39,153 bases of DNA from a virus: IMG/VR virus record IMGVR_UViG_3300047095_000426, positions 1 through 39,153 of that record, one strand, 5' to 3'. The notes below the pieces were generated by a model. That model did not search any database. It worked only from the letters and a program-made list of their open reading frames with translations, and was not told the DNA's origin. Positions 1-39,153 of this stretch are shown here, piece after piece. Made by a program: the position numbers and the translations under genes. Numbering within the stretch: position 1 is the first letter of the stretch; the number at the start of each line of letters is the position of its first letter.

Positions 1-128
1 TGACGCAAGAAGAAGTGCTGGGCTGGATCTGGGCTTCTGGCGTAGACAAAGACGCAACTGAGGCTGCTGTCGCTGCACAGATCGAAGCGCAGAAGAACCC
101 GGTGAGTGCAACTGGAGTGCCCTGGTGA
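1..128 (+). CDS. 3' end of DUF7936-like small protein (partial)
   Basis: This is the C-terminal part of the 96-residue protein that is complete at 38842-39132. It is cut by the contig edge and duplicated by the terminal overlap. It reads in frame to a TGA at 126-128, whereas the right-hand copy ends in TAA. The encoded residues are identical in both copies. The stop overlaps the next start codon (TGATG). Confidence 0.8.
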   Translation, partial: TQEEVLGWIWASGVDKDATEAAVAAQIEAQKNPVSATGVPW

Positions 129-149
129 TGCAAGAGTTCACGATCAAAA
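1..149. repeat. Terminal repeat, left copy (circular overlap)
   Basis: Matches 39005-39153 base for base except position 127 (G here, A at 39131). The likeliest reading is an assembly overlap of a circular or circularly permuted genome, which fits headful packaging in P22-like phages. The difference changes the stop codon of the gene that crosses the junction from TAA to TGA. Confidence 0.93.
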
Positions 150-286
150 TCACGGTTGAAGAAGCCAACATCATTGCGATGGGGCTGGGCAAACTGCCGC
201 TGGAAGTGTCTGTTGCGATCTGGCAAAAACTGCGTGAGCAGATTCAGCAGCAAAGCAGCTTGACACCCACCACGCAAAACGATTAA
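128..286 (+). CDS. Small hypothetical phage protein, 52 aa
   Basis: The ATG overlaps the stop of the preceding gene, which implies translational coupling. The product starts MQEFTIKITV and has an alternating strand-like N-terminus, a short helix around residues 30-40 and a Gln/Thr-rich tail. No catalytic motif is visible. It sits just upstream of the scaffold gene. Short proteins of this type are common in uncultured podovirus genomes, but the function is unknown. The start of a second copy is visible at 39132-39153. Confidence 0.7.
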   Translation: MQEFTIKITVEEANIIAMGLGKLPLEVSVAIWQKLREQIQQQSSLTPTTQND

Positions 287-334
287 CCTCAGTGCGTACT
301 GGTGCGCTACACCAGGGGTTCTTCGGAATCAACC

Positions 335-1108
335 ATGTCAGACCAAGAAGTAGCGGTACAGGTCGAACAGACCCCCGCGCCAGCAGAGCTCCAGGTTACG
401 GCACCTGAACCCGCTGAAGCAACACCACAAACGCCGGAAGCGACCAAGACCTTCACTCAAGAAGAGCTTGACGCCATCGTTGCCAAACGGCTTGCGCGAG
501 AGCAGCGCAAGTGGGAGCGCCAACAGCGCCCCCAGCAGCAAACGTCCGAGACGCCCAAGGAACTGCCGCCGGCAGAACAGTTTGAGTCGGTTGAAGCCTA
601 CGCGCAAGCGCTGGCCGAACAGAAGGCTCAACAGCTTCTCCAGCAAAGGGACATGGAGCGCCAACAGGCCGAGCTGCTGGAGACGTATGCGGAACGGGAA
701 GAGCAAGCGCGGGACAAGTACGACGACTTTGAAACGGTCGCCTACAACCCGAACCTGCGAATCACCACCGTGATGGCGCAAACGATTCAGGCTTCTGACG
801 CTGGACCTGACCTTGCCTATTATTTAGGCAGTCATCCAAAGGAAGCTGATCGCATCTCCCGCTTGAGCCCGATCTTGCAGGCCAAGGAGATCGGCAAGAT
901 TGAGGCGAAACTCGCCAGCAATCCAATGCCGGTCAGGAAGCAATCGAGCGCCCCGGCGCCCATCACGCCTGTCACAGCGCGAACGGCCGGAACGCCCGCT
1001 TACGACACCACGGACCCTCGCTCGGTCAAAGCGATGGATGCTACTGCGTGGATCGAAGCGGAGCGCCAACGGCAGATCCGCAAGTGGCAAGCCCAACAGC
1101 AAGTTTAA
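335..1108 (+). CDS. Capsid assembly scaffolding protein
   Basis: The 257-residue product is very acidic and Pro/Glu/Gln-rich for its first 45 residues. It then continues into a long charged helix that begins FTQEELDAIVAKRLARE, a signature of phage scaffolding proteins. Scaffolds drive procapsid assembly and are released before DNA packaging. The gene lies immediately upstream of the coat gene, the usual order. ATG335 is preferred over an in-frame GTG at 302 because the acidic N-terminus begins there, although the Shine-Dalgarno is weak for both. A positively charged C-terminus (about residues 240-257, WIEAERQRQIRKWQ) would fit a coat-binding helix, as in P22 gp8. Confidence 0.88.
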   Translation: MSDQEVAVQVEQTPAPAELQVTAPEPAEATPQTPEATKTFTQEELDAIVAKRLAREQRKWERQQRPQQQTSETPKELPPAEQFESVEAYAQALAEQKAQQLLQQRDMERQQAELLETYAEREEQARDKYDDFETVAYNPNLRITTVMAQTIQASDAGPDLAYYLGSHPKEADRISRLSPILQAKEIGKIEAKLASNPMPVRKQSSAPAPITPVTARTAGTPAYDTTDPRSVKAMDATAWIEAERQRQIRKWQAQQQV

Positions 1109-1117
1109 GGAGCCATC

Positions 1118-1214
1118 ATGGCAAATAGCATTCTTACGATTGACATGATCACGAGGAAGGCTCTCGAAATCCTCGAGAACAACCTTGTGATCACCCGTAA
1201 CGTAAACCGTCAGT
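1118..1214 (+). CDS. Major capsid protein, exon 1 (P22 coat-like)
   Basis: The ATG follows a good Shine-Dalgarno (AAGGAG at 1107-1112). It encodes MANSILTIDMITRKALEILE and continues to NVNRQ, the conserved N-terminus of P22-type coat proteins. It then hits an in-frame TAA at 1214-1216. The homology resumes more than 700 bases later at about 1937, so this is exon 1 of an intron-split gene rather than a pseudogene. The 5' splice site is placed after T1214 because 1208-1214 pairs with 1228-1234 (six Watson-Crick pairs plus the T-G wobble), the classic P1 helix of group I introns. Confidence 0.85.
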
Positions 1215-1936
1215 AAACGAAAGTCTAGCTGACGTTAAACCCCGTTAATTGCTGGAAACCCCTTAGAGCCATGCACGCCACAACGCACTCGGAAACGGGA
1301 ATCGTGACGGCCAAAAAGTGCTGGATTGGGCAATCAGCAGCCAAGCATCTTATCATTAACTGTGATATGATGAAGGTTCAACGACTAGCCGGAAACGGCG
1401 TAGGGCCAAGCGGCCCGAAATGCGGGGCAAACGTGAAGCGATCAGTTGAAGAACGATTTTCTGAAAAAGTGGCCGTCCGCGAGAATGGCTGCCATGAGTG
1501 GGTCGGGTTTGTGATGCGTAACGGGTATGGGCAGTTCAGCATGAACGGAAAGCCCCACTACTCGCACCGCGTAGCGTATGAGTTGGCGTATAGCAAGCCA
1601 ACAGACTACGTTCTGCACAAATGCGACAATCGTCGATGCGTCAACCCAGAACATCTGTTTTCGGGTTCGTTCCACGACAACATGGCAGACATGACCACTA
1701 AAAATCGCCAGGCTGCTGGCGATCGTAGCGGGCGCCGCAAACTGTCGTCGGAAGACGTCAAGAAAATTCGCGCTTCAGTTGGTCTGCACCGAGAGATTGC
1801 TGCTCAATTTGGTGTCACACCTAGCTTGGTGTCGATGATCCGAAGTGGGCGCATCTGGCGGTCCGTTTGAAGATATAGTCTGATCCTTGGTGAAAGCCAA
1901 GGCTGCGAAAGCAGGGTGTGGGTGTAGCGGCCCATG
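1215..1936 (+). ncRNA. Group I self-splicing intron in the coat gene
   Basis: It separates two halves of one coat protein. P1 is 1208-1214 with 1228-1234. The P7 strands are GACTA (1383-1387) and TAGTC (1876-1880). GNRA-capped and other hairpins lie at 1388-1399 (GCCG-GAAA-CGGC) and 1403-1416. P9-type hairpins lie at 1885-1902 (CCTTGG arms) and 1903-1914 (CTGC-GAAA-GCAG). The segments AATTGCTGGAAACCC (1247-1261) and GGTTCAACGACTA (1375-1387) resemble conserved cores of phage group IA introns. A homing endonuclease ORF fills the region before the 3' P7 strand. The 3' site is placed after G1936, which keeps the frame and leaves a terminal G; G1930 is the other candidate. Confidence 0.88.
1433..1870 (+). 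CDS. Intron-encoded HNH homing endonuclease
   Basis: The 145-residue product carries an HNH module: GCHEWVG at about 19-25, SHR at 44-46, then CDNRRC and NPEHL at 64-75, giving the metal-binding and catalytic His/Asn set. A C-terminal helix-turn-helix-like segment (about 104-141) probably reads the target site. Such enzymes cut intron-less coat alleles and so spread the intron by repair. GTG1433 is preferred because GCGGGGC lies just upstream and because the in-frame extension to 1271 runs through the conserved catalytic core of the intron RNA. The ORF stops at 1870, six bases before the 3' P7 strand, a typical placement. The ORF is free-standing, not fused to exon 1. Confidence 0.88.
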   Translation: MKRSVEERFSEKVAVRENGCHEWVGFVMRNGYGQFSMNGKPHYSHRVAYELAYSKPTDYVLHKCDNRRCVNPEHLFSGSFHDNMADMTTKNRQAAGDRSGRRKLSSEDVKKIRASVGLHREIAAQFGVTPSLVSMIRSGRIWRSV

Positions 1937-3054
1937 CCGAACAGAATGACGACAACTCGTTCGCGCAGGAAGGCGCCAAGATTGGTACGACCCTTCGTAT
2001 CCGTCTGCCGGACCGCGCGCTGGTAACCGATGGCGCCGCGCTGCAAGTGCAGGACGACAATGAGCAGTTCACCACGCTCACCGTCTCCAGCCAGAAGCAT
2101 ATCGGCATCAACTTCACGACTGCCGAACTGACGATGCAGCTCGACGACTTCGCCGAGCGTGTGTTGAAGCCTCGGGTTAGTCAGCTGGCCTCCAGCATCG
2201 ACGCCGATGTGGCGAACGCTTACCAAGGCATCTTTGCCTCGGTCGGCACGCCTGGCACCGTTCCGTCGACCAGCCTGGTGCTGCTCCAAGGTCAGCAGAA
2301 GCTGAACGAGGCCGCCGCGCCGATGAGCCCGCGCTATGCCACCGTCAACCCGGCTGCCAACGCCGGTCTGGTCGAGGGCATGAAGGGCTTGTTCAACCCG
2401 GTGTCGACCATCAGCCGTCAGTTCAAGTCGGGCCTGATGGGCGAAGGCATTCTGGGTTACGACGAGATGGCAATGTCGCAGTCGATCAAGCAGCACACGA
2501 CCGGCACCCGCACCGGCGCGCACACGGTGACCACTACCGTCAGCACGCAGGGCGCGACGACCGTTGCGATCACCGGCACCGGCACGCAGACCATCAAGAA
2601 GGGCGATGTGTTCACGATCGGCAGCGTGTTTGCGGTCAACCCGCAGACCCGTGAGTCGACCGGTTCGCTTCAGCAGTTTGTGGCGACCGCTGACGCGACG
2701 GCAGCCGGCGGCGCGTACACGGTCAGCGTCAGCCCGGCGATCTACACCTCCGGTCAGGCTCTGGCAACCGTGGACTCGTTCCCGCAATCGGGCGCGACGG
2801 TGACCTTCTTGGGCAGCGCCAGCACCCAGTACCCGCAGAACCTGCTCTACCACAAAGACGCGATCGCGTTTGCGACCGCTGACCTTGTGATGCCGCAGGG
2901 CGTGGACATGGCGAGCCGCCAGGTTCACAACGGGATCTCCATGCGGATCGTGCGCCAGTACGACATCAACAACGACAGGATGCCCTGCCGTATTGACGTC
3001 CTCTACGGCTACTCGGTCATTCGTCCGCAACTCGCTTGCCGTATGTGGGGTTAA
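1937..3054 (+). CDS. Major capsid protein, exon 2 (P22 coat-like)
   Basis: This exon gives the bulk of the coat protein; joined to exon 1 the product is 404 residues (P22 coat is 430). Just after the junction comes FAQEGAKIGTTLRIRLP, then QKHIGINFTTAELTMQLDDF, both typical of P22-type coat proteins with the HK97 fold. A Thr/Gly-rich stretch in the middle, about residues 205-260, probably corresponds to the inserted (telokin-like) domain of that family. With the 3' splice after G1936 the junction reads NRQ-SEQNDDNSF; use of G1930 would add two residues. The exact junction is uncertain but the reading frame is not. Confidence 0.88.
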
Positions 3055-3078
3055 ACCCTTTCTGTAAAGGAACAAATC

Positions 3079-3486
3079 ATGGCTCTTTCTAATGGTGCAG
3101 GCGGCTATCAGGTCGGCGCTGGCAATCGTGCAGAAACCACGATGGGCTACGCGGACACACCGCAAACCGCAACTTCCACGGCGACCCTGACCGCCGCCCA
3201 GATTTTGGGCGGTATGCTGGTAGCCAACCCTTCCACTTCTGCTGCAACCTACACGCTGCCGACCGCTGCTCTGATTGATGCGGCACTGCCCAACGCTACT
3301 GTTGGCAGTACGTTTGATCTGAACTTGGTCAACATCGGTACGTCAAGCGGCACCGTCACGTTAGCTACGGCGACTGGCATCACAGATGGCGGCAACGCCT
3401 TTGTTGTGGTAGCCATCACCTCAAGCGCAGCGTTTCGGTTCCGCAAGACCGCAGAGGGTGCGTACACGGTCTACAAGATTGCCTAA
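3079..3486 (+). CDS. Putative capsid decoration or head-associated protein
   Basis: The 135-residue product follows the coat gene by 24 bases with AAAGGAAC as its ribosome site. It is rich in Ala, Thr, Ser and Gly with alternating hydrophobic residues, which predicts an all-beta fold. It has no signal peptide or membrane segment. It resembles the next gene product in composition and in its ending (a short strand after a Phe/Trp-containing segment), suggesting two related surface proteins. A role in capsid decoration is inferred from position and composition only. Confidence 0.6.
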   Translation: MALSNGAGGYQVGAGNRAETTMGYADTPQTATSTATLTAAQILGGMLVANPSTSAATYTLPTAALIDAALPNATVGSTFDLNLVNIGTSSGTVTLATATGITDGGNAFVVVAITSSAAFRFRKTAEGAYTVYKIA

Positions 3487-3498
3487 AGGAGCTACGTC

Positions 3499-3858
3499 AT
3501 GCCGAATACTAAATCTGTTGGCGTGGCGTACTCCGATCCGGCGCTGACGTCGTTTTACCTCAACGCTCCGGTCACCAAGACCGCCAGCTTTACGCTGGGC
3601 GAAGATGAAAACTACGTCATCTGTAACGGCTCCGCTGCCAACGTCACTGTGACGTTGCCCAGCGGGGCTGCTTACATCGGACGGACCGTCTACCTCAAAA
3701 ACTTGTCGGGCACTTACACGGTCATTTCCGCGTCGTCTAACGTCAAGCCGCGTACCTCAAACACTGCTGCCACGGCCATTTTGGCCGCGTCAGCGGGTGC
3801 TTGGGCAACGCTGGTTTGCGAAGATGGCACGAATTGGGTCGTTATGGCCGGCAACTGA
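3499..3858 (+). CDS. Putative head decoration/structural protein
   Basis: The 119-residue product has a strong Shine-Dalgarno (AAAGGAGC) and lies 12 bases after the previous gene. Its pattern is TASFTLGEDENYVIC, then NVTVTLPSGA, then GRTVYLKNLSGTYTV and a closing GTNWVVMAGN. This run of beta strands is typical of small phage jelly-roll or pre-neck-type structural proteins. It is followed by a perfect hairpin at 3863-3886, so the coat and decoration genes can be expressed above the downstream tail genes. Function is inferred from context. Confidence 0.6.
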   Translation: MPNTKSVGVAYSDPALTSFYLNAPVTKTASFTLGEDENYVICNGSAANVTVTLPSGAAYIGRTVYLKNLSGTYTVISASSNVKPRTSNTAATAILAASAGAWATLVCEDGTNWVVMAGN

Positions 3859-3862
3859 TGGA

Positions 3863-3886
3863 CAGCGGGGGCTTCGGCCCCCGCTG
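3863..3886 (+). terminator. Strong UUCG hairpin without U-tract
   Basis: The arms CAGCGGGGGC and GCCCCCGCTG form a perfect 10-bp stem around a TTCG tetraloop. It begins five bases after the stop of the second decoration-like gene. It is followed by CATACAC, not a T-run, so full intrinsic termination is unlikely. It may act as a partial terminator or protect the 3' end of the capsid transcript. Confidence 0.6.
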
Positions 3887-3893
3887 CATACAC

Positions 3894-4085
3894 ATGGCAA
3901 TAATTTACCTGCGGCACCCCAACCACGGCGAAAAAGTCGCTACGATGGAGCTGGAGGCCGAACAGGATGAAAAGAATGGCTGGGTGCGGTATGATCCGGA
4001 CGAGGCCGAGGCGCCTTCGACCAACGAGCTAGCCGCGCCTGCGCGGCGGCGTCGGAAGGACACCGCTCATGCAGAGCTACTATGA
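3894..4085 (+). CDS. Small acidic hypothetical protein, 63 aa
   Basis: The start ATG3894 gives MAIIYLRHPNHGEKVAT, a short pattern seen in small phage proteins next to the capsid cluster. The body is acidic (residues 20-45) and the end has a basic cluster ARRRRK near residue 53. An in-frame upstream extension to 3801 would overlap the decoration gene and the hairpin and is rejected. Its end overlaps the start of the glycine-rich fibre gene by 17 bases. The function is not known. Confidence 0.65.
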   Translation: MAIIYLRHPNHGEKVATMELEAEQDEKNGWVRYDPDEAEAPSTNELAAPARRRRKDTAHAELL

Positions 4086-5202
4086 CATTGTCACAGACAG
4101 TGGCAACAACCCGATCAGCGGCGCGCTGGTCTACGTCTATGATTCGTTAGGCGCGCTCGCAACGATTTATTCTGATGATGGGCTGACGCTTCAGTCAAAC
4201 CCCATCACGACGAACGCTTCCGGCGGCTGGATCTTCTACGCAGCTAACGGCATCTACAGCGCCGTCATCACCGCTGCTGGCTACACCAGCAAGACCATCA
4301 CCGGCATCACGCTGAACGACCCGACACCCTCGCAGGGCGCCGTCGACATCCAAGAGTTCACAACGGTCGGCACATCGACCTGGACGAAACCGCTCGGCGC
4401 TCGGTACGTTGAGGTGTTGATGTACGGTGGTGGTGGCGGTGGAGGGTCTGGGAGGCGCAGGAGCGCGTCAACAGCAAACAACGCTAATGGTGGTGGCGGT
4501 GGTGGCGCTGGCGCAAGGATCGATATTCGCATTCCTGCAAGCGCACTGAGCGCCACAGAGACAATCGTTATTGGATCGGGCGGCACAGGTGGTCCTGCAC
4601 AAACGGCCGACGAAACGAACGGCACACTAGGTGGAACTGGTGCATCCAGTCAATTTGGCACTTTTGTGGCAATTGGCGGCGCTGGTGGTACTGGTGGGTC
4701 AACTTCTGGTGTCGGCGTTGCTGGTGGCGCTAGACGACTAAGCATAGATGCATTTCGCACTGCAACGACACCGTTTTCATCTGCTGGTGGGTCTGGAACT
4801 ACATCTGTAGGAAATGGCGGGAGTCGGGGCGGGTATGTCGGCGGCGGCGGTGCTGGAGGCGCTGGTTTTTTAGCAGGATCAACAACCTCGCAGATAGGCG
4901 GCGACGGTGGTCTTGGCGGCGCGGTGTTCTCTGGCAATGCAACTGATGCTGGCGGCGGCGGCGGCGCTGCTGGAACCGCTGGAGGCAACGGAGGCGCAGG
5001 GGCTGACGGTCTGCTGGACTACTTTGTCGGCGGTTCCGGTGGCGGTTCTGGAGGCGGTACTGACTTAGTAGCAGGTGCTGGCGGCAAAGGCGGCTATCCT
5101 AGCGGCGGTGGCGGTGGCGGCGCTGCTGCGTCTGGAGCGTTTGACTCCGGGGCAGGTGGCGACGGTGGCGACGGGTTCGTGCGCGTGGTGACCTACCTAT
5201 GA
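4069..5202 (+). CDS. Glycine-rich tail fibre/adhesin-like protein
   Basis: The 377-residue product has an N-terminal head (about 1-85: MQSYYDIVTD, NPISGALVYVYDSLGALAT, AAGYTSKTITGITL) that looks like the repeated attachment domain found on phage fibre proteins. A short linker EFTTVGTSTWTKP follows, then a glycine-rich domain (about 120-370) full of GGGG and GGxGG tracts. Glycine-rich domains of this kind occur at fibre tips and can form polyglycine-II-type receptor-binding bundles. It overlaps the preceding gene by 17 bases and is coupled to the next by ATGA. The role in host recognition is inferred. Confidence 0.75.
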   Translation: MQSYYDIVTDSGNNPISGALVYVYDSLGALATIYSDDGLTLQSNPITTNASGGWIFYAANGIYSAVITAAGYTSKTITGITLNDPTPSQGAVDIQEFTTVGTSTWTKPLGARYVEVLMYGGGGGGGSGRRRSASTANNANGGGGGGAGARIDIRIPASALSATETIVIGSGGTGGPAQTADETNGTLGGTGASSQFGTFVAIGGAGGTGGSTSGVGVAGGARRLSIDAFRTATTPFSSAGGSGTTSVGNGGSRGGYVGGGGAGGAGFLAGSTTSQIGGDGGLGGAVFSGNATDAGGGGGAAGTAGGNGGAGADGLLDYFVGGSGGGSGGGTDLVAGAGGKGGYPSGGGGGGAAASGAFDSGAGGDGGDGFVRVVTYL

Positions 5203-5411
5203 AACAATTTCTGCTCAAGCCTGACGGCACCTTCCCGCCCAACACCAACGTCGAGGCGTTGAAAGCCGCTGGCATTCGCTTTGTGCTGCCCACGCCGCGC
5301 CCTCGTCCGTCGCCCGGCATGATGCTGCGCGATACTGAGCCTGAACTGATCAATGGCGTCTGGCACCAGCGGTGGACTGAGGTGCCGGCGCCCGAGGAGC
5401 CTACGGAATGA
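5199..5411 (+). CDS. Small protein following glycine-rich fibre
   Basis: The 70-residue product begins MKQFLLKPDG and contains a Pro/Arg patch (PTPRPRPSPG at about 31-40) and a Trp-containing segment WHQRWTEVP near the end. It is coupled to the fibre gene by an ATGA overlap and to the gp4-like gene by another. Small partners placed directly after fibre genes are often fibre-associated or assembly proteins. No specific family is recognised. Confidence 0.65.
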   Translation: MKQFLLKPDGTFPPNTNVEALKAAGIRFVLPTPRPRPSPGMMLRDTEPELINGVWHQRWTEVPAPEEPTE

Positions 5412-6148
5412 CCATCCTTACCTTATCAGGCTCCGGCGTCTCGGCAGGCGACCTGATCAACGGGGCGCTGCGCCTCATTGGTCAGTTGGCCGAAGGTGAG
5501 ACGCCTTCGCCTGAGACATCGGACGACGCCTTCACGGCGATGAACCAAATGATCGACTCTTGGTCGACCGAACGTCTGTCGGTGTTCTCGACGCAAGACC
5601 AAGTCTTTACCTGGCCCGCCAACACGATCAACCGGTCGCTTGGCCCGACTGGCGACTTCGTTGGTCAGCGCCCCATCCTGCTCGATGACAGCACCTACTT
5701 CAAGGACACCAGCAGCGGCCTGTCCTATGACATCCTTTTCATCAACCAAGACCAGTACAACGGGATTGCGTTGAAGACTGCGGGGAGCACGTTCCCACAG
5801 ATGATGTGGGTCAACATGACCTTCCCCAACGTCGAGATGTACCTGTACCCCCGTCCGACGAAGGATCTGGAATTTCATCTGGTGTCGGTGCAGCCGCTCA
5901 CGCAGGCTGCGTCGCTCAACACCATCCTTCAGTTCCCGCCAGGCTACCTGCGGGCGTTCCGGTACTGCCTCGCGTGCGAGATCGCGCCTGAGTTTGGGGT
6001 CGAGCCGCCGCCCACCGTGCAGCGGATCGCGATGACGTCCAAGCGCAACCTGAAGCGCATCAACAATCCCGACGACATCATGGCGCTGCCGTACAGCCTG
6101 ATCGCGCGCCGCCGTCAGCGCTTCAACATCTTCGCAGGCGGCTACTGA
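5408..6148 (+). CDS. Head completion/tail accessory protein, P22 gp4-like
   Basis: The 246-residue product matches the pattern of the P22 gp4 family: SAGDLINGALRLIGQLAEGE at the N-terminus, a helix DAFTAMNQMIDSW, then FTWP and a long C-terminal helical region ending in IARRRQRFNIFAGGY. These proteins bind the portal after DNA packaging, help hold the DNA in and form the platform for the gp10-like hub. It is ATGA-coupled upstream and shares one base with the gp10-like gene downstream, the same order as in P22-like phages (gp4 then gp10). Confidence 0.85.
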   Translation: MTILTLSGSGVSAGDLINGALRLIGQLAEGETPSPETSDDAFTAMNQMIDSWSTERLSVFSTQDQVFTWPANTINRSLGPTGDFVGQRPILLDDSTYFKDTSSGLSYDILFINQDQYNGIALKTAGSTFPQMMWVNMTFPNVEMYLYPRPTKDLEFHLVSVQPLTQAASLNTILQFPPGYLRAFRYCLACEIAPEFGVEPPPTVQRIAMTSKRNLKRINNPDDIMALPYSLIARRRQRFNIFAGGY

Positions 6149-7653
6149 TGAAGACGCCCATCCTCGGCGCTTCTTATGTCGCGGCGAGCATCAACGCCGC
6201 GAACGACCGCTGCGTGAACCTGTATCCGGAGGTGGTGCCGCAGGGTGGCAAGGAGTCTGCGTTCCTGACGCGCTGTCCAGGTTTGAAAGCGATCACGTTC
6301 ACGGTAGGCGGTTCGCCGGTCAGCGCGCTGGACGACGGCCCGATCCGAGGGCTGTGGACTTACGGGGGCGAGCTGTACGTCATCACGGCCCAGTCAGCCG
6401 CTACGCTGCCCTACCCGCAGACCAAACTCTGGCGGGTCGACTCGTCCTATGTGGCTACGCTCGCGGGCACGGTCAGCAGCGACGCCGGCGTGGGGCCGGT
6501 CAGCATTGCAGACAACGGCGTGCAGATGTTCTTGGCGCTGGGTGACGCGGCAGGCACGTCTTACATCTACAACGCCACGACTACGGCGTTTGCCCAGATC
6601 ACCGATCCTGACTTCCCCGGCGCGTCCTCGGTCGGCTTCATAGACGGATACTTTGTGTTCGCCGAGCCTGACAGCCAGAAGCTATGGGTGACCGCGCTGC
6701 TGGACGGCACGTCGGTCGACCCGTTGGACTTCGCGAGCGCTGAAGGGGCGCCAGACGACATCGTGTCGGTCTTGGTCGACCACCGGGAAATCTGGGTGTT
6801 TGGCGCCAAGTCCACCGAGGTCTGGTACAACGCGGGCGGGCCTGACTTTCCGCTTGAGCGCATCGCGGGCGCTTTCAACGAACTAGGCTGTATCGCCCGT
6901 TACTCGCCCGTCAAGCTCTCCAACATCGTCTTCTGGCTTGGCACCAACGACCAAGGCCAAGGGATTGTCTATCAGACAAACGGCTACCGAGGCGTGCGGG
7001 TCAGCACACATTCGATCGAGCGCGAGATCCAGTCCTACAGCGTCATTACTGACGCGATTGGGTCGTCCTACCAGCAAGACGGCCATCTGTTCTATGTGCT
7101 GACCTTCCCGACCGCCGGCAAGACTTGGGTCTACGATCTGACCACGCAACTGTGGCATGAGCGCGCCGCATGGGTCGCCGGGCAGTACACGCGCCACCGC
7201 GCTAACTGCATGGTGAACTTCAACGGCACGATCCTGGTTGGCGACTATCTGAACGGCAAGGTCTACGAATACGACCTCGCGACTTACAGCGATGACGGCG
7301 TACCGCAGCGCTGGCTGCGGTCTTGGCGCGCGCTTGGTACCGGCCAGAACAATCTGAAACGCACGGTGCAGCACAGCCTACAGCTCGACTGCGAGTCAGG
7401 CGTGGGGCTTGTGACCGGGCAAGGGTCCGACCCGCAGGTCATGCTGCGGTGGTCGGACGACGCTGGCCACAACTGGTCAAGCGAGCACTGGCGGTCGATG
7501 GGCGCGATCGGCGCCACCGGCACGCGGGTCATCTGGCGGCGGCTGGGCAGCACGGTAAGGCTGCGCGACCGCGTCTACGAGGTGAGCGGCACCGACCCGG
7601 TCAAGATTGCGATCATGGGGGCTGAACTCACCGCGAGCGCTACCAATGCCTAA
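6148..7653 (+). CDS. Packaged DNA stabilisation protein, P22 gp10-like
   Basis: The 501-residue product begins MKTPILGASYVAASINAAND and then CVNLYPE, the characteristic start of gp10-type hub proteins. The rest is beta-rich with repeated strand pairs (REIWVFGAKSTEVWYN, KTWVYDLTTQLWHERAAW), consistent with a beta-propeller-like hub. It plugs the portal vertex after gp4. P22 gp10 has 472 residues, so the length fits. The order and one-base overlap with the gp4-like gene support the assignment. Confidence 0.86.
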   Translation: MKTPILGASYVAASINAANDRCVNLYPEVVPQGGKESAFLTRCPGLKAITFTVGGSPVSALDDGPIRGLWTYGGELYVITAQSAATLPYPQTKLWRVDSSYVATLAGTVSSDAGVGPVSIADNGVQMFLALGDAAGTSYIYNATTTAFAQITDPDFPGASSVGFIDGYFVFAEPDSQKLWVTALLDGTSVDPLDFASAEGAPDDIVSVLVDHREIWVFGAKSTEVWYNAGGPDFPLERIAGAFNELGCIARYSPVKLSNIVFWLGTNDQGQGIVYQTNGYRGVRVSTHSIEREIQSYSVITDAIGSSYQQDGHLFYVLTFPTAGKTWVYDLTTQLWHERAAWVAGQYTRHRANCMVNFNGTILVGDYLNGKVYEYDLATYSDDGVPQRWLRSWRALGTGQNNLKRTVQHSLQLDCESGVGLVTGQGSDPQVMLRWSDDAGHNWSSEHWRSMGAIGATGTRVIWRRLGSTVRLRDRVYEVSGTDPVKIAIMGAELTASATNA

Positions 7654-8203
7654 CCCGACCCCCTTCCGCATCCCGGCGCAACGCGTGCCGCTGCTTGAGG
7701 CCGGGACCGCTGACCTGATGTCGCGGGAGTGGTATCGGTTTTTGAACCGCAGCCCGCGCTACGGATCGTTCTACGACACCACAACGCAGACCGCTGCTGC
7801 GATTGACACACCCTACGCGGTCACGTTCAACAGCGAGATAGTCTCGTTTGCCATCCAGCGTGGCACGCCAACCTCGCGCATCTTTGTGCCTGATGTAAGC
7901 GTCTACGAAATCCAATTTTCGCTGCAACTGGACAAGACCTCGGGCGGCGTAGGCAGTGTCTTTATTTGGCCGCGCATCAATGGAATTGACGTACCGTTTT
8001 CAGCCAGCCGCGCCCGCATTCAAGGCAACAACGCAGAGTTGGTTGCCGCGTGGTCCTTTATGCTGAACATGCAAGGCGGCAGCTACTTTGAACTGATGTG
8101 GGCGGTCGACACGACTTCGGTACAATTGATCGCAGAAGCGGCGACCGCCTTCTGCCCGGCCATTCCATCGGCCATTCTGACCGTTTCTGAGGTGGCCCTA
8201 TGA
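7646..8203 (+). CDS. Tail knob/jelly-roll structural protein
   Basis: The 185-residue product starts at ATG7646, overlapping the gp10-like stop by eight bases. Its N-terminal 50 residues are linker-like and include REWYRFLNR. The C-terminal 130 residues form a beta sandwich pattern: YEIQFSLQLDK, SVFIWPRINGIDVPFSASR, NAELVAAWSFMLNMQGGSYFELMW. The last segment resembles TNF/C1q-like trimeric knob domains of phage fibres and tail needles. It occupies roughly the place of the tail needle gene after gp10 but lacks the long coiled coil of P22 gp26. Confidence 0.65.
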   Translation: MPNPTPFRIPAQRVPLLEAGTADLMSREWYRFLNRSPRYGSFYDTTTQTAAAIDTPYAVTFNSEIVSFAIQRGTPTSRIFVPDVSVYEIQFSLQLDKTSGGVGSVFIWPRINGIDVPFSASRARIQGNNAELVAAWSFMLNMQGGSYFELMWAVDTTSVQLIAEAATAFCPAIPSAILTVSEVAL

Positions 8204-9672
8204 GCTTTAATCTGTCATCCGTCCCCAAGCTCCAGTTCTTCGACAACGACGGCAACCCGCTCGTTGCCGGCAAACTGTACACCTATGCGGCCGGCACGAC
8301 CACACCGCTTGCGACCTACACAGACTCGACCGGCGCGACGCCCAACACCAACCCGATCATCCTGGACTCGCGTGGCGAGGCCAATGTCTGGCTGGCCGCG
8401 CAGTCCTACAAGTTCGTGCTAAAGACCTCGACTGACTCCACGATCTGGACGGTCGACAACGTCAGTAACGCCATCAACGTCTCGCAGATCCTTGCGAACA
8501 GTGGCACAGCAGGCGCGCCGCCCTACTCGTTCTCTGCGGACACCGACACCGGCGTCTACTTGGCCGCCGTAGGGCAGCTGGGCCTGACGGCAGGCGGTGT
8601 GCCATTTCTGCGCGGCACCAGTACCGCCATGACGTTTGGGCAAGTAGGCGGCGCGAACGATGTTGATGTAACGCATTACGGCGACACCACGCAGATTGGC
8701 AACTTTACGCTGACAGGCGATGTTAATGTCACTGGCGCTGCGGTGTTTAATGAAGCAGGCGCAGACAAAGACTTTCGTGTTGAGGGTGACACGGACGCCA
8801 ACTTGCTGTTTGTTGATGCTTCGGCTGATCGTGTGGGAATCGGCACTAACACACCAACAGCAAAACTTGACGTTGTAGGCGCTGTTTTGGTGACGGGTAG
8901 CACTACACTCAACGGCGCGGTCGTGGTTAACGAAACGGGCGCTGACGTTGACACGCGGATCGAAGGCGACACGGATGTTAATTTGGTGTTTGTTGACGCA
9001 TCAACCGACCGCGTAGGCATCGGCACTGACACACCGCAGACTAAAGCGCACATCCAACAGACCAGTGCCACCACCAACGCCGTTACGCAAGTCTTGCGGA
9101 TTGACAGCCAGTCATCCGGCACGCCCGCCAACGGCATCGGTGTTGGAATGCAGTTTGCTGTTGAAACGACCGCCGGCAACACCGAGATCGGCGCCACGAT
9201 CGAGGCGATTACGACTGATGTGACGGCAGGCTCGGAAGACTTCGACCTGTCGTTCAAAACGATGGCGGCGGGCGCCGCCGCTGCCGAGCGGTTTCGTGCC
9301 ACGTCTACTGGCCTGTTCCAATTCAACAGCGGTTACGGTTCAGTAGCGACCGCTTATGGTTGCCGTGCGTGGGTTAACTTTAACGGCACTGGTACACCGG
9401 CAATTAGGGGTAGCGGCAACGTCAGCAGCATTACGGACAACGGCACAGGCGACTATACGGTCAATTTCACCGTGGCGATGCCGGATGCTAATTACTCGGC
9501 AATTGTTACGTCGGAATTTGTAAGCAACGGCACTAACATTTGTTTTCCGTCGCTGTACGCAGCCGGGCCACCTATTGCAACTGGATCTGTCCGCGTGTAC
9601 ATACAACCTTCGGGCGCAGGCGGCGGCGGCGCGGTAGACGCTACTTATTACTGTGTTGCTATCTTCAGGTGA
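8200..9672 (+). CDS. Tail fibre protein with duplicated 60-aa repeat
   Basis: The 490-residue product has an N-terminal attachment-type domain (about 1-90: KLQFFDNDGNPLVAGKLYTY, SRGEANVWL), common in phage fibres. Next comes a repeat region with two 60-residue units (8734-8913 and 8914-9093) sharing EGDTD, NLxFVDASxDRVGIGT. A C-terminal beta-rich domain (about 385-490) includes ANYSAIVTSEF. The VGIGT motif also occurs in the fibre-like protein at 37351. It is ATGA-coupled to the knob gene. A fibre role is likely; the receptor is unknown. Confidence 0.78.
   Translation: MSFNLSSVPKLQFFDNDGNPLVAGKLYTYAAGTTTPLATYTDSTGATPNTNPIILDSRGEANVWLAAQSYKFVLKTSTDSTIWTVDNVSNAINVSQILANSGTAGAPPYSFSADTDTGVYLAAVGQLGLTAGGVPFLRGTSTAMTFGQVGGANDVDVTHYGDTTQIGNFTLTGDVNVTGAAVFNEAGADKDFRVEGDTDANLLFVDASADRVGIGTNTPTAKLDVVGAVLVTGSTTLNGAVVVNETGADVDTRIEGDTDVNLVFVDASTDRVGIGTDTPQTKAHIQQTSATTNAVTQVLRIDSQSSGTPANGIGVGMQFAVETTAGNTEIGATIEAITTDVTAGSEDFDLSFKTMAAGAAAAERFRATSTGLFQFNSGYGSVATAYGCRAWVNFNGTGTPAIRGSGNVSSITDNGTGDYTVNFTVAMPDANYSAIVTSEFVSNGTNICFPSLYAAGPPIATGSVRVYIQPSGAGGGGAVDATYYCVAIFR
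8734..9093 (+). repeat. Two tandem 180-bp repeats in tail fibre gene
   Basis: Units begin at 8734 and 8914, exactly 180 bases apart and in frame. The first 123 bases of each unit encode near-identical residues (NEAGADKDFRVEGDTD versus NETGADVDTRIEGDTD, then FVDAS and DRVGIGT). The DNA has diverged more than the protein, so this is an old duplication under selection. Confidence 0.8.
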
Positions 9673-9677
9673 TCAAC

Positions 9678-9869
9678 ATGAACCAACGAGTCATTTACCC
9701 GACGCCTGATGGCGGTGTGGCGATCCTGATCCCGATCCCCGACTGCGGGTTGACGCTGGAAGAGATCATCGCCAAGGACGTGCCGCCTGGTGTGCCGTAC
9801 AAGATCATCGACGCGGCCGACATTCCGACTGACCGCACCTTCCGGAACGCTTGGGAGTACACGGCATGA
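9678..9869 (+). CDS. Small hypothetical protein, 63 aa
   Basis: ATG9678 follows the fibre stop by five bases; an upstream in-frame extension would lie inside the fibre gene. The product reads MNQRVIYPTPDGGVAILIP and ends with RTFRNAWEYTA. The body contains EEIIAKDVPPGVPYKIID. Such short acidic proteins often sit between fibre and ejection genes in podovirus-like genomes. No function is assigned. Confidence 0.7.
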   Translation: MNQRVIYPTPDGGVAILIPIPDCGLTLEEIIAKDVPPGVPYKIIDAADIPTDRTFRNAWEYTA

Positions 9870-10102
9870 TCATCGTCAACATAGACAAAGCCAAGCAGAT
9901 CGGTCACGATATGCGTCGGGCGGCGCGGGCAAAAGAGTTTGCGCCGTTGGACATCAAGGCGACCATCCCCACCGAGGCCGCCGCTGCCGAGGCCGAGCGC
10001 CAGAAGATCCGCGACAAGTACGCGCTTATGCAAACCGCAATCGACGCTGCCGCAACGCCTGAGGCGATCAAGGCCGCGCTCGCGCAGACCAAAGAGGTGT
10101 GA
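9866..10102 (+). CDS. Small Ala-rich helical protein, 78 aa
   Basis: ATG9866 overlaps the preceding stop (ATGA). The product begins MIIVNIDKAKQIGHDMRRAAR, and the remainder is Ala/Glu/Lys-rich helix (about 35-78, AAAAEAERQKIRDKYALMQTAID). The pattern resembles short phage proteins whose N-terminus carries KAxxIxHxxRRxAR and that often precede tail genes. It is probably virion or assembly related from position; the precise role is unknown. Confidence 0.7.
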   Translation: MIIVNIDKAKQIGHDMRRAARAKEFAPLDIKATIPTEAAAAEAERQKIRDKYALMQTAIDAAATPEAIKAALAQTKEV

Positions 10103-10103
10103 G

Positions 10104-10940
10104 ATGGCTATTGATCCTATAACTGCCGGCCTCATTGGAGGTAACATCCTCGGCGGTCTGTTTGGCTCGAGCGCCACTCGTCGTGCGGCGAGAGACCAAG
10201 CCAACGCTATCCGCGAGGGCATCGCGTCTCAAGAGCGAATGTTCGAGCGCGGTTTGGAAGCCCAAGCGCCGTTTCGCGAGGCCGGCATCGAGGCGCAGAA
10301 CATGCTCATGGAACGGATGCGGAACTTCCGTCCGTACCAGGCAAGCGCTGGTCTGTCGCCCGCCGAGCTGGCATCCGAGCAGTTCAACTTCCAAGCTGAC
10401 CCCGGCTATGCGTTCCGGATGTCCGAGGGGCTGAAAGCGCTTGAGCGAACCGCTGCCGCACGCGGCGGGCTCCTGTCAGGCGGCGCTGGCAAGGCGTTCC
10501 AGCGGTACGGCCAAGACTTGGCCTCGCAGGAGTACGGCAGCGCTTTCGATCGGTTCCAGCGTGACCGCGCGGCCCGTGCGAACCTTGGCGCGATGGAGTA
10601 TGGCCAGTTCACCGGCGAGCGGTCAGGCGAGATGCTGCCGCTGCTCCAGACCGCCGCCACCGGCCGAGGCGTCACCTCTGACATTGCCAACCAGATGATG
10701 AACCTGGGCGGCGCGCAGGCGCAGGCCGCCGGTGCGGTCGGCTCGGCCGCCGCTGCCGGTCGTCTGGGCCAAGCGCAGACGTTCTCGAACACGCTCGGCC
10801 AGTTGGGGAACCTCTACATGGGCGATCGGATGTACAACATGCTGCAAAGCAGGCAGCAGCAAGGCTACCCGACAAGCTACTACCAGAACATGCAGAACTA
10901 CGGCCCTGCTGGCGGCTATTCTTGGGCGGAACCATCATAA
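10104..10940 (+). CDS. DNA ejection/internal virion protein, gp7-like
   Basis: The 278-residue product starts with a glycine-rich hydrophobic segment (MAIDPITAGLIGGNILGGLFG), followed by Arg/Gln-rich helices (about 25-75). SEGLKALERTAAARGGLLSGG (about 115-135) is a recurrent motif of podovirus ejection proteins. The C-terminus has Ala/Gly-rich repeats and a Gln/Tyr-rich end. It is the first of four consecutive ejection-type genes between the fibres and the lysis genes, matching the P22 gp7-gp20-gp16 position. It likely enters the host envelope with the DNA. Confidence 0.75.
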   Translation: MAIDPITAGLIGGNILGGLFGSSATRRAARDQANAIREGIASQERMFERGLEAQAPFREAGIEAQNMLMERMRNFRPYQASAGLSPAELASEQFNFQADPGYAFRMSEGLKALERTAAARGGLLSGGAGKAFQRYGQDLASQEYGSAFDRFQRDRAARANLGAMEYGQFTGERSGEMLPLLQTAATGRGVTSDIANQMMNLGGAQAQAAGAVGSAAAAGRLGQAQTFSNTLGQLGNLYMGDRMYNMLQSRQQQGYPTSYYQNMQNYGPAGGYSWAEPS

Positions 10941-10949
10941 GGAGCCAAC

Positions 10950-12293
10950 ATGGCTATCAACCAACTGATCGCCGCCGGGATTCAACCACCTCGGTTTGAG
11001 TCTCCGTACAACATGATGGCGCAGTTCGCCCAGATTCAGCAGGCGCAGCAAGCCAACGCGCTGAACCAGATGCGGATGCAGCAGATGGAGCGCCAGATGG
11101 CGCAGGAAGAGGCGCTGGCGGGCGCGCTAAGGAGCGGGCGCCCGCTTACACTGGAGCAAGCGCTGATGGGCGGCGAGCGTGGCCTGCGCGCGCTTGAGCT
11201 GCAAGAGACGTTCGGCGAACGCGAGCGCAAGCGTAAGTCAGCAGGCCAACAACTTGCCGCTGAAGCGTTGATGGAGACGTCGCCTAATTTAGGCGACTTT
11301 GCGGAAACCTACCGGCGCCTGAAAGAGCAAGGCGTCGACATGGGCCCGCGCGCTGCTGAACTGATGCTGATGCCGCAAGAACAACGCGCCCGCGAGATGC
11401 AGCGCGAGGTCGCGCTGACGCCGGGCATGGGCCCGGTCGTCGCGGCGCGGGAGAAGTCGGCAGCCGAGGTGGCGAAGCTGATCGCCGAAAGACGCCGTCA
11501 AGAAGGCGAGTTTCAAAAACTTCAGATGCAGATGCAAGGCACGTTGCCGGCTGGACCGGGCGCGCCATCTGAGCTTACGCGGCTGATCGCGGAGCGTGAC
11601 AAGCTGCCGCCTAACGACCCCAATCGTGCGGCGTATGACGCGCGGATTGAAGCGTTGGGCAGGGTTGGTGGTACGACCGTAAATGTTGGCGCAGGCGAAC
11701 GGGAAGAAGAAAAAGCTCGTGGCGCAGGGTTGGCTAAAGAAGAAGAAACAGTGTCAACGTTGGCGCAATCTGCCCGTCGTCAGTTGACCTCCATCGATTC
11801 TGCACAACGAGTGCTAGACGCAGGCTTTCGCACTGGGTTTGGTACGGATGTAAAAGCCAAAGCGGCTAATTTTTTGGCGGCGATGGGCGTCAAAGATGCT
11901 GGCAAGTTTGCCACTAACGCACAAACTTTCTTGCAAGCAATTAAAGAAAATGTGCTTGCAAAGCAGCTTGAGCAGAAAGGTGTGCAAACTAACCAAGACG
12001 CCGAGCGAATTGAACAAACGTTTGCTCAACTTGGCAATACGCCTGAAGCCAACCAATTCATGTTGGATGTAGCTCGCGCTCAAGCTAAACGCTCGATTGA
12101 GCAAGACCAGTTCTATCGCAAATGGATTGCGGAAAACAAAACGATGCGCGGCGCTCGCGACGCATGGTTTGAAACAGAAGGTGATAAGTCGCTGTTTGAG
12201 CGGCCCGAACTGCAACGCTACGCACCGCAACAGCGCGGGTCAGCAGGCGGTGAGCAGCCGGAAGTAATTGACTTTCGGAGTCTAAAGCGATGA
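10950..12293 (+). CDS. Internal virion/DNA ejection protein
   Basis: The 447-residue product is mostly alpha-helical with a Gln/Met-rich coiled coil at about 30-60 (QIQQAQQANALNQMRMQQME) and several Lys/Glu helices. AGRVGGTTVNVG-like linker sequence at about 235-245 precedes a C-terminal helical domain (about 255-420). No enzymatic motif is seen. A Shine-Dalgarno AAGGAG precedes ATG10950, and its stop overlaps the next start by four bases (ATGA). The ejection role is assigned from helix content and order. Confidence 0.7.
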   Translation: MAINQLIAAGIQPPRFESPYNMMAQFAQIQQAQQANALNQMRMQQMERQMAQEEALAGALRSGRPLTLEQALMGGERGLRALELQETFGERERKRKSAGQQLAAEALMETSPNLGDFAETYRRLKEQGVDMGPRAAELMLMPQEQRAREMQREVALTPGMGPVVAAREKSAAEVAKLIAERRRQEGEFQKLQMQMQGTLPAGPGAPSELTRLIAERDKLPPNDPNRAAYDARIEALGRVGGTTVNVGAGEREEEKARGAGLAKEEETVSTLAQSARRQLTSIDSAQRVLDAGFRTGFGTDVKAKAANFLAAMGVKDAGKFATNAQTFLQAIKENVLAKQLEQKGVQTNQDAERIEQTFAQLGNTPEANQFMLDVARAQAKRSIEQDQFYRKWIAENKTMRGARDAWFETEGDKSLFERPELQRYAPQQRGSAGGEQPEVIDFRSLKR

Positions 12294-15046
12294 ATGTTCG
12301 TTTGCCTGATGGTACGGTCATACAAAACGTGCCTGACGGCACGACACGCTCGCAACTTATTCAAAAACTGGAGGCCAACGGCTACGACGTGTCCGCTCTA
12401 AAAGCGGAAGTAGAACCGGCGCCCGCTACCCGCACAACTGTTGCGGAAGCGATCCCGTTTATTCCAGAAGAAACGCGGCAGGAGCTTGGCCAAACCGTTC
12501 GCCAACTGCGAGCGGGGGCAACGCAAGCGCTGATGACACCCGCTCAGATCACAGGCGCGGCGCCTATGCTAGGGCTGCCCGCACGGGGCGCTCAAACTGA
12601 AGCGTATTTGCGCGAAGTCTACGGTGTTGACCCAACGACAACCACTGCAAAGGTTGGTCAGATCGGCACAGAAGTTGCGCTAGGAATGCCGATTGTACGG
12701 GCGGCTGGCGCAGCGCTTGGGGCGGCGTCGCCCGCGTTTGGGCAAGCCGTTAGAACAGGTGGGTTCGAGATTCCGGCGGCTGTTCAGGGCGCCAAAGGCA
12801 TAGGGCTGCGAGCCGCTGGCGGCGGCACAGCAGCAGTTGTCGGCACCGCGCCGTTCAGCCCTGAAGACGTGATGATGGCGGGGCCGCTTGGCGCCGTCCT
12901 AGCGCCCGCTTTCAGGTTGGGGCTCGGTGCGGCTCGGTCTGTAAAAGGTATGCTGACTCCCGCCGAACAAATTGCAGAGAACGCGCTTTTGAGCGCGGCT
13001 GGCGCAGAAGGGGTCAACGCGCTTCGCGCTACGCAAGGTATGCGAACAACCCCTGGCTATGTGCCGTCTGTGTCCGAGCGCGTTGTTGAGGGCGGCGTTG
13101 AGAACATTGCTTTGGCGGCGCTACAAGACCGCATTAAACGAGCGCCGCAAGCCGCGCAAATTCAGTTTGATGCGGTGCAAAAGAACATGGGTTATCTGCG
13201 CGGTCAGCTTGACCGCATTGAACAGCAGATAGCGCAGGAAGGCACCCAGCTTGCGCCGGCTGATCTGACGCGGTTGTCAGAAGTCAGGAACAATCTGCAA
13301 CGCCAAATTGCTGGCGAGGAGCAAAACCTTAACGCGCTGATGACCTCACTTCGAGGTGAACTACCTACCAAAGCGGCGTACCCAGAAGGCGCGGCGCCAG
13401 GTGAAGTCATACAGTCGCGCGCAGAAGCGCTGCGGCGCCGTATGCGGGCGCAGGAAGTTCAGCCGGCCTACGCCGCTGCGTTCAACGCCGCTGAAGGCGC
13501 TCAGATTGACGTTACTCCGATCGCTGACGCAGCGCGAGCCGCGCTCGGGCGCCCGCTGGCTGAGTTCGCACCGGAGTCCGCACCAGCTATCGCGCGAGCG
13601 CTAGCTCCGCTTCAGCCCACGCCTACGGCGGGGCTCATCATTGGTCCGAACGGGCGTCCGCTGACGACCGGTGTCGAATTGCCTACTATGTCGCTTGAGC
13701 AGTTGGACGCGCTGCGTAAAGCAATCAATTCCGACATCGCCAGCGCCCAACGTAGCATGGCAGGGCTGACGCCAGCGCAAGTGCCCGATTTGATGGCGAT
13801 GCACCGGCAGATTGATGAAGTGATCGCCAACACGCCAAACTTGTCTGACGAGGCAAAAGCGTTGTATGGCAGAGCGCTGGAAACCTATCGGCTGCGGTTT
13901 GCGCCCGCGTTCAAAGACAACGTCACCGGACGGCTGCTTAAAGATTCTGCGTTTGGTGAGACGCGCATCCTGCCAGAGAACACGGTCGCGGCCTACTTCA
14001 AAGATCCGACCGACACTCGTCAGTTCCTGACCACCTTTGGCCAAGACCCGCAAGCGCGCGCAGCGTTTACGCGCGGCATTCAAGACATGTTCCGCGACGC
14101 GGTGATCGACCCTGTCACAATGCGAGTGCGGCCTGACGCGGCCGCAACATTCCTGCAAAAGCATTCCGACAAACTTCAGTTGCTGGAGCAAAACGGCGTC
14201 CCCGTGCGTCAGCAGTTAGACCGAATCCAAACCGAAGCGGCGCGCCTTACGCAAGGGCTGGATGAGATTGGTTCGTTGCGTGGCGTTTATGGGCAAGAAA
14301 ACCCGCAAGACATTGTGCAATCTTTGCTCCGTAGCCCAGCGCAAATGTCTGATGCGTTGCGGCGGTTGTCGCCAGACGGCCGCGAAGCTATTCAAGCCTC
14401 TGTAGTGCAGCGCGTCACCAACATGATCTCAGGCGACAAGCCTGACATTGGTGCGGCAGTCAAACTGCTGGCAGAGAACAGCGGTAGCATTAAACAAGTT
14501 ATGGGCCGAAGCGGCTTTGCTGACTTGGAAGCGTTGGTTGAGCGCGCTGGTCAAGTTCGTAAAGTAGCGGCTGAGTTTCAGCGGTCATTGCCTGATGCTC
14601 GCGTGCAGCCTAAAGTCCAGCAAATTGTCGGCAATTTTAGTCGTGAAGACCTCACCGACCTATCTTCTGTTGCAGCCGACATCGCTCGTTTTCAGCGCGC
14701 AGAAGGACTTGCAGCCCGAGGTGAAGCGGCGTCGCGCCCATCCGCGCAACGCCTTGCTACTGAAGCCGCAGAAGAGACTTCTCCAATTCGCGGCTACAAT
14801 CCGCTCGATCAAGCCACGCAGCTCGCCTTACGGGTCAGTCGGCATCTTGAACAGCGTATCAACAACAAAGCGGCGACTGAACTGGCAGTGCTGATGTATC
14901 AAAAGCCTGATGAAGCCTTGGCGGCTATGCAGCGGGCGCTAGCGCGTAAAGAGCGGCGCACAATGTTTAGCGGCGCTGCGGGCCGCGCGACGGCTGTGGC
15001 AGTGCCTCCTGTAGCTGCGCCGGTTGTTAGCTTTAGTGAGGACTGA
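12290..15046 (+). CDS. Large internal virion/DNA ejection protein
   Basis: The 918-residue product is the largest in the genome. Residues 1-35 (VRLPDGTVIQNVPDGTTRSQLIQKL) form a small module often found at the N-terminus of phage ejection or injection proteins. Glycine/alanine-rich hydrophobic segments at about 135-220 could insert in a membrane. The rest is long helices with Gln/Arg/Ala heptad patterns (about 285-360 and 640-860). No lytic transglycosylase motif is visible. It probably corresponds in role to P22 gp16 or other channel-forming ejection proteins. Confidence 0.7.
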   Translation: MNVRLPDGTVIQNVPDGTTRSQLIQKLEANGYDVSALKAEVEPAPATRTTVAEAIPFIPEETRQELGQTVRQLRAGATQALMTPAQITGAAPMLGLPARGAQTEAYLREVYGVDPTTTTAKVGQIGTEVALGMPIVRAAGAALGAASPAFGQAVRTGGFEIPAAVQGAKGIGLRAAGGGTAAVVGTAPFSPEDVMMAGPLGAVLAPAFRLGLGAARSVKGMLTPAEQIAENALLSAAGAEGVNALRATQGMRTTPGYVPSVSERVVEGGVENIALAALQDRIKRAPQAAQIQFDAVQKNMGYLRGQLDRIEQQIAQEGTQLAPADLTRLSEVRNNLQRQIAGEEQNLNALMTSLRGELPTKAAYPEGAAPGEVIQSRAEALRRRMRAQEVQPAYAAAFNAAEGAQIDVTPIADAARAALGRPLAEFAPESAPAIARALAPLQPTPTAGLIIGPNGRPLTTGVELPTMSLEQLDALRKAINSDIASAQRSMAGLTPAQVPDLMAMHRQIDEVIANTPNLSDEAKALYGRALETYRLRFAPAFKDNVTGRLLKDSAFGETRILPENTVAAYFKDPTDTRQFLTTFGQDPQARAAFTRGIQDMFRDAVIDPVTMRVRPDAAATFLQKHSDKLQLLEQNGVPVRQQLDRIQTEAARLTQGLDEIGSLRGVYGQENPQDIVQSLLRSPAQMSDALRRLSPDGREAIQASVVQRVTNMISGDKPDIGAAVKLLAENSGSIKQVMGRSGFADLEALVERAGQVRKVAAEFQRSLPDARVQPKVQQIVGNFSREDLTDLSSVAADIARFQRAEGLAARGEAASRPSAQRLATEAAEETSPIRGYNPLDQATQLALRVSRHLEQRINNKAATELAVLMYQKPDEALAAMQRALARKERRTMFSGAAGRATAVAVPPVAAPVVSFSED

Positions 15047-15047
15047 C

Positions 15048-15848
15048 ATGGCTGACCCGCTCGCCAACCTCCTCGCCGAAAGCGGCGGGCTGACCTTCAA
15101 CCAGGCGTTCGCCAACGCGCGAGCGCGGGGCGAGACAACCTTCCGCTGGCGCGACCCCAAGACCAACCGCGTCCAGACCTACACGACCGCGCGCGCTGAC
15201 GACCGCCCGGCCCGGCCCAGCAACAACGCCATGCTGGAGGCGACCCGCGCTCGCCGCGAGGCGACCGATCTGATGAGCCTGCCGATGATGCCTGCTGACC
15301 TGCCGGCCAAGGACCGCGAGTTGTGGCAGTACTACACCCCGCAGGCGCGCGAGGGGCGCATGGCCGAGTCGGACGCCGCTGCCGACCGCCGTCTGATCCA
15401 GCGCGCCACCGCGCAGACCGAGGCCGACGCTGCCGAGCAGCAGTCGCTCGCCGACTCCAGCGACCGCGCGAAGATCTTGGGGCTTAACCGGCAGGCCGCT
15501 GACGAGCATCTGGCCGCCATGCGCGACTTCGAGATGCGAAACGCGATCGAGAGCCAAGTCAACGAGGCGTTCGAGCCGCGCCGGCTGATGATGGAGCGGC
15601 TGATCCAGCAGACGAACGAACGTGCTGCGGAGGTCGCGCTCAACAACCTACGCGCCTACGAGGGTCGCGAGCAGGCTGCCGAGGACGCATACCGCCAGCA
15701 GCAGTACCAGAACCAGTTGCGCGCGCAGGCGCTTCGGCCGGTGTATCCGGAGGCACTCCTCCCGTTTGCGCGTGGGCTGAACGCGCTGCGTGGCTTGTTT
15801 GTCAGACCAAGGGCTCCGGCGCAGCCGCGCATCGAGCCGACGCTTTGA
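15048..15848 (+). CDS. Virion-associated protein, fourth ejection-cluster gene
   Basis: The 266-residue product starts at ATG15048, one base after the preceding stop; the in-frame upstream extension is inside the previous gene. It begins MADPLANLLAESGGLTFNQAFANAR followed by GETTFRWRDPKTN, a pattern common in small virion proteins near ejection genes. The middle (about 90-235) is highly charged Ala/Glu/Arg helix. The C-terminus is Arg/Pro-rich. It is likely a virion component; no enzymatic motif is visible. Confidence 0.68.
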   Translation: MADPLANLLAESGGLTFNQAFANARARGETTFRWRDPKTNRVQTYTTARADDRPARPSNNAMLEATRARREATDLMSLPMMPADLPAKDRELWQYYTPQAREGRMAESDAAADRRLIQRATAQTEADAAEQQSLADSSDRAKILGLNRQAADEHLAAMRDFEMRNAIESQVNEAFEPRRLMMERLIQQTNERAAEVALNNLRAYEGREQAAEDAYRQQQYQNQLRAQALRPVYPEALLPFARGLNALRGLFVRPRAPAQPRIEPTL

Positions 15849-15862
15849 ATGGAGTCTTATCA

Positions 15863-16027
15863 ATGGGAAGCATCAACGAAATAGAGGCCCGACTGATGAC
15901 GCACGAAGAAGTTTGCACGGTGCGCTACGAAGGCATCAACGCTCGCCTCAAGCGGCTGGAACAGATCCTGATTGGCAGCGCCGGCTTCATCATCGTGCTG
16001 CTCTTGAGCCTCGTCGTCAAACTCTAA
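15863..16027 (+). CDS. Small membrane protein, XhlA/holin-like
   Basis: The 54-residue product has an N-terminal charged helix (about 1-33) and a single C-terminal membrane segment (about 37-52: SAGFIIVLLLSLVV), ending in a lysine. This layout matches haemolysin XhlA-type or class III holin-like proteins. GGAG at 15851-15854 favours ATG15863 over ATG15845. It opens the three-gene lysis cassette with a second membrane protein and an endolysin. Confidence 0.7.
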   Translation: MGSINEIEARLMTHEEVCTVRYEGINARLKRLEQILIGSAGFIIVLLLSLVVKL

Positions 16028-16036
16028 GGAGACAAC

Positions 16037-16201
16037 ATGAACGCAACCGTCCTGACCGCCGTCGTGCGGCACGTCCTGACCGCCACTGGCGGCGGCTTCG
16101 CGGTGTCTTGGGGCATTGATGGCGAGACGTGGGAAGGGATCGTGGGCGCGCTCGCCACGCTCGCCGGGCTCGGCTGGTCGATCTGGGACAAGCGTCGATG
16201 A
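16037..16201 (+). CDS. Putative holin, 54 aa
   Basis: ATG16037 follows AAGGAGACAAC. The product reads MNATVLTAVVRHVLTATGGG, then DGETWEGIVGALATLAGLGWSIWDKRR, with a C-terminal hydrophobic helix ending in positive charges. The pattern resembles small putative phage holins of the Pam3 gp28 type, whose members share RHxLTAxGG and GALxTLxGLxWSxW. It is ATGA-coupled to the endolysin. Together with the previous gene it would form the membrane pore that releases the endolysin. Confidence 0.75.
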   Translation: MNATVLTAVVRHVLTATGGGFAVSWGIDGETWEGIVGALATLAGLGWSIWDKRR

Positions 16202-16710
16202 CCCGGTTCGAGGAGTGCCTCCAGCACGTCCTCCAGCATGAGGGCGGCTTCGTTCTGAACCCTCACGACCCCGGCGGCGCCACCAACCTTGGCGTGACCA
16301 AGGAGACGTGGGAGCGCTGGGTCGGGCGGCCCGTCAGCGTGGACGCCATCAAGGCACTGACGGTCGCAGACGTGACGCCGCTCTACCGTGACAAGTACTG
16401 GGACCGCCCACGGTGCGGCGCGCTGCCCGCCGGCATCGACTATGTCGTCTTCGACACGGCGGTCAACAGCGGGCCTGGCCGCGCGGTCAAGTTCCTGCAA
16501 GAGGTCGCTGGCGTAACGGTCGACGGCGTGCTCGGGCCGCGCACGCTGGCGGCGGTCGAGGCGATCGCGGCGCCGGATGTCATCAACGCGTACTGCGACA
16601 AGCGGCTCGCGTTCCTGCAAGAGCTCAAGACGTGGGAACACTTCGGCCGTGGCTGGGGTCGGCGCGTGCTGGAGGTCAGACGGACTGCTCTGGTGATGGC
16701 AGCGGTCTGA
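16198..16710 (+). CDS. Endolysin, GH108-type N-acetylmuramidase with peptidoglycan-binding domain
   Basis: The 170-residue product has the glycoside hydrolase family 108 signature HEGGFV at 14-19 with likely catalytic Glu15, followed by DPGGATNLGVT (24-34). A C-terminal peptidoglycan-binding segment (about 84-125) contains DTAVNSGPGRAVKFLQ and VDGVLGPRTLAAV. It cleaves the glycan backbone at the end of infection. There is no signal peptide, so it depends on the holin. The start ATG16198 overlaps the holin stop. Its last 35 bases overlap a small convergent gene on the other strand. Confidence 0.92.
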   Translation: MTRFEECLQHVLQHEGGFVLNPHDPGGATNLGVTKETWERWVGRPVSVDAIKALTVADVTPLYRDKYWDRPRCGALPAGIDYVVFDTAVNSGPGRAVKFLQEVAGVTVDGVLGPRTLAAVEAIAAPDVINAYCDKRLAFLQELKTWEHFGRGWGRRVLEVRRTALVMAAV

Positions 16711-16852
16711 CGTGGTAGTCGCCGCAGAAGCGGCATAGGTACACCACCCCGCCGTCCAGCGTCTGCGCGAGCTGGAGAGTCTGCTCCTTGGTCGGGCAGC
16801 GCCGCTCCAACTCGCGCCAGGCTTCTTCCTCCTCCGGTGTCCAGTCGGTCAC
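16676..16852 (-). CDS. Small Cys-containing protein, 58 aa (GTG start)
   Basis: GGAGG (complement of 16860-16864) lies seven bases before a GTG at 16852; a second GTG is one codon upstream. The product reads MTDWTPEEEEAWRELERRCP with a C-terminal CRFC pair, suggesting a small zinc-binding element with the earlier Cys. It is the last gene of the leftward operon and runs 35 bases into the 3' end of the endolysin gene on the opposite strand. Codon quality and the Shine-Dalgarno support it; no family is recognised. Confidence 0.5.
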   Translation of the reverse strand: MTDWTPEEEEAWRELERRCPTKEQTLQLAQTLDGGVVYLCRFCGDYHVRPLPSPEQSV

Positions 16853-16864
16853 CACGGTGCCTCC

Positions 16865-17368
16865 TCACTGACCAAGGACGCTGAACCAGCTTTGCGGCTG
16901 CGTCGGGGCTTTGGTTCGGGGTTTAGGGGCGGCTCGGCTCTCCCCGTCTTCGATTCGGTAAACCCTGCTGGCGGGAACGGCCACGGGATCGGGCTGCGGT
17001 TTGGCGCGGGACTTGCGCGGCGCAGGCGGGGCAACCTCTTTGTCGACGAGGTGCCAGAGCTTTCTTCCGTTCTCGCCAAACTTGAATTGGACACGGTTTT
17101 CCCTCTCCAGTTTTTTGATTGCGGTCTGTGCTGTTGCGGGCGTCACGCAGAAGTGTCGAGCAATCGTCTCATACGACTGCCAGCCCTTGCGCTCTGACAT
17201 GAACCTGATCAAGCGTTCTTCGGTCATGGTTCCAACCTCATAAAGGATGACCTCCTGCGTCTTGAAGCGAGCCTTGCAAGCGAGGCAGTTTCGTACCCTG
17301 AAAGCATCCGCATTCTTGCGCCATCGTTTGAAAGCCAACGCCGCGCCGCAGTTGGGGCAAGGCGTCAT
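16865..17368 (-). CDS. Zinc-ribbon plus winged-helix DNA-binding protein
   Basis: The 167-residue product starts at ATG17368 after GGAGAAG, overlapping the upstream stop (ATGA). Residues 4-31 hold CPNC and CLAC around a basic segment, followed by ARFKTQE; this resembles the zinc ribbon of NrdR-type regulators. Residues about 50-110 (IRFMSERKGWQSYETIARHF, ATAQTAIKKLERE) form a winged-helix. The Pro/Lys/Arg-rich tail is probably flexible. It is likely a transcriptional regulator of the phage or host. It lacks the ATP-cone of NrdR. Confidence 0.72.
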   Translation of the reverse strand: MTPCPNCGAALAFKRWRKNADAFRVRNCLACKARFKTQEVILYEVGTMTEERLIRFMSERKGWQSYETIARHFCVTPATAQTAIKKLERENRVQFKFGENGRKLWHLVDKEVAPPAPRKSRAKPQPDPVAVPASRVYRIEDGESRAAPKPRTKAPTQPQSWFSVLGQ

Positions 17369-17580
17369 CCGTTCTTCTCCTTCAGTTTTGCTTCGACTTC
17401 GAGGCACAAGTCATACGCTCCGAGTTCGGCATTCGACAATTCTTCAAGTTCCTTATCCGTCAGCCCTTGCCATAGCTCATCCGGTTTCCACGGCAGCGGG
17501 TGTCCTGCTGCTTCGTAGGCTTTGTTCCGCCACATTGCCGCGCTCTTTTTGTATCGTTCGCAGTCAGGGCACATGCTCAT
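17365..17580 (-). CDS. Small protein with N-terminal CxxC, 71 aa
   Basis: The product begins MSMCPDCERYKKSAAMWRNK, so the first residues contain a CPDC pair followed by a helix, then a Trp-containing segment and an acidic helix (about 40-65). It overlaps neighbours on both sides by ATGA junctions. One CxxC alone cannot complete a zinc site, so dimerisation or a structural role is possible. No named family is recognised. Confidence 0.65.
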   Translation of the reverse strand: MSMCPDCERYKKSAAMWRNKAYEAAGHPLPWKPDELWQGLTDKELEELSNAELGAYDLCLEVEAKLKEKNG

Positions 17581-17855
17581 ATCTCAAGGCTCTCAATAAT
17601 GTGGGCAAGCTCATCAATGACGGCTGTGGTTTGTTGTCGGTATTGATTAATGGACAGGCCGAGCGGTGAAGCCACTGGCGATACCTCAGTAGAGGCTGTA
17701 CGACTCGGAATCTCTGCCATCACCGGCTTGAGGCGCATATACAGTGTTTCTACCGTTGCCTTCAGCAGGTCAATCGTGCATTGCATCTCAACGCACTGCC
17801 TTTCAATTTGGCTTTTGTATTGCTCTACTTCTGGGTTTTGTTTAACTTGGTTCAT
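17577..17855 (-). CDS. Hypothetical coiled-coil protein, 92 aa
   Basis: ATG17855 follows GGGGAGAG at a good distance; the upstream in-frame extension overlaps the neighbouring gene and is rejected. The product begins MNQVKQNPEVEQYKSQIERQ and is mainly helical with two long amphipathic segments (about 8-45 and 68-92). No catalytic motif is visible. Its end overlaps the next gene by four bases. Its codon use is less GC-rich than that of the neighbours. Confidence 0.6.
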   Translation of the reverse strand: MNQVKQNPEVEQYKSQIERQCVEMQCTIDLLKATVETLYMRLKPVMAEIPSRTASTEVSPVASPLGLSINQYRQQTTAVIDELAHIIESLEI

Positions 17856-18151
17856 TTCTCTCCCCTTGCTCTGATCATCGCTGCCGCTGCCAGCGTCCCG
17901 TAGCCATCGACCCCTGCCTGCTCGACAACCTTCGCACACGCCTCACGTTCGGCAGCAACCGCCTCCTCCAGCGTTTTGATGTACTCGTTGATGCGCTCAA
18001 TCTCGGGCGCATTCAGGGCGATGATTTGATCACGCTCGGCAGCGGCGACAAGGGCTGCGAAGCGTTCAAGCCTGTTTTCTTCGTCGTCCCAGTGTTTGTG
18101 CCAATCAATGTCTGCCTCCCGCGCCATGCGGATGATGTCGTCGCGTGTCAT
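17852..18151 (-). CDS. Hypothetical phage protein, 99 aa
   Basis: The product starts MTRDDIIRMAREADIDWHKH, contains LERFAALVAAAERD, and continues EEAVAAEREACAKVVEQAG. The combination MTRDDIIRMAREA...LERFAALVAAAERE is widespread in small proteins of proteobacterial phages, with unknown function. It is all helical by appearance. It is ATGA-coupled to both neighbours in the leftward operon. Confidence 0.7.
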   Translation of the reverse strand: MTRDDIIRMAREADIDWHKHWDDEENRLERFAALVAAAERDQIIALNAPEIERINEYIKTLEEAVAAEREACAKVVEQAGVDGYGTLAAAAMIRARGEK

Positions 18152-18390
18152 GCGCCTTCCTCCAAGTGGTCACGGATGCTCTTGTCTTCCGTGCAGTTCA
18201 CAGGGATGCAAGTCGGATGCTCCCAGCCCTTGGCGTCAGCGCCACGGCGCAGCTCGACCGCAATGTCGTCGTAGTCAGCCATGCCGAGCGCGTCGTCTGC
18301 GTTCTCCATTGCGGCCGCCTTCGCGGCCTTCTCGTCGTCTGCGACCACCACGAACTCAAAGGTCATCTTGACCGTCCAAAGCTTACTCAT
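18148..18390 (-). CDS. Hypothetical protein, 80 aa
   Basis: ATG18390 gives MSKLWTVKMTFEFVVVADDE, a strand-like start followed by a helix KAAKAAAMENADDAL. The C-terminal part has GWEHPTCIPVNC. The strand/helix pattern resembles small phage proteins of the 'MKWTVTVEFEVEVEADSEEEA' type found near replication genes. The 5' end overlaps the upstream gene by eight bases and the 3' end the downstream gene by four. The function is unknown. Confidence 0.65.
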   Translation of the reverse strand: MSKLWTVKMTFEFVVVADDEKAAKAAAMENADDALGMADYDDIAVELRRGADAKGWEHPTCIPVNCTEDKSIRDHLEEGA

Positions 18391-18562
18391 GGCCCGTCTC
18401 CTTGGGGTGCTGGGCGGCGATCTGCGCCTTGGTGAGCCGCGCCTCAACCACGATGGTGTCGCAGAGCGCGCGGGCTTCGCTGAACTTCTGCTCGAGGATC
18501 AGTTGCCAGACCTGATCTACCAGCTTCTTCATCTGATGGTACCCTTCAGCGTAGTCAATCAT
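18383..18562 (-). CDS. Small helical protein, 59 aa
   Basis: ATG18562 overlaps the stop of the upstream gene (ATGA). The product reads MIDYAEGYHQMKKLVDQVWQ and then EQKFSEARALCDTIVVEARL, two helices joined by a short loop. A longer in-frame start at 18604 would cover most of the upstream 43-codon gene and is rejected. No family is recognised. Confidence 0.6.
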   Translation of the reverse strand: MIDYAEGYHQMKKLVDQVWQLILEQKFSEARALCDTIVVEARLTKAQIAAQHPKETGHE

Positions 18563-18690
18563 TTCATGTCCTTCAGTCGGGTAGGTTGCTGGGCGGCCGC
18601 CCACTTGGCCTGGTACTCGGGCTGCCCCGAGGGCGGCGTCCAGCCGTGCTTGCGCCAGGTGCGCTGGACGTCGGTTGCCGCTGCGATCAT
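18559..18690 (-). CDS. Very small protein, 43 aa
   Basis: ATG18690 overlaps the preceding stop (ATGA), and its own stop overlaps the next ATG in the same way. The product starts MIAAATDVQRTWRKHGWTPP and ends PTRLKDMK. The segment VQRTWRKHGWTPPS is familiar from short phage proteins of unknown role. The tight coupling on both sides is the main evidence for translation. Confidence 0.58.
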   Translation of the reverse strand: MIAAATDVQRTWRKHGWTPPSGQPEYQAKWAAAQQPTRLKDMK

Positions 18691-18875
18691 GTAGCGCTCG
18701 TCAAGCGCTTGAGCAGTTCCAGCCTCTCGCGCGAGTCGCGCAGCCTGCAAATTCTCATGTGCAGGCGTGTCGCAACGGACACGCGCCTCTTCCCCGTTAC
18801 CTCTTCTTCCAGCAGCGCCCATAGTTGCTCCTCAGTAAGTGAGTTTAGTTTTCGCAGAGTTTCTCGCCAGTTCAA
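18687..18875 (-). CDS. Small helical protein, 62 aa (TTG start)
   Basis: The product (M)NWRETLRKLNSLTEEQLWAL, then EEEVTGKRRVSVATRLHMRI and RDSRERLELLKRL, is two charged helices with conserved-looking Leu/Arg spacing. GGAG lies seven bases before TTG18875; a GTG at 18911 in the same frame is the alternative. It overlaps the 3' end of the upstream gene by 44 bases in another frame and is coupled to the downstream gene by ATGA. The function is unknown. Confidence 0.58.
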   Translation of the reverse strand: MNWRETLRKLNSLTEEQLWALLEEEVTGKRRVSVATRLHMRICRLRDSRERLELLKRLTSAT

Positions 18876-19002
18876 TTCGCTTCTCCAAGTTGTTGATCTG
18901 CACCAAGACACGGTCGAGCGCGCGCTTGGCAGCGTTGTAGTCGCGCTGCCGTATGCGCGCCTCCAGCCGCGCCGCCTTCAGTCTCTCAGTCAAAGGGATC
19001 AC
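18832..19002 (-). CDS. Short coiled-coil protein, 56 aa (GTG start)
   Basis: The GTG at 19002 overlaps the stop of the helicase gene (GTGA). The product reads MIPLTERLKAARLEARIRQR, then DYNAAKRALDRVLVQINNLEKRIELAR, an uninterrupted charged coiled coil. Short proteins like this often follow SNF2-like helicase genes in phage replication operons. Translation is supported by the coupling and the clean coiled-coil periodicity. Its last 44 bases overlap the next gene. Confidence 0.6.
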   Translation of the reverse strand: MIPLTERLKAARLEARIRQRDYNAAKRALDRVLVQINNLEKRIELARNSAKTKLTY

Positions 19003-20288
19003 CGTAAAGCCTCCATCGCAAGGTCAGACACCGTTCGCTTTTCAAACAAACCCTTCCAGATCGTCTCGTCGACCGTCTTCTCGGTCAGCAACACATAGTT
19101 CCACACAGGCCGGCGCTGCCCGCTGCGGTGCAGGCGCCCGACCGCCTGTTCGTAGAGCTCCAGCGACCACGGCAGCGACAACCACACCATCATGTGCTGG
19201 CCTTGCAGGTTGAGCCCGTGCCCGGCTGACTGCGGGTGCGCTGCCAAGAGTTCGATCTGGCCCGCGTTCCAGCGCGTGACGCTGTCTGGATGATTGAGCG
19301 TCTCGACGTGCGGGAAGCGCCGCTCAAGCGCTGCCAACTGCTCCTTGAACTGATACCAGACAAGGGTCGGCGCGCGCTGGTTCTCATCCAGTATGTCCGC
19401 GAGCGCGTCGAGCTTGTGGTCTGAGCGCCAGACCGCGTAGCCGTGATTGTCGTAGACGAACCCGGCTGCGAGCTGCTGAAGCTTCATCGTCACCGCTGCG
19501 GCCGAGGGCGCGGTGATGATGGCGCTGCCGTATTGCAGCAGCATCTCCTTCTTCATTGCGGCGTAGTCGTCCATCCGCATCGGCAGGCGCCGCTCGACTG
19601 TGTTGAGCGGGGGCAGGCTGTCCTTGTAGTCGGCATTCTCCAACACATAGGTCCACGGTTTGATGCGCTGCATCACGCGCTCAAGCGCACCAGGTAGCGG
19701 CGTCCACTGACCGTAGTCACGGTTCAGGCAGTGGAAGTACTGTTGCAGGAACGCGCCCTTGCTGCGGCCCAGCATCTGCTGGTCGATGATCTTGCACTGG
19801 CCGAATACGTCCTCAAGTCCGTTCGCGGTGAACGAGCCGGTCAGCCCCCAACGGATCTGCATGGGCTCGATCACTTTCGCGAGCGCCTTGTAGCGCAGCC
19901 CGCTCGGGTTCTTGAGCCGGGTCAGTTCGTCGAACACGATCACATCGAAGTTGAGCTTCTGCGTAGCGAGCCATTGCAGGTTGTCGTAGTTGGTCACCAC
20001 CACCTGCGCGGCCGACGCGAGCGCCTTGGCGCGCTGGGTCGGCGTGCCGACCGCAACCGCGAGCTTGAGAGCAGGCGCCCACTTCACACCCTCGACCGGC
20101 CAGACGTCGGTGCAGACCCGCTTGGGCGCGAGCACCAGCGCCCGCTTGGCGTGGCCCATGTCGAACAGATCCGCGAGCGCGGTCAACGTGGTCGCGGTCT
20201 TGCCGGCCCCGACCGGCGCCAGCACCATCGCCCGGTCGTTCGCGTAAAGGAAGTCGGCCGCTTCTTCCTGGTAGTCGCGTAGCTTCAC
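18999..20288 (-). CDS. SNF2-family-like (SF2) DNA helicase
   Basis: The 429-residue product has superfamily 2 motifs in order: Walker A PVGAGKT (25-31), motif Ia VLAPKRVC (52-59), motif II VFDELTRLK (118-126), motif III GLTGSF (148-153), motif V SAGHGLNLQ (354-362) and motif VI QAVGRLHRSGQ (381-391). This is the compact phage SNF2-like helicase found beside VRR-NUC and family A polymerase genes. It probably remodels forks or recombination intermediates. The start GTG20288 (MKLRDYQEEA) has GGGG six bases upstream; GTG20300 is an alternative. Motif II is DEL rather than DEAH/DEAD. Confidence 0.87.
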   Translation of the reverse strand: MKLRDYQEEAADFLYANDRAMVLAPVGAGKTATTLTALADLFDMGHAKRALVLAPKRVCTDVWPVEGVKWAPALKLAVAVGTPTQRAKALASAAQVVVTNYDNLQWLATQKLNFDVIVFDELTRLKNPSGLRYKALAKVIEPMQIRWGLTGSFTANGLEDVFGQCKIIDQQMLGRSKGAFLQQYFHCLNRDYGQWTPLPGALERVMQRIKPWTYVLENADYKDSLPPLNTVERRLPMRMDDYAAMKKEMLLQYGSAIITAPSAAAVTMKLQQLAAGFVYDNHGYAVWRSDHKLDALADILDENQRAPTLVWYQFKEQLAALERRFPHVETLNHPDSVTRWNAGQIELLAAHPQSAGHGLNLQGQHMMVWLSLPWSLELYEQAVGRLHRSGQRRPVWNYVLLTEKTVDETIWKGLFEKRTVSDLAMEALR

Positions 20289-20887
20289 AGAGTGCCCCAC
20301 TGGTCTGCCATCGCTTGCGCGATGCCGTCATAGGTTGCGCTGCGGATTTTCCAGCGATCGTCGCTCGGCCCCAGCCTGTTTTGCCCACTGTCGGTCTGGT
20401 TGCCCCAACGCTTGCGCCCGTCCACGATGCGTGGTTCAACAATTGACGTCGGCTGCAAAGGTGGCAGCCCTTTCAGCCAAAGACAGGTCTTCTTGCTGGC
20501 GTCATGGCCAAACTGCCACGGTTGGATGGTCTGGTCAGGCTTGCGAATGCGGCTGCTGATGATGCTGACCGGATTCTCGAGTGCAATGCGCGGCACAGGC
20601 GCTTCCAGCAGAACCCGCACGAACGCCAATGCGTCCTCGGTCAACTGCGGGTCGCGCAACCCCCGCCGCGTCCAGTGCATCCCACTGACAGACAGATAGG
20701 TGCAAGGCGGGTGCGCCACCATCAGATCCCAGTCGTGGTCAAGGATGTTTCGGACATCACCTTGATAGTGGTCGCCTGACGCTGACGATTCACAAGGCAG
20801 CAGATCGCACGACATGGCGTAATGGCCAACGCGCAGGAAGGCGTCCCGCACCGCGCCGCTGTACTCGCAAGCGATCAACACTCTCAT
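20285..20887 (-). CDS. DNA cytosine methyltransferase-like protein
   Basis: The 200-residue product begins MRVLIACEYSGAVRDAFLRV, a motif I-type SAM-binding strand, with a CDLLP acidic loop and GDVRNIL. The motif IV-like AHPPCTYLSVSG has the PPC catalytic triplet (60-62). ENP (104-106) stands where C5-cytosine methyltransferases have ENV. It is much shorter than classical C5 enzymes and has no obvious target recognition domain. No restriction partner is near, so an anti-restriction or regulatory methylation role is inferred; activity is unproven. Confidence 0.75.
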   Translation of the reverse strand: MRVLIACEYSGAVRDAFLRVGHYAMSCDLLPCESSASGDHYQGDVRNILDHDWDLMVAHPPCTYLSVSGMHWTRRGLRDPQLTEDALAFVRVLLEAPVPRIALENPVSIISSRIRKPDQTIQPWQFGHDASKKTCLWLKGLPPLQPTSIVEPRIVDGRKRWGNQTDSGQNRLGPSDDRWKIRSATYDGIAQAMADQWGTL

Positions 20888-21153
20888 AGCGTCCCCATAA
20901 GTTCATCAACGTCCGACCGCGACCAGACCACGCAGACGCGTGCGCCGACCGCGCGCATCTCTGATATCGTTTGGTTCTGAAGGGCTGAAAGCCGGCCTGT
21001 CTCGGCCTTCACTTCCACAAAGATCACCACGCCGCCCGGCATGATCAGCACCCGGTCCGGCACGCCACGATGGGCGGGCGAAACGAACTTGAACGCAAGC
21101 CCGCCTCGCTTCTTGACCTGCTTGACCAAATACGCTTCAATGTCCTTCTCCAA
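20884..21153 (-). CDS. VRR-NUC domain nuclease
   Basis: The 89-residue product starts (M)EKDIEAYLVKQVKKRGGLAF and has the VRR-NUC core: SPAHRGVPDRVLIMPGG (about 25-41) with the PD pair, then VIFVEVKAETGRLSALQ (about 43-59) with E-x-K. This PD-(D/E)XK fold cuts branched DNA. GGAGG lies eight bases before TTG21153; an ATT one codon upstream is also possible. An in-frame extension runs far into the divergent gene and is rejected. It is the first gene of the leftward operon. Confidence 0.85.
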   Translation of the reverse strand: MEKDIEAYLVKQVKKRGGLAFKFVSPAHRGVPDRVLIMPGGVVIFVEVKAETGRLSALQNQTISEMRAVGARVCVVWSRSDVDELMGTL

Positions 21154-21191
21154 AATTTTTTCCTCCGACGAATGTTCAACAGTTTGGGGCG

Positions 21192-21220
21192 TTGCAAAGT
21201 TTTTGTCAACAGGGTAGGAT
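21192..21220 (+). promoter_or_regulatory. Candidate sigma70 promoter for replication operon
   Basis: TTGCAA (21192-21197) and TAGGAT (21215-21220) are 17 bp apart, each matching the consensus at four of six positions. The predicted start lies about 18 bases before ATG21245. On the other strand of the same gap a perfect TTGACA (21209-21204) faces the VRR-NUC gene with a poor -10 (CAAACT, 21186-21181), so the gap is a divergent promoter region. Confidence 0.45.
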
Positions 21221-21244
21221 GCTCGCTCAAACGAAGGAGTGACC

Positions 21245-22336
21245 ATGACAGAACATAGCAGGATCGTCGGAGGCTCAAGCGCGGCTCGGGTGATCGCGTG
21301 TCCGGGCAGCGTGCAGCTCGTCCGGAAAGCCCCGCCGCAGATCGAGAACCAGTACATGGCCGCAGGCACGCGGCTCCACAACGCGATCGCCGCGCTGCTG
21401 ATGAGCGGGCCGGTCGACCTGACCGAGTTCGACGACACCGAGCAGTCAAAGCTCGACTTCGCGGTCAAGTTCGTCGACGCGCTGGAGGCCGAGGAGCCTG
21501 ACAGCGTGCTGGAGTTTGACGTCGAGGCGCGGGTCAAGTGGGACCGCGTGCCTGGCGCTTTTGGCACGGTCGACTTCATCGGCCGGCTCGGTGACAGCGC
21601 GATCGTGCTGGACTGGAAGTTCGGCGACGGCGTGATGGTCGACGCCAAGGACAACGCGCAGTTAATGTTCTACGCGCTGGCCGCCTTCCGGTCGAACCAC
21701 TGGGCGTTCGATGGTGCGGTCTTCGTTGAGCTCATCATCGTCCAGCCCTTTGAGGTGCGGCGCTGGGTGACCGACATCAAGCGGCTGTTGGACTTTGAGC
21801 AGGATCTGATCTCAGCGATCCGCATTGCGGAGTCCGACACGCCCCCGCTCTGGACCGGCTCGCACTGCCGTTTCTGCCCCGCGAAGGTGCTCTGCCCCGC
21901 GCAGACCGGCGAGATCGACCGCTTGGTGCGGCGCTCGCTCGCCGAGCTCGACCCAGAGGCGCTCGGTCGGGCGCTCGCGCTCGCAGACGACCTTGAAGGG
22001 TTCATCGCCAGCGCGCGCGGGTTGGTGCAGCAGCGGCTGGAGGCGGGTCTGCCGGTGCCTGGCTGGAAGCTGGTCCCAAAACAGGCCCGCCGCAAGTGGG
22101 TCAAGGAATCTGACGCGCTGGCAGCGCTTGCCGCTGCCGGCGTCCCTGAGTCTGAACTGCTGGAGCTCAAGTCTCCCGCGCAGGCCGAGAAGGTGCTGAA
22201 AAAGCACAAGCTCGCTCTGCCGGACGGGCTTGCGGTTTCCGTCAGTTCTGGCGACACCATCGCACCGGAGAGCGATCCCCGGCCCGCGAAGGTGCTTCTC
22301 GCGCAGCAGATGGCTGCTGCGCTCTCTAAACTTTGA
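21245..22336 (+). CDS. DUF2800 RecB-like nuclease with Fe-S cysteines
   Basis: The 363-residue product has a PD-(D/E)XK core (GTVDFIG with D110, then LDWKFG with D123 and K125, and QLMFYALA at 139-146). Its cysteines are C19 near the N-terminus and C208, C211 and C217 near the core end, the four-cysteine arrangement of AddB/Cas4-type iron-sulphur nucleases. It is the phage DUF2800 family, usually next to polymerase genes. AAGGAG six bases upstream supports ATG21245 over GTG21239. It opens the rightward replication operon and probably processes DNA ends. Confidence 0.85.
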   Translation: MTEHSRIVGGSSAARVIACPGSVQLVRKAPPQIENQYMAAGTRLHNAIAALLMSGPVDLTEFDDTEQSKLDFAVKFVDALEAEEPDSVLEFDVEARVKWDRVPGAFGTVDFIGRLGDSAIVLDWKFGDGVMVDAKDNAQLMFYALAAFRSNHWAFDGAVFVELIIVQPFEVRRWVTDIKRLLDFEQDLISAIRIAESDTPPLWTGSHCRFCPAKVLCPAQTGEIDRLVRRSLAELDPEALGRALALADDLEGFIASARGLVQQRLEAGLPVPGWKLVPKQARRKWVKESDALAALAAAGVPESELLELKSPAQAEKVLKKHKLALPDGLAVSVSSGDTIAPESDPRPAKVLLAQQMAAALSKL

Positions 22337-22348
22337 TGGAGTTCAATC

Positions 22349-22996
22349 GTGTCCAATCTCGTTAAGTTTGGTTCTGCTGGTCTTCCCGCCGTTCAAAACC
22401 TCGCCGCTTCCCTGCGGAAGCTCGAACAGGCAGCGCCCTCGGTCATGGTCATCCTGAAGATGGACAAGACCGGGCACTGGGTGTTCGGCGCCGAGCAGGA
22501 GGAGGTCGAGAACGGCAGCCGCTGGGCGGTCAATCCGCTCTCGTTCGTGCATGGCTACATCGCTTGGGGCAAGGGCGAGGCGCTGGGCGAGATGATGGCG
22601 CCGATTACCGATCCGTTGCCAGAGGTCGGCGTGCCGCCCTCGGGCGCGGAACGTGGCTGGGAGATGCAGTTGGGCTTTTCGCTCAAGTGCATCTCGGGCG
22701 AAGACGCCGGTATGGAAGCGCGCTATTCGACGACTTCCGTCGGTGGCAAGCGGGCCGTGCAGCAGTTGGGGCTTGCCATCGCGACGCAGGTCGAGAAGGC
22801 GCCCGACCGCCCCGTGCCGGTCATCACGCTGGGCAAAGACTCCTACCAGCACAAGTCCTACGGGCGCGTCTTCACGCCCGTGTTCGAGGTGCAGGAGTGG
22901 GTCAGCATGAACGGTGAGGAGCCGGCCGCAGAGGATGTCCAGCAGTCGGACGCCCCTGAGGCAGCGCCCGCCCGTCGCGTGCGCCGCACAGCGTAA
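22349..22996 (+). CDS. Hypothetical replication-operon protein, possible ssDNA-binding protein
   Basis: The 215-residue product (GTG start) begins MSNLVKFGSAGLPAVQNLAA. The central part is beta-rich (VMVILKMDKTGHWVFG, GYIAWG, YSTTSVGGKRAV) and the C-terminus (from about 185) is acidic and Ala-rich, then ends in RRVRRTA. It sits between the DUF2800 nuclease and the polymerase, where related operons carry DUF2815-type single-strand DNA-binding proteins. An SSB-like role is therefore plausible but rests on position. It is followed by an intrinsic terminator. Confidence 0.68.
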   Translation: MSNLVKFGSAGLPAVQNLAASLRKLEQAAPSVMVILKMDKTGHWVFGAEQEEVENGSRWAVNPLSFVHGYIAWGKGEALGEMMAPITDPLPEVGVPPSGAERGWEMQLGFSLKCISGEDAGMEARYSTTSVGGKRAVQQLGLAIATQVEKAPDRPVPVITLGKDSYQHKSYGRVFTPVFEVQEWVSMNGEEPAAEDVQQSDAPEAAPARRVRRTA

Positions 22997-23013
22997 GCAG
23001 CACAGCAGGAGGG

Positions 23014-23037
23014 ACGGGGGCTTGGCCCCCGTTTTTT
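23014..23037 (+). terminator. Rho-independent terminator before polymerase gene
   Basis: The arms ACGGGGGC and GCCCCCGT form an 8-bp stem with a TTG loop, followed by six T. It lies 18 bases after the preceding stop and ends five bases before the polymerase ATG. Its stem core resembles the hairpin at 3863-3886. It probably lowers polymerase and primase expression relative to the upstream genes. Confidence 0.85.
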
Positions 23038-23042
23038 ATCAG

Positions 23043-25004
23043 ATGACCATCTGGCTTGATTTCGAGACTCGCAGCCACTGCGACCTGCCCCGCCACGGCG
23101 CCTACACCTACGCGCAGCACCCTAGCACGCAGGTGCTCTGCATGGCTTGGGCGCTGGACGACGGTGAGGTCGAGCTCTGGACGCCCGAGCAGCCGTTCCC
23201 GCAGGCGGTCAGGGATGCCATCCAGAATCTGGACACCATCCGCGCGCACAATGCGGCATTCGAGCGCCTAATCTTTTGGTATGTCGTCTGCCCTGACTTC
23301 GACGTGCCGGAACCAACGCTTGAGCAGTTTTACTGCACCGCAGCACAGGCGCGTGCGAACTGCGCGCCGGGCAGCTTGGAGGATGTCGGTCGGTTTGCTG
23401 GCGCGGGGATGCGGAAGGACCACAAGGGCGCCGCGCTCGTCCGCAAGTGCTGCGTGCCGCCCTTCAAGCATACCGAGCAGGACATGGCCGACCTGTTCGA
23501 GTACTGCCGTCAGGACGTGCGTGCGATGCGCGCCGTCTCGCAGTCGCTGCGGCAGTTGTCGGAGGTCGAGCTTGCCGACTACCATGTCAATGAGCGGATC
23601 AACGATCGCGGCATCCGGATCGACGTCGATTTGGCGGCCGCTGCGATGGCCTACGCCGCGCAGGAAACCCGCGAGATCCAAGCCCGCGTGCGCGAGGTGA
23701 CCGAGGGCGCCGTGCCGACCGTGCGCTCGCCTGCCATGCGGGCATGGGTACTGGAGCGGCTCGGGCCGCAGGCGAGGAAGCTCGCCGTGCGCCACAAGGG
23801 CGGCGAGGCCAAGGATTCGATCGACAAATCAGTGCGGGCGACCCTGTTGGCGCTCGCGGAGGAACACCCCGATGAGGTCCCGCCCGCTGTTGCCGAGGTC
23901 ATCCAAGCCGCCGACGATGTCTGGGCGTCTGCGACTGCGAAGTTCGGCCGTTTCGCTGCCTTGGCTGATCCGGAGGACGCGCGCCTTAGAGGAGCGTTTG
24001 TTTTTGCTGGAGGGGCAGCTACTGGACGAGCGAGCAGCTATGGCGCTCAAGTTCACAACATCCCCCGAAAGTCCGCAAAAGATCCACTGACCGTGCGCGC
24101 TGCCATGATGCGCCGCGAACCGCTCGCGCCCGCCTACGGTAAGCGGGTGACGGACGTGCTGAAGCTCATGCTGCGACCGGCGCTGGTGCCTGCTCACGGA
24201 CACGTCTTCGTTGTGGCCGACTGGTCGGCTATCGAGGGCCGGGTCAATCCTTGGCTCGCTGCCAGCGCGACGGGCGAGGCGAAGCTCGACGTGTTCCGGC
24301 GCCGGCTCGACCCTTACAAGGTCAACGCGGCGACAACGTATGGCGTCCAGTATTCGGACGTCACCGACGACCAGAGGCAGGTCGGCAAGGTGCAGGAGCT
24401 TGCGCTAGGGTTCGGCGGGGGCGCGGGCGCGTTCGGTGCGATGGCGCGCGGTTACGGCGTGCGCCTGCCCGCCGATCAGGTCGAGCGCAGCGTGCGCGGC
24501 TGGCGCCATGCGAATCCGTGGGCGCCCGTGTTTTGGTCCGACCTTGAGCGGGCCTACTGGTCCGCGATGCGCCACCCTGGGGCCGAGTTCGACGCGGGGC
24601 GGGTCACCTATCTGTTCGATGGCCAGACCCTGTGGTATGTGCTGCCGTCAGGGCGCGTGCTCTGTTACCCATTTGCCCGGATCGAGGGCGACGAAATCAG
24701 TTACGCCAAGGCGTCATGGAAGCCGGCAGCGGACGCGAAAGAGTGGCCGCGAGCGCGGCTCTGGCGTGGGCTCGCGTGCGAGAACGTGACGCAGGCAGCC
24801 GCGCACGACGTCCTGCGCGAGGCGCTGCGGGTGCTCGACGGCGTGGTCGCGCACGTCCATGACGAGATCGTGCTAGAGGTGCCCAAGGCCGAGGCCGAAA
24901 AGGCCAAAGCGATGCTCGAACGAGTGATGACAACAGCGCCCGACTGGGCGGCGGGGCTGCCGCTAGCAGTCGAGGCCAAAATCATGCGGAGATACGGGAA
25001 GTGA
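23043..25004 (+). CDS. Family A DNA polymerase with 3'-5' exonuclease
   Basis: The 653-residue product has an exonuclease domain: Exo I DFET (6-9), Exo II AHNAAFE (68-74), Exo III YCRQD (154-158). The polymerase domain has motif A DWSAIEGR (393-400), motif B RQVGKVQELALGFGGG (445-460) and motif C HVHDEIV (604-610). GRASSYGAQVHNIPR (328-342) is typical of phage type A polymerases. It replicates the phage genome with the primase-helicase, whose GTG overlaps its stop. The start is unusual: ATG23043 follows the terminator T-run with no Shine-Dalgarno; no better start exists upstream. Confidence 0.93.
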   Translation: MTIWLDFETRSHCDLPRHGAYTYAQHPSTQVLCMAWALDDGEVELWTPEQPFPQAVRDAIQNLDTIRAHNAAFERLIFWYVVCPDFDVPEPTLEQFYCTAAQARANCAPGSLEDVGRFAGAGMRKDHKGAALVRKCCVPPFKHTEQDMADLFEYCRQDVRAMRAVSQSLRQLSEVELADYHVNERINDRGIRIDVDLAAAAMAYAAQETREIQARVREVTEGAVPTVRSPAMRAWVLERLGPQARKLAVRHKGGEAKDSIDKSVRATLLALAEEHPDEVPPAVAEVIQAADDVWASATAKFGRFAALADPEDARLRGAFVFAGGAATGRASSYGAQVHNIPRKSAKDPLTVRAAMMRREPLAPAYGKRVTDVLKLMLRPALVPAHGHVFVVADWSAIEGRVNPWLAASATGEAKLDVFRRRLDPYKVNAATTYGVQYSDVTDDQRQVGKVQELALGFGGGAGAFGAMARGYGVRLPADQVERSVRGWRHANPWAPVFWSDLERAYWSAMRHPGAEFDAGRVTYLFDGQTLWYVLPSGRVLCYPFARIEGDEISYAKASWKPAADAKEWPRARLWRGLACENVTQAAAHDVLREALRVLDGVVAHVHDEIVLEVPKAEAEKAKAMLERVMTTAPDWAAGLPLAVEAKIMRRYGK

Positions 25005-27295
25005 ACGAGAAATTCATCAACTGGCTGATCGCGCTCGCCCCGGAGGGCGAGACAGCGCTCTTCATCAAACAGCGGATCAAGCCGAACGGCAAGCCGACCT
25101 ATGTCGCGCACCTGCCCGAGCGCTACCTGCGCTCGCCTGACGGCGCCTGGTACGGGAACACCGGCAGCTTCAAACTTGAGCGGCTCGCGGCGGGCGTGCG
25201 GGTCACCCGCGAGAACATCGACTATGTGTTGCTGCTGATGCTGGATGACATCGGCACCAAGAGCAAGACGCCCCCGATCGAGCCGACTTGGAAGATGGAA
25301 ACCAGTCCGGGTAACCAGCAGTGGTGCTACGTCTTTCGCGCCGAGGACGCGCCGACCAAGCAACTGTTCACCGCAGCGGTGGCGGCGATCGCGGCGGCGG
25401 GCTTCACCGACGAGGGCGCGACCAACTGCGTGAGAAATTTTAGGCTGCCGGGCAGTGTAAACCTGAAGCCCGAGCGCAACGGTTTCGAGTCGCGCTTGGT
25501 CGAGTGGCACCCGGCTCGCGAGTTCACGCTTGAGCAGATCATGGCGGCGCTTGGCGTGCCAATGCCCGACCCGACCGCGCTCATCGACCCGGTGCTGGTC
25601 GACGACGGCGAGTCGGACGAGGTCATGCAGTGGTTATCGGCCGAGGGGCTGTTGCTCGAGCGGCCGAATGCGGCCGGCTGGGCGGGCGTGGTCTGCCCGA
25701 ATGCCGAGCAGCATTCAAACGATGACATTGAAGGGCGCTACTTCCCGGCGAGCCGGGCCTACAAGTGCCTGCATGGCCATTGTGTCGACTGGAACAGCGA
25801 GCGGTTCCTGCGTTGGGTCGAAGAGCAGGGCGGCCCGGCGCAGGGCTACGGATTGCGCGAAGAACTGGTCGCCGAGCGGATGCGCGCGGTGCGGGCCGCG
25901 CTGACGCCGACCGAGGCGTTCCCCGATCAGGCCGCGCAGACGATCGCCGAGGTTGAGCGGCGCGAGGCCGGGCGGGTTGAGAAAGAAGGCTGGTACGAGC
26001 GCTTCGCTTACCTGCACAGCGACGACGGGTATTTTGATCTGGTCGCGCGCAAGCAGTATTCGCGCTCGAACTTCGACGCGGTCTTCCGGCATGTGCTTTG
26101 CCTCTCGATTCACGCGGCGCCTGGCAGCAAGAGCCGGCGTCGGATCGAGGCGTCGCGATCGTTCGACGAGAACCGGCAGGACATGGGCGCTCGCGTCCTT
26201 CAGGGCGTCACCTACGCGCCGGGCGAGGGCGTGCTAGTCAGTCGGGCCGGTGACGTGTACGCAAACTTGTGGCGGGACGCGCGGCCGGCGGGCGCTGCGG
26301 GCGACGCGACGCCGTGGCTGCGGCACGTCGAGCGGATGGTGCCTGACACGGCCGAGCGCGAGCATGCGCTCGATTGGATGGCGTTCAAGGTCCAGCGCTC
26401 GAACATCAAAATCAATCACGGCATCCTGCACGGCGGGTTTCCCGGCTCGGGCAAGGACACTATGTGGGAACCGTTCCTCTACGCGGTCGGCGGTGCGTCG
26501 AAGGAGAACATTGCGACGGTCAAGAACGAAGAGCTGAACTCGCAGTGGGGATATAGCCTGATGAGCGAGGTGCTGGTCATCAATGAGCTGCGCCAGACTG
26601 AGGTCAGCGACCGGCGCGCGCTTGAGAACCGGCTGAAGCCCCTGCTGGCGGCGCCCCCGGAACTGTTGAGCGTGAACCGGAAGGGCTTGCACCCGTTCGA
26701 CGCGCAGAACCGATTGAGCGTTGTCGCGTTCAGCAATGAGCGGATGGCGATCACACTGACGTCAGACGACCGGCGCTGGTTTGTGCTCTGGTCTGACGCG
26801 GGCAAGATGGATGCGGCAGAGGCCGAGCGGCTCTGGCAGTGGTACGACAAGGGCGGCCGTGACGCGGTCGCGGCTTGGCTGCGTGCCCGAGACGTGAGCG
26901 GGTTCCTGCCTGGCGCAGCGCCCGTTATGACCGAGGCGAAGGCGATCATGTTGCAGGCGGGCCTGTCGCCGGTCGAGTCAGCGCTTGTTGAGTTGATCAA
27001 GGGGCGGCACGGTGAGTTCGCGCCCGGCGCCGTGCAGGCGCCATGGCAGGCGCTTTGTGACCGCCTAGCGGGCCTGATGCCGAACGGCTCGCGCGTGAGC
27101 GTCTACGCGCTCTTTCACGCATTGTCAGAGGCCGGCTGGCTGGACTGCGGGCGGGTCAAGACTCCCGAGCATCAGACCAAGACCCATGTCATGTGCGCGC
27201 CGGAGATCTGGGAGCATTTCGCTGGCAACCGGTCCGAGATCAGGCGCCTGTGCGAGCGCGGGCGGGCGGGCGGTCCTTTGAGGGTAGTCGGCTAA
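25001..27295 (+). CDS. Primase-helicase (RepB-like primase, SF3/DUF5906-type helicase)
   Basis: The 764-residue product has an N-terminal primase-like domain (about 1-200) with acidic pair D82/D83 and the strand RNFRLPGSVNLKP (145-157), typical of bifunctional primase/RepB-like folds. A Cys/His cluster (C232, H238, C256, H258, C261) may bind zinc. The C-terminal helicase has Walker A GGFPGSGKDT (478-487), a likely Walker B VLVINELR (about 522-529) and SNERM (about 579-583). It makes primers and unwinds DNA for the family A polymerase. GTG25001 is coupled to the polymerase stop. Confidence 0.88.
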   Translation: MNEKFINWLIALAPEGETALFIKQRIKPNGKPTYVAHLPERYLRSPDGAWYGNTGSFKLERLAAGVRVTRENIDYVLLLMLDDIGTKSKTPPIEPTWKMETSPGNQQWCYVFRAEDAPTKQLFTAAVAAIAAAGFTDEGATNCVRNFRLPGSVNLKPERNGFESRLVEWHPAREFTLEQIMAALGVPMPDPTALIDPVLVDDGESDEVMQWLSAEGLLLERPNAAGWAGVVCPNAEQHSNDDIEGRYFPASRAYKCLHGHCVDWNSERFLRWVEEQGGPAQGYGLREELVAERMRAVRAALTPTEAFPDQAAQTIAEVERREAGRVEKEGWYERFAYLHSDDGYFDLVARKQYSRSNFDAVFRHVLCLSIHAAPGSKSRRRIEASRSFDENRQDMGARVLQGVTYAPGEGVLVSRAGDVYANLWRDARPAGAAGDATPWLRHVERMVPDTAEREHALDWMAFKVQRSNIKINHGILHGGFPGSGKDTMWEPFLYAVGGASKENIATVKNEELNSQWGYSLMSEVLVINELRQTEVSDRRALENRLKPLLAAPPELLSVNRKGLHPFDAQNRLSVVAFSNERMAITLTSDDRRWFVLWSDAGKMDAAEAERLWQWYDKGGRDAVAAWLRARDVSGFLPGAAPVMTEAKAIMLQAGLSPVESALVELIKGRHGEFAPGAVQAPWQALCDRLAGLMPNGSRVSVYALFHALSEAGWLDCGRVKTPEHQTKTHVMCAPEIWEHFAGNRSEIRRLCERGRAGGPLRVVG

Positions 27296-27320
27296 AAAAA
27301 AGCCCGCCGGGAGGCGGGCT
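27294..27320 (-). terminator. Rho-independent terminator (leftward), bidirectional stem
   Basis: On the minus strand AGCCCGCC-TCCC-GGCGGGCT is followed by eight T. The A-run is at 27294-27301 on the plus strand and the stem at 27301-27320. It ends the leftward operon that starts near 30309 and sits at the meeting point with the rightward replication operon, whose primase stop is at 27295. The stem could also slow rightward transcription, but the T-tract serves the leftward direction. Confidence 0.88.
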
Positions 27321-27339
27321 AACCGAAGGAGGGAATCCG

Positions 27340-27402
27340 TCACAATCGTAGCATGATCGCGAGCAGCGCGGCAAGCAGCGCGATCAGCGCTGCGGTGATC
27401 AT
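27340..27402 (-). CDS. Tiny hydrophobic peptide, 20 aa
   Basis: ATG27402 overlaps the stop of the clamp-like gene (ATGA). The product MITAALIALLAALLAIMLRL is a single hydrophobic helix with a terminal Arg, enough to span a membrane. An in-frame ATG four codons earlier would give 24 residues. It is the last possible gene before the terminator. The coupling is suggestive, but a peptide this short could be chance. Confidence 0.35.
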   Translation of the reverse strand: MITAALIALLAALLAIMLRL

Positions 27403-27998
27403 GCCGTCACCCATGCTGGCACGACGGCCTCATCCGCGAGCCACGGCATGACGAGGCCGAGGAACTCAGGCAGATCCTGCGACGTGACGATGCACGGCTG
27501 CTGGCCGCGCTGGCTATAGCAGGGTCGCGCGTTGTCCGCGCCGGATGCAGTCTTGACGCACGCGTGCAGGCGCTCGAGCAGCGCTGGATTGAACTGCGCC
27601 ATTTCGACCGGCGCGGCAAGCGCTTTGCGCGTGACTTGATCGGTGTCCGGGAACTTACCGTCAACCGGCGTCAACGCGTGCGTGACCGTGCGGTCAACGA
27701 TCGTCACCCGGTTAGCGGCCGCGTCGACCGTGACGGTCAAGACGTCGTCAAGGGTTTTTTTGCCGCCAGCGATCACCGGCTTCAGACCTTCCAGCGGCAG
27801 AATGATGCTGGCCGGCGTGCTGACGGCGGTCGGGCTCACCCGCAGCCGCCCGAGCGCGTGCCCGTCGGTCGCCTCGAGGATAATCCCGCGCTGGTCCGCG
27901 CGAACATGCACGCCGAGCAAGTAATGGCGCACGTCGACGGTCGGCGCGCAGGATGCGATCGCGCGCAGCGCGCGACGGGTAACAGTGAACTCGAGCAT
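27399..27998 (-). CDS. Sliding-clamp-like protein
   Basis: The 199-residue product starts MLEFTVTRRALRAIASCAPT and continues HYLLGVHVRADQRGIILEATDGHALGRLRV. Beta-clamp (DnaN) domains share the strand pattern L-x-G-V-x-V and the ATDGHRL loop. A second part has ASIILPLEGLKPV and VTVDAAANRVTIVDR. At about 200 residues it has only one and a half or two of the three DnaN domains, as in phage clamp-like proteins. AAGGGG precedes ATG27998. It could serve the family A polymerase or interact with host clamp partners. Confidence 0.72.
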   Translation of the reverse strand: MLEFTVTRRALRAIASCAPTVDVRHYLLGVHVRADQRGIILEATDGHALGRLRVSPTAVSTPASIILPLEGLKPVIAGGKKTLDDVLTVTVDAAANRVTIVDRTVTHALTPVDGKFPDTDQVTRKALAAPVEMAQFNPALLERLHACVKTASGADNARPCYSQRGQQPCIVTSQDLPEFLGLVMPWLADEAVVPAWVTA

Positions 27999-28000
27999 GA

Positions 28001-28327
28001 TCAAACCCCTTCGTTAGTAGTCGGAACAGTGAGCCCGCGCGCGAGCGCGTCGCGGGCCTCGAAGACCGCGTGCGGCACGTTGACCGGGTCACCAGTGAGC
28101 GCCTCATCCAGCAGCGCGAGCGCGTCGCGGGCGGCCGCCAGCAGCTCGGCCGGGTCGACGCCGTCGACCGTCAACGCGGGTGCGGTGCGAGCGAGCGAGT
28201 CGCCGAAGACGGTCAGACTCGCCGACCGGACGGCGCGGTCGGGCCCGTAGAGTTCGACGTCGAGATGATCGCGGTTACGGGTGAGCGCGACGCGCGCGAC
28301 GCCGTGGGCGAATGCAGTGGTGATCAT
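28001..28327 (-). CDS. Hypothetical protein, 108 aa
   Basis: The product begins MITTAFAHGVARVALTRNRD and has a beta-rich first half (HLDVELYGPDRAVRSASLTVF), then an Ala/Leu/Asp helix (PAELLAAARDALALLDEAL). It ends one base before the clamp-like gene's Shine-Dalgarno region, with AAGGG seven bases before its own ATG. The fold pattern is simple strand-then-helix; the function is unknown. Its position next to the clamp-like gene suggests an accessory role. Confidence 0.65.
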   Translation of the reverse strand: MITTAFAHGVARVALTRNRDHLDVELYGPDRAVRSASLTVFGDSLARTAPALTVDGVDPAELLAAARDALALLDEALTGDPVNVPHAVFEARDALARGLTVPTTNEGV

Positions 28328-28397
28328 AGAGTACCCTTAGTGTGCTGGCGCAAGGCGCGCCCGTCAGACCCGACGGCCTGACGGTCGAGCCCTGCGG

Positions 28398-28532
28398 TCA
28401 GAGTGACAGCACCAGCGCGAGCACGACGTAGACGGCCGCGCCGGCCGCGCACGCGGTGACGATCAGGCGCAGTGGGCGCGCGTCGGGCTCGAGGGGCTCG
28501 CCGGTGATTTTCTCGATGATAGTGCGAAGCAT
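28398..28532 (-). CDS. Small single-pass membrane protein, 44 aa
   Basis: ATG28532 follows GGGGAACTGACC. The product reads MLRTIIEKITGEPLEPDARP, then a C-terminal membrane helix (about 22-43: LRLIVTACAAGAAVYVVLALVLSL). The charged N-terminal part would lie in the cytoplasm. Small membrane proteins in early phage operons often affect superinfection or membrane state, but no family is recognised. A short inverted repeat (28361-28384) lies between this gene and its upstream neighbour's start. Confidence 0.55.
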   Translation of the reverse strand: MLRTIIEKITGEPLEPDARPLRLIVTACAAGAAVYVVLALVLSL

Positions 28533-28574
28533 GGTCAGTTCCCCTTGTGCGACAAAGAGTGTAGCAGAATCAGA

Positions 28575-28868
28575 TCAGATTGTGCAGCACCCGCAGCAGG
28601 GCGCGTCTTCGCAGCGCCCGCGCTTGTTGCGGTAATAGTCGCGCCCGCCAATGACATATCGATCGGACACGCCGAACACGCTGACGTCAGTCGGTCGGAT
28701 ATCTGGCGCGTCGAGATCCGGCCGAGCTGCGCCAGTGCTGGAATCGGTGCCGGCGCGGGCACGCAGGATCGACCGGCCACGGCCGTAATAGTCGATTGTG
28801 TCGCCCGGTAGGATGCGCGCGCCCGTTTGCGCGCAAAATCCGGGGAATTTAGCGGTCATGGTTTTCAT
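28575..28868 (-). CDS. Cys-rich small protein, 97 aa
   Basis: ATG28868 follows AAGG at seven bases; ATG28859 (MTAKFPGFCAQTGARIL) is also possible. The opening FPGFCAQTGARILPGDTIDYYGRG resembles short phage proteins that begin with a broken zinc-knuckle (KCxxCGxxIxxGxxI) sequence. Here one cysteine is replaced by Thr. The C-terminus has CEDAPCCGCC (about 86-95), which could complete a metal site. The function is unknown. Confidence 0.65.
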   Translation of the reverse strand: MKTMTAKFPGFCAQTGARILPGDTIDYYGRGRSILRARAGTDSSTGAARPDLDAPDIRPTDVSVFGVSDRYVIGGRDYYRNKRGRCEDAPCCGCCTI

Positions 28869-28870
28869 TT

Positions 28871-29338
28871 TCAGACCTTAGAATAAAGTTCAAGCGCAGT
28901 CGGAAACGGCAGACTGTTTAAAACATGTGTCGCCCTTAGCTTTTCGCTGATTTGTGGGTTCGTGAGTAGTCGCGTTAAATCCGCGCGAGGCATGGTTTTA
29001 GTTTCGTATATTTTGCCGTCTTCGCGGGTAAACAAAATTCGTTTCGCGAGTGCTCTTTTAAGATCTTGAGCGAGGATATGCTTAGTAAGCAATTCGTTGA
29101 TCAAAATTTCCGCATTCATATCGATCGACATATCGTCGAATTGATGCTGTGGCAAGGTTTTGCAGTACTCAATGACTGCTCTTTCGGCTAAATTGTCATG
29201 CCATAAATCCGGGCCACCTTGCCCGTCATTTTCGACGACAGAAGCTTTTTTGCCGTCGATATATACCGTCGCCATAAAGCAAGTTGTTTCCCGTGACATA
29301 AAGCTGCTGATTTTTACATTACGAAGTTCGATTTTCAT
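28871..29338 (-). CDS. Hypothetical protein, 155 aa (AT-rich gene)
   Basis: The product starts MKIELRNVKISSFMSRETTC, then FMATVYIDGKKASVVENDGQGG. The pattern MKIELxNIK...S.ET.CFxATVYxDG...V.NDGxGG is widespread among phages and plasmids without a known function. The middle is helical. The gene is visibly richer in A and T than the flanking genes, with Lys AAA and Asn AAT/AAC codons favoured, suggesting recent acquisition. A hairpin (29354-29371) separates it from the upstream gene. Confidence 0.72.
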   Translation of the reverse strand: MKIELRNVKISSFMSRETTCFMATVYIDGKKASVVENDGQGGPDLWHDNLAERAVIEYCKTLPQHQFDDMSIDMNAEILINELLTKHILAQDLKRALAKRILFTREDGKIYETKTMPRADLTRLLTNPQISEKLRATHVLNSLPFPTALELYSKV

Positions 29339-29353
29339 GGTCAGTGCTCCAGT

Positions 29354-29371
29354 GGGCGCCCGTAGGCGCCC
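29354..29371 (-). other. GC-rich intergenic hairpin
   Basis: GGGCGCC (29354-29360) and GGCGCCC (29365-29371) form a perfect 7-bp stem with a CGTA loop in the short gap between two leftward genes. No T-run follows on the minus strand. It could be a processing site or weak attenuator ahead of the AT-rich gene. Confidence 0.4.
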
Positions 29372-29379
29372 GGTTGATG

Positions 29380-30045
29380 TTAAGCGGCCAGTTTGATATC
29401 AATCACGCGCTTGCGCGCGCCGTGCGCGGGAAAGCCTACGATCACGTCACGTTGACGCGCGCACAGTTGGCAGGTCGCGCACGACACATCGTCACGTTGC
29501 GTAGCAGGGCAGACGACGACGCGACGGCCAGCAGGCGTGCGGGTGTTGTCGGTTTGATCTGACGACAGCACGACGACGACAGGACCGGCGCCGGTATCGG
29601 CGAGCGCGTCGGCGTCGGCGAGATCGTTAGCGGATAGGTTGACCGTGAAGCCCCATTGATTGGCGTGCCGAATCCAATCGAGCGATTGGGCGTCACGGTA
29701 ATGGGTGTAAGTGAATCCGCGACGGCCGGTATTGGCGGCGACCAGTTGACCGAGCGCGACAGGGTCGACCGTGTGACCGTCGCCGGGCAGATCACCGGCT
29801 TGATTGTGGCGCCACAGTTGACCATCGGGCAGGTCGGCAATGGCGCCGACGAACGTCGACCAATCGGTGCCACGGGCGCCCGATGAGACGGCGGACCAAT
29901 GAAGGGCAAGAGGACCAGACGACGCGTAGCACCCTTCGCGCATCGCGCAGTCTACGGGGCATGTGGCGCGCGTCGTGGTGCTGACGGGAATCGGACCCGT
30001 TTTGGCGTTTGCGGACTTGGGGCTGAGATGGACAGTGTAGGGCAT
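29380..30045 (-). CDS. Cysteine-rich DUF7227/gp88-like phage protein
   Basis: The 221-residue product has an N-terminal motif ATCPVDCAMREGCYASSGP (C29, C33, C39) and a C-terminal cluster CPATQRDDVSCATCQLC (C179, C189, C192, C195). The first resembles the CPxxCxxxxxCYA motif of phage gp88/DUF7227 proteins; both clusters are conserved in that group. The central part has RGFTYTHYRDAQSLDWIRHA, consistent with a barrel-like fold. The cysteines suggest an iron-sulphur or zinc centre. Function is unknown, but the metal-site pattern implies an enzyme. Confidence 0.7.
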   Translation of the reverse strand: MPYTVHLSPKSANAKTGPIPVSTTTRATCPVDCAMREGCYASSGPLALHWSAVSSGARGTDWSTFVGAIADLPDGQLWRHNQAGDLPGDGHTVDPVALGQLVAANTGRRGFTYTHYRDAQSLDWIRHANQWGFTVNLSANDLADADALADTGAGPVVVVLSSDQTDNTRTPAGRRVVVCPATQRDDVSCATCQLCARQRDVIVGFPAHGARKRVIDIKLAA

Positions 30046-30075
30046 GGCAGTGGACCTTTAGGGTTTGAAGGTTGA

Positions 30076-30309
30076 TCAGGCGCGCTTTTCGACGATGTCG
30101 ACCAAGCCCCATTGCTTGGCAAGACCATTGGCGACGAACCGCGCCTCGGCGAGCCAATCGGCGCCGTGGTAGTCGGCCGAAGTGTAGGTGCAATCGTCGT
30201 CGTTCCACGGGTGATCGGGATAGCTGACGTCGTACTCGCGCACGCTCACGAACGCGATGCGCGCGTCGGCGTCGATCAGAATGCGGACATGAGTGGTTTC
30301 GGGTGTCAT
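30076..30309 (-). CDS. Small acidic hypothetical protein, 77 aa
   Basis: The product begins MTPETTHVRILIDADARIAF and is acidic (DHPWNDDDCTYTSADYHGAD), ending in a helix LAEARFVANGLAKQWGLVDIVEKRA. AAGGAG precedes ATG30309. It is the first gene of the leftward operon, nearest to the promoter at 30364-30392. Acidic first-gene products in early operons may be DNA mimics or host takeover proteins, but there is no specific evidence here. Confidence 0.65.
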   Translation of the reverse strand: MTPETTHVRILIDADARIAFVSVREYDVSYPDHPWNDDDCTYTSADYHGADWLAEARFVANGLAKQWGLVDIVEKRA

Positions 30310-30363
30310 GGTTTAGCTCCTTGGGGCAGTGCTGAATCGGTTGATGAAGTGTTGCAAGCCTGT

Positions 30364-30392
30364 ACGCTACAGGTTTTGTAGCAGTCTGTCAA
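30364..30392 (-). promoter_or_regulatory. Promoter of leftward operon
   Basis: Reading leftward, TTGACA (30392-30387) is a perfect -35 box. TAGCGT (30369-30364) lies 17 bp downstream and matches the -10 consensus at three of six positions. The -10 end of the promoter overlaps an inverted repeat (30366-30382). It would start transcription about 45 bases before ATG30309. Confidence 0.5.
30366..30382. promoter_or_regulatory. Operator-like inverted repeat in leftward promoter
   Basis: GCTACA and TGTAGC are perfect 6-bp arms around a 5-base spacer. The repeat lies between and over the -10 element of the promoter reading to 30309, so a bound protein would block initiation. The phage-encoded zinc-ribbon/winged-helix protein is one candidate ligand; this is inference. 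Confidence 0.4.
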
Positions 30393-30440
30393 ACAATTTA
30401 TCGCAGGCTGGAGAGCTTACCTTTTGGGGCACTGTGGGGT

Positions 30441-30454
30441 AGCAGGATCCTGCT
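30441..30454. repeat. Perfect 14-bp palindrome AGCAGGATCCTGCT
   Basis: It has no spacer and lies inside a wider inverted repeat: TGGGGTAGC at 30435-30443 and GCTACCCCA at 30473-30481. The nested arms could extrude as a cruciform or bind a dimer, and they include two of the CCCCA boxes. Confidence 0.55.
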
Positions 30455-30575
30455 CGATGGTTTGTTGTCGGCGCTACCCCAAGGGCGGCGGGCGGGGCAG
30501 TCGGCGCCGCTGCGATTCTCGACTCAGAATGCCTTTTGGGGTATTCGTTTTGGCTTTTATTTAGTCAGATAAAAT

Positions 30576-30592
30576 TGCCTAAATAATAGGCA
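30576..30592. repeat. Inverted repeat in AT-rich block
   Basis: TGCCTA and TAGGCA flank the 5-base spacer AATAA. Just upstream TTTTAT (30555-30560) and ATAAAA (30569-30574) form another short inverted repeat. Both lie in the AT-rich part of an otherwise GC-rich region, which fits a duplex-unwinding element. Confidence 0.5.
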
Positions 30593-30766
30593 GACAGGCT
30601 TACCTTCGTGGCGGCGCCGCCCGCCGCCGCGCTCGCACGGCAGCGATTTTTTCCCCCCGCCCCAGAGTGCCCCAATGACCCCAGACTACCCCAAGACCCC
30701 AAACCGCCACAAACCGCGTGCAGCACACTATCGAGCGTTTGGGGTACACCCCACGATACCCCAGAT

Positions 30767-30787
30767 GATAATGGTCTGACCATTATC
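30767..30787. repeat. 21-bp palindrome, operator-like
   Basis: GATAATGGTC and GACCATTATC are perfect 10-bp arms around one central T. It lies four bases after a CCCCA box. The length and symmetry are typical of a dimeric regulator site. Confidence 0.65.
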
Positions 30788-30833
30788 CGGCCGTGCGCCG
30801 TCAATTTGTGGGGCACTGCCCCAACTGCCCCAC

Positions 30834-30865
30834 GGCGGTCGGCGGTCGGCGGTCGGCGGTCGGCG
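30834..30865. repeat. Tandem GGCGGTC repeat, four units
   Basis: Four exact 7-bp GGCGGTC units start at 30834, 30841, 30848 and 30855, followed by a partial unit. The unit is not a codon multiple and no gene covers it. Units of this kind change number easily by slippage. Confidence 0.8.
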
Positions 30866-31095
30866 CCCAGGTGCGATAGCCGTTACCTATAGTCGGCCAG
30901 GTGCTGATAGCTTGGCAGCTCGGCCGCGCCAGCGCGAGGCCAGCGCCAGCGAGCCCCCAGGGTAGGGCCGACGCGCCGGCAGGTCAAAATCGGAAGGGTC
31001 GCAAACATTTTTATTTTTTCTGCAAACTGCAAACCACCACACAACTTGCTGCACACCACTACACAACAGAAAGTCAGTCTGTTACATTGCACCCC

Positions 31096-31533
31096 ATGAC
31101 GTTCAAGACCCTGCCAATCGCCGCACGGCAACTGAAGGCCACGGAGGCGCGCCTCCAGTCCGTCTATGACGCAGCCAAACTTGGTCTAAACGGCGACAAC
31201 CTGGCGCTCGCCGCCGGGCTGTTGCCGGTCGAGTTTCGGCGGTTGCGCGAGATGGACCCGCTAGTTGAGATGGCTGAACAGAAGGGGCGCGCCGACGCTG
31301 AGGCTGAACTGTCGAAGGTGTTGATGGCGGCGGCGCTGTCAGGTGACCACAAGGCGGCGCTTGAGATCCTGAAACACAAGCACGACTGGGTCGCCAAACA
31401 GCAGGTGCAGGTCGACGTCGCGCAACAGATCAGTATATTAGGGGCGCTTGAGGCAGCGGAGCGCCGCGTCATTGATGTGCAGATGAACGAGGTGCTGCCA
31501 GCCCATGCAACAGCCCAAGTACAGCGCGGATGA
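31096..31533 (+). CDS. terS: Terminase small subunit
   Basis: The 145-residue product starts at ATG31096 (MTFKTLPIAARQLKATEARL). An N-terminal helix-turn-helix-like part (about 20-55: QSVYDAAKLGLNGDNLALAAGLLPVEFRRLRE) precedes a helical oligomerisation domain (about 60-110, ELSKVLMAAALSGDHKAALEILKHKH). Small subunits recognise the packaging site and recruit the large subunit. The gene overlaps terL by 29 bases. An in-frame upstream extension to 30901 passes through the structured region and is rejected. Confidence 0.82.
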   Translation: MTFKTLPIAARQLKATEARLQSVYDAAKLGLNGDNLALAAGLLPVEFRRLREMDPLVEMAEQKGRADAEAELSKVLMAAALSGDHKAALEILKHKHDWVAKQQVQVDVAQQISILGALEAAERRVIDVQMNEVLPAHATAQVQRG

Positions 31534-33040
31534 CGAACAGCTACTGATGAGCCGTCTTTGGTCTGCCAAGATCAAAGACGACCCAGAGGCGTTCGTGATG
31601 CTGGCGTTCCCGTGGGGGCAGGAGCACACACCGCTCACCAAGCACAAAGGCCCGCGCGCCTGGCAGCGGCGCATCCTGCGGCGCATCGCAAACCACATCC
31701 GTGAGAACGGCGGCAAGGTCGACTACAGCGTGTTCAGGATGGCGGTCGCCTCCGGTCGCGGCATCGGCAAGTCGGCGCTTGTCAGTTGGCTGGTGCTGTG
31801 GATGCTGTCAACCCGCATCGGCAGCACAACAATCGTGTCCGCTAATAGTGAAGCGCAGCTGCGGTCGATCACCTGGGCCGAGATCACCAAGTGGCTGGCG
31901 CTACTGATCAACAGTCATTGGTTCGAGATCAGCGCGACAAGGGTCAGCCCGGCTAAATGGATCGCGGAGCTGGTCGAGCGGGATCTGAAGAAAGGGACTC
32001 GGTTCTGGTCGATCGAGGGGCGCCTCTGGTCGGAAGAGAACCCGGACGCCTACGCGGGTCTGCACAACACAGACGGGGTGTTCCTGGTGTTTGACGAGGC
32101 GTCAGGCATACCGGACTCGATCTGGGACGTGGCGCAGGGTTTCTTTACGGAAAACACGCCGCACCGGTTCTGGTGTGCGTTCAGCAACCCGCGCCGCAAC
32201 TCAGGGTACTTCTTTGAGTGCTTCAATTCAAAACGTGACTTCTGGGTCACGGAGAACATCGACGCGCGCGACGTCGAGGACACCGACAAGAGCGTCTACG
32301 AGCAGATCATCGCGGAGTACGGCGAGGACAGCCCGCAGGCGCGGATCGAGGTGTACGGTGAGTTCCCGGCGACAGGCGATGACCAGTTCATCCCGCCGCA
32401 CCTGCCCGACGAGGCGGCCAAGCGCAAGCCTTATAAAGATCCGGACGCGCCCATCGTGATCGGCGTCGACCCGGCACGGTCGGGCGCCGACAGCACCGTG
32501 ATCGTCGTGCGCCAAGGGCGCGACCTGCTGCACATCAAGCGGTACAGGGGCGACGACACCATGACGGTGGTCGGGCACGTCATCGACGCGATCGAGGAGT
32601 ACAAGCCCACGCTCACGGTGTTGGACGAGGGCGGGCTCGGCTACGGCATACTTGACCGGCTGACGGAACAGCGGTATAAGGTGCGTGGGGTCAACTTTGG
32701 TTGGAAGTCGAAGAACCCGGTCATGTGGGGCAACAAGCGCGCCGAGCTTTGGGGCGCGATGCGGGAGTGGCTGAAGTCCGCGCACATACCGGCCGATCGG
32801 CAGCTCAAGATCGACCTCACCGGGCCGAAGGTCAAGCCCGATTCATCGGGAACGGTCTTCTTGGAGAGCAAGAAGGACATGAAAGCACGCGGGCTAGCCT
32901 CCCCTGACGCAGCAGACGCGCTGGCGTGTACGTTCGCGTTTCCGGTCGCCTCGCGGCAGTCGTCCGAGGCCCGCACAAGCGCTATCACTCGTTCATACAG
33001 TAGCCCCGACGCCGTCCGATCGGGCTGGATGGGGTATTGA
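31505..33040 (+). CDS. terL: Terminase large subunit
   Basis: The 511-residue product has an ATPase with Walker A SGRGIGKS (83-90) and Walker B VFLVFDE (192-198). The RNase H-like nuclease has GVDPARSGADS (320-330), a second acidic strand LTVLDEGG (about 370-377) and a final SPDAADAL (466-473). It pumps DNA into the procapsid and cuts concatemers. It is coupled to the small subunit upstream, and its TGA overlaps the next ATG. Confidence 0.95.
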   Translation: MQQPKYSADDEQLLMSRLWSAKIKDDPEAFVMLAFPWGQEHTPLTKHKGPRAWQRRILRRIANHIRENGGKVDYSVFRMAVASGRGIGKSALVSWLVLWMLSTRIGSTTIVSANSEAQLRSITWAEITKWLALLINSHWFEISATRVSPAKWIAELVERDLKKGTRFWSIEGRLWSEENPDAYAGLHNTDGVFLVFDEASGIPDSIWDVAQGFFTENTPHRFWCAFSNPRRNSGYFFECFNSKRDFWVTENIDARDVEDTDKSVYEQIIAEYGEDSPQARIEVYGEFPATGDDQFIPPHLPDEAAKRKPYKDPDAPIVIGVDPARSGADSTVIVVRQGRDLLHIKRYRGDDTMTVVGHVIDAIEEYKPTLTVLDEGGLGYGILDRLTEQRYKVRGVNFGWKSKNPVMWGNKRAELWGAMREWLKSAHIPADRQLKIDLTGPKVKPDSSGTVFLESKKDMKARGLASPDAADALACTFAFPVASRQSSEARTSAITRSYSSPDAVRSGWMGY

Positions 33041-33711
33041 TGGCTACCAATCGCCTTGCGCCCACGTCTGTAAACGCGCTTTTAACCGCGTATCAACGGT
33101 ACGTTGGCGATCCGTTTGCGGGGGTAATAGGCGGCGCTGCACGCGGTATGTTTGGGCTGCCCGCACCTGAGTATGGAGGCGAAATAGGCCGCGAGGCGTA
33201 CCGAACAGGCCAAGCATTAGGGGTAATGCCGGCAGTTGCTGCACCTGTAGGTTTAGCGCGAGGGCTATCTAAAGTTCCAATAGCTGCCGAACGGCTGCTT
33301 AAAGAGCAAAAGTATTACGGGAGGCCGATGCAGAATGCTTCTGAAGGCATACTTACATATATGTCACCAGAAAAATTTTTGTCTTTAGCGACCGCCGGCA
33401 CTGACGTGCAAAAACGGGCAAAAGATTTGAAAGCGTTTGACGTTGCAAAATTTAACGAGGATTATCTGCCGTATTTAGACATTACATTTGGGGGCAAAAA
33501 AGCATCTCAAGTAATGTCGCATGAAGGCCGCGCTCGCGCCACCCGTGCAATGTTGGATGGGGTTGAACAAATTCCTGTTGTCATTCGTAGCAGGGGTCAA
33601 CTATTCAGAGATGTTGAAGATCTACCCACGCAAATCATGCGCGAAAAGTCAAGATCAAAGATTGACCTTAGCGACGTTGAGAAGGTAGACCTTCTCATGA
33701 AACGCGACTAA
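33040..33711 (+). CDS. Moron-like protein with SHEGR motif, 223 aa
   Basis: ATG33040 overlaps the terL stop. The N-terminal third is Ala/Gly-rich with virion-like helices (ALLTAYQRYVGDPFAGVIGG). The C-terminal part (about 100-200) has FNEDYLPYLDITFGGKK, SHEGRARATRAML (160-172) and VEQIPVVIRSRG, a pattern found in ParB/Srx-like or polyvalent phage proteins (SHEGRHRA). From about 33280 the DNA is more AT-rich than its neighbours. It separates terL from the portal cluster, a common site for moron genes. Function is unknown. Confidence 0.62.
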   Translation: MATNRLAPTSVNALLTAYQRYVGDPFAGVIGGAARGMFGLPAPEYGGEIGREAYRTGQALGVMPAVAAPVGLARGLSKVPIAAERLLKEQKYYGRPMQNASEGILTYMSPEKFLSLATAGTDVQKRAKDLKAFDVAKFNEDYLPYLDITFGGKKASQVMSHEGRARATRAMLDGVEQIPVVIRSRGQLFRDVEDLPTQIMREKSRSKIDLSDVEKVDLLMKRD

Positions 33712-33714
33712 ACT

Positions 33715-33972
33715 ATGGCCAAGAAATCAGTCAGTCTGTCGGTCGGGCGTGGCGAGAAGCTGCCAACGAGCCAAGGCGCGGGGCTGACCGCGAAGGGACG
33801 GGCCAAGTACAACCGCGAGACAGGCAGCAACCTGAAGGCGCCCGCGCCCAGCCCCAAAACGGAGGCTGACGCCGCACGCAAGAAGTCGTTCTGCTCACGC
33901 ATGTCTGCGGTAGCCGCCAAGGCCAAGGACGGCGAACGCGCTAAAGCGGCGCTCAAACGATGGAAGTGCTGA
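33715..33972 (+). CDS. Small basic protein, DUF6321-like, 85 aa
   Basis: The product begins MAKKSVSLSVGRGEKLPTSQ and contains GAGLTAKGRAKYNRETGSNLKAP, a strong family pattern of short phage proteins (DUF6321-type). Its end KKSFCSRMSAVAAKAKDGER and ALKRWKC is very basic with two cysteines. It is the first of three small basic proteins between terL and portal. A nucleic-acid-binding role is inferred from charge. Confidence 0.75.
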   Translation: MAKKSVSLSVGRGEKLPTSQGAGLTAKGRAKYNRETGSNLKAPAPSPKTEADAARKKSFCSRMSAVAAKAKDGERAKAALKRWKC

Positions 33973-33973
33973 C

Positions 33974-34126
33974 ATGGCGACAAAACCTGGGCTTTACGCC
34001 AATATCAACGCAAAACGCGCCCGTATCGCAGCCGGCAGCGGTGAAAAGATGCGAAAACCGGGCGCCAAGGGCGCGCCAACGGCCAAAGACTTCAAAGAGT
34101 CGGCCAAAACAGCCAAAAAGAGGTAG
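33974..34126 (+). CDS. Small basic protein, 50 aa
   Basis: ATG33974 follows the preceding stop by one base. The product reads MATKPGLYANINAKRARIAA, then GSGEKMRKPGAKGAPTAKDF and ends SAKTAKKR. The pattern GLYANIxAKRxRIAAGSGEKMRKPGxKGAP is recurrent in uncultured phages. Nearly one third of residues are Lys or Arg. Function is unknown; it may bind DNA or the portal/capsid interior. Confidence 0.75.
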   Translation: MATKPGLYANINAKRARIAAGSGEKMRKPGAKGAPTAKDFKESAKTAKKR

Positions 34127-34128
34127 TT

Positions 34129-34290
34129 ATGCCGCTCGTTAAGTCGCCCAGCAAGGCTGCCTTCCGGAAGAACATCAAAACCGAGATGGCGCACGGCAAG
34201 CCGCAGCCCCAAGCGGTCGCGATCGCGTACAGCACACAGCGTAGGGCGCAATCGCAAGCCGCAGCAGCCAAACAAGGCAAAGGTAAGTAA
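34129..34290 (+). CDS. Small basic protein, DUF6496-like, 53 aa
   Basis: The product reads MPLVKSPSKAAFRKNIKTEM, then AHGKPQPQAVAIAYSTQRRA and a Gln/Ala/Lys-rich tail. The core KAAFRKNIxxEMxxGKPxxQAVAIAYS is a widespread phage small-protein signature. The stop TAA overlaps the portal ATG (TAATG), so the two are coupled. It starts two bases after the previous stop. Confidence 0.78.
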   Translation: MPLVKSPSKAAFRKNIKTEMAHGKPQPQAVAIAYSTQRRAQSQAAAAKQGKGK

Positions 34291-36446
34291 TGGCTTACGA
34301 TGACAACGGTCTGTACGGAGCCGCGCAGGTAGCCGACGCGGACGCAGCGCCCCGCCGCGCCAAGCGCAACGTGGCAGAGATGCTGTCGGAGATGCGTAAG
34401 CGGCTGCGGATTGCGCTGGACGCCTATTCGGACAGTCGGCAAGACCAGTTGGACGACCTGCGGTTCTTTGCAGGCTCGCCCGACAACAACTTCCAATGGC
34501 CCGCTGACGTGCTGAAGACACGCGGCAGCGCCCAAGGCCAGACGATCAACGCGCGGCCCTGCCTAACGATCAACAAGCTCCCGCAGCACGTCCGGCAGGT
34601 CACAAACGACCAGCGGCAGAATCGGCCGTCCGGAAAGGTCATTCCGGCTGACGACAACGCAGACATCGAGGTCGCGGAGATTTTTGACGGTCTGGTGCGG
34701 CACATTGAGTACATCTCGGATGCGGATGTCGCTTACGACACTGCGTGTGAGTGCCAGGTGACGCAAGGCGAGGGCTACATTCGGCTTCTGACCGAGTACT
34801 GCGACGAGAAGAGCTTCGATCAGGACATCAAGATCGGGCGCCTTCGCAACCCGTTTTCGGTCTACATGGACCCGACGATCCAAGACCCGTGTGGGTCAGA
34901 CGCTAAGTGGTGCTTCATCACGGAAGACATTCCGAAGGATGAGTACGAGCGGATGTTCCCGAACGCAACGCCGATCACATCCATCCAGTCAGAAGGTGTC
35001 GGTGACGGCAACCTGTCGGTCTGGATCAACGAGATGACGATCCGGATTGCGGAGTATTTCTACAAAGAACCCAAGGACACCACGCTCAACCTCTACCCGG
35101 ACGGCACGCTCGCCTATCAGGGCGACCCGCAGGACAAGCAGATGCGTCAGATGGGCCTGCGGCCCACCCGGCAGCGGAAAGTGACGATCGAAACCGTCAA
35201 ATGGCTGAAAACCAACGGTTTTGAGGTGCTGGAAGAGCAGGAATGGCCGGGCAAATGGATTCCGGTCGTTCGAGTGGTTGGAAACGAGTTTGAGATCGAC
35301 GGCGAGGTGCAGATATCGGGTCTGGTGCGTAACGCCAAGGACGCCCAGCGGCTCTACAACTACTGGACGAGCCAAGAAGCCGAGATGCTGGCGCTGGCGC
35401 CCAAAGCGCCGTTTATCGGCTACGGTGGCCAGTTTGAGGGCTACGAAAATCAGTGGAAGACGGCCAACATCAACAATTGGCCGTACCTCGAGGTCAACCC
35501 AGACGCCACAGACGGCATGGGCGCACCGTTGCCGCTGCCGCAGCGCTCGCCGCCTGTCATGGCCCAACCTGGCCTTATTCAGGCCAAACTTGGGGCGTCT
35601 GACGACCTCAAGGCAACCACAGGCCAGTACGACCCGAGTCTGGGCGCGACCTCGAACGAGCGGTCTGGCCGTGCGATCCTTGCGCGTCAGCAGCAGAGCA
35701 ACACAGGCACCTATCACTACGTCGACAATCTGGCCCGCGCCGTGCGTCACATCACGCGGCAGATCATCGATTTGGTGCCGAAGATTTACGACACCCAGCG
35801 CATCGCGCGGATCATTGGTCTGGACGGCGAGTCCAACATGGTCAAGATCGACCCGACGCAGCCGGAAGCAGTGCGGCGGGTAGTGAACGAGCAGGGCATC
35901 GTCATCGACAAGATATACAACCCCTCGGTCGGCAAGTATGACGTCAAAGTCACAACCGGCCCAAGCTACCTAACCAAGCGTCAGGAAGCGATGGACGCGA
36001 TGGGGCAGATCCTGCAAGGCAACCCGCAGCTCTGGGCGGTCGCTGGCGACCTGTTCGTCAAGAACATGGACTGGCCAGGCGCACAGGAGCTGGCTGAGCG
36101 GCTCAAAAAGACGATCGACCCGAAACTCTTGCAAGACGAAGACGATCCGGCATTGCAGATGGCCAACCAGCAGATCCAAGCGATGGGTCAAGAGCTTGAC
36201 CAACTGCACGGGATGCTGAAGACTGTCAGCGAGTCGATGGAAGCGCAGAAACTGCGGATTGAAGAGTACAATGCCGAAACCAAGCGGATTCAAGCTGTCC
36301 AAGCGGGCATGACGCCCGAGCAGGTGCAGGAGATCGTGGTGATTACGCTGCGTGATGTCATGGAGCAGTCGGTTCCAATGCCGCAGATGCCTGAAATGCA
36401 GCCTCCGATGGAGCAACTGCCGCTTGACATGGGGATGCCGCAATGA
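34290..36446 (+). CDS. Portal protein, P22 gp1-like
   Basis: The 718-residue product (P22 portal is 725) has the P22-type N-terminus: an acidic helix EMRKRLRIALDAYSDSRQDQ, DDLRFFAGSPDNNFQWP, RPCLTINKLPQHVRQVTNDQRQNRP (split motif at about 90-115) and RNPFSVYMDP near 190. A long C-terminal helical tail (about 620-700) resembles the P22 barrel region. Twelve copies form the channel for packaging and ejection. It is followed by the DUF5856-like gene with an ATGA overlap. Confidence 0.93.
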   Translation: MAYDDNGLYGAAQVADADAAPRRAKRNVAEMLSEMRKRLRIALDAYSDSRQDQLDDLRFFAGSPDNNFQWPADVLKTRGSAQGQTINARPCLTINKLPQHVRQVTNDQRQNRPSGKVIPADDNADIEVAEIFDGLVRHIEYISDADVAYDTACECQVTQGEGYIRLLTEYCDEKSFDQDIKIGRLRNPFSVYMDPTIQDPCGSDAKWCFITEDIPKDEYERMFPNATPITSIQSEGVGDGNLSVWINEMTIRIAEYFYKEPKDTTLNLYPDGTLAYQGDPQDKQMRQMGLRPTRQRKVTIETVKWLKTNGFEVLEEQEWPGKWIPVVRVVGNEFEIDGEVQISGLVRNAKDAQRLYNYWTSQEAEMLALAPKAPFIGYGGQFEGYENQWKTANINNWPYLEVNPDATDGMGAPLPLPQRSPPVMAQPGLIQAKLGASDDLKATTGQYDPSLGATSNERSGRAILARQQQSNTGTYHYVDNLARAVRHITRQIIDLVPKIYDTQRIARIIGLDGESNMVKIDPTQPEAVRRVVNEQGIVIDKIYNPSVGKYDVKVTTGPSYLTKRQEAMDAMGQILQGNPQLWAVAGDLFVKNMDWPGAQELAERLKKTIDPKLLQDEDDPALQMANQQIQAMGQELDQLHGMLKTVSESMEAQKLRIEEYNAETKRIQAVQAGMTPEQVQEIVVITLRDVMEQSVPMPQMPEMQPPMEQLPLDMGMPQ

Positions 36447-36805
36447 CGTGCGAAGTGTTTATCGGCCAACTGTTCCTTGCTCGCGATGTCGCGCATTCGA
36501 CGCATCTGGCGACGCGGTCATACGCCAAGCACGTTGCGTTGAACGAGTTCTACGACGGCATCATCGACCTCGCGGACAAGTTCGCAGAATCTTACCAAGG
36601 CAAGTACGGTCTGATCGGCGCCATTGCGCTGCAATCAGCCAAACGAACCGGCAACATCGTGGATTTCTTGGAAGGGCAGGTCAAGGACATCGAAGAGATG
36701 CGGTATAAGGTCGTTGACAAGGACTGTACGCCGCTTCAGAACATCATCGATGAGATTCTGGCGTTGTACTATTCCACGCTCTACAAGCTCAAATTCCTCG
36801 CGTAA
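36443..36805 (+). CDS. DUF5856-like helical protein, 120 aa
   Basis: The product begins MTCEVFIGQLFLARDVAHST and has HLATRSYAKHVALNEFYDGI followed by DLADKFAESYQGKYG, the pattern of DUF5856, a four-helix Dps/ferritin-like phage protein of unknown role. Conserved His residues and acidic positions could bind a metal. The gene overlaps the portal stop by four bases, so it is likely made in late infection. It is often seen next to portal genes. Confidence 0.72.
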   Translation: MTCEVFIGQLFLARDVAHSTHLATRSYAKHVALNEFYDGIIDLADKFAESYQGKYGLIGAIALQSAKRTGNIVDFLEGQVKDIEEMRYKVVDKDCTPLQNIIDEILALYYSTLYKLKFLA

Positions 36806-36815
36806 GGACATTACT

Positions 36816-37118
36816 ATGGAATTGCTAAATCCTCTTGCTGACTCTAATTTTGCAGCCGCGTCAGCAGCTTACACAGGCACTGCGGGCAGCACGAGTGCGT
36901 GGCCTGCCGGCCCGCAGGGCGTGGTAATTTGGTGTACGACTGCCGCTTATGTAGCGGTAGGTGAGGGCGTGACCGCTACGTCCAATTCAACGCCAATCCC
37001 TGCAAACACCCCGATTCCATTTGTTGTGCCGCAAGGTACTGGCGCGCCGTGGCGCGTCAGTGCTATTCAAATTGCAAGCGGCGGCACCGTGTACGCTAAA
37101 CCAATCAATATCCAATGA
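36816..37118 (+). CDS. Small virion-like beta protein, 100 aa
   Basis: ATG36816 follows AAGGA. The product reads MELLNPLADSNFAAASAAYT, then PAGPQGVVIWCTTAAYVAVG and PFVVPQGTGAPWRVSAIQIA, the beta-sandwich pattern of small phage neck or decoration proteins. An upstream in-frame extension lies in the previous gene. It ends overlapping the next ATG (ATGA). Position between portal and scaffold suggests a capsid or connector component. Confidence 0.6.
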   Translation: MELLNPLADSNFAAASAAYTGTAGSTSAWPAGPQGVVIWCTTAAYVAVGEGVTATSNSTPIPANTPIPFVVPQGTGAPWRVSAIQIASGGTVYAKPINIQ

Positions 37119-37342
37119 GCTTCGGCATACCTGTCCGCAACGGCCTCGGGCTGGGGCTGGGAACGGTCATTACGCTTGCGACTGACTTTGCAGGCCCGAA
37201 CCCTGGACCTCCGTGGGTTGTTCTCACCAGCACGGCTGTACCTTACACAGTCGATGAGGAGGTGCGGAACAGCGCAGGAACCAACTTTTATGTTGTTGAG
37301 ACGGTGCTGACTAGCGACGGCACGTCGTACAACCCGATTTGA
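37115..37342 (+). CDS. Small hypothetical protein, 75 aa
   Basis: The product begins MSFGIPVRNGLGLGLGTVIT and ends with a strand-rich segment (EVRNSAGTNFYVVETVLTSD). The opening SFGIPVRNGLGLGLG is a familiar start of short proteins in uncultured podovirus-like genomes. It is coupled to the previous gene by ATGA and lies nine bases from the next gene. Function is unknown; a structural role is inferred from position. Confidence 0.65.
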   Translation: MSFGIPVRNGLGLGLGTVITLATDFAGPNPGPPWVVLTSTAVPYTVDEEVRNSAGTNFYVVETVLTSDGTSYNPI

Positions 37343-37350
37343 GGTAAATC

Positions 37351-38838
37351 ATGGCCGCATATGAAATTTTGTTACTGAACACAGCAGTCCCGCAGATCCA
37401 AGCGGCACAGTCTGGCGACACCTATGTCGTCCCTCGGGACATTGCGTTCTCAGCTGCGCTCACGCTGTCGGCTGGCACTGCTAATGGTGTGCCGTACCTC
37501 AACGGCTCCAAAGTCCTGACTACGGGGAGTGCGCTGACGTACAACGGAACAGGGCTCGGCGTAGGCATTTCAAGTGCCGGATATTTGGTTGATATTTCTA
37601 CCCCCCTGACTGGAACCACAGTCGGCTCAAACGTAGCGCTAAACCTTGAGTCACAAGCATCTGGGCGTGATGTTGAAATTCGCATGGGGGATACAGTCAA
37701 TTCGTCTGGGCGCTTTGGCTATTTGTCTGGTTCACTGTATTGGGCTTTTGGTTCAACCGAACAAATGCGCCTGACCTCCACAGGTCTGGGGATTGGGACG
37801 AGTTCGCCTGATAGTAAATTGGTTGTTCAAGGAGGAAGTGGAACATACGCGCAGATCAAAGACGGGACAGTCAACATTTTTATCCAAGCGCGTTCTGTTG
37901 ATTCTGCTGGTGTTATTGGCACACTGACTAACCATGCGCTTCAGTTTTGGACAAACTCTGCGGTTAAAGCCACCATCGACTCCTCCGGCAACCTCGGCTT
38001 GGGGGTGACGCCGAGTGCTTGGAATAGTGCAACCAAAGCAATGCAAATCAGCACTGCCGCCACTTTCTGGGGTCTTAACAACAATCAGGCGTATGTTGGC
38101 TCCAACAGTTTTTACGACTCCCTTGGGAATTTCAAATACATCGTAACTGACAACGCTACGCAGTATCGACAGTGGCAAGGCGCTCACGCTTGGTTCAACG
38201 CCCCCTCCGGCACCGCAGGTAACGCTATTACGTTCACCCAAGCCATGACGCTGGATGCGAGTGGGAATTTGGGTATTGGGACGAGTTCGCCGGACAGCGG
38301 CTTCCAGTTGACCGCTTATGCGGATGTCGCGGGGGCAATCCGAGTTCGCGGCGGCGGTACTGGGTCAAACACTGCCCGTACTGCAAGCCTGTCACTTTTG
38401 TCAAGCGGTAACGAAGAATGGATTGTGCGAGGTGCTAATGACTCGCTGCGCTTCCTTCAATCGTCCACCGAACGCGCCCGTATCACCAGCGGGGGGGATT
38501 TTCAAACATCGTCTGGTGGTAGCGTCCAAGTAGGCGGCACTGCTGCTCGCGCAACAACCGCTGGCACAAATCGCCTAGACATCTTTGACGGCACTGCGCC
38601 TGTCGGTACTCTTGCAAACGGGGTGTCGTTCTATTCAACAGCAGGCGAAGCGCGGGTAATGGACGCAGCAGGAAACGCAACCCTGCTGTCACCGCACGAC
38701 ACAGCAACGAACGAATGGATTTTCCATTCCAAGCACACACCAACCGGCAAAGTGCTGAAGATTGATGTTGAGCGTCTGCTTAAGTTTGTCAACGACCATT
38801 TCGGTCTTGACGCTGTTCACGAGTTTATCGAGGACTAA
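37351..38838 (+). CDS. Fibre-like protein with SPDS/GIGT motifs, 495 aa
   Basis: The 495-residue product is beta-rich with repeated GLGIGTSSPDSKL and GNLGIGTSSPDSGF (about 145-160 and 307-320), and SGNLGLGVTPSAW, motifs of phage fibre shafts. The C-terminus (about 440-495: NATLLSPHD, NEWIFHSKHTPTGKVLKIDVE, HEFIED) is a conserved end module of such proteins. Two stretches of DNA, 37792-37808 and 38275-38291, are identical for 17 bases. It sits between portal and scaffold, unusual for a fibre, and may be a head fibre or an extra adhesin. Confidence 0.7.
   Translation: MAAYEILLLNTAVPQIQAAQSGDTYVVPRDIAFSAALTLSAGTANGVPYLNGSKVLTTGSALTYNGTGLGVGISSAGYLVDISTPLTGTTVGSNVALNLESQASGRDVEIRMGDTVNSSGRFGYLSGSLYWAFGSTEQMRLTSTGLGIGTSSPDSKLVVQGGSGTYAQIKDGTVNIFIQARSVDSAGVIGTLTNHALQFWTNSAVKATIDSSGNLGLGVTPSAWNSATKAMQISTAATFWGLNNNQAYVGSNSFYDSLGNFKYIVTDNATQYRQWQGAHAWFNAPSGTAGNAITFTQAMTLDASGNLGIGTSSPDSGFQLTAYADVAGAIRVRGGGTGSNTARTASLSLLSSGNEEWIVRGANDSLRFLQSSTERARITSGGDFQTSSGGSVQVGGTAARATTAGTNRLDIFDGTAPVGTLANGVSFYSTAGEARVMDAAGNATLLSPHDTATNEWIFHSKHTPTGKVLKIDVERLLKFVNDHFGLDAVHEFIED
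37792..37808 (+). repeat. 17-bp direct repeat in fibre-like gene, copy 1
   Basis: ATTGGGACGAGTTCGCC recurs exactly at 38275-38291. Both encode part of IGTSSP in the same frame, 483 bases apart (161 codons). Recombination between them would delete one shaft segment without a frameshift. Confidence 0.7.
38275..38291 (+). repeat. 17-bp direct repeat in fibre-like gene, copy 2
   Basis: Second copy of the repeat at 37792-37808; same reading frame, encoding the second GIGTSSPDS motif. Confidence 0.7.
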
Positions 38839-38841
38839 ATC

Positions 38842-39132
38842 ATGACCACCACTTGGACAATCTCCCAGCTTGACCGCCGCACCTCTGACGGATTTGTAAC
38901 CACAGCCCATTGGTCTTGCTCCGCACAAGACGGTGACTATTCTAGTCGCGTCTACTCCACCTGCTCATGGCCCGATGGTCAGCCGGTGATTCCCTATGCT
39001 GACCTGACGCAAGAAGAAGTGCTGGGCTGGATCTGGGCTTCTGGCGTAGACAAAGACGCAACTGAGGCTGCTGTCGCTGCACAGATCGAAGCGCAGAAGA
39101 ACCCGGTGAGTGCAACTGGAGTGCCCTGGTAA
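38842..39132 (+). CDS. DUF7936-like small protein, 96 aa
   Basis: The product starts MTTTWTISQLDRRTSDGFVT, then TAHWSCSAQDGDYSSRVYST, a pattern shared by many small proteins that follow fibre genes (DUF7936-type). The C-terminal part has EEVLGWIWASGVDKDATEAAVAAQIEAQ and ends in NPVSATGVPW. It stops with TAA at 39130-39132, whereas the duplicated end at the contig start stops with TGA. The first bases of the next gene follow (TAATG). A fibre-associated role is inferred from position. Confidence 0.78.
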   Translation: MTTTWTISQLDRRTSDGFVTTAHWSCSAQDGDYSSRVYSTCSWPDGQPVIPYADLTQEEVLGWIWASGVDKDATEAAVAAQIEAQKNPVSATGVPW

Positions 39133-39153
39133 TGCAAGAGTTCACGATCAAAA
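39005..39153. repeat. Terminal repeat, right copy (circular overlap)
   Basis: Identical to 1-149 apart from A39131 (G127 at the left end). It contains the end of the DUF7936-like gene and the first 22 bases (39132-39153) of the following 52-residue gene. Confidence 0.93.

Follow-up and report, generated by a model that had tools for sequence, protein, structure and literature searches.

Gene content of the window and the intergenic box array

The DNA analysed in this study (the window) is a viral record of 39,153 bases from IMG/VR and derives from a P22-like podovirus. Its genes include those for a P22-type portal and coat, scaffold, terminase, a family-A polymerase and a primase-helicase, together with a PD-(D/E)XK exonuclease, an SNF2-type helicase and a VRR-NUC nuclease. 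A group I intron match (Rfam RF00028, E = 4e-19) is located at 1177-1902, between the scaffold and coat genes, and encloses an ORF of 199 amino acids at 1271-1870. The coordinates of the features discussed below are listed in Table 1.

Table 1. Features of the initiator gene, the box array and terS in the window
Feature	Position	Strand	Basis or remarks
Putative initiator primase-helicase	25001..27295	+	RepB_primase AEP, CxnHxnCxHxxC Zn motif, DUF5906/SF3 helicase, C-terminal winged helix
SF3 helicase core	26429..26776	+	DUF5906 match, residues 477-592; inside the half that segregates with the word
C-terminal winged-helix domain, proposed box reader	26912..27292	+	Residues 638-764; AlphaFold2 mean pLDDT 83, helix-helix-wing
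Divergent intergenic region with putative origin	30310..31095		Between minus-strand gene 30076-30309 and terS; ORF lists, sequence
Left iteron set	30322..30541	-	TGGGG at 30322, 30425, 30435 and 30537 (minus), CCCCA at 30477 (plus)
AT-rich core, putative unwinding element	30542..30591		50-base window, 72% A+T; between the two iteron sets
Right iteron set, run of five CCCCA	30660..30701	+	Starts 30660, 30670, 30679, 30689, 30697; spacings 10, 9, 10, 8
Right iteron set, triple (-)(+)(+)	30740..30763		Boxes 30740, 30749, 30759
Right iteron set, triple (-)(+)(+)	30809..30832		Boxes 30809, 30819, 30828
CGGCGGT tandem repeat right of the array	30833..30865		4.7 copies in the window; variable, not conserved
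terS, rejected as box reader	31096..31533	+	True start 31096

The primase-helicase matches the Pfam families PF16793 (RepB_primase) and PF19263 (DUF5906), and its SF3 part gave a profile match to the ring helicase of NrS-1 polymerase (6k9c/6k9e, E = 4e-11). In the C-terminal 127 residues, a strand (40-42), two helices (45-53 and 64-73) and two wing strands (77-84 and 87-95) are predicted with good confidence, and the domain order in a full-length model agrees. Structure searches with this C-terminal domain (Foldseek, VIA) retrieved generic winged-helix proteins with weak scores (best Z, 6.2), and P4 alpha was not among these listed, weak matches. The gene ends at 27295 and the boxes begin at 30322, a distance of approximately 3.1 kb.

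The array consists of CCCCA and its complement TGGGG, of which exactly 15 copies are present in 30425-30832. A preliminary description of this DNA had reported 15 copies in about 408 bases, with run spacings of 10, 9, 10 and 8 bases and pair spacings of 10, 10 and 9, and an exact recount yielded the same values. Additional boxes are found just outside this segment at 30322 (minus), 30955 (plus) and 31092 (plus). The window as a whole contains 72 copies compared with 66.7 expected, and thus shows no overall excess. Its richest 408 bases, however, contain 15 boxes, a count for which 400 dinucleotide shuffles averaged 4.07 and peaked at 6; locally, 17 boxes were counted, whereas 2000 shuffles averaged 3.2 and peaked at 10. 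The excess is confined to one local cluster at the array and is not genome-wide; the previous statement that the array exceeds what base composition would produce is supported, as no shuffled sequence reached an equal density. The orientation string computed for the window runs minus, minus, minus, plus, minus to the left of the AT core and four plus, one minus, one plus, one minus and two plus to the right.

An Rfam search of the array detected no RNA family. DnaA boxes are absent from the window and are present in only 3 of 48 loci, and no minimum appears at 30.5 kb in the cumulative GC skew calculated for the window, leaving the origin reading unsupported by skew. The tandem repeat next to the array is expanded to approximately 17 copies in one relative (L002), and relatives carry other 7-8-base tandem repeats at this position. 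Between the array and terS lies a GC-rich block (approximately 30953-31015), followed by GGTCAAAATCGGAAGGGTCGCA and a T-rich run, which is kept before terS where the array changes; this conserved block is a candidate cos or pac site.

Conserved layout and changing words in related phages

TerL and primase searches of viral contigs yielded some 180 loci, and an array of like layout is present upstream of terS in approximately 100 relatives. In these relatives, boxes occur every 9-10 bp around an AT-rich core, most of those on its left being on the minus strand and most of those on its right on the plus strand. In 48 loci, which are related and not independent, we counted 117 minus and 59 plus boxes left of the core and 217 plus and 67 minus boxes right of it. 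The array, its spacing, its orientation and the core are thus demonstrated computationally.

The word that is repeated differs among lineages. The array is conserved in relatives of the TACCCCA type (for example, L002, L005, L007 and L009), and other close relatives have an array at the same place with a different word. A word finder blind to CCCCA, applied upstream of terS, found TACCCCA, TGACCCAT, TGCCCAT, TTGCCCACA, TAGCCTA, TGTCCACA, TGACCTAT, TTACCTACA and others by lineage, each in 5-14 copies where a fraction of one or a few would be expected. Alignment with relatives, which the preliminary description had proposed, therefore gives a divided answer: position, spacing and orientation are conserved, but the literal CCCCA occurs only in some relatives, and non-conservation applies to this literal word alone, because in most close relatives the array is retained with a different word. 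Arrays upstream of terS also occur in two deposited related phages, DSL-LC05 (L222) and MW202483 (L223), where the words are GACCCACTGGGTC-like and GTTTACATAAAC-like, respectively. A G-quadruplex or telomere-like repeat was rejected because the G-run is not conserved, relatives having GCCTA, GTCCACA, CCTACA and similar words.

The spacing is centred on 9 bp. Among the nearest same-strand boxes pooled from the relatives, 143 pairs are 9 bp and 58 are 10 bp apart, and pooled 6-mer self-matches in 108 loci number 586 at 9 bp and roughly 16-166 at other distances. Binding on one face of the helix, as previously suggested, is therefore only approximate, since the commonest spacing of 9 bp turns successive sites by approximately 50 degrees. 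A sequence-reading protein on adjacent sites is still the best explanation of the array, but strict helical phasing is not supported.

Two further repeat types occur in this region. ACTAAC was dismissed as an iteron word because inspection showed it to mark a different, palindromic family of repeats, located downstream of the genuine boxes; in the loci labelled in this way (L037, L041, L046, L176 and L178), GTTAGTGnnnACTAAC-like palindromes lie between the iterons and the GC-rich block, at most 300 bases upstream of terS. In addition, LexA-type sites (CTGT-N8-ACAG, often a perfect TACTGTATATATATACAGTA) are present in the array region of 25 of the 48 relatives and absent from the window. They lie in the AT-rich core of L005, L007, L009, L003 and L015, for example, and the 48 loci contain 34 such sites in all of their 658 kb.

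Co-inheritance of the word with part of the primase-helicase

A comparison of the TACCCCA clade (L145-L164 and L009) with the TGACCCAT clade (L165-L171) indicates which protein follows the word. The terS and terL genes are nearly identical in the two clades, and polymerase identity between them is 0.88-0.98. Residues ~20-330 of the primase-helicase are likewise 93-100% identical across the clades, whereas residues ~340-760 are 45-86% identical between the clades and 81-100% within each, with a sharp breakpoint near residue ~340. This contrast, to which the unreliable ACTAAC labels are irrelevant, amounts in essence to a single recombination event, represented by many sequences.

The same pattern was obtained when all loci except L010 were compared in pairs. 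These counts come from related sequences, with few independent events, and include automatic class labels (ACTAAC, GCAACA and similar) that are unreliable. At an identity of at least 93%, pairs with different words number 165 for terS, 135 for terL, 42 for the polymerase and 148 for the AEP part; the corresponding counts are 3 of 322 for SF3 and 1 of 344 for the C-terminus, and at 97% SF3 identity none of 161 pairs differs in word. The word thus tracks the SF3 and C-terminal half of the primase-helicase and not terS, terL, the polymerase or the AEP domain, a co-inheritance that is also demonstrated computationally. Mere linkage is a poor account of this pairing, because terS, although closer to the array than the SF3 segment is, is uncoupled from the word, and because the 1-3 kb of DNA between the initiator and the array changes rapidly and is mostly unalignable within the TACCCCA clade (median, 26%).

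The preliminary description had named three candidate readers, of which the primase-helicase is now favoured, but through its SF3 and C-terminal half and not through its Zn half. The zinc-ribbon candidate is not supported, and the AEP/Zn half is rejected as reader, given the near identity of the Zn-containing N-terminal half between clades with different words; the third, TerS, is set aside by the 165 pairs given above. Two relatives (L104 and L055) have exchanged the AEP domain for other N-terminal parts and retain the SF3/C-terminal half.

Finer mapping gave no single determinant. A residue-by-residue search for word-setting positions, which included the Zn region, found none, and whole-domain C-terminal identity did not predict the word beyond SF3 identity (permutation, 391/2000). 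The N-terminal tail of the primase, considered as a geminivirus-like specificity tag, showed no consistent pattern and was rejected. No small gene co-swapped between the primase gene and terS is common to all array-bearing relatives, and none of the other genes across whole phage genomes stood out as a reader.

L010 is the exception. Its initiator is 100% identical to that of L145, a TACCCCA locus, but its array is of the TGACCCAT type. The switch of type in L010 coincides exactly with the array's left edge (~5784), and the part to the left is of the L145 type (98.5% over 5.8 kb). This locus looks chimeric and may have arisen either in assembly or by recent recombination; metagenome assembly that joined two co-occurring strains at a conserved stretch would yield such a hybrid. 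If real and viable, L010 is a counterexample to the co-inheritance of word and initiator. An initial exclusion of the primase-helicase as reader, made from L009 and L010 alone, was overturned when the wider set revealed L010 as an outlier.

Several other readings of the array were weighed against these data. The array may instead control transcription of the divergent minus-strand genes and the late operon through a regulator other than the primase-helicase, which we regard as unlikely. Such a role would fit its position between divergent units, with terS and the late genes directly downstream, and the LexA-type sites in relatives suggest a promoter; however, the array-bearing relatives do not all have any one gene in common between the primase and terS, the word is uncoupled from terS, terL and the polymerase and follows the SF3/C-terminus, and two opposed iteron sets around an AT core would be unusual for an activator site.

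It is quite improbable that the boxes are primase sites on single-stranded DNA, read by the N-terminal AEP and Zn part. Examples of primase sites are TTTGGTTA for NrS-1 polymerase and the GGGTC-type sites for T7. The SF3 domain that the initiator has in common with NrS-1 polymerase, which begins synthesis at an 8-nt motif (PMC8718748), favours this reading, but the AEP and Zn half reaches the 93% threshold in the 148 different-word pairs, and L104, in which TOPRIM replaces the AEP domain but the SF3/C-terminal half is the same, still keeps an array (TACCCCT). We give similarly little credence to a reader encoded elsewhere or by the host, with the SF3 link being accidental. The pairing in L010 and the failure to find word-setting residues would be in keeping with such a protein; against it, the word stays with the SF3/C-terminal half although 1-3 kb of scrambled DNA separates the two, and a reader supplied by the host would leave unaccounted for the common word of near-identical phages that have the same SF3 half.

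The least probable of the proposals is that the array is where TerS binds within a packaging site (cosB or pac). TerS rings are able to bind regularly spaced sites, and both the location of the array immediately upstream of terS and the conserved GC-rich block between them are compatible with this proposal. Nevertheless, 162 pairs of loci (without L010) combine TerS proteins at least 97% identical with different words, and the TerS proteins of L009 and L010 are identical over their first 129 residues although the arrays are of the TACCCCA and TGACCCAT types, respectively.

A putative iteron-type origin and its relation to known systems

We consider it likely that the array is an iteron-type replication origin of this P22-like podovirus and that it is read by the phage's own primase-helicase, a proposal based in part on analogy with P4 alpha and the PICI origins. 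Copies of the primase-helicase would bind the CCCCA boxes through the C-terminal winged helix, which we infer to be the reader in preference to other parts of the same half. With the two box sets, mostly opposite in orientation, flanking the AT-rich core, SF3 domains could form rings on both sides and melt the core, and the N-terminal primase would then make primers for the family-A polymerase of the phage. If every box has the same reader protein, a new word requires the whole set of boxes and the reader to be changed or swapped together, and word and SF3/C-terminal half would consequently travel together.

More tentatively, with the balance of our judgement somewhat against it, origin/initiator pairs may be interchangeable in this abundant family of free-living podoviruses. 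The SF3 and winged-helix part and the distant array would switch together by recombination while the primase half, polymerase, TerS and TerL stay constant, and the word would define a replication compatibility group. If so, co-infecting close relatives would not start replication on each other's genomes. The lineages with matched word and reader may provide a natural series for studying how a winged-helix initiator changes its DNA specificity, and they bear on whether co-infecting phages fall into compatibility groups set by their iteron words. A limited literature search (open-licence papers only, and thus weak evidence) found no description of switching origins of this sort in podoviruses.

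Among known systems, the alpha protein of phage P4 uses a winged helix to bind origin repeats, and unwinding and priming by the protein follow (PMC4234260). The window resembles P4 in combining a primase, an SF3 helicase and a C-terminal winged helix (predicted here) in one protein and in having repeated short boxes. It differs in that the primase is of the AEP/RepB type and not TOPRIM, the latter being found in relatives such as L104, in that the carrier is a complete P22-like podovirus, and in that the word switches between near relatives. The pRN1 protein ORF904, like the window protein with its predicted winged helix, unites AEP, SF3 helicase and C-terminal winged helix, but its origin is reported to be a stem-loop that lacks iterons, and stem-loop origins were proposed for such proteins generally (PMC4234260). 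The primase-polymerase of NrS-1 is also an AEP plus SF3 protein, as reflected in the SF3 profile match, but NrS-1 has two copies of one 8-nt site instead of an array (PMC7102993), and its isolated N-terminal N300 part still responds to the recognition-site sequence (PMC8718748).

A different parallel is provided by the geminivirus iterons, in which the arrangement is conserved and the word is lineage-specific and tied to the DNA-reading part of the initiator (PMC10653810). The geminivirus Rep is, however, an unrelated rolling-circle initiator, and the resemblance is one of analogy, not homology. In PICI origins, two iteron sets flank an AT-rich region (PMC6092414), and the window and the 48 loci share with these PICI/SaPI pri-rep-ori origins the two iteron sets around an AT core. 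PICI origins directly adjoin the initiator gene, immediately 3' of pri-rep, in contrast to the distant array of the window, and unlike the satellites the window has its own virion genes (P22-like portal, coat and scaffold) and terminase. If our proposal is correct, the P4/PICI layout, which has been described as unique to PICIs, extends to complete podoviruses and to AEP-type primase-helicases, the proteins for which a stem-loop origin was proposed.
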